Source of the DNA: Crossiella sp. SN42
GTDB taxonomy: Bacteria > Actinomycetota > Actinomycetes > Mycobacteriales > Pseudonocardiaceae
Reading direction: 5' to 3'
DNA: 64,000 nt
Assembly (NCBI RefSeq): GCF_023897065.1
Contig: NZ_JAMHIV010000014.1
Location: forward strand, 124,001-188,000
The notes under the pieces were generated by a model that saw only the letters and a program-made list of their open reading frames with translations, did no database searches and had not been told where the DNA came from. Of this stretch, positions 1 to 64,000 are shown piece by piece. Position 1 is the first letter of the stretch, and each line of letters opens with the position of its first letter. Both the position numbers and the translations under genes were made by a program.

Positions 1-122
1 GCGGCTGGGTTTGGTGGGGCCGGTCGGGGGTTGGCGGCGGTCGCGGGGTTGGTGGACGGCTGAGCTGGCGGACCGGTCGAGGCTTGGCGCGGTCGACCGG
101 GGGCTTGCTGGGGGCGAGGGTC

Positions 123-158
123 GGTGGGGCGGCTGAACTTGGTGGGGCGGCTGAGCTC
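123..158. repeat. two 18-nt tandem repeat units in G/T-rich non-coding DNA
   Basis: Two 18-nt units starting GGTGGGGCGGCTGA lie back to back at 123-140 and 141-158 and differ at two positions. The surrounding 1-290 is strongly G/T-biased on the plus strand. I see no convincing gene in it: the possible reading frames are low-complexity glycine and arginine runs. Confidence 0.5.
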
Positions 159-290
159 GGCGGGCCTGGCAGGGGCAGTCGTGGGGCTGGTGGCGGACGT
201 GGGCTTGGCGGGCGGACCGTGGGTTGGCGGCGGACGTGGGTCGACCCCAGGGGCGTGGGCGGCTGCGACCGGGTGATCCTTCTCGGCTTC

Positions 291-505
291 AAGACGACCG
301 GTCATATACGGACCCAGGTGAAGACGACCGGTCATATACAGAGCTGGCTTGAGATGACCGGTCATATTGAAGGACGGGCGGGTTAAGACGACCGGTCACA
401 TTGGGAACCCGCTCAATATGACCGGTCGTCTTAAACGGGGCGGTGGCTAGGCCAAGATGACCGGTCATATTGAGGCTCCGACATCTCAAGACGACCGGTC
501 ATATT
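291..505. repeat. array of seven GACCGGTC-centred repeats
   Basis: Seven copies of an about 18-nt motif with consensus AAGAYGACCGGTCATATW occur at about 291, 321, 351, 385, 415 (inverted), 454 and 488. Each is built on the perfect 8-bp palindrome GACCGGTC, but the flanks are asymmetric (AAGAY before, ATAT after), so the copies have a direction: six forward and one reverse. The first three are exactly 30 nt apart, and two other intervals are 34 nt, close to three helical turns. The spacers are unrelated to each other. This fits a protein-binding array, or the multi-repeat end of a lost mobile element. Confidence 0.85.
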
Positions 506-592
506 CAACTGGCCAAACCCGTCGCGAGACCCGCGATGACGGGCGGCGGACTTGTCTCGTCAACCCAACCGGAGACGCGTCACCAAGAAGAA

Positions 593-616
593 GACCACCC
601 GACTCCGCAGGTGGTC
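593..616 (-). terminator. candidate intrinsic terminator of the small membrane-protein gene
   Basis: A 7-bp stem (GACCACC at 593-599 with GGTGGTC at 610-616) has a 10-nt loop. Read on the minus strand it is followed by TTCTTCTT. It lies about 20 nt beyond the stop codon of the minus-strand gene at 637-840. The stem is short, so the call is tentative. Confidence 0.4.
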
Positions 617-636
617 ATCCCCCAGAAAAGCCCTGA

Positions 637-840
637 TCAGACCGCCTGCTGGCCCTCGGCCGTCTCCGGCTTGCGGTTCATCAGCACCGCGATGGTGATC
701 ATTGCGCCAACCGCGGCGACGCCGATGCCGGCCCAGGGCTGGTAGTCCTCGATGAGGCTCATGAAGGTGAACTGGAAACCGATCATGGGCAGGAGGAAGG
801 AACCGACGCCCAGGATGAGAAGCAGGATGCCGAACTGCAC
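637..840 (-). CDS. small two-helix membrane protein
   Basis: This 67-residue protein has two hydrophobic segments (about residues 3-27 and 35-55) and a short polar tail with RKPE. I do not recognise a named family. It looks like the small integral membrane proteins often annotated as hypothetical in actinomycetes. The start is GTG, supported by AAGGAG about 8 nt upstream on the minus strand. It is probably its own transcription unit: a terminator-like stem follows it, and the next leftward gene ends 110 nt upstream. No function can be inferred. Confidence 0.6.
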   Translation of the reverse strand: MQFGILLLILGVGSFLLPMIGFQFTFMSLIEDYQPWAGIGVAAVGAMITIAVLMNRKPETAEGQQAV

Positions 841-949
841 GGTGTACTCCTTGAACAGTGGAACGAGCGGTGGACTGTAACCCGTTCGGGGGGCTGCCAG
901 GAGTGGATTTGGCGCAACGGTTATCCGAGTGCGGCCAGGGGGGTGTGGC

Positions 950-2968
950 TCAGGCGCGGGTGGCGTGGGTGGGGCGTTCCCAGCGGCGTTCGCGCAGGGT
1001 GGTGTGGTCGGCGATCATGCGGTGGGCCAGGCGGTCGACGGCGGCGGTCAGCTCCGCTTCGCGGGTGGGGTCTTCGGTGGCCAGCAGCTCCGTCAGCCAG
1101 TCTCGCCAGACGGCGGTGAGGCGGACGATGGCCTGTTCGCCGTCGGGGGTGAAGCTCAGCCAGTCGCCTTCGCGGGCGAGCAGGCCGCGCTGGACCAGGT
1201 CCGTGACCGTGGGTTCCAGGATCCGGGGTGGCAGGTCCAGGGGGTCGGCGATCTCGGTGAGGGTGGTGCGGCCTTCCTGCTTGCTGTTGCGGTAGATCTG
1301 CGCCAGCAACCAGGCGTCGGCCTCGTCCATGCAGTCGCGCAGGCGTTCGCGAAGCAGGGGGCGCAGCTCCTTGCGCCGGCGTTGCCAGACGGCGGCGACG
1401 GACTTCTCCAGCTCCTGTTCGTTCGTGTGGGACTCGGGCATGCCGAAGCCCTCGCCCAGGTCGCCTGCCTTGTCCCGGACCGAGTCGCGGAGCTGCACGG
1501 CGGGGAGCAGCCAGGCGATGGCGAAGGCCAGCAGCGCCACTGGGACGGCCCAGGTGAAGACCGTTTGCAGGCTGTCCTGGTAGGCGGTGGCCAATGGAGT
1601 CAGCAGTTCCGGGGGCAGGTGGCGGACCATCTCCGGGTTGGCCGCGGCGCCGGGGTCGAAGCCGGGGGGCAGGTTGGCGCCTGCCAGGTTCGCGGTCAGC
1701 TGGGCGGAGAAGATCGCGCCGAAGACCGCGACGCCGAAGGAGCTGCCCAGGGTGCGCAGGAAGGTCACGCCGCTGGTGGCCGCGCCCAGGTCGGCGTAGT
1801 CGCAGGTGTTCTGCACCGCGATCACCAGCACCTGCATGCCCAGGCCCAGGCCGGCGCCGAGCACGAACATGTACAGCGAGGCGGTGACGAAGCTGGTCTC
1901 GCGGTCCAGGTGGGACATCAGCCACAGACCGACGGCGGTGACGCCGGTGCCGATGATCGGGAAGTGCCGGTAGCGGCCGGTGCGGCCGACCCAGCTGCCG
2001 CTGAAGATCGAGGCGGCCATCAGGCCCGCGACCATCGGCAGCATGCGCAGGCCGGACCCGGTGGCCGAGTGGCCCTGCACCACCTGCAGGAAGATCGGCA
2101 GGTAGGTGATGCCGCCGAACATGGCGAAGCCGATCACGAAGCTGAGCACGCCGGAGACCGAGAACACCCGCCCGCGGAACAGCCGCATGGGCAGCACCGG
2201 TCCGGTGGCGCGCAGCTCCACCAGCACGAACAGCGCCACCGCGACCAGCGAGAGCACGCCGAGCCAGAGGATCTCCGGCGAGTCCCAGGCGTAGGTGGTG
2301 CCGCCCCAGCTGGTCAGCAGGGTCAGGCCGCCCGCGCCGAGGGCCAGCAGCAGGATGCCCAGGTAGTCGATCACCGGGCGAGCGCCCTTGGGCACCTTGG
2401 GCATCACCGCGCCCGCGACCAGCAGCACCAGCAGGCCCAGCGGCACGTTGACGTAGAACGCCCAGCGCCAGCTGAGCTGGTCCACGAACAGCCCGCCCAG
2501 CAGCGGGCCGGCCACCGTGACCACGCCGAACACCGAGCCCATCAGGCCCTGGTACTTGCCGCGCTCGCGCAGCGGGATCAGGTCGGCCACCAGCGCCATC
2601 GAGGTGACCATCAGGCCGCCGGCGCCGAAGCCCTGCAACGCCCGCGCCGCGACCAGGCCGAACATGCCGGTGGCCATCCCGCAGAACAGCGAGCCCGCGG
2701 TGAACAGCGCCACCGAGACCTGGAAGACGATCTTGCGGCCGAACAGGTCGCCGAACTTGCCGAACAGCGGGGTGGCGATGGTCTCGGCCAGCATGTAGCC
2801 GGTGACCACCCAGGACAGGTGGTTCGCCCCGCCCAGCTCGCTGACGATGGTGGGCAGCGCGGTGGCCACGATGGTCTGGTCCAGTGCGGCCAGCAGCAGG
2901 CCGAGCACCATCGCGCCGAAGACCACGTTGGTCCGGGAACCGCGCTCCACCTCTGCCGCAGCCGTCAT
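950..2968 (-). CDS. DHA2-family MFS drug exporter with C-terminal MarR-like domain
   Basis: This 672-residue protein is a proton-driven multidrug exporter of the 14-helix DHA2 (EmrB/QacA) family in the cytoplasmic membrane. Near the N-terminus it has the motif LDQTIVATALPTIV, followed by the loop motif FGDLFGRK. Hydrophobic helices continue to about residue 480. The remaining 190 residues are soluble. They contain a stretch (LTEIADPLDLPPRILEPTV, then DLVQRGLLAREGDWLSFT) that reads like a MarR-type winged helix, which a typical DHA2 exporter lacks. The ATG at 2968 is preferred; a TTG at 2977 is an alternative. It follows a tetR gene by about 10 nt and is the last gene of the leftward marR-tetR-exporter operon. 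Confidence 0.9.
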   Translation of the reverse strand: MTAAAEVERGSRTNVVFGAMVLGLLLAALDQTIVATALPTIVSELGGANHLSWVVTGYMLAETIATPLFGKFGDLFGRKIVFQVSVALFTAGSLFCGMATGMFGLVAARALQGFGAGGLMVTSMALVADLIPLRERGKYQGLMGSVFGVVTVAGPLLGGLFVDQLSWRWAFYVNVPLGLLVLLVAGAVMPKVPKGARPVIDYLGILLLALGAGGLTLLTSWGGTTYAWDSPEILWLGVLSLVAVALFVLVELRATGPVLPMRLFRGRVFSVSGVLSFVIGFAMFGGITYLPIFLQVVQGHSATGSGLRMLPMVAGLMAASIFSGSWVGRTGRYRHFPIIGTGVTAVGLWLMSHLDRETSFVTASLYMFVLGAGLGLGMQVLVIAVQNTCDYADLGAATSGVTFLRTLGSSFGVAVFGAIFSAQLTANLAGANLPPGFDPGAAANPEMVRHLPPELLTPLATAYQDSLQTVFTWAVPVALLAFAIAWLLPAVQLRDSVRDKAGDLGEGFGMPESHTNEQELEKSVAAVWQRRRKELRPLLRERLRDCMDEADAWLLAQIYRNSKQEGRTTLTEIADPLDLPPRILEPTVTDLVQRGLLAREGDWLSFTPDGEQAIVRLTAVWRDWLTELLATEDPTREAELTAAVDRLAHRMIADHTTLRERRWERPTHATRA

Positions 2969-2978
2969 GCTTGGCAAA

Positions 2979-3599
2979 CTAGGGCGGGTTCCCCTGAGTC
3001 TGCTGGGCGGCGGTGGTCGCTCGTTTGGCTGAAAGCGGGCCGATGATCCCGTCGGCCACCCGGTCGATGAGCTGCTCGTCCGGCGGCACGCCGCGCACCA
3101 GCAGCTGGAACAGGTACAGCGCGCCGATCAGGTCCTGCAGGATCTCCGCGTCCACCTCCGGGGCCAGCTCGCCGCGCTCGGCGGCGCGCTGGACCACCAG
3201 CTGGGCCAGGTCGGGGCCGCCCTGCTGCATCCGCTCCAGGTAGAGCCTGGCCAGCTCCTCGTCCCGGCGGCTGCCCTCCAGCAGGCCGATGACCAGGCCG
3301 CGGGTGTCGGCGTTGGTCTGGGTGACCGCCCAGCGGCCCAGGAACCGGAAGTCCTCGACCAGCGAGCCGGTGTCCGGGCAGTCCGGGCGGGCCTGGTAGG
3401 TGTGGATGGCGTCGATGATCAGCGCGGCCTTGGACGGCCAGCGCTGGTACAGGGTGGCCTTGCTGGCCTGGACGCGGCGGGCCACCAGGTCCATGTTGAA
3501 CCGCTCGTAGCCGACCTCGGCGAGCACCGCGCGGGCCGCGGTCAGCACCTCCCGGTACCGGTCCGGGTCGCTGAGCGGGACCTTCTTCCGCGAGGCCAT
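2979..3599 (-). CDS. TetR-family transcriptional regulator
   Basis: This 206-residue protein has an N-terminal TetR helix-turn-helix (residues about 14-60, with ARAVLAEVGYERFNMDLVARR and KATLYQRWPSKAALI) and a divergent ligand-binding C-terminal domain. The ATG at 3599 overlaps the marR stop as ATGA, so the two genes are translationally coupled. The exporter gene starts right after its stop. By family and context it probably represses this operon in response to an exported compound. The ligand is unknown. Confidence 0.9.
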   Translation of the reverse strand: MASRKKVPLSDPDRYREVLTAARAVLAEVGYERFNMDLVARRVQASKATLYQRWPSKAALIIDAIHTYQARPDCPDTGSLVEDFRFLGRWAVTQTNADTRGLVIGLLEGSRRDEELARLYLERMQQGGPDLAQLVVQRAAERGELAPEVDAEILQDLIGALYLFQLLVRGVPPDEQLIDRVADGIIGPLSAKRATTAAQQTQGNPP

Positions 3600-4066
3600 C
3601 AGTGCGGCCCGCCGGGGAGCCGGTGCTGGTCCAGCTCGTGCGCCTCGGCCAGCTTGGTCAGCAGCTGGTGCAGGCTGTGCCGCTCCTGCTCGGAGAGCGG
3701 GGCGGTGATCTCCGCGTCGTGCGTGGCCGCCTCGGCCAGCGCGGTCGCCAGCAGCTCCCGGCCGCGCTCGGTCAGGTGCAGGGCGTAGGCGCGGCGGTCG
3801 GCCGGGTTGCGTTTGCGCTGCACCAGGCCGCGCGCCTCCAGGTCGTCGACGAAGGCGACCATCCGGCTGGGCGCGATCCGCATCCGCTCGCCGATGGCCT
3901 GCTGGGACTGCCCCTCGGCCGCGGCCACCACGCGCAGCAGGCCGACGTGCCTGGGTTCCAGGTCCAGTGGGGCCAGCCGTTCGGCGAACCGCCTGGCCGC
4001 GGTGAACCCGAGCTGCGCCAACAGGAACGCCGAGCTGCCGCCATGGGGATAGCCGCCGTGGTGCAT
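3599..4066 (-). CDS. MarR-family transcriptional regulator
   Basis: This 155-residue protein has a MarR winged helix: QSQQAIGERMRIAPSRMVAFVDDLEARGL is the recognition region, and the wing is RKRNPADRRAYALHLT with the conserved DxRxxxxxLT pattern. It is the promoter-proximal gene of the leftward operon and its stop overlaps the tetR start by 4 nt. The 113-nt gap to the divergent membrane-protein gene is the likely site of its operator. Two local regulators plus a MarR-like domain on the exporter are unusual redundancy. Confidence 0.9.
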   Translation of the reverse strand: MHHGGYPHGGSSAFLLAQLGFTAARRFAERLAPLDLEPRHVGLLRVVAAAEGQSQQAIGERMRIAPSRMVAFVDDLEARGLVQRKRNPADRRAYALHLTERGRELLATALAEAATHDAEITAPLSEQERHSLHQLLTKLAEAHELDQHRLPGGPH

Positions 4067-4179
4067 GGGGGCACTCTACTGCCGGGGCAACAATTCCCTG
4101 GTTGAACGATTTTCCACTGGACGCGCTCCGTTGTGGGTTGCTCACCGACGGCGACCACACCAGGATCGAGGACGTGGCT
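4067..4179. promoter_or_regulatory. divergent intergenic region between marR operon and membrane-protein gene
   Basis: This 113-nt gap separates the leftward marR-tetR-exporter operon from the rightward membrane-protein gene, so promoters for both must lie in or near it. I cannot define the -35 and -10 boxes with confidence and see no strong palindrome. Confidence 0.4.
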
Positions 4180-4917
4180 GTGACGTGGTCGAGGTGGCGT
4201 GAACTTCCCGGTGCCTGGGCGAGCGCGGTCAGCCGTCCCCGCTGGCAGTTGGTGGTGGCCTTCCCGATCTCGGTGTGGGTGCTGGTCTGGGTCGGCGCCC
4301 AGTTCAACACCACCGGCGCGGTGTTCACCCCGCTGGACGTGCCGCGCGCGGTGCTGTCGCGTTTCGGCCAGGGCGCGGCGGGCTGGCTGGACGTGGTCGG
4401 CGGCTGGCTGCGCGATCCGGCGCACGCCGGGCTGCTCACCGCGACCGCCTGGGCGGCCGGGCTGCTGTGGGCGGCCACCACCGAGCGGACCCTGCTGCCC
4501 GCGCTGGCCGGCTGGCTGCTGGTGATGGCCGCGGCCGAGGGACTGGGCTACCAGCCCGCGATCTCCAGGGCGGTGCTGGTGCTGGCCGGTTTCATCGCGC
4601 TGCTGGCGCTGTGCGCGCTACCCAACCGCGGCAAGCTGGTCGACCGCAGGGCGCGGCTGCTGCCGGTGGACGTGCTGACCGCTGGGGCGGTCGCGGCTGC
4701 CCTTTCGGGCATGGTTCCGCTGCTCGCGCCGGGTTTGGCCGTCACCAGGCTGCTGCGGCCCTACCTGACCAAGCCCGCCCGGCCGGACCCCTCCCGGCCG
4801 GTCATCCCGGCGGCGCGCCCGCCAGTCGAGGCGATTACCCCGCCGAAGGTCCCTCATGCGGGTGAAATGAGGTCACCGAGTCGTAACGAGTCGACTGTGG
4901 CCGATGTCTCCGAGTGA
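4180..4917 (+). CDS. multi-pass membrane protein of unknown function
   Basis: The protein has 245 residues from this start, with about five hydrophobic segments and a proline-rich, polar C-terminal tail of about 50 residues. I do not recognise a family. The frame is open upstream to a TTG at 4102. I chose the GTG at 4180 because GAGGA at 4168-4172 lies 7 nt before it. It stands between the exporter operon and the polysaccharide cluster, and nothing ties it firmly to either. Confidence 0.6.
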   Translation: MTWSRWRELPGAWASAVSRPRWQLVVAFPISVWVLVWVGAQFNTTGAVFTPLDVPRAVLSRFGQGAAGWLDVVGGWLRDPAHAGLLTATAWAAGLLWAATTERTLLPALAGWLLVMAAAEGLGYQPAISRAVLVLAGFIALLALCALPNRGKLVDRRARLLPVDVLTAGAVAAALSGMVPLLAPGLAVTRLLRPYLTKPARPDPSRPVIPAARPPVEAITPPKVPHAGEMRSPSRNESTVADVSE

Positions 4918-4969
4918 TCGAGATGGGGCTGAACGGTAGCGACCCGGTTAGGCCAGCTGGGTCTAAGTA

Positions 4970-4987
4970 TTACGCCGTTTGGCGTAA
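4970..4987. promoter_or_regulatory. perfect 7-bp inverted repeat TTACGCC-GTTT-GGCGTAA
   Basis: The arms 4970-4976 and 4981-4987 are exact complements around GTTT, 53 nt after the preceding stop codon and about 260 nt before the polysaccharide cluster. There is no U-rich tail on either strand, so an operator fits better than an intrinsic terminator. The rest of the 328-nt gap (4918-5245) is less GC-rich than its surroundings and is the probable promoter region of the cluster. Confidence 0.45.
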
Positions 4988-5245
4988 AACCTGACTATCG
5001 GTCAGTTGCGTCCCCCGTTCGGACGATTTTTGTCTGTTTTTGGCGTCGACTACCTTCCGAACGGCGGGGGAGTTTCACGCAGCGCGGAATCTACGGGGAC
5101 AGGGGCTTCAGCCTGGGCGCGGCCAGGCGGCTTTCAGTAAGTCACCGACAGGCAGGCGTTGACCGTTACCTGGTCACGGGGGATTAGGTAACACACGTGG
5201 CTCTCCCATGCCCAAAAAATGGTGGCGTTACCGCGAGGTGAATAA

Positions 5246-6733
5246 GTGCGAGCCGCTTTGTGGCAAACGGGAGAGAAAAAGATATCGGCAACCGAGGCCC
5301 CCGCGTTACAGGCCCGGAAGGTTTTCGCAGGGTGGGAGCTGCGATACCAGCTGGCGGTCGTGGTGGGAGACCTGCTGGCCATCGTGTGTGCGGTGGTCGC
5401 GGTCGGAGTGTTCGTGATCAACGGGGCGCCGGGAACGGGGCGCCTTGAGCTGTTGCTGGGTCTGGTCACCGCGGCTACCGCGGTGCTGGCCCTGCCGTTG
5501 AGCCGGGCCTGGGACCCCAGGGTGCTGGGGCAGGGTCCTGAGGAGTTCCGCCGGGTCGGGCGCGCCGCGCTGACCGGCATGGTGGTGCTGGCGCTGGCCG
5601 CGCTGGCCATCCAGGCACAGGGGATGCGGGGCTGGGTGTTCGCCGCGCTGCCCGCCTTCGCCGGGATCGCGATCCCGGTCCGCTACCTGCTGCGCCGGGT
5701 GCTGCACCGGCGGCGCCGGCAGGGCAGCTGCCTGCTGCCGGTGCTGGCCGCGGGCAGTCCGGAGGCGGTGCGCGACCTGATCGAGCGCACCCGCCGGGAC
5801 TCGCACCTGGGCTGGCGGGTGGAGGCCGTGTGCACGCCGCACGGCGCGGGCGCCGGTGTCCGGGTGCCGGGTGAGATCGCCGGGGTGCCGGTGGTCGGCG
5901 ACCTGGACGACCTGGTCGACCGGGTCCGGCTGGGCGGCTACCGGATGGTGGCCGTGGCCGGGTCCACCGACTGGACCCCGCCGCGGTTGCAGCAGCTGGC
6001 CTGGCAGCTGGAGGGCAGCACCGCCGAGCTGGTGGTGGCGCCCTCGCTGGTGGAGATCGCCGGGCCGAGGCTGCACGTGGCCCCGGTGTTCGGGCTGACC
6101 ATGCTCTGGGTCAGCGCGCCCACCTTCAGCGGGGTCGGCTGGCTGGTCAAGGCGGTGGTGGACCGGTTGTCCGCGCTGCTGCTGACCGTGCTGCTCAGCC
6201 CGGCGTTCCTGGGCATCGCGCTGGCCATCAAGTGCACCAGCCGCGGCCCGGTGCTCTACCGGCAGTCGCGGGTGGGCCGGGACGGGCGGCGGTTCACCAT
6301 GCTCAAGTTCCGGTCCATGGTGCCGGACGCGGATCGCCGCAAGGCCGAGTTCGAGTCGGCCAACCAGGCGGCCGGACCGCTGTTCAAGCTGCGCCGCGAC
6401 CCCAGGGTGACCAAGGTGGGTGCGGTGTTGCGCCGTTACTCGCTGGATGAGCTGCCCCAGCTGTTCAACGTGCTGGCCGGCTCGATGTCCCTGGTCGGTC
6501 CGCGTCCGCCGCTGCCGGAGGAGGTCGCCCGCTACGGCCCCGACGCGCGCAGGCGACTGCTGGTCAAACCGGGCCTGACCGGGTTGTGGCAGGTCAGCGG
6601 GCGCAGCGACCTGTCATGGGAGGAGTCGGTGCGGCTCGACCTGCGCTATGTGGAGAGTTGGTCGTTGTTCATGGATCTGGTGATCCTGTGGAAGACCGCC
6701 TCGGCGGTCGTCGGTGGGCGGGGTGCGTACTGA
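5246..6733 (+). CDS. polyprenyl glycosylphosphotransferase (initiating sugar transferase)
   Basis: This 495-residue membrane enzyme would start repeat-unit synthesis by moving a sugar-1-phosphate from a nucleotide sugar onto undecaprenyl phosphate. The N-terminal half has hydrophobic helices and a nucleotide-binding-like middle domain (VPVVGDLDDLVDRV). The C-terminal bacterial sugar transferase domain (about 300-495) has KFRSM, RRYSLDELPQLFNVL, SMSLVGPRPPLPEEV and LVKPGLTGLWQVSGRS, all signatures of the WbaP/CpsE family. The GTG start has GAGGTG 5 nt upstream. Its stop overlaps the next start by one base (TGATG). The sugar used cannot be told from sequence. Confidence 0.93.
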   Translation: MRAALWQTGEKKISATEAPALQARKVFAGWELRYQLAVVVGDLLAIVCAVVAVGVFVINGAPGTGRLELLLGLVTAATAVLALPLSRAWDPRVLGQGPEEFRRVGRAALTGMVVLALAALAIQAQGMRGWVFAALPAFAGIAIPVRYLLRRVLHRRRRQGSCLLPVLAAGSPEAVRDLIERTRRDSHLGWRVEAVCTPHGAGAGVRVPGEIAGVPVVGDLDDLVDRVRLGGYRMVAVAGSTDWTPPRLQQLAWQLEGSTAELVVAPSLVEIAGPRLHVAPVFGLTMLWVSAPTFSGVGWLVKAVVDRLSALLLTVLLSPAFLGIALAIKCTSRGPVLYRQSRVGRDGRRFTMLKFRSMVPDADRRKAEFESANQAAGPLFKLRRDPRVTKVGAVLRRYSLDELPQLFNVLAGSMSLVGPRPPLPEEVARYGPDARRRLLVKPGLTGLWQVSGRSDLSWEESVRLDLRYVESWSLFMDLVILWKTASAVVGGRGAY

Positions 6734-7998
6734 TGACCTGCCGACTGTGCGGCTCCGCCACCCTGCACAGCGTGGTCGACCTGGGCGCGAGCCCGCCGTG
6801 CGAGCACTTCCTCACCGCGGCCGAGCTCGACGCGCCGGAGCAGACCTATCCGCTGCACCTGCGGGTGTGCGGGGACTGCCTGCTGGCGCAGCTGCCGCCG
6901 CTGATCACGCCGGAGGACACCTTCACCGAGTACGCCTACTTCTCCTCCTTCTCCACCTCCTGGGTGGCGCACGCGGAGAAGTTCGTCACCGAGGCGGCCC
7001 AGCGCCTCGGTCTCGGCGGCGACTCCTTCGTGGTGGAGGTGGCCAGCAACGACGGCTACCTGCTGCAACACGTGCTGGCGCGGGGCATCCGCTGCCTCGG
7101 CGTCGAGCCCTCGGTGAACGTGGGCGAGGCGGCGCGGGCCAAGGGCGTGCCCACGGTGACCGAGTTCCTCTCCGCGGAGACCGGGGCGAAGGTGCGCGCC
7201 GAGCACGGGCCTGCCGACCTGGTGGTGGCCAACAACGTCTACGCGCACATCCCGGACGTGCTCGGCTTCACCCAGGGCCTGCGGGCGCTGGTGGCCGAGG
7301 ACGGCTGGGTCTCCATCGAGGTCCAGCACCTGCTCACGCTGATCCAGCACACCCAGTACGACACGATCTACCACGAGCACTTCCAGTACTACACCGTCGC
7401 CGCGGCCCAGCGCGCGCTGGCCAGCGGCGGCCTGACCCTCCTCGATGTCGAGCTGCTGCCCACCCACGGCGGGTCCATCCGGCTGTGGGCGCGGCCCAGC
7501 GAGGTCGCCGGGGAGCCGGAGGCGCGGGTGGCCGCGGTCCTCGCCGAGGAGGCCGCGGCCGGGCTGCACACCGTGGCCGGGTACGCCGAGTTCGGCAGGC
7601 AGGTGGCCAAGGTCCGCCGGGACCTGCTGCGCTTCCTCGTCGAGGCGGCCGAGGCGGGCAAGACCGTGGTCGGCTACGGCGCGCCGGGCAAGGGCAACAC
7701 ACTGCTCAACCACTGCGGGATCCGGCCGGACCTGTTGCGCTACACCGTGGACCGCAACCCGTACAAGCACGGGCGGTTCACCCCCGGCACCCGGATCCCG
7801 GTGCTGCCGGTGGCGCGGATCGAGCAGGACCGGCCGGACTACGTGCTGGTGCTGCCGTGGAACCTGCGCGCCGAGCTGACCGAGCAACTCCGATATGTGG
7901 CCGAATGGGGCGGACGTCTGGTTTTTCCCATTCCCGAGCTCTCGCTAGTCGACCCCGCAGCCGGCACGGCCGACGGGCACAATGAGGTGAACCCATGA
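6733..7998 (+). CDS. nucleotide-sugar C-methyltransferase (SAM-dependent)
   Basis: This 421-residue protein has the three-part architecture of sugar C-methyltransferases. It has an N-terminal zinc-binding domain (Cys3, Cys6, Cys46, Cys49), a SAM-binding core with motif I VVEVASNDGYLLQH at about residue 100, and a C-terminal domain with VVGYGAPGKGNTLLNH. Such enzymes usually methylate carbon 3 of a keto-deoxysugar nucleotide. It is followed by a sugar nucleotidyltransferase in ATGA overlap, so a branched sugar is a reasonable product. A partly degenerate relative forms the first half of the protein encoded at 11094-13208. Confidence 0.88.
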   Translation: MTCRLCGSATLHSVVDLGASPPCEHFLTAAELDAPEQTYPLHLRVCGDCLLAQLPPLITPEDTFTEYAYFSSFSTSWVAHAEKFVTEAAQRLGLGGDSFVVEVASNDGYLLQHVLARGIRCLGVEPSVNVGEAARAKGVPTVTEFLSAETGAKVRAEHGPADLVVANNVYAHIPDVLGFTQGLRALVAEDGWVSIEVQHLLTLIQHTQYDTIYHEHFQYYTVAAAQRALASGGLTLLDVELLPTHGGSIRLWARPSEVAGEPEARVAAVLAEEAAAGLHTVAGYAEFGRQVAKVRRDLLRFLVEAAEAGKTVVGYGAPGKGNTLLNHCGIRPDLLRYTVDRNPYKHGRFTPGTRIPVLPVARIEQDRPDYVLVLPWNLRAELTEQLRYVAEWGGRLVFPIPELSLVDPAAGTADGHNEVNP

Positions 7999-8819
7999 AG
8001 GTAGTGCTGTTCTGCGGCGGGTACGGGATGCGCATGCGCAACGGCTCGGCCGACGATCTGCCCAAGCCGATGCACCCGGTTGGCCCACGTCCGTTGCTCT
8101 GGCACGTGATGCGGTACTACGCGCATTTCGGGCACAAGGACTTCATCCTGTGCCTGGGATACGGCGCGCAGTACATCAAAGATTTCTTCCTGAACTACTC
8201 GGAAACCGCGTCAAACGATTTCGTGCTGCGCAACGGCAAGGTCGAGCTGCTCTCCACTGATATCAGCGACTGGACCATCACCTTCGCGCAGACCGGGCAG
8301 AACTCGCCGATCGGCGAGCGGCTGCGCCGGGTCCGGCACCTGGTGGCCGGCGAGGAGATGTTCCTGGCCAACTACGCCGACGTGCTCACCGACGCGCCGC
8401 TGGATGAGATGGTCCGCCGGTTCGCCACCAGCGGGGCCTCGGCCTCGATGATGGTGGTGCCGCCGCAGTCCTCCTTCCACTGCGTGGACATGGGGGAGAA
8501 CGGCAAGGTCACCGGGATCATCCCGGTGAGCAGCCTGCCGCTGTGGGAGAACGGCGGTTTCTTCGTGCTCCGCCAGGACGTTTTCGACCACATCCCGGAG
8601 AACGGGGACCTGGTCGAGGACGGCTGCGGGGAACTGGCCAAGCAGGGCAAGCTGCTGGCCTATCCCTACCGCGGTTTCTGGCAGCCCGCGGACACGGTGA
8701 AGGAACGGGTGGCGCTGGAGCAGGGCTACCAGAACGGCGAACGCCCGTGGATGTTGTGGGAGCACGAGGCCGAGGAATCGGCGCCCGTGGCCAAGGTGCT
8801 CCGGCTGAGCGGGGTCTGA
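7995..8819 (+). CDS. sugar-1-phosphate nucleotidyltransferase (glucose-1-phosphate cytidylyltransferase-like)
   Basis: This 274-residue GT-A-fold enzyme would activate a hexose-1-phosphate with a nucleoside triphosphate. The N-terminal signature is LFCGGYGMRMR, followed by the KPMHPVGPRPLLWHV segment, as in the RfbF cytidylyltransferase branch. LANYADVLTD holds the metal-binding Asp, and ENGGFFVL completes the pocket. The ATG overlaps the methyltransferase stop by 4 nt. A CDP-sugar pathway would agree with the family, but no CDP-glucose 4,6-dehydratase is nearby, so the nucleotide and sugar remain open. Confidence 0.85.
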   Translation: MKVVLFCGGYGMRMRNGSADDLPKPMHPVGPRPLLWHVMRYYAHFGHKDFILCLGYGAQYIKDFFLNYSETASNDFVLRNGKVELLSTDISDWTITFAQTGQNSPIGERLRRVRHLVAGEEMFLANYADVLTDAPLDEMVRRFATSGASASMMVVPPQSSFHCVDMGENGKVTGIIPVSSLPLWENGGFFVLRQDVFDHIPENGDLVEDGCGELAKQGKLLAYPYRGFWQPADTVKERVALEQGYQNGERPWMLWEHEAEESAPVAKVLRLSGV

Positions 8820-8820
8820 G

Positions 8821-9474
8821 GTGCTCTCGTTGTCCCCGGCCGGGCCCGCGTCGGTGGTGGTGCTCGGCGCGCACTGCGACGACATCGCCATCGGCTGCGG
8901 CGGCACGCTGCTGTCGCTGTGCGCGGCCCGGCCGGGGCAACGGGTGAGCGCGCTGGTGCTCACCGGCGCGGGCAGCAAGCGCGAGGACGAGGAGCGGGCC
9001 GCGCTGGCCGCCTTCTGCCCCGGCGCCGACCTGGACGTCACCGTGCTCGACCTGCCGGACGGCCGGGTGCCCCAGCACTGGGGCCGGGCCAAGGACGAGC
9101 TGGCCGCCTTCCGCGCGCGGGTCGAGGCCGAGGTGGTCTTCGCGCCCGCGCCGCACGACGCGCACCAGGACCACCGCGCCCTGGCCGAGCTGGTCCCGCA
9201 GGTGTTCCGGGACCAGCTGCGGCTGGGCTACGAGATCCTCAAGTGGGAGAGCGACCTCGCCCAGCCCACCGTCTTCCAGCCACTCGAACCCGCCGTCGCG
9301 CAGGCCAAGGCCACGCTGCTCGACGCGCACTACCCGTCCCAGCGGGACAAGGACTGGTTCGACCGGGAGACCTTCCTCGGCCTCGCCCGGATCCGCGGCG
9401 TGCAGACCCGCGCCCGGTACGCGGAGGCCTTCCACACGGACAAGGTCCAGCTCCGGCTGGACGCGGAAGGGTGA
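8821..9474 (+). CDS. PIG-L/LmbE-family deacetylase
   Basis: This 217-residue zinc-dependent N-deacetylase has the AHCDD metal motif (His18, Asp20, Asp21) and a second HQDH motif (His115, His118). The family removes acetyl groups from N-acetylglucosaminyl substrates such as GlcNAc-PI and mycothiol precursors. Lying between a nucleotidyltransferase and a sugar epimerase, it probably deacetylates an amino-sugar intermediate of the polysaccharide. The GTG start follows the previous stop by one base. Confidence 0.88.
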
Positions 9475-9479
9475 GAACG

Positions 9480-10514
9480 ATGCGGGTGCTGCTCACCGGC
9501 CACCAGGGTTACCTCGGCAGCGTCATGGCCCCGGCGCTGACCGCGGCCGGGCACCAGGTGCACGGCCTGGACTCCGGCCTGTTCGCCGACTGCGTGCTCG
9601 GCCCGGAACCGGCCGACCCGGACGGTTTCGCCGTCGACCTGCGGGACGTCACCGCCGAGCACGTCGCCGGGTTCGACGCGGTGCTCCACCTGGCCGCGCT
9701 GTCCAACGACCCGCTCGGGTCGCTGGAGCCCGGCCTGACCTACGACATCAACCACGCCGCCTCGGTGCGGCTGGCCCGGCTGGCCAAGGAGGCCGGGGTG
9801 ACCCGGTTCCTCTACGCCTCCACCTGTTCGGTCTACGGCGCGGCCGGTGAGGAGCTGGTCGGGGAGAGCGCGCCGCTGCGGCCGGTCACCCCGTACGCGG
9901 AGAGCAAGGTCCGGGTGGAGGACGACCTGGTGAACCTGGCCGGGGACGGCTTCAGCCCGGTGTTCCTGCGCAACGCCACCGCCTTCGGCTTCTCCCCGAG
10001 GCTGCGCGCGGACATCGTGCTGAACAACCTGGTCGGCCACGCCATCCTGACCGGCCAGGTCCGGGTGCTCTCCGACGGCACCCCGTGGCGGCCGCTGGTG
10101 CACGCCGCGGACATCGCCGCGGCCTTCCTGGCCGCGCTGCACGCGCCCGCCGAGGCCGTGCACTGCCAAGCGTTCAACGTGGGCATGGTGGAGAACAACC
10201 TGACCGTGGCCCAGATCGCCGAGTCGGTGGTGGCCGCGGTGCCCGGCTCCGAGCTGCTGATCACCGGCGAGGCGGGCAACGACCCGCGTTCCTACCGGGT
10301 GGACTTCGCCAAGATCACCGAGGTGCTGCCCGAGTACCGTCCACAGTGGACTGTCCTGGGCGGCGCGGCGGAACTGGCCGACGCCTACCGGAAACATGGA
10401 CTCACGCTGGAGTCCTTCCAGCGCCGCTTCACCCGCCTGCCGCGCCTGTCCGACCGCAGGGACGCCGGCACCCTGGCCCCTGACCTGCGGCCGGTGTGGG
10501 AGCCGGTCTCGTGA
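9480..10514 (+). CDS. NAD-dependent sugar epimerase/dehydratase (extended SDR)
   Basis: This 344-residue nucleotide-sugar-modifying enzyme has the Rossmann motif TGHQGYLGS at residues 6-14, LAALSNDP, the catalytic serine region ASTCSVYG, and YxxxK as YAESK. The pattern matches actinobacterial SDRs in sugar clusters that act as 4-epimerases, reductases or dehydratases. The ATG at 9480 lies 5 nt after the deacetylase stop. The exact reaction cannot be assigned. Confidence 0.9.
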
Positions 10515-10519
10515 CCGGC

Positions 10520-11095
10520 CTAGCCCAGGGCGTCGCGCAAGGCCGCCCAGGCGCCGGCGGCGGCGTCGCGGGGGCTGAGCGTGCGGACCTCCTGGGGCCA
10601 GTCGATGGCCAGGTCCGGATCGTCGTAGCGGACCGCGACGTCCTCGGCCGGGTCGTGCGGGCGGTCGATGCGGTAGCAGACGTCGGCGGTCTCGCTGAGC
10701 ACCAGGAAGCCGTGCAGGAAACCCGGCGGCACGTACAGGTGCGCGAAGGCCTCGTCGTCCAGGCGGAAGGCCTGGTGGCGGCCGAAGGTGGGCGAGGCGG
10801 GGCGGGCGTCGACCAGCACGTCGTGCACCGCGCCGTGGGCGCAGCGGACCAGCTTGGCCTCGCCGCGGCCGAGCCGGCCGTGCAGGCCGCGCAGCACGCC
10901 CCGGTGCGAGCGGGACTGCGAGTCCTGGCGGAAGGCGCCGGGGTCCAGGCCGTGCGCGGCGGCGATGTCGGCGTCGAAGGTGCGGGTGAACAGGCCGCGG
11001 TCGTCCCGGTGCGGGCTGGGCAGGAACAGCAGGACGTCGGCGAGGTCGGTGCGGCGGATCTCCACCCGGGCATCTTGCACGAGCGGACTCGCCAT
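10520..11095 (-). CDS. dTDP-4-dehydrorhamnose 3,5-epimerase-like protein (RmlC/RfbC family)
   Basis: This 191-residue cupin epimerase would epimerise C3 and/or C5 of a 4-keto-6-deoxy nucleotide sugar. Visible motifs are DDRGLFTRTFD, the His of RGVLRGLHG, KLVRCAHGAVHDVLVD, and YVPPGFLHGFLVLSE. It is the only leftward gene in this stretch of the cluster. The tail-to-tail gap to the SDR is 5 nt, and its ATG overlaps the ATG of the divergent neighbour (CATG at 11093-11096). Upstream frame extension is possible but would run into that neighbour. Confidence 0.88.
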   Translation of the reverse strand: MASPLVQDARVEIRRTDLADVLLFLPSPHRDDRGLFTRTFDADIAAAHGLDPGAFRQDSQSRSHRGVLRGLHGRLGRGEAKLVRCAHGAVHDVLVDARPASPTFGRHQAFRLDDEAFAHLYVPPGFLHGFLVLSETADVCYRIDRPHDPAEDVAVRYDDPDLAIDWPQEVRTLSPRDAAAGAWAALRDALG

Positions 11096-13208
11096 GGGGA
11101 CTGACCAGACGGGTGGCGCCCGGCACGCCTGCCGGTTCTGCCGAGGCGTCCGCGGGCGGATCGTGCTGGACCTGCACACCCAGCCTGCCTGCGACCACTT
11201 CCCGGCCGCCACCGACCCCGGCCCGGACCCGGCCTACCCGTTGCAGCTGTGGCTGTGCGAGGACTGCGGGCTGGCCCAGCTGCTGGACGACCCGACCGTG
11301 CCGGAGGAGCCGCTGGCCACCGAACCCGCGGCCCTCGTGCGGCAGGCCGAGGACGCGATCCACCGGGTGGCCGCGGCCGGGCTGCTGCCGGAGGGGGCCA
11401 CCGTCGCGGAGTACGGCAGCCCGCACGGCGGCTCCTGGCTGCCCAGGCTGGCCGAGCGCGGCCTGCACCCGGTCGCCGGCGGGCAGTCCGCGCAGGTGGT
11501 GCTGGACTGCTTCGGGCTCATGCACCACGCCGACCAGGCCGCCGCGGTCAAGGAGCGGGTGGACCGACTGGAGACCGGCGGCGTGCTGCTGGTCCAGTTC
11601 CACTCGCTCGCTACGATCGTCCGATGTGGACAGTGGAACGCGTTGCGGCACGGCCACTACGCCTACTACTCGACCCCGGCGCTGGCCAGGATGCTCACCG
11701 TGGCCGGGCTGTGCCCGCGCTCGGCCTGGCTGTTCGACCTCTACGGCGGCACCGTGCTGCTGGCCGCGGTCAAGGGGCCGGCCGCGCCCGATCCGGGGCT
11801 GTCCGCGCTGCTGATCGGGGAGAGCTCGCTCGGGGTCACCGATCCGGCGGTGCTGGGCGGTTTGCAGCGCCAGGTCACCGCCAGCGCGCAGGCCCTGCGC
11901 GGCTACCTGGTCGACGCGCGTGCCGAGGGCAGGCGGGTGCTGGGCTACGGGGCCGCCTCCAGGGCGGTGGCGCTGCTCTGCGCGGCCGGGGTGGACCGGG
12001 AGCTGCTGCCCGCGGTGGCGGATGCCTCACCGGGCAAGCACGGACGGCGGATGCCGGGCAGCGGGGTGCCCGTGATCGCGCCGGAACGACTGATCGAGGC
12101 CGCGCCCGCGGAGGTGCTGCTCTTCCTGCCCGACCTGCTCGACGAGGTCAGGGCCGCCTATCCGGAGATCACCGGCTGGGTCATCGCCGAACCCGAGCCA
12201 CGTCCGGCTGAGCCGGTCCGCAGAGAGGAACCCCCGATGAGCGCCCCGACCGACGACCGCCCCCAGCAGGCCCCACGACCCACCCCAGCGCTCATCCGGA
12301 AGGCGCCCGCGCCGATCGCGATCGGCTTCCCGGTGCGCAACGGCAAGCCCTACCTGCAGGGCGCGCTGGACTCGCTGCTGGCCCAGCGCGGGGCGGACTT
12401 CGAGCTGCACATCGCGGACAACTGCTCCGACGACGGCACCGAGGACATCTGCCGCGAGCTGGCGAGCAAGGACGAGCGGGTGCGCTACCTGCGGCGGGCG
12501 GAGAACGTCGGGGTCACCGCCAACCACAACATGCTGGTCCGCGAGGTGCACAGCCCCTACTTCCTGTGGGCGGCCGCCGACGACGCCTCGCACCCGGACC
12601 GGTTGCGGCTGCTGCTGGAGGCCCTGGAGGGCGACCCGTTCGCGGTGCTGTCCTTCAGCGCCGCGAGGCAGATCGACCGGGACGGGCAGACCCTGGAGGT
12701 CTGGCGCAACCCCTGCCGCACCAACCACCTGGACCCGGTGGTGCGGCTGACCGACCTGATCGGGCTGGAACATGAGAACTACCACTGCTACGGGCTGATG
12801 AAGCGGGAGGTGTTGCTGCGTACGCTGTTGTTGCCGCCGGTGAAGAACAACGACCGCATCCTGGTCGCCGAACTGGCGCTGCACGGGCCCTTCGCCGAGG
12901 TCGAGCAGGACCTGCTCTTCCACCGGCTGCACGAGCGCAGGCTGACCCAGAGTGTCTCCCAGCGTGACTGGTACCGGCAGCAGCGCACCGACGGCCGCAA
13001 GCTGGTCCTGCCCAACGTCGAGGAGGCCGGCTGGTACCTCAAGGCGGTGCGCAACTCACCGCTGCGGGGCGCCGAGTTCGGCCGCGCGCTGTGGGCGTTG
13101 CGGCCCTGGTTCAAGGCCAACGCGGTGCCGATGGCGCGCAACGTGGCGCGGGCCGCGGTGGACGGAGCGAGAATGATCACCGGGCCGGGACGCCCGGACG
13201 ATCGGTGA
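11094..13208 (+). CDS. fusion protein: C-methyltransferase-like domain plus family 2 glycosyltransferase
   Basis: One open frame of 704 residues encodes two enzymes. Residues 1-375 resemble the sugar C-methyltransferase at 6733: a zinc-type start with Cys13, Cys16 and a later CEDC, and a C-terminal GYGAASRAVALL. However, motif I is altered (TVAEYGSPHGGSWL), so methylation activity is doubtful. Residues about 390-690 are a GT-A glycosyltransferase (IAIGFPVRNGKPYLQGALDS, IADNCSDDGTEDI, AAADDASHPDRL). An in-frame ATG at 12237 has a strong AGAGAGGA 7 nt upstream, so the glycosyltransferase may also be made separately. A missed frameshift near 12209, where TGA lies in another frame, is the main alternative to a true fusion. 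Confidence 0.8.
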   Translation: MGTDQTGGARHACRFCRGVRGRIVLDLHTQPACDHFPAATDPGPDPAYPLQLWLCEDCGLAQLLDDPTVPEEPLATEPAALVRQAEDAIHRVAAAGLLPEGATVAEYGSPHGGSWLPRLAERGLHPVAGGQSAQVVLDCFGLMHHADQAAAVKERVDRLETGGVLLVQFHSLATIVRCGQWNALRHGHYAYYSTPALARMLTVAGLCPRSAWLFDLYGGTVLLAAVKGPAAPDPGLSALLIGESSLGVTDPAVLGGLQRQVTASAQALRGYLVDARAEGRRVLGYGAASRAVALLCAAGVDRELLPAVADASPGKHGRRMPGSGVPVIAPERLIEAAPAEVLLFLPDLLDEVRAAYPEITGWVIAEPEPRPAEPVRREEPPMSAPTDDRPQQAPRPTPALIRKAPAPIAIGFPVRNGKPYLQGALDSLLAQRGADFELHIADNCSDDGTEDICRELASKDERVRYLRRAENVGVTANHNMLVREVHSPYFLWAAADDASHPDRLRLLLEALEGDPFAVLSFSAARQIDRDGQTLEVWRNPCRTNHLDPVVRLTDLIGLEHENYHCYGLMKREVLLRTLLLPPVKNNDRILVAELALHGPFAEVEQDLLFHRLHERRLTQSVSQRDWYRQQRTDGRKLVLPNVEEAGWYLKAVRNSPLRGAEFGRALWALRPWFKANAVPMARNVARAAVDGARMITGPGRPDDR

Positions 13209-13222
13209 TCGGGAGAGAGCGC

Positions 13223-13948
13223 GTGGACGCACTGGATGTCTTTCGGGTGCTGCGGCAGCGGTGGAAGCTCACCGCCCTGCTGCTCGCCGGGCTGGTCCTG
13301 CTACTCGCGGCGGTCGCCTTCGCGGTGCCGCAGCAGTACCGGGGAACCAGCCTCACCATGGTGCTGCGCCAGTACGGCGGCCAGGACCGCAACCCCTTCG
13401 CCGCGGTGGACCGCTCGCAGGGCCAGGCCGCGGTGGTGGTGATCGCGGTGCTCAACTCCCAGCAGACCCGCAGGGAGCTGGCCGCCCAGGGCGGCACCGC
13501 GAGCCTGGAGGTCTCCAACGAGGGCGGCGGAGTGTCCACAACGGACAGTCCGTTCATCACCGTGATCGCCACCGGGACCAGCGAGGCCGCGGTGCGCAAG
13601 ACCGGGCAGCTGGCCATGCAGCGGATCAAGGACGAGCTCAAGCGGCGGCAGGACACCCTGCTGGTGCCGGTGGAACAGCAGCTCACCCTGAACGAGGTGC
13701 TCTCGCCCAACGAGATCACCACCACCAGGGCCGCGCAGCTGCGCGCGCTCGGCCTCACCGCCGGTATCGGCCTGATCGCGGTGATCCTCACCGTGGTGCT
13801 GGTGGACCGCCGCGGCAACCGGCCCAAGCCGGCCGGGCCGGAGCCCAAACCCTCGCCGCGCAAGCGGTTGCAGGACTCCGACGCCGAGGTCACCGAGCAC
13901 ATCCACCGCGACCAGGTGCCCGACGTGGATCCCCAGGAACGTCAGTGA
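13223..13948 (+). CDS. Wzz-like chain-length / polysaccharide co-polymerase protein
   Basis: This 241-residue protein has two membrane helices (about 18-38 and 179-200) around an extracytoplasmic domain, and a charged, proline-rich C-terminal tail. This is the layout of Wzz/LpsO-type chain-length regulators, without the kinase domain of BY-kinases. The N-terminal VFRVLRQRWKLTALLL matches the family entry segment. The GTG at 13223 is preferred because GGAGAGAG precedes it; a GTG at 13205 overlaps the upstream stop. It lies directly before the Wzy-like gene, and the starts and stops overlap (GTGA). Confidence 0.78.
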   Translation: MDALDVFRVLRQRWKLTALLLAGLVLLLAAVAFAVPQQYRGTSLTMVLRQYGGQDRNPFAAVDRSQGQAAVVVIAVLNSQQTRRELAAQGGTASLEVSNEGGGVSTTDSPFITVIATGTSEAAVRKTGQLAMQRIKDELKRRQDTLLVPVEQQLTLNEVLSPNEITTTRAAQLRALGLTAGIGLIAVILTVVLVDRRGNRPKPAGPEPKPSPRKRLQDSDAEVTEHIHRDQVPDVDPQERQ

Positions 13949-15234
13949 GCATGCGGGTGGCGGCCCCGGCCGCCCCGGCACGGCGGCTGCCACCGCACCG
14001 GGTGCTGGTGGCGGCCGTGCTGCTGTTCGCGCTGCCGCAGAACCTGGTCATCGCCGGGGTCGGCGGCTCGCTCACCCCCGGCCGCCTGCTGGGCGCGCTG
14101 TGCCTGCTCTGGTGGCTGGTCGCCCGCTTCGGCGGCGGGCTCGGTCTCAAACCCGCGCCGAACCCGGTGCGGGCCACCCTGTTCGGCGCGCTGCTGGTCT
14201 TCGCCGCGGCCAACGTGCTCGCGCTGTTCCTCGGCGTGCCGGATGACCGGCTGGGCGCGGCGGACCGGAACACGCTGCTGTTCGCGGTGTGCACCGGCCT
14301 GGCGCTGCTGGCCTGCGACGGCCTGGACCGGCCCGGCATGCTGCGCGCGGTCTTCGGCGCGGTGGTGCTGGGCGCGAGCGCCTCGGCCTTCACCGCGGGC
14401 GTGCAGTTCGCCACCAAGATCGACCTGCGCAGCTACCTGAGCTTCCCTGGCCTGAGCGCCCAGGGACTGGGCACGGTGGACCTGGCCCGCGGCGGGCTGG
14501 AACGCGCGCTGGGCTTCGCCAACCACCCCATCGAGCTGGCCGCGGTCTGCGCCGCCGCGGTGCCGCTGGCCCTGCACCTGATCCGGCACGGGCGCCACCC
14601 GCTGCTGTGGTGGGCCTGCGCGGCGGTGCTCAGCGGCGGCATCGTGGTCAGCATCTCCCGCACCGGCCTGCTCGGCCTGGCGCTGGTCCTGCTGCTCAGC
14701 CTGCCCAGGATCGGCGGCCTGCGCTGGGGCACCGGGGTGCTGCTGCTCGGTGTCGCGGTCAGCCTGGCCGCGACCGCGGTGCCCCGGCTGTATGAGGTGC
14801 TGGCCAACACGATCCTGGGCGCGCGCACCGACAACAGCCTCACCGGCCGCCTGGACGACTACGGCTATGTGGCGGACAAGCTGGCCGCCGCGCCGTTGAG
14901 CGGTCAAGGGTTCGGCACCTACACCGCGCCGCCGCAGCCATACCTGGACAACCAGTACCTGCTGACCGCGGTGGAATCCGGCCTGCCCGGGGTGCTCGCA
15001 CTCGCCGCCCTCCTGGTTTTGCCAGCCTTTCTGGCCTGGCGGACCTTCCGGCGCCCTGGCAGCATCCCGGCCGAACTGCGCGACGCCGCGTGGGCGGTGG
15101 CGACGGGACTCCTGGTGTGCACGGTGTGCTTCGCCACCTTCGACGCGCTGTCCTTCCCCCAGTTCCAGGCGCTGACCTTCCTGATGATCGGGTTGGCAGG
15201 CGCGGTCGTGACCCAAGCCGGAGGACAACGTTGA
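13945..15234 (+). CDS. O-antigen polymerase/ligase-like membrane protein (Wzy/WaaL type)
   Basis: This 429-residue protein has about ten to twelve hydrophobic helices and a large extracytoplasmic loop near residues 265-335. The loop contains NSLTGRLDDYGYVADKLAAA and SGQGFGTY, and the TGR and G-x-G elements are typical of the PF04932 family. It would join lipid-linked repeat units into polymer on the outer face of the membrane. The GTG at 13945 has AGGA 6 nt before it; an ATG at 13951 is an alternative. The next gene starts on its stop codon. Confidence 0.85.
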   Translation: MSMRVAAPAAPARRLPPHRVLVAAVLLFALPQNLVIAGVGGSLTPGRLLGALCLLWWLVARFGGGLGLKPAPNPVRATLFGALLVFAAANVLALFLGVPDDRLGAADRNTLLFAVCTGLALLACDGLDRPGMLRAVFGAVVLGASASAFTAGVQFATKIDLRSYLSFPGLSAQGLGTVDLARGGLERALGFANHPIELAAVCAAAVPLALHLIRHGRHPLLWWACAAVLSGGIVVSISRTGLLGLALVLLLSLPRIGGLRWGTGVLLLGVAVSLAATAVPRLYEVLANTILGARTDNSLTGRLDDYGYVADKLAAAPLSGQGFGTYTAPPQPYLDNQYLLTAVESGLPGVLALAALLVLPAFLAWRTFRRPGSIPAELRDAAWAVATGLLVCTVCFATFDALSFPQFQALTFLMIGLAGAVVTQAGGQR

Positions 15235-16172
15235 GCCAGCCAATCCCAGGCGTGCTGCTGGCCGTGGTGACCTACAACTCCGCGGCCGATCTGCCCGACT
15301 TCCTGGACGCCCTGCCCGCCGCGCTGGCCGGAGTGCCGGAGTGGCGGCTGGTGGTGGCCGACAACGCCTCCAGCGACGGCAGCCCCGAGCTGGTGGCCGA
15401 GCTGGCGCCCAAGGCCACCGTGCTGCACACCGGCGGCAACCTCGGCTACGCGGCCGGGATCAACGCCTGCCTGGAGCTGGCCACGCCGGAGGAGGCCGTG
15501 CTGGTGCTCAACCCGGACGTGCGGCTGGAGTCCGGCGCGGTGCGCGAGCTGCTGGAGGTCTGCGCCGACCCCGCGGTGGGCATCGCCGCGCCGCTGGTGC
15601 GCAGGCCGGACGGCGCGCCGGAGGCGACCCTGCGCCGCCGCCCGACCGCGCGGCGGGTGCTGGCCGAGGCGCTGCTGGGCGCCCGCGCCGGATCCCTCGG
15701 CGAGCAGCTGCCGCCCGGACCGGCGCGGGAACGGGTGGACTGGGCCAACGGGGCCGCGCTGATGATCGCGCCAGGGGTGGCGCACCGGGTCGGCCGCTGG
15801 CGCGAGGAGCTGTTCCTGTACTCCGAGGAGACCGACTACTGCCGCCGGGTCACCGACGCGGGCTGGCAGGTCCGGCAGGCCCCGCGCGCGCACGCGCTGC
15901 ACCGGGGCGGGGAGTACGGCGTCTCGCCCGCGCTGTGGGCGCAGCTGGTCACCAACAAGGTCGTGCACCTGGCCACCTGGGAGTCCCGCGCCGCCGCCGC
16001 GGCCGGCTGGCTGGCCCTGGTGCTCAGCCAGGCGCTGCGGCTGCCGCTGCGGCGCGGCACGCACCTGCGCGCGCTGCGCGAGCTGCTGCGTGGACGTGCC
16101 CGGCTGCTCGCCGGGCTGCCGACCAACCCGGCCGCCACCGCCGAGGTCCGAGCACAACTCGCGGGAAGGTGA
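15231..16172 (+). CDS. family 2 glycosyltransferase, rhamnosyltransferase-like
   Basis: This 313-residue cytoplasmic GT-A enzyme resembles WbbL/RfbF-type rhamnosyltransferases. Motifs are VVTYNSAADLPDFL at the N-terminus, VVADNASSDGSPELV, GNLGYAAGIN, VLVLNPDVRL (the DxD-type position) and ELFLYSEETDYCRRV. The start is TTG at 15231, overlapping the previous TGA, with GGAGGA 6 nt upstream; that Shine-Dalgarno decides it over other starts. It would add one sugar, possibly a deoxyhexose, to the lipid-linked unit. Confidence 0.9.
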   Translation: MSQPIPGVLLAVVTYNSAADLPDFLDALPAALAGVPEWRLVVADNASSDGSPELVAELAPKATVLHTGGNLGYAAGINACLELATPEEAVLVLNPDVRLESGAVRELLEVCADPAVGIAAPLVRRPDGAPEATLRRRPTARRVLAEALLGARAGSLGEQLPPGPARERVDWANGAALMIAPGVAHRVGRWREELFLYSEETDYCRRVTDAGWQVRQAPRAHALHRGGEYGVSPALWAQLVTNKVVHLATWESRAAAAAGWLALVLSQALRLPLRRGTHLRALRELLRGRARLLAGLPTNPAATAEVRAQLAGR

Positions 16173-16174
16173 GC

Positions 16175-16999
16175 ATGGGCAACCGGGACTACGGGCTACT
16201 GCCCGGCGGGGTGAAACAGGCGCTGCGCCGCACCGTCGGCCGCTACGTGGTGGGCGAGGCCTGGTGGCGGGTGAAGTTCGCCGCCGAGCGGGCCGCCGCG
16301 CGCCGGGCCGAGGACGCCGAGATCGCCCGCCTGGCAACGCTTTTACCCGCCACGCCGACCGCCCTGTTCACCGTGGCGATCCCGACCTACCAGCGGCCGG
16401 AGGCCCTGGCCCGAGCGGTGCGCAGCGCGCTCGCGCAGACCGTCACCGACGTCGCCGTGGTGGTGGTCGACGACGGCGGTGGCGAGCTCGGCGCGCTGCC
16501 CGAGGACCCCCGGCTGACCGTGTTGTCCTTGGCGCGCAACCACCACAGCCCCGGACTGGCCCGCAACGCGGCCATCCGGCTGACCCGCTCGCCGTTCGTG
16601 GCCTTCCTCGACGACGACAACACCTGGCGCCCGCACCACCTGGCGACCGTGCTGCCCGCGCTGCGCGCCGGGGCCGGGCTGGTCTACACCGCGCTGCACC
16701 GGAGCAGGCCGGACGGGTCCACTGTGGACATCCTCGGCCGGGACTTCGACCGGCGCGCGCACGCCGACACCGCGTGGGTGGACGTCAACGCCGTGGCCGT
16801 GCGCCGCTTCCCCGGCCTGCGCTTCGACCCGTGGGCCAGACCGAACTGGGTGCATCCCAGGGAGGACTGGGAGTTCGTACACCGGCTCTCCGCCGCGCTG
16901 CGGGTGCGGCACCTGCCGGAGGTCACCGTGGACTACGCGGTGCACGCCGGCAGCTACTTCAGCGAGTGGACCACCGAGGCGCTGGGAGCGGGCAAGTGA
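16175..16999 (+). CDS. family 2 glycosyltransferase
   Basis: This 274-residue protein has a GT-A core beginning near residue 65: FTVAIPTYQRPEALARAV, VVVVDDGGG, and the metal-binding FLDDDNTWRP. The N-terminal 60 residues are basic and may form an amphipathic membrane-associated helix. Codon 57 is TTA (16343-16345), a codon that is very rare in such genomes and in Streptomyces makes genes depend on the bldA tRNA. The ATG follows AAGGTGAG and lies 2 nt after the previous stop. Confidence 0.88.
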   Translation: MGNRDYGLLPGGVKQALRRTVGRYVVGEAWWRVKFAAERAAARRAEDAEIARLATLLPATPTALFTVAIPTYQRPEALARAVRSALAQTVTDVAVVVVDDGGGELGALPEDPRLTVLSLARNHHSPGLARNAAIRLTRSPFVAFLDDDNTWRPHHLATVLPALRAGAGLVYTALHRSRPDGSTVDILGRDFDRRAHADTAWVDVNAVAVRRFPGLRFDPWARPNWVHPREDWEFVHRLSAALRVRHLPEVTVDYAVHAGSYFSEWTTEALGAGK

Positions 17000-18480
17000 G
17001 CACGGACGGCGCCATCGGGCAGGCCGAACTCGGCGGCCGGTTCCGCAGGGGACTGGGCCTGAGCCTGCTCAACACCCTGCTCTCCCGGATGGGCACCTTC
17101 CTGCTCGGCGTGCTGCTGGCCAGGCTGCTCGCACCGGAGGACTTCGGCCTCTACGCCGCCGCGCTGGTGGTGCAGATGCTGCTGCTGACCTTCAACGACC
17201 TCGGCGCGGCCGCCTCGGTGGTGCGCCACTCCGGCGACGTGCGGCCGCTGCTGCCCACCGCGTGGACGGTGGCGGTCTGCGGCGGCACCACGGCCTTCGC
17301 GCTGTGCCTGGTGGCCGCGCCCGCGCTGGCCACCGGACTGGGCAGCCCGCAGGCCACCGACATCGTGCGGCTGCTGGCCGCCAACGTGTTCCTGGACGGT
17401 TTCGCCGCCGTGCCGGGCGCGCTGCTGACCAGGGAGCTGCGCCAGGCCAGCAGGCTGGTGGCCGACCTCTCCGGCGTGGTGGTGAACCTGGCGCTGACCG
17501 GGGCGCTCGCGCTCTCCGGCTTCGGCGCCTGGTCGCTGGCCATCGGGCACGTCTCCGGCACCGCGGTGGTCGTGGTGGTGCTGCTGTTCGTCAGCAAGCA
17601 GTGGCCGCGGTTCGGCTTCGACCGGGAGCACTTCGGCGAGGTCGGCCGGTACGGGGTCACCGTGGTGGCCTCCGGGATGGTGATCGTGCTGTCCAACGCG
17701 GTGCCCCAGGTGGTCACCGGCAGCATCCTCGGCGCCACCGCTCTAGGTTTCTTCTACCTGGCCAACAACGTGGCCAACTGGCCGGTCTCGATCGTCTCCA
17801 CCACCCTGGAAAGGGTTGCGCTGGCCACCTTTTCCCGCGCCAGGGACCGCGGCGTGGACCTGAACCTGGCCGCCGGCGAGGTGGTCGGGCTGGTCGGGAT
17901 CGCGGTGCTGCCGGGCGGCCTGGCGCTGGCGATCCTGTCCGGGCCGATCGTCGAGGTGGTCTACGGCTCGGCCTGGGCGCCGGCCGCGCACGTGCTCAGC
18001 GCGCTCGCGATCGCCGCGGTGGCAAGGGTTCTCACCGATCTTGCCTTCCACCTGCTGCTGGCCGTGGGCGCCCCGCTGTCCTCCGCGCTGGTGAACGTGT
18101 CCTGGCTGGTCGCGCTGGTGCCGGCGACCGTGGTCGCGGCCATGCTGTGGGGACTGGTCGGCATCGGCTGGGCGCAGGCGGCGGTGGCCTTCGTGGTCGC
18201 GGTGCCGGTGCACGCCTGGCGGCTGCACCGGGCAGGCATCTCGCTGGCCGCGCTGGCCAAGGGGCTGGCCTACCCGGCGCTGGCCGGGCTGCTCGCGGTC
18301 GCCGGACTGCTCGCCATCCGCGCCTTCGCCGACTCGCCGCTGCTGGACGTGGTGCTCGGCGGCGCGCTCACCGCCGCCGTCGTGGGCGTGGGCTGGTACG
18401 CCCGGCGGCACCACATCGACCGTGCGCTGAACGGGGCAGCGGCCGATCGACCGGTCGCGACCTTCAGGGAAGGGTCCTAG
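16996..18480 (+). CDS. Wzx-type polysaccharide flippase (MOP superfamily)
   Basis: This 494-residue protein has about twelve to fourteen hydrophobic segments. The N-terminal pattern (GLSLLNTLLSRMGTFLLGVLLARLLAPEDFGLYA) is typical of the polysaccharide biosynthesis family. It would move undecaprenyl-linked repeat units across the membrane for the Wzy-like protein encoded upstream. The GTG overlaps the previous stop (GTGA). It is the last gene of the uninterrupted rightward run before a 58-nt gap. Confidence 0.9.
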   Translation: MSTDGAIGQAELGGRFRRGLGLSLLNTLLSRMGTFLLGVLLARLLAPEDFGLYAAALVVQMLLLTFNDLGAAASVVRHSGDVRPLLPTAWTVAVCGGTTAFALCLVAAPALATGLGSPQATDIVRLLAANVFLDGFAAVPGALLTRELRQASRLVADLSGVVVNLALTGALALSGFGAWSLAIGHVSGTAVVVVVLLFVSKQWPRFGFDREHFGEVGRYGVTVVASGMVIVLSNAVPQVVTGSILGATALGFFYLANNVANWPVSIVSTTLERVALATFSRARDRGVDLNLAAGEVVGLVGIAVLPGGLALAILSGPIVEVVYGSAWAPAAHVLSALAIAAVARVLTDLAFHLLLAVGAPLSSALVNVSWLVALVPATVVAAMLWGLVGIGWAQAAVAFVVAVPVHAWRLHRAGISLAALAKGLAYPALAGLLAVAGLLAIRAFADSPLLDVVLGGALTAAVVGVGWYARRHHIDRALNGAAADRPVATFREGS

Positions 18481-18538
18481 TCTCACAGGTTCTGGCACCC
18501 CCAGCAGGGGAAAACAAACCCACACGGGAGCAAAGCTG

Positions 18539-19681
18539 ATGGGATCGAACACAGCGCGCCGACGGGGGTTGGCGGCGTCCGGGATCGCGGCGCTCTTAGC
18601 CGTGGCCGCGTGCGGAACACCGGAGCCCGCGGCCGCCCCCTCCAGCTCGACGGAACCGTCCGTCCTCGCGGAGTCCACCTCCGTGCCCGACGAGTCGACC
18701 TCCCCGCCGCCGGCCTCGTCCGAACCGCCCCCCAAACCGTCCACCAGCAAACCGGAGCGCCAGCCCCGCCCGCCAGCCCAGCCACCAGCGCCCAGCCCGC
18801 TCAGCGAGACCAGGGGCCTGTTCGTGGACTGGGAGAGCAACGCTGCCCGCTGGGTGCGGGCGAACAAGGGTGACGGCCGGGCGCACCTGATCAACGAACG
18901 CATCGCCGCCCAGCCGATGGCCCGCTGGATCGGCGGCGACGGCGACATCCGCGGCTGGCTCGGCGCCTACATCCGCGCCGCGGAGAAGGAGGACCAGCTG
19001 CCCGTCGTGGTGCCGTACAACATCCCGCAGCGGGACTGCGGCAACCACTCCGCGGGCGGCGCCGGCTCGGTGGACAACTACCGCAAGTGGGTGGAGATGG
19101 TGGCCGACACCATCGGCAAGTCCCCCGCGCTGGTGGTGCTCGAACCGGACGCGTTGATCCACCTGTCCTGCCTGGACCCCACCGGCAAGCAGGAACGGCT
19201 GCGCATGCTCTCGGAGGCGGTGGCCACCCTGAGCCAGCGCGCGCCGAACGCCTGGACCTACCTCGACGGCGGCGACGGCCGGTACAACCCGCCCGGCACG
19301 CTGGCCCAGCGGCTGATCGACGCCGGGGTGAGCGGGGCGCGCGGGTTCGCGGTCAACGTGTCCAACTTCAACACCACCGCCGAGGCGATCGCCTACGGCC
19401 GCCAGGTGCAGGCCGCGGTCTCGGCCCGCGGCGGCGGCAAACCCGGGTTCGTCATCGACGTCAGCCGCAACGGCAACGGCTCCAACGGCGAGTGGTGCAA
19501 CCCGCCCGGCCGCAAGGTCGGCCAGTCGCCCGCGGTGGACGGGTCCGGCCCGCAGACGCCGGACGCGCTGCTGTGGATCAAGCACCCGGGCGCCTCCGAC
19601 GGCGACTGCGGCACCGGCAAGGGCACCACTTCCGGGGCCTTCGTGCCGGAACTGGCGATGAACCTGCTCAACGGCCTCTGA
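18539..19681 (+). CDS. lipoprotein glycoside hydrolase family 6 (cellulase-like)
   Basis: This 380-residue exported lipoprotein has a lipobox LAVAAC (Cys25), then about 65 residues of Pro/Ser/Thr-rich linker, then a GH6 domain from about residue 95. GH6 motifs are VPYNIPQRDCGNHSAGGA (catalytic-acid Asp region), VLEPDAL, and the C-terminal LLWIKHPGASDGDCG. GH6 enzymes cleave beta-1,4-glucans. At the end of a polysaccharide operon it may trim or release a glucan-containing polymer, comparable with the GH6 protein of Streptomyces glucan loci. Codon 20 in the signal peptide is TTA (18596-18598). Confidence 0.88.
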   Translation: MGSNTARRRGLAASGIAALLAVAACGTPEPAAAPSSSTEPSVLAESTSVPDESTSPPPASSEPPPKPSTSKPERQPRPPAQPPAPSPLSETRGLFVDWESNAARWVRANKGDGRAHLINERIAAQPMARWIGGDGDIRGWLGAYIRAAEKEDQLPVVVPYNIPQRDCGNHSAGGAGSVDNYRKWVEMVADTIGKSPALVVLEPDALIHLSCLDPTGKQERLRMLSEAVATLSQRAPNAWTYLDGGDGRYNPPGTLAQRLIDAGVSGARGFAVNVSNFNTTAEAIAYGRQVQAAVSARGGGKPGFVIDVSRNGNGSNGEWCNPPGRKVGQSPAVDGSGPQTPDALLWIKHPGASDGDCGTGKGTTSGAFVPELAMNLLNGL

Positions 19682-19789
19682 CCCGGGTCGGCCACCGGGA
19701 TGGGTCGCGCCATCCCGTCGGCCAGCCCCGGCGTACCAGTTCGGCCAACACCCGGCCTCGGGTTGGCCTCTGCTACTAGCCTGGCAGGC

Positions 19790-20395
19790 ATGAACGACCT
19801 CCCCGAGATGCGGGTCAGCGACGCCGAACGCGACCTGATCGCCCAGCGGCTCAACCTCGCTGTGGGCGAGGGGCGACTCACCCTGACCGAGTACAACGAG
19901 CGGGTCGGCCAGGCCTACGCCGCGGTGACCAGGGGCGAGCTGGACCGCGTGGTCGCCGACCTGCCGATGACCACCGCGCCCGCGCCGAGCCCGGTGCCGG
20001 TGCGGCCCAGCCCGGTGGGGGAGAAGACCAAGTGGGTGGTGTCCTTCATGTCCGGCGCGGTGCGCAAGGGACGCTGGCGGGTCACCCGCAGGACCGCGGC
20101 GATCGCGGTCATGGGCGGCACCGAGATCGACCTGCGCCGGGCGGAGTTCAGCGCGCCGGAGATCACCGTGGTCGCGGTGGCCGTGATGGGCGGGGTGGAG
20201 ATCACCGTGCCGCCGGGGGTGCGGGTGGAGGTCGGCGGGTTCAGCTTCATGGGCGGCAAGGAGGTCAAGGTCGACGACGAGGACCTGCCGCTGAACGCGC
20301 CCGTGGTGCACGTCAAGGGCTTCGCCCTGATGGGCGGCATCGACATCCGCACCAAGCCGGTGCGCAAGTCGGTCTCACGCGGGGACGACGACTGA
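19790..20395 (+). CDS. DUF1707-domain protein
   Basis: This 201-residue protein has an N-terminal DUF1707 domain: MRVSDAERDLIAQRLNLAVGEGRLTL followed by EYNERVGQAYAAVTRGELD. The C-terminal half carries repeated glycine/hydrophobic MGG motifs (AVMGGTEIDLR, AVMGGVEITVP, SFMGGKEV, ALMGGIDI), which are regular beta repeats of the kind seen in LiaF-like and cell-wall-sensing proteins. There is no transmembrane segment. The family is common in actinobacteria and its role is not settled. It is followed two bases later by a small gene. Confidence 0.85.
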   Translation: MNDLPEMRVSDAERDLIAQRLNLAVGEGRLTLTEYNERVGQAYAAVTRGELDRVVADLPMTTAPAPSPVPVRPSPVGEKTKWVVSFMSGAVRKGRWRVTRRTAAIAVMGGTEIDLRRAEFSAPEITVVAVAVMGGVEITVPPGVRVEVGGFSFMGGKEVKVDDEDLPLNAPVVHVKGFALMGGIDIRTKPVRKSVSRGDDD

Positions 20396-20396
20396 G

Positions 20397-20762
20397 GTGC
20401 CGCTCTCCAGCGAGGTGCGCGACCGCTGCCGCGGCTTCCTGCCCGCGGGCGCCGAGCTGCGCTACCTGTTCCCCGCGCTCAGCCTCAACCCGGGCATGGC
20501 GCCGGTGCTGGTCGCGGTCACCAGCCGCACGGTGACCGTGCTGACGTGCAGTTTTCTCCGGCGGAACCGGCCGACCGGGGTGCTGGTGCACTACCCGAGG
20601 ACCATCCAGCTCGGCCCGGTGGACACCAGGACCACGCCGACCATCGAGTTCGGCAACCTGATGCTGGAGATCGACGACGAGTACATCTCGGTGGTGCGCT
20701 GCGCGGACGCCGAGGTGGACCAGGAGTCCTTCCTGCCACCCGATCCGCTGCCGGACCTGTAG
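20397..20762 (+). CDS. hypothetical protein, 121 residues, coupled to the DUF1707 gene
   Basis: This is a small soluble protein with no signal peptide or membrane helix. The sequence alternates hydrophobic and charged residues (VLVAVTSRTVTVLTC, VLVHYPRTIQLG, LMLEIDDEYISVV), suggesting a beta-rich fold like a PH-type domain. The GTG start lies one base after the stop of the DUF1707 gene, so the two are probably one operon. I recognise no family. Confidence 0.65.
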   Translation: MPLSSEVRDRCRGFLPAGAELRYLFPALSLNPGMAPVLVAVTSRTVTVLTCSFLRRNRPTGVLVHYPRTIQLGPVDTRTTPTIEFGNLMLEIDDEYISVVRCADAEVDQESFLPPDPLPDL

Positions 20763-20800
20763 CGCGCCGCCAGGAGCGCCGGGCCGCGCCGCCGGTCCTC

Positions 20801-21919
20801 CTAGAGCGCCGCCAGCAAGGCTCGCGCGGTCTCAGTGCCGTCGTGCGCCGCGGTCCACGCCGCCACGTCCACCTCGACCTCGCCCCGGTGCCAGCGGCGG
20901 ATGGCCGCCGCGGTCTCCGCCGGGCCGTCGGCGAGCAGCCACGGACCGGCCGGGTCCACCGCCTCGGCCAGCTGCGGCGGCACCACCGAGGGCAGCCCGT
21001 ACTCGGCCGCCTCCAGCATCTTCACGCTGATCCCGGTGCTGGCCCCGAACCTGGGCACCACGACAAGGCCGACCTGCCGGTAGAACTCGGCCTCACCGGC
21101 CACCCGGCCCAGCGCGGTGGTGCGCGGATGTCCTTGGTATACCTCGGTTCCCGACCCGGCCAGCACGAACTTCACGTCCACCGCCAGCCGGGTCAGCTCC
21201 TCGTGCACCGGGCCCAGCAGGCTGGCCAGCGCGCGCTCGTTGGGCGGCCAGCTGGCCTTGCCGATGAAGCCGACCGCCTGCGCGGCAACCGGATCCGGCA
21301 CCGGCCGCACGGTCAGCGGCAGCGGCCGGGCGGGCGCGGCCCAGCGGGTGATGAACTCCGCGTCGGTGCGGGAGAGGGCGAAGACGTTGCGCGGCAAGCG
21401 GAGCAGCCTGCGTTCGGCCTTCGGCAGGCGCCAGGTCTCGCCCAGCAGGCGCAGCGCGCGGGGCGAATGCTCCACCGCGATCGTGCTCTCCACGTTGTGC
21501 GCGATGTGCGCGGCCACCGGCACCCCGGCCGCCTCGGCCAGCAGCAGGCCCGGCCAGCCGCTGGTGACCACCCGCCGCCCGGCCGCGCGCTCGGCCAGCA
21601 GCGCCGCCGCCCGCCGCCAGCCGGGGAAGGCGGTGAACTTGCGGGACAGGTACGGCTGCTCGGTCACCGCCATGCCCAGCGCGACCCGCAGCAGCTTGGC
21701 CCGGTCGCCGCGGATCTCCAGCGGCACATCGCCGTCGGCGCGGCAGACCACCTCCTGCTCGGCCCACTGGCCGGGCGGGCCGGTGACGCACACCACCTCG
21801 ACCGCCACCCCGGCCGCGCGCAGCACCGCGACCAGCCTGCGATCCACCCACCCGCTGCCGCCGAGCTCGGCCCGGCCGAGCGGGTAGGTGGTCACGAAGC
21901 ACACCCGGGAAGTCGTCAC
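20801..21919 (-). CDS. glycosyltransferase, GT-B fold (family 4-like)
   Basis: This 372-residue protein begins with VCFVTTYPLGRAELGGSGWVDRRLV, an N-terminal GT-B nucleotide-fold start. The C-terminal nucleotide-sugar site has VGLVVVPRFGASTGISVKMLEAAEYGLPSVVP, the usual E-x7-E region of family 4 enzymes. The start is GTG at 21919, overlapping the stop of the WecG-like gene as GTGA; the start extends no further because of that overlap. It is co-transcribed leftward with that gene and convergent with the DUF1707 pair. Confidence 0.85.
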   Translation of the reverse strand: MTTSRVCFVTTYPLGRAELGGSGWVDRRLVAVLRAAGVAVEVVCVTGPPGQWAEQEVVCRADGDVPLEIRGDRAKLLRVALGMAVTEQPYLSRKFTAFPGWRRAAALLAERAAGRRVVTSGWPGLLLAEAAGVPVAAHIAHNVESTIAVEHSPRALRLLGETWRLPKAERRLLRLPRNVFALSRTDAEFITRWAAPARPLPLTVRPVPDPVAAQAVGFIGKASWPPNERALASLLGPVHEELTRLAVDVKFVLAGSGTEVYQGHPRTTALGRVAGEAEFYRQVGLVVVPRFGASTGISVKMLEAAEYGLPSVVPPQLAEAVDPAGPWLLADGPAETAAAIRRWHRGEVEVDVAAWTAAHDGTETARALLAAL

Positions 21920-22668
21920 GACCTCGATTTGTACCGCTCCAGCAGCACCCGCGCCAGGAACAGCGGGTTGCCCAGCACGTAGCGGGTGAACAGCCTGCGC
22001 GGCTCCAGCGCGAGCCGGTACAGCCACTCGATGCCCGCCTTGCGCATCCAGCCCGGCGCGCGGGAGACCTTGCCGGCGGCGAAGTCCAGGAAGGCCCCGA
22101 CCGCGACACCCAGCCGCGCGCCGGTGCCGGCCAGATGGCGGTCCAGCCACAGCTCCTGACGCGGATTTCCCATGGCCACCACCAGCATTCGCGCCCCGCT
22201 GGCCTTGATCGCGGCGATCACCTCCGGCTCCTCGGCAGAGGTGAAGAAGCCGTGCCGGGTGCCCGCAACCCGCAGTCCGGGGATCCTGGCAGTGAGGTTT
22301 CTCGCAGCGGTCTCCGCGATGCCCGGTTCGCCGCCGAGGAAGTACACCGGGGCGTCACGCTCCGCCGCCAGCCGCAGGATCTCCGGCGTCAGATCGGTGC
22401 CGTTGAGGTTGTCCGGAAAGCTTTTTCCTTGTAGTTTCGCGGCGATCGCCAGACCGGAGCCGTCGTTGAGCACCAGCGCCGCGTCGTGCAGAACGCGCCG
22501 GTAGGCGGCGTGGCGGGCGGCCAGGTTGAGCGAGTGCGCGTTGGCGTAGGCGAGCAGGCCGGGCTCCGGCGAGTCGAGCAGCTCACCGACTACCGAGAGC
22601 ACCTGTTGCCTGGGCAGGCAAACCACCCGAATGCCGAGCACGGTCACTGTCGGGACGTTCGAGCGCAT
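21916..22668 (-). CDS. WecG/TagA/CpsF-family glycosyltransferase (GT26)
   Basis: This 250-residue protein would transfer N-acetylmannosamine or its acid form onto a lipid-linked amino sugar at the inner face of the membrane. Family signs are YANAHSLNLAARH, VLNDGSGLAIAAKL, LNGTDLTPEIL, VYFLGGEPG, MGNPRQELWLDRHL and GVGAFLDF-like AVGAFLDFAAGKVSRAP. It is the first gene of a leftward pair. The 42-nt gap to the rightward GNAT gene must hold divergent promoters. Confidence 0.92.
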   Translation of the reverse strand: MRSNVPTVTVLGIRVVCLPRQQVLSVVGELLDSPEPGLLAYANAHSLNLAARHAAYRRVLHDAALVLNDGSGLAIAAKLQGKSFPDNLNGTDLTPEILRLAAERDAPVYFLGGEPGIAETAARNLTARIPGLRVAGTRHGFFTSAEEPEVIAAIKASGARMLVVAMGNPRQELWLDRHLAGTGARLGVAVGAFLDFAAGKVSRAPGWMRKAGIEWLYRLALEPRRLFTRYVLGNPLFLARVLLERYKSRS

Positions 22669-22710
22669 GTCAGTATCTTGCCGTTGATTCGCTTCGAGGA
22701 GTGGGAGTTC

Positions 22711-23367
22711 ATGCGCAGCGGCGTTCTCCTGGCCGCGGTGACCCGGCGGTTGCGGCCACACCACCCGGGCTGGCCCGCGGTGCTCGGCCCGGTCCGCGCG
22801 CACGGTCGCGCGATCGCCCTGCGCCCGCCGCGTCCCGGTGACGCCGCGGACTGGTGTGCCGCGGTCCGGCACGACCGGCAGTGGCTGGAACCCTGGTGGC
22901 CCACCAGTTCGGCCTCCTGGGACAGCCGCAGCTGCGCGCAGGGCTGGCGGGACCGCTGCGACAACTTCCTGCGCTCGGCCCGGCGCGGCGGCATGATCCC
23001 GATGGTGGTGGAGGTCGACGGCCGCTTCGCCGGGGAGATGATGCTGGACCGGATCGACCGGGACCAGGGCCTGGCCGAGCTGGGCGGCTGGGTGTACTCG
23101 GAGTTCCACGGCACCGCGGTGGCCGCCACCGCGATGCGCGAGCTGATCCGGCACGGCTTCGGCCCGGTCGGCCTGCGCAGGCTCACCGCGCCGGTCGGGG
23201 TGGGCAACCGGGCCGCGGGCATCCTGGTGGCGCGCAACGGTTTCCGCAAGGAAGGCGTGTTGCGCTCGCACATGCACGTCGGCGGCAAGCTGCTCGACCA
23301 CCAGCTGTGGGGCCTGCTGCCGGAGGACGCCGAATGGCTGCGGGACCCGGCGAATATTGTGGGGTGA
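22711..23367 (+). CDS. GNAT-family N-acetyltransferase
   Basis: This 218-residue protein has a RimJ/RimL-like GNAT domain: AIALRPPRPGDAADWCAAVR at the start, VDGRFAGEMMLDRIDRDQGLAELGGWVYSEFHGTAVAATAM around the acetyl-CoA site, and VGVGNRAAGILVARNGFRKEGVLR. It may acetylate an amino sugar of the polymer, though RimJ-type enzymes also modify proteins. The ATG follows GAGGAGTGGGAG. Its stop overlaps the next start (TGATG), so it is coupled to the aminotransferase. Confidence 0.85.
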   Translation: MRSGVLLAAVTRRLRPHHPGWPAVLGPVRAHGRAIALRPPRPGDAADWCAAVRHDRQWLEPWWPTSSASWDSRSCAQGWRDRCDNFLRSARRGGMIPMVVEVDGRFAGEMMLDRIDRDQGLAELGGWVYSEFHGTAVAATAMRELIRHGFGPVGLRRLTAPVGVGNRAAGILVARNGFRKEGVLRSHMHVGGKLLDHQLWGLLPEDAEWLRDPANIVG

Positions 23368-24698
23368 TGAGCTTCCACCGCTCCGCCGAGCTCCAGGCCA
23401 GGCTGCACCAGCTGGTGCCAGGGGGCGCGCACACCTACGCCAGGGGCGCCGACCAGTACCCGGAGTTCATGACCCCGGTGCTGGTCAAGGGCAGCGGGGC
23501 CAGGGTCGTCGACGCCGACGGCAACGAGTTCGTCGAGTACGGCATGGGCCTGCGCGCGGTCACCCTCGGCCACGGCTACGCCCCGGTGACCGAGGCGGTG
23601 CGCGCGGTGCTGGCCGACGGCCTCAGCTTCACCCGGCCCACCACCCTGGAGCTGGCCGCGGCCGAGGACTTCCTGGCCACCGTGCCCGGCGCGGACATGG
23701 TGAAGTTCGCCAAGAACGGCTCCGACGTGACCACCGCCGCGGTCCGGCTGGCCCGCGCCGCCACCGGCCGCGACCTGGTCGCCATCTGCGCCGACCAGCC
23801 GTTCTTCTCCACCGACGACTGGTTCATCGGCACCGTGCCGATGTCCGCGGGCATCCCGGAGGCGGTGCGCGCGCTCACCGTGTCCTTCCGCTACAACGAC
23901 CTGGACTCGCTGCGGTCCATTGTGGACGTCCACAGTGGACAGATCGCCTGCGTGGTGCTGGAGGCGGCCACCGCGCTGGCCGAACCGGAGCCGGGGTTCC
24001 TGGCAGGCGTGCGGGAGATCTGCGACCGGCACGGCATCGTGCTCATCTTCGACGAGATGATCACCGGTTTCCGCTGGGCCGCCGGTGGCGCGCAGGCGGT
24101 CTACGGGGTGGTGCCGGACCTGTCCTGCTGGGGCAAGGCGATGGGCAACGGCTTCCCGATCGCCGCGCTGGCCGGCAAGCGCGAGCTGATGGAGCTGGGC
24201 GGGCTGGCCACCGGCGCGGACCGGGTGTTCCTGCTCTCCACCACGCACGGCCCGGAGTCGGTCTCGCTGGCCGCCTTCCGCGCGGTGGCCAGGGCCTACC
24301 GGGAGACCGACCCGGTGGCGCTGATGGAACGCCAGGGCGCGACGCTGGCCACCGCGGTCAACCAGCTGGCCAGGGAGTTCGGCGTGCAGGATGCGGTGGC
24401 CGCGGTGGGCCGCCCGTCCTGCCTGGTGTTCACCACCCGCGACGCCGACGGCAACCCGTCCCAGGCCTACCGCACGCTGTTCCTGCAGGAGCTGCTCAGC
24501 CGGGGCGTGCTCGGCCAGTCCTTCGTGATCTCCGCCGCGCACACCGACGCCGACCTCGCGCACACCGCCGAGGCGGTCCGGGGCGCGCTGGGCGTGTACC
24601 GCAAGGCCCTGGAGGCAGGCACCGTCGAGGGCCTGCTCCAGGGCCGTCCGGTGGCCCCGGCGCTACGCAGCCGCGCCCACCCGCGCCGGCTGGGCTGA
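23367..24698 (+). CDS. class III PLP aminotransferase, glutamate-1-semialdehyde aminomutase-like
   Basis: This 443-residue enzyme resembles HemL: LVPGGAHTYARGADQYPEFM, DADGNEFVEYGMGLRAVTLGH, FAKNGSDVTTAAVRLARA, LIFDEMITGFRWAAGGAQ and the PLP lysine in WGKAMGNG. HemL-like paralogues occur in polysaccharide clusters, where they probably aminate a sugar or a side-chain precursor. That fits the linked GNAT gene better than tetrapyrrole synthesis, but the substrate is not shown. Its last 36 nt overlap the convergent acyltransferase gene. Confidence 0.88.
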   Translation: MSFHRSAELQARLHQLVPGGAHTYARGADQYPEFMTPVLVKGSGARVVDADGNEFVEYGMGLRAVTLGHGYAPVTEAVRAVLADGLSFTRPTTLELAAAEDFLATVPGADMVKFAKNGSDVTTAAVRLARAATGRDLVAICADQPFFSTDDWFIGTVPMSAGIPEAVRALTVSFRYNDLDSLRSIVDVHSGQIACVVLEAATALAEPEPGFLAGVREICDRHGIVLIFDEMITGFRWAAGGAQAVYGVVPDLSCWGKAMGNGFPIAALAGKRELMELGGLATGADRVFLLSTTHGPESVSLAAFRAVARAYRETDPVALMERQGATLATAVNQLAREFGVQDAVAAVGRPSCLVFTTRDADGNPSQAYRTLFLQELLSRGVLGQSFVISAAHTDADLAHTAEAVRGALGVYRKALEAGTVEGLLQGRPVAPALRSRAHPRRLG

Positions 24699-26009
24699 CC
24701 CGCCGACCCGCTCTGCCCGGCGCAGCAGGACCGCTCCCACCCCCAGTGCGAGCACCCCGCGCCACGCCCCCGCCGCGTCCTGCCCGGCCAGGTCCAGGCC
24801 GTGGATGAAGATCTCGTGCAGTCCGAAGGCCGCGCCGACCGTGCCCAGCACCACCAGCGGCGCGGACACCGGCCCGCCGCGCCGGGTCTCCCGCTCGCCG
24901 GTCTCGAAGTGCCGCAACCACTTCACCAGCGCGAGCAGCACCAGCCCGCAGACCAGCAGCCACATCGGCCGGGAGGACCACCAGGCCGCGCCCGGCGCGG
25001 GCAGCAGCAGCTCCGGCGCGAGCAGGCAGGCCCCGGCCACCACCAGCGCCGCCGGGATGTGCCACAGGTACACCGTCATCAGCCCGGAGTTGCCGCGCAG
25101 CAACACCTTCCTGGTCCGCGCGCCGTCCAGCCTGCGCTCCAGCCACGGGGTGGCCAGCGCGAGCAGCGCCACCTGCGCGATGCCCAGCAGCACGATCAGC
25201 AGCGTGGGCGGGGCCAGGTTGGACACCGGCACGTCCGGCAGCCCGATCGGCGCCGGCGGGTACGGCCCGAACACGATCAGCCCGAGGATCCCGGCCGCCG
25301 CGGTCCCCGCGATGCCGAGCAGCCCCCGCCTGCCCAGCCCGGAGAGTCCGCCGCGGGCCAGCACGATGCCCAGCTGGTGCACGGTCAGCCAGACCAGCAC
25401 CAGGCTCACGTCACCGAGCAGGTTCGCCTGCCCGTGCAGGCCCACGGTGGCGAAGCGGTAGGCGTCCACCCCGGCCACCGCCGCGGTCAGCACCGCGGGC
25501 ACGGCCAGCCCGAACCGGTCGTGCAGCCGCACCATCAGCGGTGCCAGCGCGACCACCACCAGGTAGACCGCGAGGAACCACAGCGGGTTCGCCGCCTGGT
25601 CGCCCACGATGGCGATCGCGGGCATACCGAGCAGCGAACCCGCGGTGGCCAGCGCCGCGCAGATGCCGACCAGTGGCAGGGTCGGCACCACCAGGCGCCG
25701 GGCCCGGCGGGCCAGGAACGTCACCGCGGACTGCCCCTTGCGGGCCGTCGCGTCCACCCCCGCGGTGTTGACGAACCCACCCGCGATGAACACCAGCGGC
25801 ATCACCTGCAGGAACCAGGTCACCACCCAGGTCACCGGGCCGGAGAAGGCGATGCCCGCCTTCACCGCGCCGTTGGTGACGGTGATCACCGGGCTGAGCC
25901 AGTGCAGGAAGACGACCATCCCCACCGCGACCAGCCGGACCAGGTCGACCACCGTGTTCCGGTTGCCGGTACTGATCGCCGCCGCGTCGCGGACCCCCAT
26001 GCTGTTCAT
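24663..26009 (-). CDS. acyltransferase 3 family membrane protein
   Basis: This 448-residue protein has about ten to eleven helices. The family start is NTVVDLVRLVAVGMVVFLHW, where the His lies in the usual R-x10-H spacing; FIAGGFVNTAGVD and PLWFLAVYLVVV follow. Such proteins transfer O-acyl groups to extracytoplasmic glycans. It may decorate the polymer made by this cluster. The ATG at 26009 has a second ATG at 26000. Its 3' end overlaps the convergent aminotransferase gene by 36 nt. Confidence 0.88.
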   Translation of the reverse strand: MNSMGVRDAAAISTGNRNTVVDLVRLVAVGMVVFLHWLSPVITVTNGAVKAGIAFSGPVTWVVTWFLQVMPLVFIAGGFVNTAGVDATARKGQSAVTFLARRARRLVVPTLPLVGICAALATAGSLLGMPAIAIVGDQAANPLWFLAVYLVVVALAPLMVRLHDRFGLAVPAVLTAAVAGVDAYRFATVGLHGQANLLGDVSLVLVWLTVHQLGIVLARGGLSGLGRRGLLGIAGTAAAGILGLIVFGPYPPAPIGLPDVPVSNLAPPTLLIVLLGIAQVALLALATPWLERRLDGARTRKVLLRGNSGLMTVYLWHIPAALVVAGACLLAPELLLPAPGAAWWSSRPMWLLVCGLVLLALVKWLRHFETGERETRRGGPVSAPLVVLGTVGAAFGLHEIFIHGLDLAGQDAAGAWRGVLALGVGAVLLRRAERVGGSAQPARVGAAA

Positions 26010-26146
26010 GGAAAAGAGCCTCGCGGGCGGGGCCTGCCGGAACCATGGGGTGGACTCCCGAGTCGTCTCAGGGCTGGCTCCCCCGGAGGTAGGGGGGTTG
26101 ACACCACCTTTGGTCGGTGACCGGCCCGCCGCTACGGTGGCAGGCG

Positions 26147-27004
26147 ATGAGCCAGCCGCAGCCCGAACAGCCGGACCCCGCCGCCCAGCCCGCCCAGCCC
26201 GCCGGCGCGCAGCCCGAGAACGCGCAGCCCGCAGGCGCGCAGCCCGCGACTGACCAGCCCGCCAAGCGCCCCGGCTGGCAGCTCGCCCTGCCCGCCGTCG
26301 TCGTCGTGGTCGGCGTGCTGCTGGCCTACCTGGCCCTGGGCCGCACCGGCGACACCCCGCCCGCGGACCCGCCTGCCGCGCAGGACACCGCCGCCCAGAA
26401 CACCACCGCCCAGCGGCCGAGCCAGAGCGAGATCGACGCGGCGGCCAAGGAGCTGGACACCAAGTTCACCCGCCGCCGCGAAGGTGACCCCTACGCCAAG
26501 GGCCGGGTGGACGCGCCGGTGGTGCTGGTGGAGTACGCCGACTACCGCTGCCCGTACTGCGCCAAGTTCAGCACCGACACCCGCCCCGAGCTCATCCGCC
26601 GCTTCGTGGAGCAGGGCATCCTGCGGATCGAGTGGCGGGACCTGCCGCTGTTCGGCGAGCAGTCCGAGGCCGCCGCGCTGGCCGCCCGCGCCGCGGGCAG
26701 GCAGGGCAAGTTCTGGCCGTTCCACGAGCTGGCCTTCGCCGAGGCCCCGCGCTCCGGGCACGGCGAGTTCGGCCCGGACCGGCTGCGTGACCTGGCCCGC
26801 CGCTCCGGCGTGGCCGACCTGGCCAAGTTCGAGCGCGACATGACCGATCCCGCGCTGCGCGAGGAGGTCAGGGTCGACGCGGCCGAGGGCCAGGAGATGG
26901 GCCTGACCAGCACCCCGGCTTTCCTGATCAACGGCAGGGCCGTGGTCGGCGCGCAGCCGCTGGAGACCTTCACCAAGCTGATCGAGCAGGCCGCCCGCAA
27001 GTGA
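26147..27004 (+). CDS. membrane-anchored DsbA-like thioredoxin-fold oxidoreductase
   Basis: This 285-residue protein has a proline/glutamine/alanine-rich N-terminus with near-repeats of AQPAGAQP, one membrane helix (about 45-64), and an extracytoplasmic DsbA-type domain. The active site is CPYC (Cys135, Cys138) within VEYADYRCPYC, and the cis-proline loop is STPAFLING. It would form or shuffle disulfides in exported proteins. The next gene, a CcdA-like electron carrier, starts inside its stop codon. Confidence 0.92.
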   Translation: MSQPQPEQPDPAAQPAQPAGAQPENAQPAGAQPATDQPAKRPGWQLALPAVVVVVGVLLAYLALGRTGDTPPADPPAAQDTAAQNTTAQRPSQSEIDAAAKELDTKFTRRREGDPYAKGRVDAPVVLVEYADYRCPYCAKFSTDTRPELIRRFVEQGILRIEWRDLPLFGEQSEAAALAARAAGRQGKFWPFHELAFAEAPRSGHGEFGPDRLRDLARRSGVADLAKFERDMTDPALREEVRVDAAEGQEMGLTSTPAFLINGRAVVGAQPLETFTKLIEQAARK

Positions 27005-27816
27005 GCGGGCAGCTGGGCTACCTGGGCGCGCTGCTCGGCGGCGCGCTCGCGCTGGCCAGTCCCTGCTCGGCGCTGCTGCTGCCCGCCTTCTTCGCCTACG
27101 CCTTCGGCCACCCGGCCCGGCTGCTGGCCCGCACCGGCGTGTTCTACCTCGGCCTGGCCACCACGCTGGTGCCGCTGGGCGCGGCCGCGGCCAGCCTGGG
27201 CGGGCTGCTCACCGCGCACCGGCAGACGGTGATCGCGGTGGCCGCGGTGCTGCTGATCGTCTTCGGCACCGCCCAGCTGTTCGGCCGCGGCTTCGGCTCC
27301 GGGCTGTCCCAGCGCTTCGCGGCCACCACCCGGATCTCCTCGGCCGTCTCGGTGTACGTGCTGGGCGCCACCTACGGCCTGGCCGGGTTCTGCTCCGGCC
27401 CGATCCTCGGCGGCGTGCTCACCGTGGCCGCCGCCGGCGGGGACCCGGGCTACGGCGCGGCCCTGCTCGCGGTCTACGGCCTCGGCATGGTGCTGCCGCT
27501 GTTCGTGCTGGCCACGCTGTGGGACCGGCTGAAGCTGGGCGAGCGGAGCTGGCTGCGCGGCCGCGAGGTCAGCCTGGGCCGCCTGCGCCTGCACTCGACG
27601 AACCTGGTGGCCGGGCTGCTGTTCATCGGCATCGGCGTGCTGTTCCTGCTCACCGACGGCACCGCGGCACTGCCGGGAATCGTCAGCGTGGACACCGAGT
27701 CCGCACTGGCCGAGCGCGCGGGCGAACTCGCCGCGGGCGTGCCGGACCTGCTGGTCCTGCTCCCAGTGCTCGCGGTCGCCACCACGGTGCTGGTCTGGCG
27801 GCTGCGCAAGGGATAG
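27001..27816 (+). CDS. CcdA/DsbD-type transmembrane thiol-disulfide electron carrier
   Basis: This 271-residue protein has about six to seven helices and two membrane cysteines in the expected places: LASPCSALLLPAFF (Cys22) and GLAGFCSGPILGG. CcdA proteins carry electrons from cytoplasmic thioredoxin to extracytoplasmic thiol proteins. Overlap with the DsbA-like gene (GTGA) makes a two-gene thiol relay. The stop codon TAG at 27814-27816 is formed by the first bases of a palindromic element, so the original C-terminus may have been longer or different. Confidence 0.9.
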   Translation: MSGQLGYLGALLGGALALASPCSALLLPAFFAYAFGHPARLLARTGVFYLGLATTLVPLGAAAASLGGLLTAHRQTVIAVAAVLLIVFGTAQLFGRGFGSGLSQRFAATTRISSAVSVYVLGATYGLAGFCSGPILGGVLTVAAAGGDPGYGAALLAVYGLGMVLPLFVLATLWDRLKLGERSWLRGREVSLGRLRLHSTNLVAGLLFIGIGVLFLLTDGTAALPGIVSVDTESALAERAGELAAGVPDLLVLLPVLAVATTVLVWRLRKG

Positions 27817-27977
27817 GTCGTGTCCGCACAGTCCCGCCCGCGATAGCCGCGCCGGTTCGGCCGCTGGCGGCACGGCCGAAACGCCCGAATACGTCCGGTA
27901 TGAGGGCGTCCCGGCCGTCCCGCCAGCGGCCGAACCGATCACGACTCTCGCAGACGGGACTGTGCGGACACGACCTA
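27814..27977. mobile_element. 164-bp palindromic MITE-like element between convergent genes
   Basis: The outer 23 nt (27814-27836) are a perfect inverted copy of 27955-27977. A second 18-bp arm pair is 27853-27870 with 27920-27937, and shorter pairs are 27872-27878 with 27912-27918 and 27881-27886 with 27904-27909. Nearly the whole element can therefore fold into one long hairpin. The ends read TA-GGTCGTGTCC and GGACACGACC-TA, as expected for an insertion duplicating TA. It has no coding capacity. Both neighbouring stop codons are made by its ends. It could also act as a two-way terminator. Confidence 0.85.
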
Positions 27978-29300
27978 GCCCGGCAGCGGCAGCCGCAGCG
28001 CGCGTTCCGCGATGCCTTGCAGCACCACATCGGTCGGCTTGGTCTCCTGACCCACCCACACCGCGCGCACGATCCGCACCCGGGAACCGTCCCGCGAGGT
28101 CGAGGACACCGCCTGCGCGAACGAGCTGGGCCCGCCCGGCCAGCTGCGGCCCTCGCGCAGCAGCTCGGTCACCCCGCCGCTCTGCTCGTCGTCGGCCAGC
28201 GACTGGAACCGCTCGGCCTGCACCGCGTCGGCGAAGCTGACCACCACCACCGACACCGCGGCCTTGCGCTCCTCGTTGACCTCGAACAGGCTGCGCACCA
28301 GCGCGGTGCACGGGTTCTCCCGCAGCCACTGCTGCACCTGGCCGAAGGCCCTGGGCCCGCAGTCGGTCTCCCGCGACGAGCCGCGCGGCACGAAGTCCAG
28401 GCCGTCCACAGTGGACTCCGGCGGCTCCGGGCTGTGCAGCGCGGAGACCGCGCCGCTGCCGCCGGACTGGGGGGTCTCGCTGCCGCAGGAGCGGGCCACG
28501 GTGCCGATCAGCAGCACCAGGGCCAGCCCGGCCACGGCCAGGCCGCCCAGCGCCAGCCACGGCGGGCGCCTGGACTTGGGCTTCGGCGCGGCCGGGCGCG
28601 GGGGAGCGGGGCGGCCGTCGGCGGTGAAGCGGGGGATGAGCATGGTGCTGGCGCTGGCCAGATCCGGACTCACCGAGTCGGCGAAGCCCTCCGCGACCAG
28701 CTCGCCGGCGGTCAGCGTGGCGGTCCGCCGGTCCACACTGGACAGCAGCCGCCTGGCCGCCTCCGCGGTGCACGGGCGCTCGTAGGTGGACAGCTCCTTC
28801 ACCGCGGCCAGCAGCGCGGTCGGCGCCGGGTGCAGCACCCTGATGCCGCGGTGCAGGTCGCCGGTGGGCTGCAACACCTGGGCCACGTACGGGCCGACCG
28901 CGACCACGGTGGAGACGGGTAACGGCTCGATCCGCTCCGCCTGCAACCGCTGGGTCAGCGCGGAGGCCGCGGACAGCGCCTCCACCGCCGGGTTGAGCAG
29001 TCCGTCGTCCCTGATCAGCGGCCAGCCGTCGACCTTCCACTGGCCCTGCAACGGGGCTTCCAGCTTCATCGCGGGGCCGGGCAGGTCGACCCCGACCACC
29101 ACGATCACCCCGCGCGGCAGCACGATCACCGCGTCCAGCGGCCGCAGGCTGCCCGGCGGCGTGCAGTCCAGCAGCGCGACCCCGCCGGCCAGGTCGGTGC
29201 CCGCGCCCCAGGTCGACAGCGCCGCGCGCAGGTCGGCCTCGACCCCGTCCACCCGGGCTGACGGGTCGTCACCGAGCCGCACCAACCGCACGCTGACCAC
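27975..29300 (-). CDS. membrane protein of unknown function, one central helix
   Basis: This 441-residue protein has an N-terminal cytoplasmic half (nuclease-related-domain-like opening AGTDLAGGVALLDCTPPG and VIVLPRGVIVVVGVD), a Pro/Lys-rich segment, one membrane helix (about 248-268), and an extracytoplasmic C-terminal domain with two cysteines. I recognise no firm family. The start is GTG at 29300, and other GTG codons follow closely. The final codons and the stop overlap the palindromic element, so the last residues may be recent. Confidence 0.6.
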   Translation of the reverse strand: MVSVRLVRLGDDPSARVDGVEADLRAALSTWGAGTDLAGGVALLDCTPPGSLRPLDAVIVLPRGVIVVVGVDLPGPAMKLEAPLQGQWKVDGWPLIRDDGLLNPAVEALSAASALTQRLQAERIEPLPVSTVVAVGPYVAQVLQPTGDLHRGIRVLHPAPTALLAAVKELSTYERPCTAEAARRLLSSVDRRTATLTAGELVAEGFADSVSPDLASASTMLIPRFTADGRPAPPRPAAPKPKSRRPPWLALGGLAVAGLALVLLIGTVARSCGSETPQSGGSGAVSALHSPEPPESTVDGLDFVPRGSSRETDCGPRAFGQVQQWLRENPCTALVRSLFEVNEERKAAVSVVVVSFADAVQAERFQSLADDEQSGGVTELLREGRSWPGGPSSFAQAVSSTSRDGSRVRIVRAVWVGQETKPTDVVLQGIAERALRLPLPG

Positions 29301-29593
29301 CTCCGCGCGTGACTCGTCCCAGTCCCGGTTGCTCCGGTCGGCTCAAACCGTAGCGGGAGACCCCCGCTGGGTTACCGGCAACCACCCAAATCGCAGTCTG
29401 TTCTTGAACACAATGCGTGAAGGCCCCCGGCCGGGTGACACTGATCGGGGTGTCGGTTGGTTCTTCTGGCGCATTGGAGGTTGTGCAGGGCAGAATGACC
29501 GCACGGGTGATCGCCGATCGTTCGACGCACCGTCCGTTGCACAAGACGAGGGCCGCGGGGAAGACGTCCCTCGTCGAGTAGCGGAGGTCAGCA

Positions 29594-30097
29594 GTGAGCG
29601 CACGGGGATGCACCAGTGGCGTTGTCTACGTCCACTCGTCGCCGTCTGCGGTCTGTCCGCACGTCGAGTGGGCGATCTCGGGCACCCTGGGTGGCCGGGC
29701 CGATCTGAAGTGGACCGCCCAACCGGCGGCGCCGGGACAGCTGCGCGCCGAGTGCGCCTGGACCGGCGATGCCGGCACCGGGGCGTCGCTGGTGTCCGCG
29801 CTGCGGGCCTGGCCGATGCTCCGCTTCGAGGTCACCGAGGAACCCAGTCCAGGCGTGGACGGCGAGCGGTTCTGCCACGTGCCGGGTCTGGGCCTGTGGC
29901 GGGCGCGCACCAGCGCCAACGGCGACATCGTGGTCACCGAGGACCAGCTGCGCACGCTGATGGCGGCCAACCGCGCCGCCGAGGCGATGACGCACCGGAT
30001 CGGCGAGCTGCTCGGCGCGGCGTGGGACGACGCGCTGGAGCCGTTCCGGCGGGCCGGTGACGGGGCGCCGGTGACCTGGCTGCACCGGGTGGGCTGA
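29594..30097 (+). CDS. DUF3145 family protein
   Basis: This 167-residue soluble protein matches the actinobacterial DUF3145 family: GVVYVHSSPSAVCPHVEWAI at the start, a middle region with LRAWPMLRFEVTEEPS, and AAWDDALEPFRRAGDGAPVTWLHRVG at the end. It is widely conserved in actinobacteria and has no known function. The GTG start has GGAGG 6 nt upstream. The 293-nt gap before it (29301-29593) is locally AT-richer, as expected for promoters of this gene and the divergent one. I see no clear operator there. Confidence 0.9.
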   Translation: MSARGCTSGVVYVHSSPSAVCPHVEWAISGTLGGRADLKWTAQPAAPGQLRAECAWTGDAGTGASLVSALRAWPMLRFEVTEEPSPGVDGERFCHVPGLGLWRARTSANGDIVVTEDQLRTLMAANRAAEAMTHRIGELLGAAWDDALEPFRRAGDGAPVTWLHRVG

Positions 30098-30132
30098 CCA
30101 GCGACGTCGGACCGGTGTGGCACCCTGGTGGC

Positions 30133-30717
30133 GTGAGTGCCTCGGGTGGCTTGCGGCGGTTCTGGCCGCTGTTCCTGGTCGGGTTGGTGCTGCTCGGCGC
30201 GGGCGCGGCCGGACTGACCCTGCGCCAGGCCGAGTCGCGGGTCAGCGAGGACCCCCAGGTGCCCGCGGTCATCGACACCACCTCGGCCCGGCCGCGCGCC
30301 GAGGAGCCCGGACCGTCCACAGTGGAGTTCACCCCGGACGCCAGCGCGCACCCGGACGCCGCCGCCATCAGGAGCACGCTCACCGGCTACTTCGACGCGA
30401 TCAACAACCGCGACTTCGACAAGTGGCGCGCGCACGTGACCAGCAAGGTCGCCCTGGAGTACCAGCGCGCGAACTGGCTGGCGGACTACGCCAGCACCAA
30501 GGACGGCAGCATCCTGGTCCGCCGAGTGATCAACTCACCCGGCAACACGCTGCGGATCATGCTGACCTTCACCAGCACCCAGGACGAGGCGAAGTCGCCC
30601 GCCTCGGCCCGCTCGGACTGCAACCGCTGGCGCTCGACCTACCAGCTGGCCTGGGAGGGACGCCTGCTGCGCATCGACAAGGGCTCCCCGCAGAGCACCG
30701 TGGTCACCGTCTGCTGA
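30133..30717 (+). CDS. membrane-anchored protein with NTF2/Mce-associated-like exterior domain
   Basis: This 194-residue protein has one N-terminal helix (FLVGLVLLGAGAAGLTL), a flexible linker, and a domain opening IRSTLTGYFDAINNRDFDKWRAHVT. That opening recalls NTF2-like or Mce-associated extracytoplasmic domains. Two cysteines (RSDCNRW and the C-terminal Cys) may pair. The frame is open to 30115; I chose the GTG at 30133 for closeness to the hydrophobic anchor. No function is assigned. Confidence 0.65.
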   Translation: MSASGGLRRFWPLFLVGLVLLGAGAAGLTLRQAESRVSEDPQVPAVIDTTSARPRAEEPGPSTVEFTPDASAHPDAAAIRSTLTGYFDAINNRDFDKWRAHVTSKVALEYQRANWLADYASTKDGSILVRRVINSPGNTLRIMLTFTSTQDEAKSPASARSDCNRWRSTYQLAWEGRLLRIDKGSPQSTVVTVC

Positions 30718-30758
30718 GGCGGAAACGGACTTGCGCCCCGGTCTGAGGCAGGTGCTGC

Positions 30759-31985
30759 TCAGACCGAGGCGAAGGCCAATGCCACGTTGTGCCCGCCGAA
30801 ACCGAACGAGTCGTTCACGGCGGCGTGCAGGTTGACGCGGCGGGGCGCACCCGAGACCACGTCCAGCCCGACCTTGGGGTCGAGGTTCTCCAGGTTCAGC
30901 GTCGGCGGGATCAGGCCGTCGCGGACCGCGAGCACGGTGGCGATCGCCTCCACCGCACCGGAGCCACCCAGCAGGTGACCCAGCGCGGACTTCGGCGCGG
31001 TGACCACCGCGTGCGTGCCGATGGCGGACCGGATGGCCGCCGCCTCGGCCACGTCGCCGACCGGGGTCGACGTCGCGTGCGCGTTCACGTGTCCCACGTC
31101 CGAGGGCTGGAGGCCCCCGGTGCGCAGCGCGGCCGTGATGGCCCGGCTGGCGCCCTTGCCCTCGGGTTCGGGCGCGGTGATGTGGTAGGCGTCGGCAGTG
31201 GTGCCGACACCGGCCAGCCTGCCGTACACCTTGGCCTTGCGGGCCGCGGCGTACTCGGCCCGCTCCAGCACCATGATCCCGGCGCCCTCACCCAGCACGA
31301 ACCCGTCCCGCGCGAGGTCGAACGGGCGGGAGGCCCGTTCGGGTTCGTCGTTGCGCGTGCTCATCGCCCGCATCTGCGAGAACCCGGCCACCGGCAGCGC
31401 GCAGATGCTCGCCTCGGCGCCGCCGCAGACCACCACGTCGACCTCCCCGGCCTTGAGCATCCGCCAGGCCCAGGCGATCGCCTCGGCGCCGGAGGCACAG
31501 GCCGAGACCGGGGCGTGCACCCCGGCCCTGGAACCCAGCTCAAGCCCGACCACGGCCGCGGGGCCGTTGGGCATGAGCATCGGCACGGTCAGCGGCGAGA
31601 CCTTCCGCTTCCCGTACTGCTCCAGGATGTCGTCCTGGCCGAGGATGGTCAGTGCGCCACCGATGCCGGTGCCCACCACCACGGCCAGCCGTTCGGGCTC
31701 GACCTCGGGGGAACCGGCGTCCGCCCACGCCTGGCGGGCGGCGACCAGCGCGACCTGCTCCGACCGGTCCAGGCGGCGAGCCTCGACCCTGGTCAGCACC
31801 TCGGTGGGCTCGACAGCGAGCTGGGCGGCGATCCGCACGTCCAGCTCGAACCTGTCCACCCAGTCGGCCTTCAGCTCGCCGACCCCGCTGCGCCCGGCGA
31901 GCATCGCGTCCCAGGTGGACGCGACGTCGCCGCCGAGCGGGGTCGTCGCACCGAGACCGGTGACGACAACGTCAGCAGATGTCAT
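30759..31985 (-). CDS. fabF: beta-ketoacyl-ACP synthase II
   Basis: This 408-residue condensing enzyme elongates acyl-ACP with malonyl-ACP in type II fatty acid synthesis. The active-site Cys is in SACASGAEAIAWA. The two His are in VNAHATSTPVGD and KSALGHLLGGSGAVEA, and the C-terminal FGFGGHN loop is present. It is the last gene of the leftward fabD-fabH-acpP-fabF operon, and its ATG overlaps the acpP stop (ATGA). Length and motifs are those of a normal enzyme. Confidence 0.96.
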   Translation of the reverse strand: MTSADVVVTGLGATTPLGGDVASTWDAMLAGRSGVGELKADWVDRFELDVRIAAQLAVEPTEVLTRVEARRLDRSEQVALVAARQAWADAGSPEVEPERLAVVVGTGIGGALTILGQDDILEQYGKRKVSPLTVPMLMPNGPAAVVGLELGSRAGVHAPVSACASGAEAIAWAWRMLKAGEVDVVVCGGAEASICALPVAGFSQMRAMSTRNDEPERASRPFDLARDGFVLGEGAGIMVLERAEYAAARKAKVYGRLAGVGTTADAYHITAPEPEGKGASRAITAALRTGGLQPSDVGHVNAHATSTPVGDVAEAAAIRSAIGTHAVVTAPKSALGHLLGGSGAVEAIATVLAVRDGLIPPTLNLENLDPKVGLDVVSGAPRRVNLHAAVNDSFGFGGHNVALAFASV

Positions 31986-32224
31986 TGGTTCTTCGAGATG
32001 TAGGCCACCGCGTCACCGACGGTCTTCAGGTTGACCAGCTCGTCGTCCGGGATCTTCACGCCGAACTTGTCCTCGGCCTGCACCGCGACCTCGACCATGG
32101 ACAGCGAGTCGATGTCCAGGTCGTCCACGAAGGACTTCTCGGCGGCCACGTCGGCCTGGTCGACACCCGCGACCTCCTCGATGATCTCCGCGAGGCCGTC
32201 GAGAATTTCCTTTTCCGAAGCCAT
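31982..32224 (-). CDS. acpP: acyl carrier protein
   Basis: This 80-residue acidic helical protein has the phosphopantetheine attachment serine at Ser40 in DIDSLSMVE. It carries growing acyl chains between FabD, FabH and FabF. It lies between fabH and fabF; a 79-nt gap separates it from fabH, and it overlaps fabF by 4 nt. It is the AcpM/AcpP-type primary-metabolism ACP, not a polyketide one, judging by operon context. Confidence 0.97.
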   Translation of the reverse strand: MASEKEILDGLAEIIEEVAGVDQADVAAEKSFVDDLDIDSLSMVEVAVQAEDKFGVKIPDDELVNLKTVGDAVAYISKNQ

Positions 32225-32303
32225 GAAGCTGTTCCTCTCTAGTTACCCACCGACCGGGACGGCAACGGCCGTCCCGGAGTCTGTTGTGCGCCCGCCCCCG
32301 CGC

Positions 32304-33269
32304 TCAGGGGCAGATGACCACCTGTCCGGCCGAGACCAGCCCGGCGCCGAAACCGATCAGCAGCAGCACATCGCCACTGGAGATCTCGCCGGCCTCGCGC
32401 ATGTGGTCCAGCGCGATCGGGATCGAGGCGGAGGAGGTGTTGCCACTGGTGACGATGTCACGGGCGACCACCAGGTCCTCGCGGGCGCCCCGGCCACGCA
32501 GCTCCTTGGCGATCGACTCCACGATGCGCAGGTTCGCCTGGTGCGGCACCAGCGCGTCGATGTCGGAGAGCTTGAGCCCGGCCAGCTCCACCGCGCGCTC
32601 GGCCACCGGCCAGTTCTCCGTGGTCGCCCAGCGGAAGACCGACTGGCCCTCCTGGTAGAGGTAGCGCTGCGGGGTCACGCCGATCATCTCGGCCAGACCG
32701 CCGGCGCTCTCCCAGGCCACCGGCCCGATGGCGGGCTCGTCCGAGGGACCGATCACCGCGGCGCCCGCGCCGTCGGCGAAGATGATGCAGGTCGAGCGGT
32801 CGGTCCAGTCCACCCAGTCGGTGAAGCGCTCGGCGCCGATCACCAGCGCGTACCGCGAGGAGCCGCCGCGGACCAGGTCCGAGGCGGTGGCCATGGCGTA
32901 GCAGAAGCCCGCGCAGGCCGCGTTCACGTCGAAGGCGCCGGCCCGGCCGACCCCGATCCGCGCGGCGACCTGGGCCGCGGCGTTGGGGATGGTGCTGGGC
33001 ATGGTGCAGGTGGCGATGATGACCGTGTCGATGTCATCGGGGTTCAGCCCGGAGTTCGCGACGGCCTTCTTGCCGGCCTCGACCGCCATGTCGGTCAGCG
33101 ACTGGTCCTCGCGGGCGAGCCTGCGGGTCTTGATGCCGACCCGGCTCTGGATCCACTCGTCGGAGGTGTCCACCAGCTTGGCGATGTCGTCGTTGGTCAC
33201 CACGCGGTCGCCCTGGTGGCTGCCCAGTCCGATGATCCTGGTGCCGACCGGGCCGGGGGCCAGCTGCAT
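32304..33269 (-). CDS. fabH: beta-ketoacyl-ACP synthase III
   Basis: This 321-residue enzyme starts fatty acid synthesis by condensing an acyl-CoA primer with malonyl-ACP. The triad is visible: Cys in VNAACAGFCYA, His in VPHQANLRIV and Asn in SGNTSSASIP. The ATG at 33269 has GAGGAG 9 nt upstream; a GTG at 33293, overlapping the fabD stop, is an alternative with poorer support. It is the second gene of the operon. Confidence 0.95.
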   Translation of the reverse strand: MQLAPGPVGTRIIGLGSHQGDRVVTNDDIAKLVDTSDEWIQSRVGIKTRRLAREDQSLTDMAVEAGKKAVANSGLNPDDIDTVIIATCTMPSTIPNAAAQVAARIGVGRAGAFDVNAACAGFCYAMATASDLVRGGSSRYALVIGAERFTDWVDWTDRSTCIIFADGAGAAVIGPSDEPAIGPVAWESAGGLAEMIGVTPQRYLYQEGQSVFRWATTENWPVAERAVELAGLKLSDIDALVPHQANLRIVESIAKELRGRGAREDLVVARDIVTSGNTSSASIPIALDHMREAGEISSGDVLLLIGFGAGLVSAGQVVICP

Positions 33270-33289
33270 CGTTGGTCGCTCCTCGTTGC

Positions 33290-34222
33290 TCACGCCGCAC
33301 CACCGGCGAACAGGTCGGCCGCCTTGTCGAGGTCGGCCGGGGACTTCAGGGGGAGCCGCGTCAGGTCGGGAAGCTCCCGCTTGACCAGTCCGCTCAGCGT
33401 CCCGGCCGGAGGCAGCTCGACGACCGCGGTGACCCCCTGAGTGCCGAGGGTGGTCATGCAGGCGTCCCAACGCACCGGCGAGGTCACCTGGGTGACCAGC
33501 CGGCCAAGCACATCGGCACCGTCGGTGCCCACAGGGAGCACAGCGCCTTCGGCGTTGGACAACAAGGGGCGCGTGACGTTGTTCACCGCCACCGAGGCGG
33601 CGCGGGCGCGCAGCGCCTCGGCCGCGGGGGCCATGTAGTGGGTGTGGAAGGCGCCCGCCACCGGCAGCGCCTTGACCCGCGCCCGCTCGGGCGCGTCCGC
33701 GAGCAGCTTGTCCAGCCCGGCCAGGCTGCCCGCCGCCACGATCTGCCCGGCGCCGTTGCGGTTGGCGGGAACCAGGCCGAGCTCCTCGATCCGCGCGAGG
33801 ACCTCGGATTCCACGCCGCCCATCACGGCGACCATGCCGGTCGGTTCGAGCGCGCACGCGGCGGCCATCTCGGCCCCGCGCACCGCGGCCAGCGCGACGG
33901 CGTCATCGGCGGTGAGCACGCCACCAACTGCTGCGGCGGCGAGCTCACCGACCGAGTGGCCGGCAACCGGGACGTCGGTGGGCAACTCGACCCGGCGGGC
34001 CAACTCTTCGTACGCCAGCAGCGCCAGGGCCACCACCAGTGGCTGGGTCACCGACGTGTCCTTGATCTCTTCGGCGCTCGCCGTGGTGCCGAGGCGGACC
34101 AGGTCCAGCCCGGTCAGCTCGGACCAGTGGGACAGCCGCTCGGCAGTGCCGGGCAGTTCCAGCCAGGGGCCGAACATGCCGGGGGACTGCGAGCCCTGTC
34201 CGGGAGCGAGGAGCGCGATCAC
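33290..34222 (-). CDS. fabD: malonyl-CoA:ACP transacylase
   Basis: This 310-residue enzyme loads malonyl groups onto ACP. The nucleophile motif is GHSVGELAAAA, the catalytic His is in VAGAFHTHYMAPA, and the N-terminal LLAPGQGSQSPGM loop is intact. The frame is open further upstream, but only the GTG at 34222 places the start just before the conserved LLAPGQG. It is the first gene of the fab operon and probably the main target of the FasR-type regulator next to it. Confidence 0.95.
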   Translation of the reverse strand: MIALLAPGQGSQSPGMFGPWLELPGTAERLSHWSELTGLDLVRLGTTASAEEIKDTSVTQPLVVALALLAYEELARRVELPTDVPVAGHSVGELAAAAVGGVLTADDAVALAAVRGAEMAAACALEPTGMVAVMGGVESEVLARIEELGLVPANRNGAGQIVAAGSLAGLDKLLADAPERARVKALPVAGAFHTHYMAPAAEALRARAASVAVNNVTRPLLSNAEGAVLPVGTDGADVLGRLVTQVTSPVRWDACMTTLGTQGVTAVVELPPAGTLSGLVKRELPDLTRLPLKSPADLDKAADLFAGGAA

Positions 34223-34408
34223 GTCGGTAACTGAACACGCTCCGGGGGGTCCGCTGGCATGCCGCCGGGAACTAACTTCGGGGGCTCTGTTTGTGGAGTG
34301 TCTACAAGCGGTGAGCAAAAACCGCCCCGCATATGTCTGTTTCATTGTGGTCAGCGCTAGAAACTCCGCCCGCTGGCTAGACCGAACGGGTGAGTGGTGA
34401 GACCGGGA
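34223..34408. promoter_or_regulatory. promoter region of the fab operon
   Basis: This 186-nt gap separates fasR from fabD, both read leftward. It contains an AT-richer patch at about 34290-34350 that probably holds the fabD promoter. In Streptomyces coelicolor FasR binds the fabD promoter to activate the operon. I cannot point to the exact binding site here. Confidence 0.5.
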
Positions 34409-35614
34409 TCACCAGAGCCCGCGAGCCCTGGCCAGCCGCCCGACCGCCAGGGCCACCCGCAGCACCAGCGCGTCCCTCGGGTCGGTGGCGTTGTGCCCGG
34501 TGATCTCGGCCACCCGGCGCAGCCGGTACCGCACCGTGTTGGAGTGCACGAACAAGGTCCGCGCGCAGCTCTCCAGCACGCCACCGGCCTCCAGGTAGGC
34601 CTCCACCGTCTCCAGCAGTGAGCCGCCGGCCTCCACCAGCGGCCGCACCACCCGCTCCACCAGCTGCCGCTCCGCCTCCGGGTCCCCGGCCAGCGCGCGC
34701 TCGGGCAGCAGCTCGCCGGAGCGCACCGGCCGCGGCGCGGCGGGCCAGCCGACCACCGCGCGCAGCCCGGAGATGGCGTCGGCCGCGCTGTGGTGCGCCT
34801 CGGCCAGGCTGGGCACGGTCGGCCCGGCCACCACCGGCCCGTCGCCGAAGGCCTCGGCCATCTTGGCCAGCACGTCGTGCCCGGTGGACCCGGCCACCGG
34901 CCCGCCGAGCACCACCACCAGCCGGGAGCCCTGCACGCCGAGCAGCACCGCGCGCCCGGTGCGGGCGGCCCGGCTGCGCACGTCGAAGACCACCGCGGGC
35001 GGGTCGTCGCTGGCCGGGTTGCCGACCAGCACGGTGGCCTCGGCGGCCAGGTCCCAGCCGAGCGCGGCGGCCCGGGAGAGCAGCGACTCCTCGGCGTCGC
35101 CACGCACGATGCCGTCCACCATCAGCGCTTCCAGCCGGGCGTCCCAGGCGCCCCTGGCCTCGGCCGCGGCGGCGTAGGAGGTGGCCGCGGCGAAGGCGAT
35201 CTCCCGGCCGTAGCGCAGCACCGCCTCGGTCAGCCAGCTCCGCTCCGCGGTGTCCCTGCCCAGTATCGGCAGCTGCTGCTCCAGTTGGTCGATGGCGATC
35301 CGGACCAGCTCCACGGTCTGCCGCAGGCTGACCCAGCGGGAGATGTCGCGCGGCGCGGCGCGGAAGGCCTCCGCGGTCAGCCGGATGGCCTGCCGGGGAT
35401 CGCGCAGCCACTCCACGAAGTTGGCCGCGCCGGTCTGGATCACCAGCAGCACGCTGGCCCGCTGGTCGGCGGGCATCCGGCGGAACCAGGGCAGCTGGGA
35501 GTCCATCGCGGCGATGCTGGCCGCGGCCAGGTCACCGGAGGCGCGCTCCAGTCCGCGCAGGGTGGCCGGCGACAGCTCCGGCGGATGCGTGCCCGGCCCG
35601 GCCTCGGTGCTCAT
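34409..35614 (-). CDS. fasR: PucR/CdaR-type regulator of fatty acid synthesis
   Basis: This 401-residue protein ends in the PucR C-terminal helix-turn-helix (TLFVHSNTVRYRLRRVAEITGHNATDPRDALVLRVAL). The middle holds a GGDEF-like fold relative, and the N-terminal part is specific to this branch. The same gene order, with this family directly upstream of fabD, occurs in Streptomyces (FasR, an activator) and mycobacteria. The role is inferred from that synteny. Confidence 0.88.
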   Translation of the reverse strand: MSTEAGPGTHPPELSPATLRGLERASGDLAAASIAAMDSQLPWFRRMPADQRASVLLVIQTGAANFVEWLRDPRQAIRLTAEAFRAAPRDISRWVSLRQTVELVRIAIDQLEQQLPILGRDTAERSWLTEAVLRYGREIAFAAATSYAAAAEARGAWDARLEALMVDGIVRGDAEESLLSRAAALGWDLAAEATVLVGNPASDDPPAVVFDVRSRAARTGRAVLLGVQGSRLVVVLGGPVAGSTGHDVLAKMAEAFGDGPVVAGPTVPSLAEAHHSAADAISGLRAVVGWPAAPRPVRSGELLPERALAGDPEAERQLVERVVRPLVEAGGSLLETVEAYLEAGGVLESCARTLFVHSNTVRYRLRRVAEITGHNATDPRDALVLRVALAVGRLARARGLW

Positions 35615-35802
35615 GCCGCCCAGAATCCCACGTCGGGCCGGTACTCAGGCGCACGCTGAGCGTTACTACAGTCGGGGGACCTTCTATACGGGGAAAATCC
35701 CAGATTAATGTGCGGCCAGTTCGCCCTGTTTTCCCTGCTCACCCGTCGGTAGGAACGAGCTGCTCGCCCGAAAGGGGCACAGGCGATGCAGGAGGTTCCA
35801 CT

Positions 35803-37443
35803 GTGCGTAGCACAACCGCCATCCGCGGCAGGTGGTCGCGAGCGGCCGCGCTGACGCTGGCGCTGCTCGGGCTGCTCGGCACCCAGGTCGTGACCGCGAC
35901 CTCGGCGGCCGACGCGGCCGAGACGGCCAACCCGGCCGCGCTCAAGGAGTTCTACGGCCAGGTCCCGAACTGGCAGCCGTGCAAGTTCAACACCGGGCTG
36001 GACTGCGCCACCCTGGTGGTGCCGCTGGACTACCGCAAGCCCAAGCAGGAGAAGATCTCGCTGTCGGTGAGCAGACTCAAGGCCGGCGACCCGGCCAAGC
36101 GGCGCGGCATCCTGCTGACCAACCCCGGTGGTCCCGGCGGCAGCGGCCTGGCCATGCCGACCTACTTCTACGGCACCCCGCTGACCGAGGTCTACGACCT
36201 GATCGGCTTCGACCCGCGCGGGGTCAACGAGTCCACCCTGCTCAGCTGCGAGGTCACCACCGACCTGCACAAGCTGAACTCCCGCCCGGAGGACAAGGAC
36301 TTCCCGGCCTGGGCGGCCAGCGCCCGGCAGAGCGAGGAAGCCTGCCGCAAGGCCGGTGGCGCGCTGCGCAAGCACGTCAACACGCCCAACACCGCCCGCG
36401 ACATGGACGTCATCCGCGGCGTGCTGGGGGAGAAGAAGCTCAACTACGTCGGCTACTCCTACGGCACCTACCTCGGCGCGGTCTACGGCAGCCTGTTCCC
36501 CAAGCAGCTGGACCGCAGCGTGCTGGACTCCGCGGTGCACCCGGAGTGGATCTGGCGGGAGCAGTTCAAGCGCCAGTCGGTGGCCTTCCGGGAGAACGTG
36601 GACCTGTGGGCCGAGTGGGCCGGGCAGCGCAACAACCGCTTCGGCATCGGCAAGACCAAGGCCGAGGTGCTGGCCACGGTCGAGCAGGTGGCGGCCAAGC
36701 TGCACGCCAAGCCGGTGGACGGCTTCGACCGCACCCAGTTCGACGCGGGCATGGGCGGCGGCGCGCGGTACCGGTTCAACTGGGAGTTCCTGGCCGAGGA
36801 CGTGAAGTACTTCCGGGACTTCCAGCCGGGTTCCGCCGAGTTCGCCGAGGCGGTCAAGGCGGGCAAGGAACTGGCCGCGCTCGGCCTGGCGCAGCTGCGG
36901 GCCGGCGTGTTCGACACGGTGACCTGCGAGGCGGACTGGCCGGCCGACCTCAACACCTACTACCAGGACATGCGCGAGTTCCGGGACCGCTACCCCTACG
37001 GCCTCGGCGTCGGCCGCGCCGCGCCGCGCACCTGCACCTTCCGCTCCTTCACCCCGCCGGAGCAGCCGGTCAAGCTCAAGCGCAAGGGCTACCAGACCGG
37101 TCTGGTGATCCAGGCCGACGGCGACACCCAGACCCACTACGACGGCGGCCCGGCCATGGCCGAGCGGCTGGAGAACCACCTGATCTCGGTGGCCGACGAG
37201 GGCCGCCACGGCCTGTACGCCCTCGGCGGCAACACCTGCGTGGACGAGCACGTGAACCGGTACCTGGTCGACGGCGTGCTGCCGCCGAGCCGGGTGATCT
37301 GCGCGGGCACCCCGCGTCCGGACGTGCCGGCCGACACCGAGTCCGCGCGGTCCCGCCGGTCCGCGCCCACCCCGCCGTCCGCGCTGGCGGAGAAGGTGCG
37401 CGCGGCCGCGGTGGCCAACAAGGTGACCAACCTGCCGTTCTGA
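35803..37443 (+). CDS. exported alpha/beta hydrolase, TAP-like tripeptidyl aminopeptidase family
   Basis: This 546-residue protein has an N-terminal signal peptide (basic RGRWSR, hydrophobic ALTLALLGLLG, cleavage likely near SAADAAE). The hydrolase has the oxyanion region LLTNPGGPGGSG, the nucleophile GYSYGTYLGA, the acid in IQADGDTQTH, and the His in DEGRHGLYAL, with the TAP-like C-terminal domain. Related Streptomyces enzymes (SlpD/E, Tap) remove tripeptides from exported proteins. The GTG start has GGAGG 7 nt upstream. A strong terminator follows. Confidence 0.92.
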   Translation: MRSTTAIRGRWSRAAALTLALLGLLGTQVVTATSAADAAETANPAALKEFYGQVPNWQPCKFNTGLDCATLVVPLDYRKPKQEKISLSVSRLKAGDPAKRRGILLTNPGGPGGSGLAMPTYFYGTPLTEVYDLIGFDPRGVNESTLLSCEVTTDLHKLNSRPEDKDFPAWAASARQSEEACRKAGGALRKHVNTPNTARDMDVIRGVLGEKKLNYVGYSYGTYLGAVYGSLFPKQLDRSVLDSAVHPEWIWREQFKRQSVAFRENVDLWAEWAGQRNNRFGIGKTKAEVLATVEQVAAKLHAKPVDGFDRTQFDAGMGGGARYRFNWEFLAEDVKYFRDFQPGSAEFAEAVKAGKELAALGLAQLRAGVFDTVTCEADWPADLNTYYQDMREFRDRYPYGLGVGRAAPRTCTFRSFTPPEQPVKLKRKGYQTGLVIQADGDTQTHYDGGPAMAERLENHLISVADEGRHGLYALGGNTCVDEHVNRYLVDGVLPPSRVICAGTPRPDVPADTESARSRRSAPTPPSALAEKVRAAAVANKVTNLPF

Positions 37444-37460
37444 TTCATCGCTGAGACAAC

Positions 37461-37500
37461 AAAAAAAGGAGAAGGCCCGGCGCTCGCGCCGGGCCTTCTC
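37461..37500. terminator. strong hairpin terminator after the TAP-like peptidase gene
   Basis: A 15-bp GC-rich stem (37469-37483 with 37486-37500) with a minimal loop is preceded by seven A residues on the plus strand. It starts about 25 nt after the stop codon. The A-tract would make a U-run for transcripts coming from the right, so it may stop transcription in both directions. Confidence 0.85.
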
Positions 37501-37660
37501 ATCCCTCCGGTCCCCACCGGTAGTTCTACTGTGGACGGTCAGGGCCGTTCGGGCCAGTCCATTACTCCTATCGGGTCTGTGTGGTGCCTTGCTGGTTTAG
37601 CCCAACCAGCCCACGATCAACTCCGGTAGCGACAAGCCGTCGCGGACAGAGGAGGAAGTC

Positions 37661-38440
37661 GTGGGTGGCGAACTACGCCGGGGACTCGCGGACGCGTGGT
37701 CCATGGTGGCGACATTTGTGCCGAAGCTCTTCGGCTTCTTGCTGATCCTGTTGGTCGGCTGGCTGATCGCCAAGGCGCTGGCCAAGGTGGTCTCGTTGCT
37801 GCTGCGCAAGACCGGCTTCAACCGGCTGGCCGACAAGGCGGGCGTGGGCTCGCTGCTGGCCAGCCAGCGGGTGGACGCCGCCGAGATCATCGTCAAGCTC
37901 GTCTACTACTTCGTCCTGCTGATCGCACTGCAACTGGCCTTCAGCGCCTTCGGCACCGGCAACGCGGTGAGCCAGCTGCTCACCGACATCGTCAGCTACC
38001 TGCCGCGGATCGTCGTGGCGATCGTGCTGCTGCTGGTGGCCGCGGCCATCGCCAGGGTGGTGCGGGACATGGTCAGCGCCGCGCTCGGCGCCCGCCCGTT
38101 CACCCCGCTGCTGCGCGGCATCACCTACGTCTTCATCCTGGCGCTGGGTGTGATCGCCGCGCTGAACCAGCTCGGCATCGCCACCGCGGTCACCCTGCCG
38201 GTGCTGATCACGGTGCTGGCCACGGTCGGCGGCATCCTGGTGGTCGGCGTCGGCGGCGGCCTGATCCGGCCGATGCAGGACCGCTGGGGCCGCTGGCTGA
38301 GCCGGATCGAGAGCGAGGCCGCGGCTGGCCGCAACCCCGCTCCCGCGCCGGGCACCTCAACGCCGCCGGGGCCGCCGCCGAACAACGACCCGACCCCGCC
38401 GGCCGGCACGCCGATCCCGCCGATGCCGCCCGCGCAGTAG
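37661..38440 (+). CDS. CmpX-like small-conductance channel family membrane protein
   Basis: This 259-residue protein has several helices with the conserved TM-helix repeat (FVPKLFGFLLILLVGWLIAKALAKVVSLLLRKTGFNRLADKAGV, then YLPRIVVAIVLLLVAAAIARVVRDMVSAALG). These are typical of CmpX and mechanosensitive-channel relatives. The C-terminal tail is proline-rich and disordered. The GTG start has GGAGGAAG 4 nt upstream. It ends one base before the convergent phytase-like gene. Its physiological role is inferred from the family only. Confidence 0.82.
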   Translation: MGGELRRGLADAWSMVATFVPKLFGFLLILLVGWLIAKALAKVVSLLLRKTGFNRLADKAGVGSLLASQRVDAAEIIVKLVYYFVLLIALQLAFSAFGTGNAVSQLLTDIVSYLPRIVVAIVLLLVAAAIARVVRDMVSAALGARPFTPLLRGITYVFILALGVIAALNQLGIATAVTLPVLITVLATVGGILVVGVGGGLIRPMQDRWGRWLSRIESEAAAGRNPAPAPGTSTPPGPPPNNDPTPPAGTPIPPMPPAQ

Positions 38441-38441
38441 C

Positions 38442-39716
38442 TCAGCGCGCCAGCGACGCCAGCACGTCTTTCCAGCTCAGGTAAGCGAAACCGGTGGTCT
38501 CCAGTTCCTCGCCAGAGGGATCGGTGGCCACCGGTTTCCGCTCTCCGTCGTGCACCACGAGCAGCCCGGCCGGGTATCCGGGCAGCGGCGTGGTCACCAC
38601 GGCCGCCCCGTCGGAGTGCTCCACCGAGTCCCGCCCGTGCCCCTCGCGCACCCGGAAAGTGCCGAGCACCTTGCCCGGCTTGACCCGGTCGTAGACCACG
38701 AACCGCGAGTCACCCTGGCTGGAGGCGACCAGCTGTCCCTCGCCCTCGCCCTCGCCCTCGCCGGCGTCGGCGATGGTCAGCCCCTCGGCGTCCGCGGTCA
38801 GCCACTTGCCGCCGAAGCCGGGGTCCGGGCCGTCCGGCACGCACTCCTCGGTCTGCTCGTCGTACTTGGCCGGCACCCCGAACTCGCGCACCCGGTCGAT
38901 CAGCTCCGGCTGGCCGAAGCCCTTGGCGGACAACGGGATCCGCCAGATGCCGACATCCTCCTGGGCGGCGTAGAGCACCCGGTGCCGGGAGTCGATCACC
39001 ATGCCCTCCAGCTGCGGCCGCTCACCCGGCTCGGCGCACGGAGTCCAGGTCTTGCCGTCCGGCAGCCGGAAGCTGGCCGGGATGTCCACAGTGGACAATT
39101 GGCGCACGCTGACGCCGGCGCCGGTGCGCACCGGGGTGAGCAGGGCCAGCCGGGTCTCGTGGCGGCGGCTGGCCACCACCAGCGGGACGCCCCGGTCGGT
39201 GCCGGCGGCCAGGCCGTAGGCGGTGCGCTGCTCGTCCACCTCGGCCTCGGTCGCGCTGAACACCCTGGGCGTCTCCGCCGCGGTCACGTCGGTGAGCACC
39301 TGTTTCCCGGCCGCCGCGCCGCGCGGGTCGACCCGGTACACCCGCACCCGGTCCCGGCCGCGGTCGCTGACGAAGGCCAGGTCGCCCAGCAGGTCCACGT
39401 TGTTGAACCGGCCGGGCGCGGCCCCGGCCCGCGGCGGCGGTGGCGCGGCCACCAGCTGCAACTGCTTGCCCGCGAGGTCGAAGGCGGCCAGGCCGCCCTC
39501 CTTGAGCGTGCCGAGCACCACGCTGTGCTCCCGCCGGGACGGGTGCGTCCAGATCGCCGGGTCGTCGGCGTTGGAGTTGGGCGGGACGCCGCTGGGATCG
39601 TCGACGAACGGCGGGGTCTGGGCGACGGGGACGACGGTGCCGGGCCCGGCGTTCGCGAGGCCGGGCAAGCCGAGCACGAGCAGGGCGACAACTGGGGGGA
39701 CCAGCAGGTTGCGCAT
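38442..39716 (-). CDS. exported phytase-like beta-propeller protein
   Basis: This 424-residue protein has a signal peptide (MRNLLVPPVVALLVLGLPGLANA) and the phytase/thermostable phytase-like start DDPAIWTHPSRREHSVVLGT. Calcium and phosphate residues are likely in this six-bladed propeller: DVGIWRIP, TADAEGLTIAD and SSQGDSRFVVYD match the family. It would release phosphate from phytate or related esters outside the cell. A short acidic repeat (GEGEGEGEGQ, codons from about 38752) sits within a loop. Confidence 0.88.
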   Translation of the reverse strand: MRNLLVPPVVALLVLGLPGLANAGPGTVVPVAQTPPFVDDPSGVPPNSNADDPAIWTHPSRREHSVVLGTLKEGGLAAFDLAGKQLQLVAAPPPPRAGAAPGRFNNVDLLGDLAFVSDRGRDRVRVYRVDPRGAAAGKQVLTDVTAAETPRVFSATEAEVDEQRTAYGLAAGTDRGVPLVVASRRHETRLALLTPVRTGAGVSVRQLSTVDIPASFRLPDGKTWTPCAEPGERPQLEGMVIDSRHRVLYAAQEDVGIWRIPLSAKGFGQPELIDRVREFGVPAKYDEQTEECVPDGPDPGFGGKWLTADAEGLTIADAGEGEGEGEGQLVASSQGDSRFVVYDRVKPGKVLGTFRVREGHGRDSVEHSDGAAVVTTPLPGYPAGLLVVHDGERKPVATDPSGEELETTGFAYLSWKDVLASLAR

Positions 39717-39830
39717 GGCTCAACCCTGGCGGTCGCAGATGAACGCGAACAGTCTTTCAGGTCACTATCCCCTGGGCGGAATAGCGACGGGGGAGGACAG
39801 TGTTGGCCAGAGCAGAAGTGTCGTGCGCTC

Positions 39831-39948
39831 CGGGGTCGGTGAAAATCCGAGCCGGCGGTGAAAGCCCGCGACCCGCCGGCAGCCAGCCGGCGGTTGACAC
39901 GGTGAAATTCCGTGGCCGACGGTGACAGTCCGGATGGGAGGCAGCGCA
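39831..39948 (+). ncRNA. FMN riboswitch (RFN element)
   Basis: The region has the conserved RFN blocks in order: GGGGTCGGTGAAAATCCGAGCCGGCGG-like opening (in parts at 39832-39858), GTGAAAGCCCGCGACCC, GGTTGACACGGTGAAATTCC, and GGCCGACGGTGACAGTCCGGATGGGAG near 39932-39950. These form the multi-helix junction that binds flavin mononucleotide. It lies about 95 nt before the pnuX-type transporter gene, so high FMN should turn the transporter off. Confidence 0.95.
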
Positions 39949-40045
39949 CGCGCGCCCGCGTGCGCTGACGTCTGAGTCCGCACGCCGGTGTCGCGTCGCC
40001 GTTCCCAGAAGCAGGCCCGGGGGCCTGGACTGTGGGGAGAGGCAG

Positions 40046-40681
40046 ATGCGGTTCCTGATGGACCACGGGTTCGAGTTCTTCGGCCAACGGGTCGCCTACG
40101 CCGAGCTGATCGGCCAACTGGGCGCGCTGGCCGTGGTCTTCCTGGCCCAGCGCCGCACCCTGTGGACCTGGCCGGTGCAGATCGTCACCGCGGTGCTGCT
40201 GTTCAGCGTCTACCTCTCCGCCCAGCTCGGCGGCCTGGCCACCCGGCAGGTCGCGGTGCTGGCCATCGCGCTCTACGGCTGGTGGGCCTGGACCCGCCGC
40301 CGCGACCCGGTCTTCGGCGTCGCGGTGCGCGCGGCCACCACCACCGAACGCCTGGTGATGGTCGGCCTGATGCTGGTCGGCACCACCGGTTTCGCGCTGC
40401 TGCTGGACGCGCTGGACGCCTCCTGGGCGCCGTGGCCGGACGCGTGGATCTTCATCGGCACCCTGGTCGCCTACGGCGCGCAGGCCTACGGGCTGGTCGA
40501 GTTCTGGCTGGTGTGGCTGGCCGTGGACGCGGTCGGCGTGCCCTTGCAGCTGATGTCCGGGCTGTGGTTCTCCGCGCTGGTCTACCTCGTGTTCGCGGTG
40601 CTGGTGATCCGCGGCTGGCGGGACTGGAACCGCACCGCGGCCGCCGCCCGGCAACGAATGACGGTTGACACGATCGGGTGA
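40046..40681 (+). CDS. pnuX: PnuX-type riboflavin transporter
   Basis: This 211-residue integral membrane protein has about seven helices and the PnuC-fold W-rich motifs (LWTWPVQIV, YGWWAWTRRRD, EFWLVWLAVDAVGVPLQL). PnuC-fold proteins import vitamins with phosphorylation trapping. The FMN riboswitch just upstream identifies this branch as the riboflavin transporter PnuX of actinobacteria rather than the nicotinamide riboside one. The ATG follows GGGGAGAGGCAG. Confidence 0.9.
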   Translation: MRFLMDHGFEFFGQRVAYAELIGQLGALAVVFLAQRRTLWTWPVQIVTAVLLFSVYLSAQLGGLATRQVAVLAIALYGWWAWTRRRDPVFGVAVRAATTTERLVMVGLMLVGTTGFALLLDALDASWAPWPDAWIFIGTLVAYGAQAYGLVEFWLVWLAVDAVGVPLQLMSGLWFSALVYLVFAVLVIRGWRDWNRTAAAARQRMTVDTIG

Positions 40682-40741
40682 CGGTGATGGGTTCGGGCCG
40701 GGGCTCACTGGGGGCCTCACCCGAACCCACCGAGGAGTCAC

Positions 40742-41995
40742 GTGCGTCGACTCATCGCCCTGGCCGCGCTGACCACAGCCGCCCTTGGCCTCGTCACACC
40801 CGCCGCGACCGCGGCGCCCGCCCCGCCGCGCACCGGCTTCGAGCAGACCAACGGCGCCAGCTGGACCGGCCTGGACGAGGAGCAGGCCTTCCTCGCCGCC
40901 GTGGACAGGGCGAGCCGCCACACCACCGTCTCCCGCATCGGCGAGAGCGTGCAGGGCCGCCCGATCAACCTGGTCCGGGTCGGCCCCGCGCACGCCATCA
41001 GCACCGTGCTGTTCATCTGCTCCCAGCACGGCGACGAGCCCTCCGGCCGCGAGGGCTGCCTGAGCAAGCTGCGCGACCTGGCCTTCCAGCGCGCGGACCC
41101 CAAGGTGCGGTACCTGTTCGTGCCCACCGCCAACCCGGACGGGCGGGCCGCGGACACCCGCACCAACGCCAAGGGCGTGGACATCAACCGCGACCACCTG
41201 CTGCTGGTCTCCCCGGAGGCGAAGGCACTGGCCAAGGTGATCAAGGACTACCGGCCGGAGGTCATCCACGACCTGCACGAGTACGGCGCCACGCCCAAGG
41301 TCTACGACAAGGACGTGCTGTACCTGTGGTCCCGCAACCTCAACGTGGACGGCCACCTGCACGAGGAGTCCGTCGCGCTGTCCCAGGACTACGCCAAGCC
41401 ACACGTGGAGCGCGCGGGGCAGACCACCGGCGAGTACGGCATCTGGACCGACCCGGTGACCGGCAAGCCGATCCGCCAGGTCGCCGGTGACGGCCAGGAG
41501 CGCATCCTGCGCAACACCGCGGGCCTCAAGCACGCGGTCGGCATGCTGCTGGAGACCAAGGTGGACGCCAAGGACGCGGCCGAGGCCGCCGATCCCGCGC
41601 TCAACCAGCGCCGCCGGGTGCAGGGCCAGCTGGCCGCGGTCGCGGGCACGGTCAAGCTGGTCGCCGACCGCTGGGCGCCGATCCAGCTGGCGGTGGCCAA
41701 GAGCAGGCTGGCCGCGGTGCTCGGCCAGGGCCCGGTCTACTTCGGCGGCGCGGACAACGAGCCGGCCAAGCCCGAGGACGTGGAAAAGAACCCGGCCTGC
41801 GGGTACCGGCTGACCGCCGAGCAGTTCGCCGCGCACCGCGAGGTGCTGGGCCTGCACGGCATCTTCTCGGTGCCGGTGCCCGGCGGCCGGATCGTGCCGC
41901 GCCACCAGGAAGCCGGGAAGCTGGTCCCGCTGCTGCTGGACCCGCGCGCGGACTACGGCCTGGTGAAGGCCACCCCCGCGCCGCACTGCGTCTGA
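40742..41995 (+). CDS. exported M14-family zinc carboxypeptidase
   Basis: This 417-residue protein has a signal peptide (MRRLIALAALTTAALGLVTPAATA) and an M14 peptidase domain. Zinc ligands are in SQHGDEPSGREG (HxxE) and EVIHDLHEYG, and the substrate Arg/Asn region is TNAKGVDINRDHLL. It would remove residues from peptides or cell-wall stems outside the cell. The GTG start is 60 nt after pnuX. A strong two-way terminator separates it from aceE. Confidence 0.9.
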   Translation: MRRLIALAALTTAALGLVTPAATAAPAPPRTGFEQTNGASWTGLDEEQAFLAAVDRASRHTTVSRIGESVQGRPINLVRVGPAHAISTVLFICSQHGDEPSGREGCLSKLRDLAFQRADPKVRYLFVPTANPDGRAADTRTNAKGVDINRDHLLLVSPEAKALAKVIKDYRPEVIHDLHEYGATPKVYDKDVLYLWSRNLNVDGHLHEESVALSQDYAKPHVERAGQTTGEYGIWTDPVTGKPIRQVAGDGQERILRNTAGLKHAVGMLLETKVDAKDAAEAADPALNQRRRVQGQLAAVAGTVKLVADRWAPIQLAVAKSRLAAVLGQGPVYFGGADNEPAKPEDVEKNPACGYRLTAEQFAAHREVLGLHGIFSVPVPGGRIVPRHQEAGKLVPLLLDPRADYGLVKATPAPHCV

Positions 41996-42010
41996 GCCGC
42001 GCCAAGCGAC

Positions 42011-42048
42011 AAAAAAAGGGGCTCCCCACCATCGGGAGCCCCTTTTTT
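42011..42048. terminator. bidirectional intrinsic terminator
   Basis: A 9-bp stem (GGGGCTCCC with GGGAGCCCC) is flanked by seven A residues on the left and six T residues on the right. The plus strand reading ends in TTTTTT and the minus strand reading in TTTTTTT. It lies between the stops of the convergent M14 peptidase gene and aceE and serves both. Confidence 0.95.
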
Positions 42049-42057
42049 CGCGTTCGC

Positions 42058-44826
<2,769 letters not shown>

Positions 44827-45158
44827 GGGTTCTCCTCGCCATGCTTCGTCGTCAGTTTCGGGGCAGCCTTTCTCGGCCACGCGGTGTCAGTTGAGCATCC
44901 CACGCGTTGGCGCTGCCGTGTCATCGTCCCCCATCCTTACGCGTGCGCGCACGCGCGTCACCGCTACCGGCCGGTAACTGTCAATAGTCCGATCGAGGGC
45001 AGCCGGATGCCGCCAGTTGGGAAGCCATTCCGGCGTGTCCCGCCTCGTGCAGTTGCGCAGGTGGCCACTCGCAGTGTTCGCTAGCCGGGATCGGTTGGAC
45101 ACACCAGTGCGGCGGCCGTTGGGCTTGCCGCACTCGCGTAGTTGGAGGAGTGACACTC

Positions 45159-45590
45159 GTGGTCGCCGCGGAAGGCGCTGAAAAGGTCGGCGTCGCCGAG
45201 AGGCTCGGTATTGAGCCGGACATGGTGGTCCAGGAACTCGGCTGGGACGAGGATGTCGATGACGACATCCGCGCCGCCGTGGAGGAGCGCTGTGGAGGCG
45301 AACTCCTCGACGAGGACGCGCAGGAAGTCATCGACGTGGTGCTGTACTGGTGGCGAGAGGGTGACGGTGATCTCACCGACGACCTCGTCGACGCCATCAC
45401 ACCACTCGCCGACGAGGGCGTGATCTGGCTGCTGACACCCAAGACCGGAAAGCCGGGCTACGTGGAGCCGAGTGACGTCGGCGACGCGTCCAGCACGGCG
45501 GGACTGTCCGTCACCTCGACACTGTCGGTGTCGGAGGGCTGGACGGCCACCCGGCTGGTCGGCGCTCGGGCCGGGAAGCCCAAGCGCTGA
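45159..45590 (+). CDS. DUF3052 family protein
   Basis: This 143-residue acidic protein matches DUF3052: GVAERLGIEPDMVVQELGWDEDVDDDIRAAVEE at the N-terminus, DVVLYWWREGDGDLTDDLVDAITPLADEGVIWLLTPK in the middle, and a Ser/Thr-rich tail. It is conserved next to aceE and ahpE in many actinobacteria; its function is unknown. The GTG at 45159 has GGAGGAG 8 nt upstream, which rules out the GTG at 45150 lying inside that site. Confidence 0.9.
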   Translation: MVAAEGAEKVGVAERLGIEPDMVVQELGWDEDVDDDIRAAVEERCGGELLDEDAQEVIDVVLYWWREGDGDLTDDLVDAITPLADEGVIWLLTPKTGKPGYVEPSDVGDASSTAGLSVTSTLSVSEGWTATRLVGARAGKPKR

Positions 45591-45664
45591 GACCAAGTCT
45601 GTGAGTTCTCCCTGAGGGTCTAGGCTGGCTCGCGAAGCCAGCCAGACTCCCAGGAGAGTGCTCG

Positions 45665-46129
45665 ATGACGATCGAGGTCGGTACGCAGGCCCCGGACTTC
45701 ACGCTGCCGGACAGCAACAAGGAGAAGGTCACCCTCTCCTCGTTCCGTGGCGAGAAGAACGTCCTGCTCGTGTTCTACCCCTTCGCGTTCAGCGGCATCT
45801 GCACCGGTGAGCTGTGCCAGGTCCGGGACGAGATCGGCGACTACCAGAACGACGCCGTGCAGGTGATCGGTGTGTCCGTGGACACCCCGTTCAGCCTCAA
45901 GGCGTGGGCGGCGCAGGAGGGCTACACCTTCCCGCTGCTGTCCGACTTCTGGCCGCACGGCGAGGTCGCCAAGTCCTACGGCGTCTTCAACGACACCGCC
46001 GGTTTCGCCGTCCGCGGCACCTTCCTGATCGACAAGGACGGCATCGTCCGCTTCGCCGAGGTCAACGGCCCCGGCGAAGCCCGTGACCAGTCCGCGTGGA
46101 AGAAGGCGCTGACCGAGCTGGCCAGCTGA
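45665..46129 (+). CDS. ahpE: one-cysteine peroxiredoxin AhpE
   Basis: This 154-residue thioredoxin-fold peroxidase reduces hydrogen peroxide and peroxynitrite. The peroxidatic Cys46 is in FYPFAFSGICTGELC, and the downstream Cys51 is in the same loop. WPHGEVAKSYGVF and AVRGTFLIDKDGIVRF are typical of the AhpE branch, known in Mycobacterium tuberculosis. The ATG follows CAGGAGAGTGCTCG. It is the last chromosomal gene before tRNA-Val and the accessory island. Confidence 0.95.
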   Translation: MTIEVGTQAPDFTLPDSNKEKVTLSSFRGEKNVLLVFYPFAFSGICTGELCQVRDEIGDYQNDAVQVIGVSVDTPFSLKAWAAQEGYTFPLLSDFWPHGEVAKSYGVFNDTAGFAVRGTFLIDKDGIVRFAEVNGPGEARDQSAWKKALTELAS

Positions 46130-46178
46130 ACCACAAGATCGCGCAGCGCCCCGGGCGGTACGCTCGGGGCCGCTGCGG

Positions 46179-46250
46179 GGGCGCATAGCTCAGTGGGAGA
46201 GCACTCGCCTTACAAGCGAGGGGTCGTTGGTTCGAACCCAACTGTGCCCA
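46179..46250 (+). tRNA. tRNA-Val (anticodon UAC)
   Basis: The cloverleaf is complete: acceptor GGGCGCA (46179-46185) pairs with TGTGCCC (46243-46249) with one G-U pair. The D-arm is in TAGCTCAGTGGGAGAGCA, the anticodon stem is CTCGC/GCGAG with loop CTTACAA (anticodon TAC at 46211-46213), and the T-arm is GTTGG-TTCGAAC-CCAAC. CCA is not encoded (ACCC follows). The serine recombinase gene on the minus strand ends inside it, at 46210. TACGCT at 46159-46164, about 15 nt upstream, is a plausible -10 box. Confidence 0.96.
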
Positions 46251-48051
46251 CCCAGTACCGCTTATTCGAACCGCGACCCTTGGGGTCGGGTTTGAGCAGG
46301 TCAGCAAGGTTGATAGCAGCGGCGGCACCACCTGTGAGGGTGGTGCCGTTTTTGCTGTGTGCTGAGCCGTCCCAGGGCACGAACTGGGAGGCGCTGAGGT
46401 TGCCTGTGTCGCCCTGTGCGGGGCGAGGGGCGGGGATAGCTTCGGTGAGCCGGTAGCGCTCTGGTGCGGCGGTGCTGAGCACATCGAAGGGTTGGTTCAG
46501 CCTGTGGCTGGTGACGGTGATGGCGCGTTCGGTGTCGGTGTTGATGTCTATCCGGTTGATCACTGATTTGAGGAAGGCGGCGCGGGCGGTGTCGTCTCCG
46601 TAGAGGTAGACGGGGCCTGGTTGGGCCAAGATGGTGGCGGCGGCGTTGAGGTAGTCGCGTCCGGTGTGCAGGACGGTGTCGATGTCGGCTAGCTGTTGGG
46701 TCACATTGGCGATATCAGCCCGAATGTCGCGCATCTCATCGTCCAGGGCGTCCTCGGGCCAGCGGGGGTCGCCGAGTTTGCGGATGCAGCCGCGTACCGC
46801 GTCGTTGAGCAGTTTGAGTTGGCGGTTCAGGGTTTTGCGGGTGGCGGCGGAGTCGGTGCGTTCATCCCGGACGATGGTATCGAGTTGGCGGGCGAGGGCG
46901 TGCCGTACCGGTTCGGGCAGGGTGATGGTGTCCAGGTGTGCGGCTACGGCGTGCTCCAGCTCGGCCACGGGCAGGTACGGCAGTGTGCAGCGTTTGTCTT
47001 TGATACCAATACAATAATAGTATTCATAGATGCCGCCGTTGCCCTTGGCGGGTGTGTAGATCAGCCGCTCGTTGCCGCAGCGCCCGCACCACAGATAGCC
47101 CTTGAGGTCGTGGTGGTGTTTACGGTCGCGGGTACCGGCTCCGCCGTTGCGGTCCACGGTCAACACTTCTTGCACCCGGTTGAACAGGTCTTCTGTGACA
47201 AGGGGTTCGTGCAAACCGGGGTACCATTGGCCGTCTTGTTCAACATAGCCGCAGTAGTAGCGATTTTGAAGCAGGTAACCGAGTTGGGTCAGGGAAAGCG
47301 GGCGTTCGGGGAGGTCTTTCCACGGGGGCATGAGTAGCCCGGCGGCGGTGATCATCTCTAAGACTTGGGCTTGGCTGTATTTTCCGGTGGCGTACAGCTC
47401 GAAGGCGCGTCGGATGTGGCGGGCGCATTCCGGGTTGATCATGATGGTGGGAACGCTGCGTTTTTCCTTGCCGATGGTGATGGTTTCGCGGGTGTTGAGG
47501 TAGCCGATGGGGGCGCGGCGTACGGTGTGGCCGCGTTTGGCTTTTTCGGCCATCTTGTAGCGGACGTCTTCGCTGAGTTTGGCCGAGTAGTACTCATCTA
47601 GATCGTGTTTGAGGTTTTCCAGCAGTTGGGTATCGGGGTTGTCTTCAAAGCGGCTTTCGGGGGTGATCAGTCGTACGCCGAGCTTGTGTAGTTCGAGTTT
47701 GACCAGTCGGGCTTCTAGGGCGTTGCGGAAGATCCGCGAGAACTGGTACATGATGACCAGGTCAACATCTTTGATTGTGGTGATGCGCCGGATCATGTCC
47801 TGGTAATCCTTGCGCTTCACGATAGATGTGGCGGTGCCTTTGTCGAGGTACTCATCGACAATATCGGCGTCCCAATCTGCAGCGGTGTCATCGGTGGCGG
47901 TGCGTTGGGTTGCGATGGAGTCGCCGTCACGGGTGCGGCCGGTTTGGGCTTGTTTGAGTGTGGACACTCGCAGGTAGCGCACTGCACGTTTACGCCGTGG
48001 TCCGGCAACAGTGTCGCGTGGGACGGTGGTTCGTTTCATCTCATCCCCCAT
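46210..48051 (-). CDS. large serine recombinase (integrase)
   Basis: This 613-residue site-specific recombinase has the resolvase catalytic domain: the serine is in RYLRVSTLKQ, and the arginines are in YQFSRIFRN. A recombinase domain follows, then a zinc ribbon (CGRCGNERLIY with a later CIGIKDKRC) and a coiled-coil region. It would integrate and excise the island. The last residues WVGTVGFEPTTPRL are encoded by the antisense of tRNA-Val, and the TAA stop is antisense of its anticodon loop. The start is ATG at 48051 or 48039; the XRE gene stop overlaps it. It appears full length and active. Confidence 0.93.
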   Translation of the reverse strand: MGDEMKRTTVPRDTVAGPRRKRAVRYLRVSTLKQAQTGRTRDGDSIATQRTATDDTAADWDADIVDEYLDKGTATSIVKRKDYQDMIRRITTIKDVDLVIMYQFSRIFRNALEARLVKLELHKLGVRLITPESRFEDNPDTQLLENLKHDLDEYYSAKLSEDVRYKMAEKAKRGHTVRRAPIGYLNTRETITIGKEKRSVPTIMINPECARHIRRAFELYATGKYSQAQVLEMITAAGLLMPPWKDLPERPLSLTQLGYLLQNRYYCGYVEQDGQWYPGLHEPLVTEDLFNRVQEVLTVDRNGGAGTRDRKHHHDLKGYLWCGRCGNERLIYTPAKGNGGIYEYYYCIGIKDKRCTLPYLPVAELEHAVAAHLDTITLPEPVRHALARQLDTIVRDERTDSAATRKTLNRQLKLLNDAVRGCIRKLGDPRWPEDALDDEMRDIRADIANVTQQLADIDTVLHTGRDYLNAAATILAQPGPVYLYGDDTARAAFLKSVINRIDINTDTERAITVTSHRLNQPFDVLSTAAPERYRLTEAIPAPRPAQGDTGNLSASQFVPWDGSAHSKNGTTLTGGAAAAINLADLLKPDPKGRGSNKRYWVGTVGFEPTTPRL

Positions 48052-48310
48052 TGAGGAGTTCGGCGAGCCGTTGATACGGCGGCAGCAGTTCGAAAGCGGT
48101 TCGAACGTCTACCGCAAGAACCTCAATGAGTCCAATCAAGACCTCCGGGGTTGGTGTGGGGGTGGTGCCGTTTTCGATCCGGGCCACTGTCGTATGGCTG
48201 ATATCGAGTTGGTCAGCAAGTGCGCGTTGACTGATTTTTTTGGTGGTGCGTGCTGCGGTGATCAGTTCACCGAAGCTGTTCGGGGCGGGGGTTGCGGGCG
48301 GTGGTGTCAC
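48041..48310 (-). CDS. XRE-family helix-turn-helix regulator
   Basis: This 89-residue protein has a single Cro/C1-type helix-turn-helix: FGELITAARTTKKISQRALADQLDISHTTVARIENGTTPTP. The C-terminal tail is hydrophobic and short. Its stop overlaps the recombinase start, so it is translated together with the recombinase and probably controls the integration operon. The upstream 228 nt (48311-48538) contain a cluster of CTAGC motifs that could be its operators. Confidence 0.88.
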   Translation of the reverse strand: MTPPPATPAPNSFGELITAARTTKKISQRALADQLDISHTTVARIENGTTPTPTPEVLIGLIEVLAVDVRTAFELLPPYQRLAELLNGG

Positions 48311-48388
48311 GGTGTCCAGATTGGCAGCTGGTGCACGGTTGCACCACCGCCGAACCGGTCGCGCTGAGCCGGTTCAGCTGCGGTGCCT

Positions 48389-48537
48389 CTAGCAGCCGGG
48401 CCTGCTAGCTCTAGCAGTCCCTCTAGCGCCTGGCGGGTGTGCTGACCTGGGGTTGTGTCTCTAGCGGGTGAGGCCGGCGAGGGCCTCGGTTTGGGCCTGG
48501 GTGGGGGGGGGGGGGGTGACAGCGAGCAGCTGCTAGC
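48389..48537. repeat. cluster of six CTAGC motifs, including a perfect hairpin
   Basis: CTAGC occurs at 48389, 48405, 48411, 48423, 48461 and 48533. CTAGCAG (48389-48395) and CTGCTAG (48402-48408) form a 7-bp inverted repeat with loop CCGGGC. The stretch lies upstream of the XRE gene and downstream of a small resolvase-like gene. CTAG words are usually rare in such genomes, so the density suggests operators or recombination-related sites. Confidence 0.6.
48503..48516. repeat. homopolymer of fourteen G residues
   Basis: Fourteen consecutive G occur on the plus strand in the non-coding gap between a resolvase-like gene and the XRE gene. Such tracts can vary in length by slippage and can also be assembly artefacts. 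Confidence 0.7.
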
Positions 48538-48538
48538 G

Positions 48539-48892
48539 CTAGAACGGGTCGGGGCAGGCCACAGTGATCCCTAGGTCAGCGAGTTTCTGATGGACGAGCA
48601 AGTCGCCGATAAGGCCACGGGGCATGAAGTCCAGTCGTGAGCGGGCGAGGTGCATGTGCGCCCAGACGAAGGCGTGCGTCACGGATTCGTTGGCGGCTAG
48701 GTAGTCGAACATCTCTTCAAGGATGGGTGTCCCGTCATCAAGATCGGCGGGCCGGGCGAACTCGCGAACGATAGGAATACCAAGATTTTGGGCTAGTTCT
48801 TGGCAGAAAACTCGTTCAGGGTTAACGGTTCCTGGTTGGTCGAAGGCGATGTACAGCACTCCGACGGGGTTGGTTGGGTTACGTCGAGCCAT
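48539..48892 (-). CDS. degenerate serine-resolvase-like protein 1
   Basis: This 117-residue protein has the layout of a serine recombinase catalytic domain: VGVLYIAFDQPG as first strand, CQELAQNLGIPIVREF, ILEEMFDYLAANESVTHAFVW, HLARSRLDF, and a final LADLGITVACPDP. The catalytic YxRVSxxxQ motif is replaced by YIAFDQ, so serine and arginine are missing. This resemblance is my reading of the strand and helix order, not a database result. It is the last of a leftward row of three such proteins. It may be a regulator or structural partner. The ATG is at 48890-48892. Confidence 0.7.
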   Translation of the reverse strand: MARRNPTNPVGVLYIAFDQPGTVNPERVFCQELAQNLGIPIVREFARPADLDDGTPILEEMFDYLAANESVTHAFVWAHMHLARSRLDFMPRGLIGDLLVHQKLADLGITVACPDPF

Positions 48893-48916
48893 GGCGCTGT
48901 CTCCTTATCGGGTGGG

Positions 48917-49183
48917 TCAGGTGATCCAGGTGATGCCCATGGCGGCGAGTTGTTCAGCGAGGAGTTCGATACGTGCCTGTGCGGCGGGGTCGGTGATGGT
49001 GTCGGCGAAAAACACCACGGCGGTGGTGTGGGTGGTGACGTAGGTCAGGAGTTCGTCGATGTCGTGGCGAATGGTCTCGCTCACCCGGTAGCCCTTGGCT
49101 TTAGCGGTGTGCCCGGCGGTGTCGGCGTAGGTGGGGTTGGTGTCCACTGTGAACACCACCGCGGTTTTACCTTTCCTGGTCAT
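48917..49183 (-). CDS. degenerate serine-resolvase-like protein 2
   Basis: This 88-residue protein has opening TAVVFTVDTNPTYADTAGHTAKAKGYRVSETI, middle LLTYVTTHTTAVVFFADTI, and end ARIELLAEQLAAMGITWIT. These mimic the beta-alpha-beta order of a resolvase catalytic domain, without the catalytic serine. It resembles the next gene upstream. The ATG overlaps the stop of that gene (ATGA), so the two are co-translated. Function unknown. Confidence 0.68.
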   Translation of the reverse strand: MTRKGKTAVVFTVDTNPTYADTAGHTAKAKGYRVSETIRHDIDELLTYVTTHTTAVVFFADTITDPAAQARIELLAEQLAAMGITWIT

Positions 49184-49548
49184 GACATAGTGCCTTTCGT
49201 GGTGGTGGGTGGCGAGGGGTACTGGTCCTCGGGAATGGGCTCGGTGTGCAGGATTAGAGCGTTGCCGTCTAGGCGCATGTGATCGGAGACGTCGACCCAC
49301 TCCACTCCGAGGGCGGTGAACTGGTGACGCAGTCGGTTGATTCGGTGTTGGGTGTTGGGGTCATGCACAGGGTCGGCCGTATAGACCGCGTCGATGAGTT
49401 TTTCTGAGAGCAGGTTGCGCGGGATGGTGGCGATGAAGGTGTCAGTGACGGTGTAGCCGTGCCATCGTGCAATGCGGCAGGCGGCAATCTGGTAGGCGGG
49501 GAAGTCGTAGGCGGTGAACACGATCGCGGTGTTCTGGTGTGTGGCCAC
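49180..49548 (-). CDS. degenerate serine-resolvase-like protein 3
   Basis: This 122-residue protein has TAIVFTAYDFPAYQIAACRIARWHGYTVTDTF at the N-terminus and HRINRLRHQFTALGVEWVDV near the middle, clearly related to the protein encoded at 48917-49183, with a longer C-terminal tail. No catalytic serine motif is present. The GTG at 49548 has AAAGG 8 nt upstream and lies 5 nt beyond the translocase stop, so it is in the transfer operon. Confidence 0.68.
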   Translation of the reverse strand: MATHQNTAIVFTAYDFPAYQIAACRIARWHGYTVTDTFIATIPRNLLSEKLIDAVYTADPVHDPNTQHRINRLRHQFTALGVEWVDVSDHMRLDGNALILHTEPIPEDQYPSPPTTTKGTMS

Positions 49549-49553
49549 GGTTT

Positions 49554-51710
49554 TTACCTTTCGTTCGGTGTGCGGGGGTGCGGAATCTTGGCGGCGGCAA
49601 GGGCTGTGTGGAGATCGGCGCGGGTGATGGCGCGGCGGTTGGCCTTCACGCCGGTGTCCGGGTCGGTGTCCCAGTGCTGAACCGGCCGGATGCCATAGGG
49701 GCGTAGGGCGGTGGTGAGCTGGGTGGCTTTCGCCCCGCGCTCCAACTTCGCCCAGGCCCCATAGATGTCGGGTCGGAGTTGGGCGAGGCGGTCCACAATG
49801 GACTCGTTCCACATCACCGTGGCATCAACGGGAAAAACGGCGTTGATGTCGGCCAGCAACGAATCGGTGCGCGTGGTGTCCTGGGTGGTGGTTCCGGCGG
49901 TTGTGTCGAGTGCGTAGCCGGTCAGCCGGTCCTGGGCTTGGCGGAGTTGGCGGGCGCGTTCGGCGATGGCGGTGGCGCTGGGGGCGTCGGTGTAGACGCC
50001 GCGCACAATCACCGGCTCATCGGTAGCGCCCAACAGGTATCCGATTCCCTTGTCCCGCAAGGAGAAAATCGAAGGGCGGATACCGTTACGCCATGCCGAG
50101 GTGCCTAGGATCATGTCGGTTTCGGTCTGTCCCATGACTTTCAGGCACAACCTGACGGCGGCGTTCGCCCGGATTCCTGGCGGTAGGCTTTTTTCATCGG
50201 GTCGTTGGGTGGCCAGGATGGTGATGATTCCGACCGCTGGACCCCGGCGCACTAGATCGTCAACCAGGGCCGTGATGTCCTGGCCATGCTCGGGATGGGT
50301 AAACCAGTTCTGGCATTCATCAACACCCAGAACGATGGGATGCAGGCCAAGGTCACGCTGACCGGCTAGATGGGGGGTGATCTTGGATTCTGGGCACAGG
50401 TCGCGGGGAAGCTCACGCAGCACCGTCGCGCGGCGGCGTAGCTCGTCACGCAGTTCCCGGAGATCGGTGAGGGCATAGGCGATGTCGTCGTGGTCGTCAC
50501 CGGCCCGGTACCGGTGGGCGATGGCGGCCAGGGCGGCGTGGTCCCCGGTGCCTTTGAGGTCATAGACGTGCAACTGGGCGCGCACATCCAAGGAGGCGGC
50601 TAGGAGCAGCAGGCGCAGCCACACGGTTTTACCCATGCGCGGCAAGGCACCGATGACGATGGAGGTGAACATCAACACGGCGGTGACCCAGCGCCCGCGC
50701 GGATCGGTCCCGACCGGCACACCGTCGAACAGGTCGACGGTGCCCTTGGATGCGAGGGGCCAGCGGGGTTGCTTGGTGGTGGCCATGTCGGTGTGGGCGA
50801 CCCACAGCAGCAGCCGACCGGGGTGCACCTCGGGCATGGTTTCGGGCCACACGCAGCCCAACGGCCGGGACAGCGCCGAAGCCAACTTCGGGCGGCGTTC
50901 GATCACCTCCGCCGCGACCACACCCGGCGGCAGATCGACCACGGCGCGCCAGCCGGGGCCGTCCTGGGTGATCGGGGCCGGGAAGTGCGCGGCTTTGGCG
51001 TTGCGGATGCCGATGGCCTCCAACGCGCCCAGCACGTCGTTGCTGTGCAACGGTCGGGCTGTGGGGACCACGACGGCGCGGGTGACGATCGGCTTATCTG
51101 CTGGGGTGCCAACCCTGGCCAAGATCACCGCGAGGCCGGCGACCAGGACGGCGATCATCCACACGGGAGCGAACACCCACAGCGCCACACAGGCCAGGGC
51201 TGTCACCGCTGCTCCCATCAACACCATGCGGATGCGCTTGCTGATGCGTCGATTCCTCAGTTGGGTGAAGAAAAAATAGGTTTCACCGCGTGGCGGTGTG
51301 GCCGCTGCTGGCAGGCCGGGACCTGGCTTGCTGGCCGCTGATGCGGCGGCACTAGGTGGGGCAGCGGCGGGCTTGGTGGGGCGGGTCTCGGCATCGATCA
51401 TCCACCGCCACAACGCCGTGAGGATGATCCACGCCCCTGCCGGGGCGCGCCACAACAGCGCCACAGCAACGTACTTCGGCAGGCGCACCAGATGAAACCC
51501 GGCCGCATACGCCCCATGCCGGGCTAGGAACACCAGCGCGGCTCGCAGGGCAGTCCAGGAGCGCAGCCAGGCCGGGATGATGGGCCGCCGCTCTTCTCGT
51601 TGCGGCACAACAGAATCCGGGTTAGTGGTGTGGGGTTGATCAACCATCACCAGCTCGACCTGGTCCCGGTCGATGTCGTCGGTGTGGTGGGGGTCGCCGG
51701 TGGCGTTCAT
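49554..51710 (-). CDS. TraB/FtsK-SpoIIIE-type DNA translocase of the island
   Basis: This 718-residue membrane ATPase has helices in two groups (about 45-105 and 160-200) and a C-terminal motor domain. Walker A is GALPRMGKT (about 354-362), Walker B is PIVLGVDECQ, and ILATQRPDEKSLP is the FtsK-type sensor region. In actinomycete integrative conjugative elements such proteins move double-stranded DNA between mycelial cells. The ATG at 51710 has AGGAG before it. The downstream resolvase-like genes form one leftward operon with it. Confidence 0.9.
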   Translation of the reverse strand: MNATGDPHHTDDIDRDQVELVMVDQPHTTNPDSVVPQREERRPIIPAWLRSWTALRAALVFLARHGAYAAGFHLVRLPKYVAVALLWRAPAGAWIILTALWRWMIDAETRPTKPAAAPPSAAASAASKPGPGLPAAATPPRGETYFFFTQLRNRRISKRIRMVLMGAAVTALACVALWVFAPVWMIAVLVAGLAVILARVGTPADKPIVTRAVVVPTARPLHSNDVLGALEAIGIRNAKAAHFPAPITQDGPGWRAVVDLPPGVVAAEVIERRPKLASALSRPLGCVWPETMPEVHPGRLLLWVAHTDMATTKQPRWPLASKGTVDLFDGVPVGTDPRGRWVTAVLMFTSIVIGALPRMGKTVWLRLLLLAASLDVRAQLHVYDLKGTGDHAALAAIAHRYRAGDDHDDIAYALTDLRELRDELRRRATVLRELPRDLCPESKITPHLAGQRDLGLHPIVLGVDECQNWFTHPEHGQDITALVDDLVRRGPAVGIITILATQRPDEKSLPPGIRANAAVRLCLKVMGQTETDMILGTSAWRNGIRPSIFSLRDKGIGYLLGATDEPVIVRGVYTDAPSATAIAERARQLRQAQDRLTGYALDTTAGTTTQDTTRTDSLLADINAVFPVDATVMWNESIVDRLAQLRPDIYGAWAKLERGAKATQLTTALRPYGIRPVQHWDTDPDTGVKANRRAITRADLHTALAAAKIPHPRTPNER

Positions 51711-51847
51711 GGCACTCCTGTAGTCGGCGGGGGGATGCTGCAGAAGGGAAAGGAAAGCCAGGCACCGCACCAACAGTGGTGGGGACGGTGGCCGCGGTGC
51801 CTGACTGATCCGGGCACATCCCTTGTGGCGCAACGCCTTGGAGGGGG

Positions 51848-52036
51848 TTAGTCCTCGCGTTCGCCATCGCGGTGCTTCGGCTCGTCCGACTGCGATCGGG
51901 CTGCTTCGCTGTCCTGCTCCTGTTGCCGTTGCAGGTGCCGGGCGTAGGCAATCACCGCGTGTGCCAACAGGATCACGTCGATCTTGCGGCGCAGGTGCAC
52001 ATGCGCCCGGATGCGGTGCCGTTGATGCTTGGCCAT
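51848..52036 (-). CDS. small basic protein of unknown function, 62 residues
   Basis: The protein opens MAKHQRHRIRAHVHLRRKIDVILLAHAVIAYARHLQRQQEQ: a basic stretch, then a helix, then an acidic, hydrophilic tail. Small genes like this usually precede the transfer gene in actinomycete conjugative elements. Its role is unknown. ATG at 52034-52036. Confidence 0.5.
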   Translation of the reverse strand: MAKHQRHRIRAHVHLRRKIDVILLAHAVIAYARHLQRQQEQDSEAARSQSDEPKHRDGERED

Positions 52037-52047
52037 GTGCCTGCCCC

Positions 52048-52275
52048 CTAGAGCCAGCGGCGGGTATGCGCCGCCCGTGCCCGCATGCGTGCGGTGTATG
52101 CCACAACGCGGGCGGTGTGCGTAGAGATGGGGTCCACTGTGGCCAGAAGCTCATACATTTCGGCTTTGTGGAGCCAAAACCGCACCCAAGCCCGCGCTGG
52201 TGCGTCGTAGGCCGGGATGGATGCTAGGTGTGCGCGGATCGCGGCACAGACTTCGGCGCGGATCGTTGATGCCAT
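52048..52275 (-). CDS. small helical protein of unknown function, 75 residues
   Basis: The protein is rich in alanine and arginine (MASTIRAEVCAAIRAHLASIPAYD and HTARVVAYTARMRARAAHTRRWL) and is predicted to be helical. The ATG at 52275 has GGAGG 9 nt upstream, while the frame upstream of it is not codon-like. It is the first gene of the leftward transfer operon and divergent from the GntR gene. No family is recognised. Confidence 0.55.
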   Translation of the reverse strand: MASTIRAEVCAAIRAHLASIPAYDAPARAWVRFWLHKAEMYELLATVDPISTHTARVVAYTARMRARAAHTRRWL

Positions 52276-52424
52276 AGGGAAATTGCCTCCGCTAACGGTG
52301 AGTGGCGGCCATTGTGGACGCACAAATCTCACCGTACGGCGATCCACCGCAAAGTCTAGAAACCGTTGGCATGAAACAAAAAGCATGTACACCGCATGCA
52401 CTGCATATGCCATAGTATGGAGTT
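52276..52424. promoter_or_regulatory. divergent promoter region between transfer operon and gntR
   Basis: This 149-nt AT-richer gap separates the leftward transfer genes from the rightward GntR-type gene. In related elements such a regulator represses the transfer genes from this position. I see AGAAACCGTTGGCATGAAAC and TGCATATGCCATAGTATGG near 52360-52420 as candidate promoter or operator sequence. Confidence 0.5.
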
Positions 52425-52844
52425 ATGCGGTACAGACGGCGTAGTCCCCTTGTTGCGTATCAACGGATCGCCGATGAGCTACGTGCCAAGATCATCGCGG
52501 GCACGATCGCCGTGGGTAAGCAGCTCCCCGCGTTTTCGTTGCTGGCTAAGCGATACGGCGTCTCGGTCGGCACGATCCAAACCGCGATCGGTGTGCTGGT
52601 GGAGGAGGGCTATGTGGTCTCTGAGCCCGGACGCGGCACCTGGGTGGTCACGTCCGGGCATCAGAGCGCTAGTGAGGGTTCGCAGATGGCTCTAGCGGAA
52701 GCTCATGCCTTCGTTGTCGAGCTTCGCGCTGGGGTTAACCGGCTTCGGGACGCTCTGCGGCTTCGGCCTCGGCGGCGCGGGCTTCGTCGAGAAGATCGTC
52801 CGCCTCATACAGAAGATCGTCCAGATCGTCGCGAAACCCCCTGA
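52425..52844 (+). CDS. GntR-family regulator of the transfer region (KorSA-like)
   Basis: This 139-residue protein has a GntR winged helix: YQRIADELRAKIIAGTIAVGKQLPAFSLLAKRYGVSVGTIQTAIGVLVEEGYVVSEPGRGTWVV (about residues 12-76). The C-terminal 40 residues are arginine-rich, and that stretch overlaps the oppositely directed coiled-coil gene. The real C-terminus is therefore short and may be partly chance sequence. It probably represses the adjacent transfer operon. Confidence 0.85.
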   Translation: MRYRRRSPLVAYQRIADELRAKIIAGTIAVGKQLPAFSLLAKRYGVSVGTIQTAIGVLVEEGYVVSEPGRGTWVVTSGHQSASEGSQMALAEAHAFVVELRAGVNRLRDALRLRPRRRGLRREDRPPHTEDRPDRRETP

Positions 52845-52938
52845 GTTCCTCGGCGAGCTGCTCCACCTGCTCGCGTGTCTCTCGCTGAGCCAGTGTCAGG
52901 TAACGAATTTTGGCCAGGATGCGGTTAAGCCGGTCCAT
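52735..52938 (-). CDS. small acidic coiled-coil protein, 67 residues
   Basis: MDRLNRILAKIRYLTLAQRE, then heptad-like VEQLAEELRGFRDDLDDLLYEADDLLDEARAAEAEAAE. The composition is strongly helical and acidic. It overlaps the 3' end of the GntR gene in antiparallel orientation by 110 nt, and the codon use looks more natural in this frame. Small coiled-coil proteins of this kind have no assigned role in such islands. Confidence 0.55.
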   Translation of the reverse strand: MDRLNRILAKIRYLTLAQRETREQVEQLAEELRGFRDDLDDLLYEADDLLDEARAAEAEAAERPEAG

Positions 52939-53555
52939 CTAAATCCTTTGGTCGGCGCGTACGCGGCCAGACCCCCGAAGCGCCCCCATGAACGACAATG
53001 GGTAGCGCGGCTACGTGTGGTGTCTGTCCTGTGTGTACGCAGAAACCATGAGCCCCGTGGGCCTTTGGCGATATGCCACTGAAACGGAGCAACGAACAAA
53101 GACGCCCCGGTGGGCGCAAGTCATGGCCCCATCGGGGCCGTGGGCGCTTGGGTCAGCGACTGAACCGGGTCAGCAGGCGGGAGGGGGCAGGGGGGTGGTG
53201 TTGGTGGCCGTCATGGTCGATCAACTCCCAAACTGTTGTGCTGCAACGCAACACCAACGCTAAGCCGGTGATCCTGTAGCGCGCAGCACCCAAGACGGTA
53301 TGACCTGCTCAGAGCGGCCAAACCGGGTCAGGGTCGCTCGTTAGAGACCTTCGGCGCACCCCAGGGCTAGCGGAAACCTTCACGGTGTGCCCGGCACCGG
53401 TTACAGTAGGCCGTTTTGCCCCCGGCCCGCGCCCATGGGGCGCTAACGTAGCGTCGCGCCATCACCCGATCGGGGACCAGTAGTGGGCGGTCAACCCTCA
53501 CCACGGGTGGTGATCGCGGTCCACATCAGACACTCAGCGCGGGCAGGTAGGGCGC
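52939..53555. other. 617-nt non-coding stretch, candidate origin or transfer site
   Basis: No reading frame here has convincing composition. The stretch has a perfect 16-bp palindrome TCACCACGGGTGGTGA at 53498-53513 and a hairpin GGCCCC-ATC-GGGGCC near 53125-53140. The island otherwise lacks an obvious origin, so this is the best place to look for the transfer origin or replication origin. That is inference. Confidence 0.35.
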
Positions 53556-53984
53556 TCACAACTCCTGGGTGACGTTCTTGGCGGTGTGCAGGGGCTTACC
53601 GCTGTGGCCGGTGGCCGGGTCCACTCCGAGCCAGGTGCTGACCTGGGTCATGGTGACCGGTGGGTCATCGGGGCCAGCGGTGGCGGCCAGGATTTGCCAC
53701 CACACCACCGGAAGCGGGGAGAGCAGGTAGGCAGCGAGCACGGGCACCAGGGCGCAGGGGCCGGGCAGGCCCAGCCGGGTGCGGCAGGCTGGGCACCGGC
53801 CCCGGTGGTTGAGCTGGTGTGGACCCAGCACCGCCCACAGCGCGCCGTGGGTCCGGACCAAGCCTCGGCGCAGGCCAGCAGGCGCGGGGCTGTTGGTGGT
53901 CTCAGCGTTCTGCAGGGCTTGGGTGATCGTGCTCAGGTAGGCGGTCACGGCCCGGTACTGGCCCACCGCAGACGGCCCGGTCAC
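53556..53984 (-). CDS. zinc-finger-like protein of unknown function, 142 residues
   Basis: The protein opens VTGPSAVGQYRAVTAYLSTITQALQ and contains a CPACRTRLGLPGPC cluster that may bind zinc. A helical C-terminal half has PVTMTQVSTWLGVDP, a possible helix-turn-helix. The GTG at 53984 overlaps the stop of the resolvase-like gene upstream, so it is translated with it. No family is recognised. Confidence 0.6.
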   Translation of the reverse strand: MTGPSAVGQYRAVTAYLSTITQALQNAETTNSPAPAGLRRGLVRTHGALWAVLGPHQLNHRGRCPACRTRLGLPGPCALVPVLAAYLLSPLPVVWWQILAATAGPDDPPVTMTQVSTWLGVDPATGHSGKPLHTAKNVTQEL

Positions 53985-54409
53985 CGCTGTCCATCCGGGT
54001 CGCTGCCGCCGCTGGCGCTGGTGCCGTTGGTGGTGGCGCGCTCGCGTAGCTCGGTGATGCTGGGTCCGCCCACGGTCAGCACCTGCGCCACCGCGGCCAG
54101 CAGGCTGTAGGCGCGGGCGGCGGCGTGGGGGTCGCGGGAGAGGTGCCACAAGGTTGGCATGACGACGACGTCCACAGCGAGCAGGGCAGCGATGTCCAGG
54201 CAGGCGGTCAGGCCGGGCCGGTGTAGTCCGGCGCGTGGGTTCCGGCCGGTGTCGATCGGCACGGCTAGGACCTCGTATCCGGCTTTGGTGCACCACGCGG
54301 TCAGCCGGGCGCGTACCCGTGCAGCGTCGTCGGGGTGGGCCACCCGGCCATAACCCACGGCCACCACACCGGTGCCAGAGGGGAGGCGGGTGAGGCGTTC
54401 GCGGCACAT
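53981..54409 (-). CDS. degenerate serine-resolvase-like protein 4
   Basis: This 142-residue protein has VAVGYGRVAHPDDAARVRARLTAWCTKAGYEVLAV, LTACLDIAALLAVDVVVMPTLWHLSRDPHAAARAYSLLAAVAQVL. This follows the resolvase catalytic domain: YxRVS becomes YGRVA, so the Arg is kept but the Ser is lost, and LSRD keeps one of the later arginines. It is probably not a recombinase. It is the middle gene of a three-gene leftward operon. Confidence 0.75.
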   Translation of the reverse strand: MCRERLTRLPSGTGVVAVGYGRVAHPDDAARVRARLTAWCTKAGYEVLAVPIDTGRNPRAGLHRPGLTACLDIAALLAVDVVVMPTLWHLSRDPHAAARAYSLLAAVAQVLTVGGPSITELRERATTNGTSASGGSDPDGQR

Positions 54410-54411
54410 GA

Positions 54412-54666
54412 TCAGATCACCGCCAACCACGCCGAGGCACTGCACGCCACCGGACACGGCCACACCTGTGCACAGTGGACACAGCGGCCGGTTCCGGCGG
54501 GGGCGTGGGCGAACAGCTTCGCGGCGGTCACCACACGCAGCCGCTGCACCCAGCCGGACACCGTCACCAGCTGGATGTCCGCCGGGCCGGTGGGCACCTC
54601 GGCGGAGGTCACTGCCGAAGCGGGTGCAGAGGGTGCGGGAGTGCGCGGGCTGTGGGTGGTGGCCAT
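54412..54666 (-). CDS. small zinc-binding-like protein, 84 residues
   Basis: The N-terminal half is Pro/Ala/Ser-rich. The C-terminal half contains CVHCAQVWPCPVAC, a likely zinc site, and WVQRLRVVTAAKLFAH. It ends 2 nt before the resolvase-like gene. The ATG at 54666 has GGAGG about 11 nt upstream, so it is the first gene of that operon. Function unknown. Confidence 0.6.
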   Translation of the reverse strand: MATTHSPRTPAPSAPASAVTSAEVPTGPADIQLVTVSGWVQRLRVVTAAKLFAHAPAGTGRCVHCAQVWPCPVACSASAWLAVI

Positions 54667-54953
54667 GATCCGGTTCGCCTCCAGTGTCCTCAATGGACAA
54701 CAGGTCAGGGGCAACCGGAGCCGGGCCGGGAGGGGGGAGCGGGCCGCTGGTCAGCGTCGGGGGCTACTCACCAGCGGCACCCGGCCCCGGTTGCCGCTGG
54801 GCACATTGCCCGGATTAATCCAGTGTGGGCGATAGGTGCCCACCTGTTCCCACCTTCACCCACCACCCCCCGCTCAGTCGGTGCGGCAGCTGGCGCACCG
54901 TGGCTAGGCTGGCGGTGTCCCTACCCGGCACCCCAGCGCCACAGGCGGCACCC

Positions 54954-56198
54954 ATGGCACACCAGCACCAAACCCGTGCGGCACAAGGCAAACTCGGGGC
55001 GTTGCTTGGCCGTATGGCCAAGCAAGCGGGGGTGACGCATCAGCAGTTGGCTACCGCCACCGGCTATAGCCGCTCCTACATTTCCCACATCATTGCCGGG
55101 GATGATGTTCCCGCGCGCCGGGATTTTTGGGCTATCGCAGACGAGATTGTTCATGCCCAGGGTGCGTTGCTGGCCGAATTCGAGCACCACCAAGCACAAC
55201 GTGATAGCCCGGCTGCTGGTGCGCTGGTGTCCCCAGCGGGAGTATGCGCAGATGATGAGCTGCACGCGCTAGAGCTGGTGCGCCGGGTGCATGCCTCGGA
55301 TGTGGGCCAGGAAACCCTTGCCGCACTGGAAGAACACGCCGATGCCCTAGCCGTGGCCTATGCCAGCAGTCACCCGGAACAGTTGTTGCCGTTCCTGCGC
55401 CGCTATCTGTCCTACACCCAAAAACTTATGGATGCCCGTGCCACCGTGAGCGATAAGCGGCGGCTGGCCGTGGTGACCGGCTGGCTATCGTTGCTGGCGG
55501 CCACAGTCCATATTGATTTGCACAACATCAGCACCGCGGGCACCTATCTCCAGGCAGCGGAAAGCATCGGCAAAGACGTCGGCCATCACGAGATTCGGGC
55601 GTGGGCCTATGAAACGCGGGCGTGGCAGGTGTTGACCGCAGGCGAGTATGCCAAGGCTCTGACCCTTGCACAGGTGGCGCAAGATATCGCCCCACCGGGC
55701 AGTTCAGTCGAAGTACAAGCCGCTGCCCAAGCCGGGCGCGCCCTAGCGCGTTTGGGTGAGCGGGCCGCCACCGCTACGACCATTCACCGGGTGCAGCAGC
55801 TTGCTGAGGCTCTACCAGTGGTCAAACCGATGCAGCACCACTATCAATACGACGCCACCAAATCCCTGGCCTACACCGCCACCACACTAGCCTGGGCCGG
55901 TGACCCGGCAGCGGAATCCTATGCCCGCCAACTCATCACCAACCTCACCCCCGCTGTGGGCGATACCGGAATCTGGCCGCGCCGGGTTATCGCCGCGCAT
56001 TTGGATTTGGCCCGTACCTTGGTGGTGACCGACCAGTTGGATGAAGCCGTAGCCCACACCCATACAGCCATAGCGTCCGGCATCGTGCCCTCGAATCGGT
56101 GGCGCGCCCTAGAAATCGTTACAGCGACTGAACGACGCGGGCTAGCCGCCGCTGTCGAGCTACGCGAAGCATTCACCGAACTCGAACGCGGCAACTAG
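54954..56198 (+). CDS. XRE-family regulator with TPR-like C-terminal domain
   Basis: This 414-residue protein has a helix-turn-helix near the N-terminus (LGALLGRMAKQAGVTHQQLATATGYSRSYISHIIAGDDVP), then a long alpha-helical part (about 90-410) with tetratricopeptide-like repeats such as AGTYLQAAESIGKDVGHHEIRAWAYETRAWQVLTAGEYAKAL. This layout occurs in actinomycete regulators that sense peptides or signalling molecules. The ATG at 54954 lacks a clear ribosome-binding site. It is convergent with the DUF397 gene, overlapping it by 4 nt. Confidence 0.85.
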   Translation: MAHQHQTRAAQGKLGALLGRMAKQAGVTHQQLATATGYSRSYISHIIAGDDVPARRDFWAIADEIVHAQGALLAEFEHHQAQRDSPAAGALVSPAGVCADDELHALELVRRVHASDVGQETLAALEEHADALAVAYASSHPEQLLPFLRRYLSYTQKLMDARATVSDKRRLAVVTGWLSLLAATVHIDLHNISTAGTYLQAAESIGKDVGHHEIRAWAYETRAWQVLTAGEYAKALTLAQVAQDIAPPGSSVEVQAAAQAGRALARLGERAATATTIHRVQQLAEALPVVKPMQHHYQYDATKSLAYTATTLAWAGDPAAESYARQLITNLTPAVGDTGIWPRRVIAAHLDLARTLVVTDQLDEAVAHTHTAIASGIVPSNRWRALEIVTATERRGLAAAVELREAFTELERGN

Positions 56199-56401
56199 GA
56201 AATGGGGCGGATCCGGCCGGCGACCACACCATCCACAAAGGACCGCCACGCCAGCGGGCTAAACGACAACACCGGGCCACTACGGTGTTTCGAGTCGCGG
56301 ACGTCGGTACTGATACCGTGCAGCATCCTGCATTCGACACAAGCGGGTCCGTCGTCGCTGTAACTGCTTACCAGCCAAGGAGATTGTCTCTTAGGCACCA
56401 T
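56195..56401 (-). CDS. DUF397-domain protein
   Basis: This 68-residue protein has the DUF397 pattern: WLVSSYSDDGPACVECR, then VRDSKHRSGPVLSFSPLAWRSFVDGV. Genes of this family almost always lie next to an XRE/DUF5753 regulator, as here. The pair resembles the WhiJ-associated cassettes of Streptomyces. It overlaps the XRE gene by 11 nt. Confidence 0.92.
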   Translation of the reverse strand: MVPKRQSPWLVSSYSDDGPACVECRMLHGISTDVRDSKHRSGPVLSFSPLAWRSFVDGVVAGRIRPIS

Positions 56402-57278
56402 TGAGAGCCTCTAACTTGCGCCGTATGTACTTGGCGCTGTCTTCTGGGCTTAGCGCTAACTCTCGGACGGCATTAAACGCGGATGTCAATCCCGCCGTTT
56501 CCATGTCGCTATCGAGGTAGACGGCTGGGCCGTAAATGACATGAGCAAAAGCTATGCGTAACTCGATCGATTCAAAGTCGAGCACGGTGAGGCCACCACT
56601 TGATATCGGGTTATCCAGTCCGCCCATGGGATGGACCAGCTGAATCGTTAGGTTGGGATGGGAGTCAAGCAGTCCTAGAAGATGCTTGAGTTGCTCGCGA
56701 AGCACCGACACATAGAGGGCGCTGGCCTCTAAAGTGTCCGAAGTAAAGACAAACTGCAACTGCTTACACTCATCAGCTAATACGGCGCGTTGTCGATCTC
56801 GCCTGAACTTGACCCGATGTTCTACTTCGGCGTCGGACTTTTCCCAAAAGACGCCATCGCCCGCTTTGATTACTGCGTGTACATAGGTGGGAGACTGCAA
56901 TAGTCCGGGTATCACTCCGGGTGAGTATGTGCATATTGTGTCCGCCCCTACTTCCAGATTGGCCCGTCGCAGAAAGTCGTTTGATAGCGCACCCTCGTAG
57001 CTTTTATATTCCGATGGTTTGCGCCTCAGTTTGCGTGCCGCCTGGGCACCTAAGATGAGAATGCTCGCGCTGGTCTTCTCGGAAACTTGGAGGAATCTTA
57101 GGAGGTCGGACAGCTCTGAAGCGTTAAGCTTTGCGATACCTTCTTCAATTTTGCTTACTTTAGATTCGGCGCAATCAAGCAGTCGGGCAACCTCTAGTTG
57201 AGTGCGGTTGCTTCTGAGCCTATGTTGCCTTAATGCGGCACCAAGTTTGATGCGCTCCTCAGTGCGCAGTGTTGACAT
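56391..57278 (-). CDS. XRE/DUF5753-type regulator (WhiJ-like)
   Basis: This 295-residue protein has an N-terminal XRE domain (KLGAALRQHRLRSNRTQLEVARLLDCAESKVSKIEEGIAKL) and a DUF5753/Scr1-like C-terminal domain (TICTYSPGVIPGLLQSPTYVHAVI, IQLVHPMGGLDNPISSGGLTVLDF). It partners the DUF397 gene downstream. The codon use and GC are clearly lower than in the flanking chromosome. Such pairs are implicated in development and possibly in toxin-antitoxin-like control. Confidence 0.92.
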   Translation of the reverse strand: MSTLRTEERIKLGAALRQHRLRSNRTQLEVARLLDCAESKVSKIEEGIAKLNASELSDLLRFLQVSEKTSASILILGAQAARKLRRKPSEYKSYEGALSNDFLRRANLEVGADTICTYSPGVIPGLLQSPTYVHAVIKAGDGVFWEKSDAEVEHRVKFRRDRQRAVLADECKQLQFVFTSDTLEASALYVSVLREQLKHLLGLLDSHPNLTIQLVHPMGGLDNPISSGGLTVLDFESIELRIAFAHVIYGPAVYLDSDMETAGLTSAFNAVRELALSPEDSAKYIRRKLEALNGA

Positions 57279-57501
57279 TCTGTAACGTCCCCATTTCTGG
57301 TATTACCTTCTGTTACTAAAAGTCGCCCGGCGCGCTTTTGATTATTTACCCAAATGGGGGAATGACACAAACGGCGTTATTGCTTTAATTTCAGCTTTGT
57401 TAAGTGGTATCCATACCACTTAATGAATGCTCTTAAGCCATGGCGAACTCGCGCCTGGGTTTTGCATTCGACTATCCAACTAGAGGCGGGGGCATGGCTG
57501 C

Positions 57502-57783
57502 GTGGATAAAAAGAAGGCAGAGCTTCATTTTACGGGACCGCAAGAAACTATTGCCGCAGCCATCCCGTTTGAGGGCGGTCGAGTCCTAGGAGTAATCGAG
57601 TTTCACAACGGATTTGTGCTCCGATGTGAGGATATCGAGGCTGCACACGGTCTTTTTGAAGGGAGTCAAGATCTTTATCTGATCATGAAGCAAGCCTTGG
57701 ATGATATCGAAAGAACCGGTTTCCCAAATCCGGCGAATTACTACATCAAGAAAAGCAAATCGCAACCGCCTGCTAAAAGCTAG
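57502..57783 (+). CDS. hypothetical protein, 93 residues, AT-rich
   Basis: The protein begins VDKKKAELHFTGPQETIAAAIPFEGGRVLGVIEFHNGFVLRCEDIEAAHGLFEG and ends with a basic tail. I recognise no family. GC content is well below the rest of the window. It lies 223 nt from the divergent WhiJ-like regulator and precedes another orphan gene by 12 nt, so these two are probably a cargo operon. Confidence 0.6.
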   Translation: MDKKKAELHFTGPQETIAAAIPFEGGRVLGVIEFHNGFVLRCEDIEAAHGLFEGSQDLYLIMKQALDDIERTGFPNPANYYIKKSKSQPPAKS

Positions 57784-57795
57784 GGGGCGGCAAGG

Positions 57796-58134
57796 ATGAC
57801 GGTTATATCAATTAAGCCTGGCGGTTCGCTCATCACTGTTTCTGGCTCGATCGAATTCCGTGCGATTCTTACGCTTGACGACAATCTTGAAGGGTCTGCG
57901 CGCATCCACCCTAAAGATGGCGGGCCTGTTATCGAGTTTTTCGATAGCAACAGCGCTATCACCTTTGCTGATGCGTGCCTAGCGGCTGCCCACATGCTCA
58001 TAGCGGCAGAAATGGAACGCGCAGATCCTCAACGGCAACGGATCCTGGCCGGTACTACCTGGGAGTTATCCAATGGCTGGGCTGAGATGACCCATCGATG
58101 CCGCGAGCCCTTGCATTGGGGGGAAACCGAGTAA
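57796..58134 (+). CDS. hypothetical protein, 112 residues
   Basis: This is a soluble protein with beta-strand-like repeats at the start (MTVISIKPGGSLITVSGSIEFRAILTL) and a helical middle (ITFADACLAAAHMLIAAEMERADPQR). No family is recognised. It follows the previous orphan gene after 12 nt and is followed by a terminator-like hairpin at 58219. Confidence 0.6.
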   Translation: MTVISIKPGGSLITVSGSIEFRAILTLDDNLEGSARIHPKDGGPVIEFFDSNSAITFADACLAAAHMLIAAEMERADPQRQRILAGTTWELSNGWAEMTHRCREPLHWGETE

Positions 58135-58218
58135 GGGCTCTGCATAGGGCGGCGTGGCTCTGCCCCGAGCGCTGTTGGCCTATCTGAGACAGGTCCGCAG
58201 TGGGAGCCACAACCGTCA

Positions 58219-58252
58219 GGGGCCGGGTAGTCCCGACTACCCGGCCCCCTTC
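58219..58252. terminator. intrinsic terminator between convergent genes
   Basis: A 13-bp stem (58219-58231 with 58236-58248) with loop CCCG is followed on the plus strand by CCTTCTATTGTCTT. It lies 85 nt after the small-gene pair and 8 nt before the stop of the convergent helix-turn-helix gene. Confidence 0.85.
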
Positions 58253-58259
58253 TATTGTC

Positions 58260-58625
58260 TTATGCCGCTTTCGGTGTCCGACGTACACCGTGCTTGCGCA
58301 GTAGGCGCTTGATCGCTTCAACGCTGACGCCGTAGGCGTTGGCAACTGCTTGGGCTGACTCGCCCGCCTTAAACCTGTTGATCATGGTCTGCTGTTCGGC
58401 CCGGCTGAACCTGTCGCAGAGCTTCCGAGACGGTGACCGCTCGGTGTGAGCGGAGGCCCGGCAGTGCATGCGCTCGTCTGTGCGACCTACCCGCGCCAGG
58501 TTTGCCGCCGTGGCTTGCAGGTGTTTCACCTGGTCCGGGCGGTTCGAACAACCCGCTACTAGGGCCACCAGGTCAGAGGCCCGGGGACCAGTGAGAACCG
58601 GCTCGTGTGACATGACTTGTGACAT
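58260..58625 (-). CDS. small helix-turn-helix protein, recombinase C-terminal-like
   Basis: This protein has 121 residues. The C-terminal half (RFSRAEQQTMINRFKAGESAQAVANAYGVSVEAIKRLLRKHGVRR) is a homeodomain-like helix-turn-helix of the type found at the C-terminus of actinobacterial resolvases and invertases. The N-terminal half has no recognised domain and contains three cysteines. It could be a free-standing regulator or an excision factor, or a fragment of a lost recombinase. It is the last gene of the island on this side. Confidence 0.7.
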   Translation of the reverse strand: MSQVMSHEPVLTGPRASDLVALVAGCSNRPDQVKHLQATAANLARVGRTDERMHCRASAHTERSPSRKLCDRFSRAEQQTMINRFKAGESAQAVANAYGVSVEAIKRLLRKHGVRRTPKAA

Positions 58626-58724
58626 GAACCGGCCTGCTCTGGCTCCGTGGCCCCTGCGGAAGTCGCGCGTAGACGGCGTACGCCGGGCAGCAGCGCGAAC
58701 CGCGGACGAACGCCACCGCTCGGG

Positions 58725-59657
58725 CTAGCCCGCGATCGCCTTGACCAGTTCGGGGCGCCCGTCGGCCCCGGTCTTGCGGCACAACGCTTTCACGTGGTCG
58801 TACACCGTGTGCACGGACAGCCCGCGCCACCGGGCGATGTGCTTGGGCGTGGCCCCGTCGTAGAGGTCGGCCAGCACCTCGCGTTCCCTGGCCGTGATCC
58901 CGTACCAGTCGCAGAACACCGGTAGCAGCTGGGTGCCCGACGCGGCCCGCACCGTCACCGCCACCTCACCAGGCCCCAGCCGCTGCCCCTCGAACACCAC
59001 CCACCGCCCGTGGCTGGCCGAGGGCGCGTGGGCCACCACCGTCGACGCGCTGCGGCGTGCCAGGCGGGACATGTCCGCGAGGAAGGACTCCGCGATTGGT
59101 GAGGTGGTCGGCCAGCCGGCGCGCAGCTGTTCCCGCCAGAGCAGCGCCTGCCCGGTCGCCGCGCGCACCCGGTGGTCCTCGCCCAGCACCAGCACGCCCG
59201 CCGCGGGCGCGGGCGCCTCTGTCATCAGGGGGCCCGCCCGCACGTAGGCGCGCAGCACCTCCGGCAGCTCCTCGCCCAGACCGGCCAGCCACCGCAGCTC
59301 CGCCGTCGTGAACGGCCAGCCGCGCAACAACCCCAGCACACCCCACACCCCGCGGGCGTCCCGCAGCCGTACCCGCGCCTCGGCCATGCCGTGGCGGGCC
59401 AGCAACTTCTCGTCCGCGTGGTGCCACAGCGCCTGCGTCCACAGCGCCTGCATGAACGACGGCGGATAGCCGTGCCAGAAGGCGAACGAGCCCAGCATCG
59501 GCTCGCCCACCGGAGCCGCGGCGACCAGCCGCACCCCGTGGTGTGGCAACCAGGGCGCGAGGGCGGCCGAGACGAGCGCGCCCAGCTCTCCCATGTCCAG
59601 GCGTTGCCCGGCCACAGCCACAAGTTCCGCCCGCAGCCGCTCCCCCCACGGTGTCAT
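58725..59657 (-). CDS. LuxR-type transcriptional regulator
   Basis: This 310-residue protein ends in a LuxR/GerE helix-turn-helix (ITAREREVLADLYDGATPKHIARWRGLSVHTVYDHVKALCRKTGADGRPELV). The N-terminal part has a possible GAF/PAS-like sensory fold. The start is ATG at 59657; the frame continues upstream but has no further support. It lies just to the right of the accessory island, divergent from the small secreted protein gene. Confidence 0.88.
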   Translation of the reverse strand: MTPWGERLRAELVAVAGQRLDMGELGALVSAALAPWLPHHGVRLVAAAPVGEPMLGSFAFWHGYPPSFMQALWTQALWHHADEKLLARHGMAEARVRLRDARGVWGVLGLLRGWPFTTAELRWLAGLGEELPEVLRAYVRAGPLMTEAPAPAAGVLVLGEDHRVRAATGQALLWREQLRAGWPTTSPIAESFLADMSRLARRSASTVVAHAPSASHGRWVVFEGQRLGPGEVAVTVRAASGTQLLPVFCDWYGITAREREVLADLYDGATPKHIARWRGLSVHTVYDHVKALCRKTGADGRPELVKAIAG

Positions 59658-59817
59658 GACCTCGAGTGTTGCCGACTTCGGCCGCCGTGGCACCGGGCTG
59701 CCCGTTCGTCCGCCCTCGAGTCCCGGCGTTACGCACCCAAGTTCCGGGATACCGGCCTCACCGGCGGCAGGACACCGTGGATCCGGGTCAGCCGGACCCG
59801 AATGAAAGGGGATTCCC

Positions 59818-60159
59818 GTGAGCATCTCGAAACGAGCCGTCACCGCGTTGCTGGTGGTCGGCCTCGGCAGCGCGGCCCTGACGGCGGTGGCCACCGCCGG
59901 GCCGCAGCAGGAGCGGTTCACCCGGACCATCTGCTATCCGGCGGCGAAAGGCGTGAACCCCGTCGCCTGGCACGGCGCACCGGTCTCGGCCAGTCAGCCG
60001 GTCGCGGTGTCCATCAGTGAGGGCGTCCTCAACGCCGAAGGGCTCGGCGACGCCCGGATGATGGTCGAGAACGTCACCGTCGTCAACAACGCGGTCCTCA
60101 CCCGGATCAACATCATGTGGGGGGAGAAGCTGCCGTACTGCCTGCACTACGTGGGCTAG
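59818..60159 (+). CDS. small secreted protein of unknown function
   Basis: This 113-residue protein has a signal peptide (VSISKRAVTALLVVGLGSAALTAVATAG, cut near AGPQQ). The mature part of about 85 residues has two cysteines (ICYPAAK and YCLHYVG) that may form a disulfide. The GTG start has AAAGGGGA 7 nt upstream. A perfect 20-bp terminator follows. No family is recognised. Confidence 0.75.
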   Translation: MSISKRAVTALLVVGLGSAALTAVATAGPQQERFTRTICYPAAKGVNPVAWHGAPVSASQPVAVSISEGVLNAEGLGDARMMVENVTVVNNAVLTRINIMWGEKLPYCLHYVG

Positions 60160-60182
60160 TGCCCTGAGCCGTTCGAATCCCA

Positions 60183-60227
60183 CAGGCCCGGGTCTCGTGA
60201 CGTCGGTCGTCACGAGACCCGGGCCTG
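60183..60227. terminator. perfect 20-bp hairpin terminator
   Basis: Arms 60183-60202 and 60208-60227 are exact complements around a 5-nt loop and are followed by TTCTTGTCT. This is a very stable intrinsic terminator 24 nt after the secreted-protein gene. Confidence 0.95.
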
Positions 60228-60639
60228 TTCTTGTCTGCCGGTCCGAGTCCGGAACCCCGGTGGATTCATCCGCCAGTTCTCGTTGACCCATTGGCAATGC
60301 TTGTCCAATCATCAACGTCGCTGCACGTTCGTCTTTGTTCATTTTGCTGGCGGGCCGTTTGACCTGCGTAAACACCCGATCTGGTGATGCTTGCGAGTGC
60401 TTGCGCGGCTACCGTGTTTGGTATCCGGCATTCGGGTGGTCCTCTCTTGCCTGAGTGGCAAGAAATGCCCGGTATTGGATGGCGGAACGCCGGAATTTGG
60501 CCATGATGACGACAACTGCGAGACCCCGAGGGTAGCGGTTCCTAAGATCACGCATAGCTGTCCGCAATGCGTACAGCGCATGTTGCATGCGCTGGAAAGG
60601 GGTAATTCGATCATGATCGCACCGCTGCCGGTCCAGTAG

Positions 60640-60830
60640 CCCGCCCCGACGCCGCCGCTGGGCCTGCTGGCCTGGCTGATCGCCCTGGCCGGCACCTCGG
60701 TGCTGTCGGCACCTCGGCGCCACGCCGGTCACCGCGGCGACCATCGTGATCGCGCTCGGCGGGCTGTGCGCCGAGCTGGCCCAGCGGTTCGGACCAGACC
60801 CGGCCACGGTTTCCCCCCGGCGCTGACCAG
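60640..60830 (+). pseudogene. possible frameshifted remnant of a membrane-protein gene
   Basis: In one frame from about 60655 the sequence encodes LGLLAWLIALAGTSVLSA. About 25 nt further on, a second frame encodes TPVTAATIVIALGGLCAELAQRFGPDP. Both are hydrophobic and coding-like, and neither continues. A 10-nt direct repeat (GGCACCTCGG at 60691 and 60708) lies at the junction. The rest of 60228-60640 has no convincing gene. Confidence 0.35.
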
Positions 60831-60852
60831 GACAGAAAGATCCGTACCCGAG

Positions 60853-61914
60853 ATGACGAACAACGCCACCCCGAATGGCGGGCAGGCGCAACCCATCGGC
60901 TCCCGTGAGCTGGGGTTGCTGCTTCAACGAGTGCGCAGCCGGGCCCAGGTCGACACCGGCGTGGTCGCCGACTTCGCCGACACCTCGGTCCAGATCATTG
61001 ACGACATCGAGTTCGGCGTGGCCGCGCCGACCTGGCGAGTGCTGGAGGCCTACTTCGACCTGGTGCCGGACGAGGACGCGCTCCGCGGGCAGGTCGGCGA
61101 GCTGTTCCGCGGCAGCGCGGAACCGGCGGGCGCATCCGATCAGGCCGGGACCGGACTGGCGAAGGTCGAGGCCGAGTTCGAGGCCCTGTACCTGCGCAAC
61201 TACCGGAAGGACATCGAGCACCCGGACAACTTCAGCGCGCCGGCCCCTCGCCTGGACGCCGAGACCGAGCAGGCCGAGGCGATCCGGTCCAGGGTCGCCG
61301 AGGCGCGCAGGCTCAGTGGCCGGATCGCCCCGCCGATGGAGCCCAGGACCAACGTCGCCACCTGGCCGCGGCCGGAGTCCGTGCGCAGCGTCGAGCAGTT
61401 CCGCGCGGCCATGATGGCGATCAAGAAGGCGGTCGGGGTGAGCTTCCGGGACCTGGAGCTGCGCGCCACGGCCGCCGGCTACCCGGTGGCCTTCACCACC
61501 ATCCGCAGCCACTGCGTCCCGGCCAAGTCCCCCAAGGACCTGAGGCTGCCCAAGGATCAGCACCTGATGGGCATGCTGACCGCCTTCGGCGCCCCGCCAC
61601 CGCTGATCGACGACTGGATCACGGTCCGGCAGACTCTGGCCCAGCTGCCCGCAGGCGAGATCGTGGCCGCGGACCCGGCGGAGCCCGGCCAGCACCCGCC
61701 GGGCCTGCCACCGGCGCCCCGGCACCCGGCGATGCTCGAACGCGGCGGCGGGCCGTGCACGCCGATGGCGCAGGCCGCCACCGCACCACCGGCCGCCGGT
61801 CTGCCCGCGCGACTGCCCGTGACGAGCCCGGCGCGCTCCCGGTCCACCCGCGCCAACGTGCTCTGGGGCCTGGGCGGTCTGCTCGCCGTGCTGGTGCTCT
61901 CGATGAGGTGGTGA
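60853..61914 (+). CDS. hypothetical protein with helix-turn-helix-like region and C-terminal membrane anchor
   Basis: This protein has 353 residues. The N-terminal part (ELGLLLQRVRSRAQVDTGVVADFADTSVQIIDDIEFGVAAPTWRVLEAYFDLVPDEDALR) resembles an XRE helix-turn-helix. A second such region is SVEQFRAAMMAIKKAVGVSFRDLELRATAAG. A Pro/Ala-rich linker follows, and the last 20 residues are a membrane helix (ANVLWGLGGLLAVLVLS). It may be a membrane-tethered DNA-binding protein, but the family is not recognised. The ATG follows GAAAGATCCGTACCCGAG. Confidence 0.7.
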   Translation: MTNNATPNGGQAQPIGSRELGLLLQRVRSRAQVDTGVVADFADTSVQIIDDIEFGVAAPTWRVLEAYFDLVPDEDALRGQVGELFRGSAEPAGASDQAGTGLAKVEAEFEALYLRNYRKDIEHPDNFSAPAPRLDAETEQAEAIRSRVAEARRLSGRIAPPMEPRTNVATWPRPESVRSVEQFRAAMMAIKKAVGVSFRDLELRATAAGYPVAFTTIRSHCVPAKSPKDLRLPKDQHLMGMLTAFGAPPPLIDDWITVRQTLAQLPAGEIVAADPAEPGQHPPGLPPAPRHPAMLERGGGPCTPMAQAATAPPAAGLPARLPVTSPARSRSTRANVLWGLGGLLAVLVLSMRW

Positions 61915-62156
61915 TCCGCTGGGACCGGCTCCCGGCGGGCCGGTCCCAGCACCTGCCCCGGCGGGAAGGAAACGGAGATTTTCGCTGGCCAGAGGCCCTA
62001 TTGTGAGTTCGGTCCGTACTGTCTCCGGAACTGATAGCCGCCATTCGGGTGATGTGATCGCGAATACGTGTGGATCAGTGGTGAAGCGGTCGTGACGTCG
62101 CTGTGATCGCGTTACTGTCCCTTGGGGAGATTTGCCAGGGGACGGGGGGTTTTGCC

Positions 62157-62522
62157 ATGGGGCCTCGCGATGCGAAGGCGACGATCGACTTCGGCGGGGG
62201 CGCGAAGTTCACGGTCGATGTAGCGCAGCTGGACAACCTGATCAAGGGGCTGACGGAGGCCAGGGACAAGGTCGACGCCATCGACCTGATGGCGCGGGAG
62301 ACCAACCGGATGGCGAACGCGCCCAGCGAAGAGCAGTACAGCCAGAACGCGATCAAACAGATCATCGAGCGCACCATCTCCGACCGGGATGGCACGCACA
62401 CTAAAGCCAACCGGGCGTATCACGCCGCCCTGGATACGATGATCCAGAAGCTGAAGGCGGCCCGTGACCAGTATGCCGGGACCGAAGGCGTCAACCAGAA
62501 CAAGCTGAAGCCAGGGGGCTGA
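62157..62522 (+). CDS. WXG100/ESX-associated-like small helical protein
   Basis: This 121-residue protein is mainly helical, with TVDVAQLDNLIKGLTEARDKVDAIDLMARETNRMANAPSEEQYS, reminiscent of ESX-secreted or ESX-associated helical-hairpin proteins. It lacks a strict WxG. The ATG at 62157 is preferred over an upstream GTG at 62103. It is directly followed by a DUF3558 lipoprotein gene and a PPE-like gene, as often in Pseudonocardiales. Confidence 0.7.
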   Translation: MGPRDAKATIDFGGGAKFTVDVAQLDNLIKGLTEARDKVDAIDLMARETNRMANAPSEEQYSQNAIKQIIERTISDRDGTHTKANRAYHAALDTMIQKLKAARDQYAGTEGVNQNKLKPGG

Positions 62523-62524
62523 TT

Positions 62525-63139
62525 GTGACCGGTCAGGGAACTCGTGCGCTGGTTGTGCTCGGCGCGGTAGCCGGGGTGTTGCTCGCCGGCTGTGACGGCC
62601 CGCCTGCCCCGAGCACCACGCTTCCGGCGACGAGCGGCGGCGGCCCCCCGGCGAGTTCCGCGCCGAGTGACGCGCCCACGGTGCCGTCCCCGGACCTGGA
62701 CACCAATCGGTTCGCCGCCAACCCGTGCGGCATGCTCACCACCGAGCAGGCCAAGCAGGTCGCCGGGGGCTTGCCCGGTGAAGTGCGGGAGAGCGCGCTC
62801 GGTCCGTCCTGCAACTGGAAGGCCGCGGACACCGCGGCGAAGAACAACCTCGCGATCACGGTGAACAACCAGATCGGCGGCATCGCGCAGTTCTACGCGC
62901 GCAAGTCGACCTTCAAGGTGTGGGAGCCGGTGCAGGTGGGCGGCTACCCGGCGGTGATCGCACTTGACTCGGACGCCCGGAACATGGGGTTGTGCGCACT
63001 GGAGATCGGCACGGCGCAGAAGACGATGGTTTCCGTTGACACCCGGCTGTCGGTGTCGGCGGCGGACTACGCCAATCCGTGCCAGCGAACACTGGCGATC
63101 GGCGAGATGGTGGTCGCCACGTTGAAGGGGGGAAACTGA
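62525..63139 (+). CDS. DUF3558 lipoprotein
   Basis: This 204-residue protein has a signal peptide with lipobox LLAGC (Cys23), then a Ser/Pro/Thr-rich linker, then a DUF3558-type domain: NPCGMLTTEQAKQVAGG, SCNWKAAD, NPCQRTLAIGEMVVATL. The conserved cysteines likely pair. Members are cell-envelope lipoproteins of unknown role that accompany ESX-like genes. The GTG start is 3 nt after the previous stop. Confidence 0.88.
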   Translation: MTGQGTRALVVLGAVAGVLLAGCDGPPAPSTTLPATSGGGPPASSAPSDAPTVPSPDLDTNRFAANPCGMLTTEQAKQVAGGLPGEVRESALGPSCNWKAADTAAKNNLAITVNNQIGGIAQFYARKSTFKVWEPVQVGGYPAVIALDSDARNMGLCALEIGTAQKTMVSVDTRLSVSAADYANPCQRTLAIGEMVVATLKGGN

Positions 63140-64000
63140 TGCCAATTCCATTGCTGGTCATCGGGGTTGGGGCTTTGATCGGTGCCGGGGGCGCGGCCGG
63201 GGCCAGTATGTGGTCCATTGACACGCCGCGGCCGGAAGGTATTCGCGGGGATCAGATCTACAAGTGGTTCCAGGAAGGCAAGGGGCCTGGGCCGGGGATC
63301 TCGCCCATTCAGCAGACCTGGGACAAGGTCGGCAAGCAGTACGACGAGGTTCGGGGGCTGGTGGAGAAGGTCATCCGGGACTCGCACGGGGTGTGGGAGG
63401 GCAAGGCGGCGGATGCGGCGCGGCAGCAGTTCAGTCCGCTGGCCGCGTTCGCCGATCACGCCAAGGCGATGGCCGGGGCGACGTCCAAGGCCGTTGGTCA
63501 GCAGGGCACTGACTGGTTCGGGTGCAAGAACCAGTTGAAACCGGTGCCGACGGATCCGCCGCAGAACAACCTGGCGAACAAGCTGAACCCGTTCTCCACC
63601 AACCTCGACGCGGAGATCGAGAAGTTCAAGGCCGCGACCGGGGACAATCAGCGGGTTTATGCCGGGTATGGCGTGCGCACGGACGGCAACGTGCAGTCGT
63701 TGCCGACCTGGATGACGCCGCCGGAGGTCAGCGGTGATGTCTCCGTGGTCAAGCCGGGCGGTCCCGGCGGCCCGGGTGGACCCGGTGGCCCTGGCGGGCC
63801 CGGTGGTCCCGGTGGCGGAGGCGGTGGCTTCCAGGGCGGGCAGGGCGGCGGTTTTGGGCAGTTCGGCGGCGGTGGCGGCGGGGGTGGCTTCGGCGGCGGG
63901 ACTGGCGGCGGCGCCGGTGGCGGTGCTGGTGGCGGTGGCGGCGGTGCCGGTGGTGGCGGGACCGGTCAGGTGCCGATCGGTGTGGTGCCGGGGCCGATCG
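63139..64000 (+). CDS. PPE/WXG-like protein with glycine-rich tail (runs off the window)
   Basis: The frame starts at ATG 63139, overlapping the lipoprotein stop (TGATG), and is open to the window end: 287 residues so far. The N-terminal region has one hydrophobic segment (LLVIGVGALIGAGGAAGAS) and a helical domain with SHGVWEGKAADAARQQFSPLAAF, a WxG-like motif. After residue 205 the chain becomes almost pure glycine with Pro, Phe and Gln: PGG repeats, then GGGF and GGG. This resembles ESX-secreted PPE-like proteins with low-complexity tails. The C-terminus is unknown. Confidence 0.75.
   Translation, partial: MPIPLLVIGVGALIGAGGAAGASMWSIDTPRPEGIRGDQIYKWFQEGKGPGPGISPIQQTWDKVGKQYDEVRGLVEKVIRDSHGVWEGKAADAARQQFSPLAAFADHAKAMAGATSKAVGQQGTDWFGCKNQLKPVPTDPPQNNLANKLNPFSTNLDAEIEKFKAATGDNQRVYAGYGVRTDGNVQSLPTWMTPPEVSGDVSVVKPGGPGGPGGPGGPGGPGGPGGGGGGFQGGQGGGFGQFGGGGGGGGFGGGTGGGAGGGAGGGGGGAGGGGTGQVPIGVVPGPI

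Follow-up and report, generated by a model that had tools for sequence, protein, structure and literature searches.

The window, i.e., the whole stretch of DNA analyzed in this study, covers 64,000 nt of Crossiella sp. SN42 (assembly GCF_023897065.1, contig NZ_JAMHIV010000014.1, positions 124,001 to 188,000), and all coordinates given below are window positions (Table 1). Open reading frames for four small proteins (P1 to P4) were confirmed where the earlier note had placed them, all on the minus strand. A plus-strand reading of P1, P3, and P4 was ruled out by stops inside the frames. The P2 span is open on the plus and minus strands alike, and the minus strand was preferred because of its codon-position GC content (0.55/0.48/0.81), an ATGA overlap with P3, and the paralogy with P3. 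The proposal that three of the genes lie in tandem behind a TraB-like gene also held, as TraB, P3, P2, and P1 follow one another in this order with tight spacing, and an AAGGAG motif is located ahead of P1.

Table 1. Features of the element in the window.
Feature	Coordinates	Strand	Description	Evidence
tRNA-Val(tac)	46179..46252	+	Overlapped by 3' end of LSR gene; presumed attachment site	ARAGORN
LSR (large serine recombinase)	46210..48051	-	Intact, 613 aa	Resolvase, Recombinase, and zinc ribbon above cut-off; catalytic residues kept
Small HTH regulator	48041..48310	-	Between P1 and LSR gene	HTH_3, 4e-12
P1	48539..48892	-	117 aa, serine-less, LSR N-terminal-domain-like	hhalign with sister copy; active-site columns
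Exchanged P1 segment	48543..48854	-	Exchanged between two sister elements	Windowed identity; base-level boundaries
P2	48917..49183	-	88 aa, P3 paralogue; possible decayed resolvase domain	
P3	49180..49548	-	122 aa, P2 paralogue; possible decayed resolvase domain	
TraB/FtsK-like ORF	49554..52154	-		tblastn match to an FtsK-annotated plasmid protein (46.5% identity, 82% covered); sister homology
P5	53556..54053	-	ORF lying downstream of P4; without family assignment	Conserved in sister and G016 elements
P4	53981..54409	-	142 aa, resolvase domain without the catalytic serine; separate family	Pfam Resolvase, 8e-8; homologues

The large serine recombinase (LSR) that the earlier note had assigned to the same island was found to be intact, with three domains over cut-off and its catalytic residues in place. 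The island is AICE-like. As in AICEs, the element includes a site-specific integrase and a tRNA site, the LSR gene ending inside tRNA-Val, together with a single putative transfer gene of TraB/FtsK-like type. It differs from AICEs by the extra dead resolvase-like genes, and a Pfam scan of ten proteins from the window recognized neither a replication initiator nor a Prim-pol gene. Serine recombinases were used by 19 of 144 AICEs according to one survey (PMC3218068). The TraB/FtsK-like ORF scored 18.5 bits against FtsK_SpoIIIE (cut-off 24) and 23.5 bits against plasmid_TraB (cut-off 800), and its true start may be internal, since homology to the sister element begins near 51884. No direct repeat of at least 12 bp from the window tRNA end was found in the stretches searched; two 12-bp matches for the sister element were regarded as chance.

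The four proteins had been described as resolvase-like and devoid of the catalytic serine, and this description applied to P1 and P4, while it was suggestive for P2 and P3. P1 alone had no Pfam or NCBIfam match. However, a profile of P1 and its copy in the sister element (P1') aligned to the LSR N-terminal-domain profile with an hhalign probability of 99% (E 8e-18), and P1' by itself matched PF00239 (4e-8). At the aligned active-site columns, P1 carries no serine and retains one of the three arginines. It is homologous to the N-terminal catalytic domain of LSRs (Pfam Resolvase, Recombinase, and zinc ribbon), but it is a stand-alone domain from which the remaining LSR parts, including the DNA-binding domains, are absent. 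P4 matched Pfam Resolvase above cut-off and has an alanine in the serine column.

P2 and P3 are paralogues that share 33% identity, and neither had an accepted family match. The first comparison of a P2/P3 profile with the LSR domain failed, with a probability of 1.4%, while a joint profile of P2 and trimmed P3 reached a probability of 68% (E 4.7e-5). The score of this joint profile exceeded those of all 150 shuffles, 314 single real proteins, and 69 real pairs. Singly, P2 or P3 scored 20-21, within the range of single proteins, of which 11 of 314 reached 20 or higher. The combination of P2 with untrimmed P3 scored 21.5. The tie of these two proteins to the resolvase domain is therefore suggestive at the level of sequence comparison.

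A joint family of all four proteins, as originally envisaged, was not borne out. Relatives of P3 were found in none of 296 other genomes of the family (one of 297, its own) or in plasmids, and a search with the P2/P3 alignment recovered none in 59 other genomes (one of 60, its own). One P3 match in locus L190 (E 5e-4) was dropped, as it was absent in a repeat search at E 0.01. The serine-less family of P4 is also present in the absence of a window-type LSR: P4 homologues were found in four loci (L191-L194), in which no relative of the window LSR or TraB was found, and P4 had no relatives in plasmids. The further suggestion of a defence complex was not upheld by PADLOC, which assigned no family to seven proteins.

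A sister element in the same genome carries copies of P3 and P2 that are 98% and 92% identical to those of the window, respectively. The synonymous divergence (dS) between the two elements was 0.013 for P3, 0.064 for P2, 0.375 for the HTH gene, 0.86 for P1, and 0.99 for the LSR. Hence, the divergence of P1 is about as deep as that of the LSR, unlike that of P2 and P3. At this site, the swap is limited to the body of P1 and has sharp bounds, with an identity of approximately 40-63% per 60-bp step inside the segment and of 98% and 95% in its flanks. TraB is also mosaic, and exchange is therefore not peculiar to P1. P1 scored 27 against its own LSR (z 0.3) and 81 against the sister LSR, and it matched the LSR of the G016 sister element with an E of 1e-8; it is thus nearer to the LSRs of two sister elements than to its own. 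The G016 element encodes TraB while P1-P3 are absent. One small ORF of its own matched weakly (E 0.0018 with all ORFs considered) and had no Pfam match. Relatives of the sister LSR were found neither in plasmids or phages at 1e-30 nor by pattern match in IMG/VR.

The earlier note had called for a search for co-occurring homologues in other islands, and serine-less domains recurred beside LSR genes. A stand-alone serine-less domain lies directly upstream of the LSR gene in nine of 39 fetched LSR loci, a set drawn partly from searches with the small proteins as queries; the nine include the window, the sister element, and two weak cases. Among the loci from LSR searches, such a domain was upstream in four of 20 (one being the window) and downstream in none of 21, and the other 16 of the 20 had no such small gene. 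An overlap between the small gene and the LSR gene start is present in G407, G428, G603, G348, and G007. The serine column holds serine in all 35 LSRs and in none of ten small proteins, which thereby do not qualify as active serine recombinases by sequence; R71 is retained in nine of the ten. Estimates of dN/dS for the small gene were 0.33 (G407/G428) and 0.30 (G603/G407). In three related pairs, the identity of the small protein tracked that of the LSR N-terminal part (0.94/0.80, 0.80/0.57, and 0.81/0.57), while the C-terminal part stayed at 0.60-0.64. The LSR gene ends in a tRNA or tmRNA gene for eight of nine LSRs with a small gene versus 12 of 29 without (Fisher p 0.02, kinship ignored). 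In a phylogeny of the small proteins, P1/P1' and the other five fell into different halves (97/98), but a single clade of all seven was not rejected (AU p 0.27).

Other arrangements were also observed. For example, G656 (L167) encodes a stand-alone domain in which the serine is retained, while the locus as fetched showed no LSR, and L125 includes two adjoining recombinases, both with the serine motif. The G407 small protein had matches in 35 phage and 196 plasmid records, labeled recombinase or integrase where annotated; this comparison is at the level of annotation, and four viral loci that the small-protein scan recovered were covered by an automatic ORF scan only. P1 had one weak match in plasmids (E 0.3), and pattern scans of IMG/VR for P1, P2/P3, and P4 returned candidates of which none was confirmed.

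The suggestion that the four proteins serve as partners or controls of the integrase found circumstantial support for P1 and none for the four acting together. The support for P1 derives from its build as an LSR N-terminal domain, its LSR-like divergence, and the presence, in other elements, of serine-less domains ahead of LSR genes. Our preferred but tentative reading of the sequence comparisons is that P1 represents a copy of the integrase N-terminal domain that is catalytically dead and would act, free of DNA-binding parts, as a partner modulating the adjacent LSR. P1 would be produced together with the transfer operon, when the element must exit the chromosome, and could dock as a decoy subunit on the N-terminal domain or helix E of the integrase. 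Such docking would alter which integrase dimers or tetramers form, which in turn may gate or steer integration and excision, in either sense. P2 and P3 could be additional members in a decayed state, and P4 would have a separate role. Points against this reading are the closer resemblance of P1 to the LSRs of two sister elements than to its own, its dN/dS of 0.62, the LSR loci devoid of such a gene, the absence of P1-P3 from the G016 element, the partial origin of the fetched loci in searches with the small proteins, the serine-bearing arrangements in G656 and L125, and the mosaic TraB. CcrA and CcrB of SCCmec are likewise two serine-recombinase-derived proteins used together, although both are full-length and catalytic, unlike P1.

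A more specific reading, which we regard as unlikely, is that P1 is a recombination directionality factor (RDF) proper, built from an integrase domain, which would convert the LSR from integration to excision in the manner of phage RDFs. P1 shares with phiC31 gp3 a small size, coding by the element, and a proposed steering effect on a serine integrase; its location in the transfer operon, an operon required at excision, and its divergence in parallel with the LSR agree with such a role, and a 2017 review states that an RDF has been neither identified nor proposed for serine-integrase IMEs (PMC5704250). However, phiC31 gp3 binds the C-terminal zinc domain of the integrase as described in its report (PMC5814800), which sets it apart from P1 by description. 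Some serine recombinases also excise without an RDF, such as TndX (PMC5704250) and AICE Faln2929 (PMC3218068), the survey for the latter reporting a serine-integrase AICE that excised with no RDF identifiable. Additionally, the five outside cases have overlapping small and LSR genes, and the integrase would therefore seldom be made alone.

It is improbable that the small proteins are functionless relics, i.e., 5' fragments of integrase genes that were duplicated or left behind by module exchange. Modules do swap among these elements, P1 is closer to the LSRs of other elements than to its own, its dN/dS between window and sister is 0.62, and an ORF in G033 (L179) resembles a truncated recombinase. 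In contrast, the HTH gene separates P1 from the LSR gene, the ORF is intact in both P1 and P1' at a dS of 0.86, and the small genes of G407, G428, and G603 combine a dN/dS near 0.3 with an overlap of the LSR start. Equally improbable is a role of P1-P3 in conjugal transfer or its regulation alongside TraB, with the LSR likeness reflecting ancestry only: P1-P3 and TraB do form one tight operon and the divergence of P2/P3 does not parallel the LSR, but that of P1 does, the G016 element has TraB without P1-P3, and no relative of P1-P4 or the window LSR was found at E 0.01 in the flanks examined of 32 TraB-relative loci, so that P1-P3 were not seen as a regular component of TraB elements.

The modulating partner proposed for P1 may extend beyond the window, as the recurrence of similar gene pairs in some other actinobacterial elements suggests that dead copies may control the live integrase. 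It seems somewhat unlikely, though conceivable from the alignments, that the integrase N-terminal domain minus its catalytic serine constitutes a general new class of small stand-alone regulator in actinobacterial serine-integrase elements, which would supply the missing control of directionality or timing in serine-integrase ICEs and would have multiplied into P1-P3 in the window element. No gene pair of a dead domain and an LSR was described in the literature searched, which consisted mostly of papers open without subscription and excluded bioRxiv preprints. For the control of excision in serine-integrase ICEs and IMEs, a dead integrase domain is a concrete and easily tested candidate, and genome engineering, which makes use of serine integrases, might gain from it a compact, naturally occurring modulator.

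The four small ORFs of the island were found at the coordinates given in the earlier note, all on the minus strand (see table). An intact large serine recombinase (LSR), carrying three domains over cut-off, was also present, in agreement with that note. Its description of a tandem also held: P3, P2, and P1 followed a TraB/FtsK-like ORF at close spacing and in one direction (TraB, P3, P2, P1), with an ATGA overlap between P3 and P2 and an AAGGAG preceding P1. The TraB/FtsK-like ORF shared 46.5% identity with a plasmid protein annotated as FtsK and fell below the Pfam and NCBIfam cut-offs. The island also included a small HTH gene, and the 3' end of the LSR gene lay within tRNA-Val. Between P1 and the HTH gene, a run of approximately 13 C residues was observed, which was shorter and interrupted in the sister element.

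Coordinates of features (window positions unless a locus is named)
Feature	Position	Strand
P1	48539-48892	minus
P2	48917-49183	minus
P3	49180-49548	minus
P4	53981-54409	minus
LSR gene	46210-48051	
G-x-E-P tail of LSR	46210-46252	antisense to tRNA gene
C run	about 48504-48516	
TraB mosaic segment	49874-51350	
NsdA-family regulator and HTH gene	54825-57278	
HTH gene alone	56391-57278	
G555 150-aa protein	L109:9431-9883	
LSR gene ending inside the tmRNA gene (G016)	L190:2310-2681	

The four proteins had been proposed to be resolvase-like, which was supported for P1 and P4. P1 itself had no Pfam match; its counterpart P1' in the sister element exceeded the Pfam Resolvase cut-off (4e-8), and a joint P1 and P1' profile matched the profile of the LSR N-terminal catalytic domain (NTD) at 99% (E 8e-18). 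P4 exceeded the same Pfam cut-off (8e-8). For the paralogues P2 and P3 (33% identity, z about 17), a first profile test failed to link them to the resolvase domain. Against a wider template that included P1, P4, and other small proteins, a joint P2/P3 profile with P3 trimmed scored 31.5 (E 4.7e-5, probability 68%), above all 150 shuffles (best 16.9), 314 single real proteins (best 22.6), and 69 real pairs (best 20.7). Scores were lower for P2 (21.0) and P3 (19.9) alone, for a two-row joint profile (23.9), and with P3 untrimmed (21.5). The comparison is suggestive of a link between P2/P3 and the resolvase domain.

In one alignment, numbered after gamma-delta resolvase, R8, S10, R68, and R71 were all kept in 35 of 35 LSRs. 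The ten small proteins in this alignment, which are not independent sequences, were P1, P1', P4, the P4 sister copy, the G016 ORF, and five proteins of other genomes; S10 was kept in none of them, R8 in seven, R68 in four, and R71 in nine. The reported absence of the catalytic serine was therefore borne out for P1 and P4.

A search for the LSR in 345 genomes of the class gave 30 genomes with a match at 1e-20. Of the 30 loci, 26 had an LSR NTD. A small NTD-like ORF occurred upstream of the LSR gene in 4 of the 20 loci with 900 bp upstream (one being the window), and downstream in none of 21. Among all fetched loci, some of which came through small-protein searches, 9 of 39 had an upstream small gene: the window, the sister element L008, and genomes G603, G407, G428, G348, G007, G016 (weak), and G033 (a truncated recombinase-like ORF). 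In G603, G407, G428, G348, and G007, the small gene overlapped the start of the LSR gene, with starts as read here, and the neighbors, named by eye, look like coupling-protein and replication-relaxation genes. The dN/dS of the small genes was 0.33 (G407/G428) and 0.30 (G603/G407), and that of P1 was 0.62. When tested, the hypothesis that the small proteins arose only once was not rejected. Two counter-cases were found: L167 has a stand-alone domain with the serine kept and no LSR seen nearby in the locus, and L125 has two adjacent recombinases that both retain the serine motif. Additionally, locus L109 of G555, which entered through an LSR C-terminal match, encoded a 150-aa protein with a GYISL motif that matched Resolvase weakly, at 22.1 bits against a cut-off of 23.3; it is outside the pair count.

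The LSR gene ended in a tRNA or tmRNA gene in 8 of 9 loci with a small gene, versus 12 of 29 without. A G-x-E-P motif (e.g., GFEPTTP) was observed in the protein tail of 7 of 8 LSRs whose genes end in this way (the window, L008, L106, L107, L108, L177, and L178), where it is encoded antisense to the tRNA gene.

The sister element, located at tRNA-Pro in the same genome, matched the window element in gene order over the whole P4-to-LSR stretch. At the protein level, identity between the two elements was 98% for P3, 92% for P2, 96% for P4, 81% for HTH, 77% for TraB, 43% for P1, and 34% for the LSR, with dS of 0.013, 0.064, 0.097, 0.375, 0.49, 0.86, and 0.99, respectively. Nucleotide identity fell at P1 codon 13 and recovered within a few bases of the P1 stop; this gene was thus exchanged, or spared from homogenization, like the LSR. 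TraB was also mosaic, with a middle segment of mostly 57-88% nucleotide identity between flanks above 90%. P1' scored 129 against its own LSR; P1 scored 27 against its own and 81 against the sister's, so that its own LSR was not the nearest.

A third element of the same genus (G016) contained P4, P5 (the open frame downstream of P4), GntR, TraB, HTH, and the LSR. P1-P3 were absent from it, and a different small ORF occurred between HTH and LSR, with no Pfam match. When four proteins were searched, this ORF matched the LSR-domain profile with E about 1e-7; hhalign gave 87%, and among all ORFs the match reached only E 0.0018. The LSR gene of this element ended in the tmRNA gene. The NsdA-family regulator (over the NCBIfam cut-off) and the HTH gene at 56391-57278 were conserved in the G016 element, and therefore the window element probably extends past 57.2 kb. 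In the sister element, nothing matched the regulator significantly.

The grouping of the four proteins into one family was not sustained, as P4 stands apart. Of 120 family genomes, 8 carried P4 homologues, a count that includes the genome of the window, and five aligned homologues had no serine at the motif, as read by eye. P4-like resolvase-domain proteins without the serine in loci L191-L194 had motifs such as GYLRLEE and GYVRVVR. In these loci, no relative of the window LSR (E 1e-3) or of TraB (E 1e-4) was detected, while P4 co-occurred with both in the G016 element. By these comparisons, P4 is assigned to a separate serine-less family.

In one survey, serine recombinases were used by 19 of 144 actinomycete integrative and conjugative elements, their integration into tRNA genes was termed rare, and excision of Faln2929 proceeded without an identifiable recombination directionality factor (RDF) (PMC3218068). 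Other papers describe no known RDF for serine-integrase IMEs and no requirement for one by TndX (PMC5704250), the C-terminal zinc domain as the target of gp3 (PMC5814800), and RDF discovery for newly found LSRs as future work (PMC10083194). The literature search found no stand-alone dead NTD paired with an LSR; the components are known, and the pairing looks new.

P1-type proteins kept the body of the catalytic domain and lacked all DNA-binding parts. The match of P1 and P1' stopped at profile position 113 of 157, without helix E, and the G603 and G407 proteins ended near 136-141, with part of helix E missing. Such proteins, predicted to be unable to cut, could sit on the surfaces where integrase subunits pair, and may block re-integration, block untimely excision, or promote excision. 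The grouping of P1 with transfer genes in the window would favor a role in excision; the grouping of the small gene with the integrase in the overlapping pairs would favor a brake that is always present or an obligate partner.
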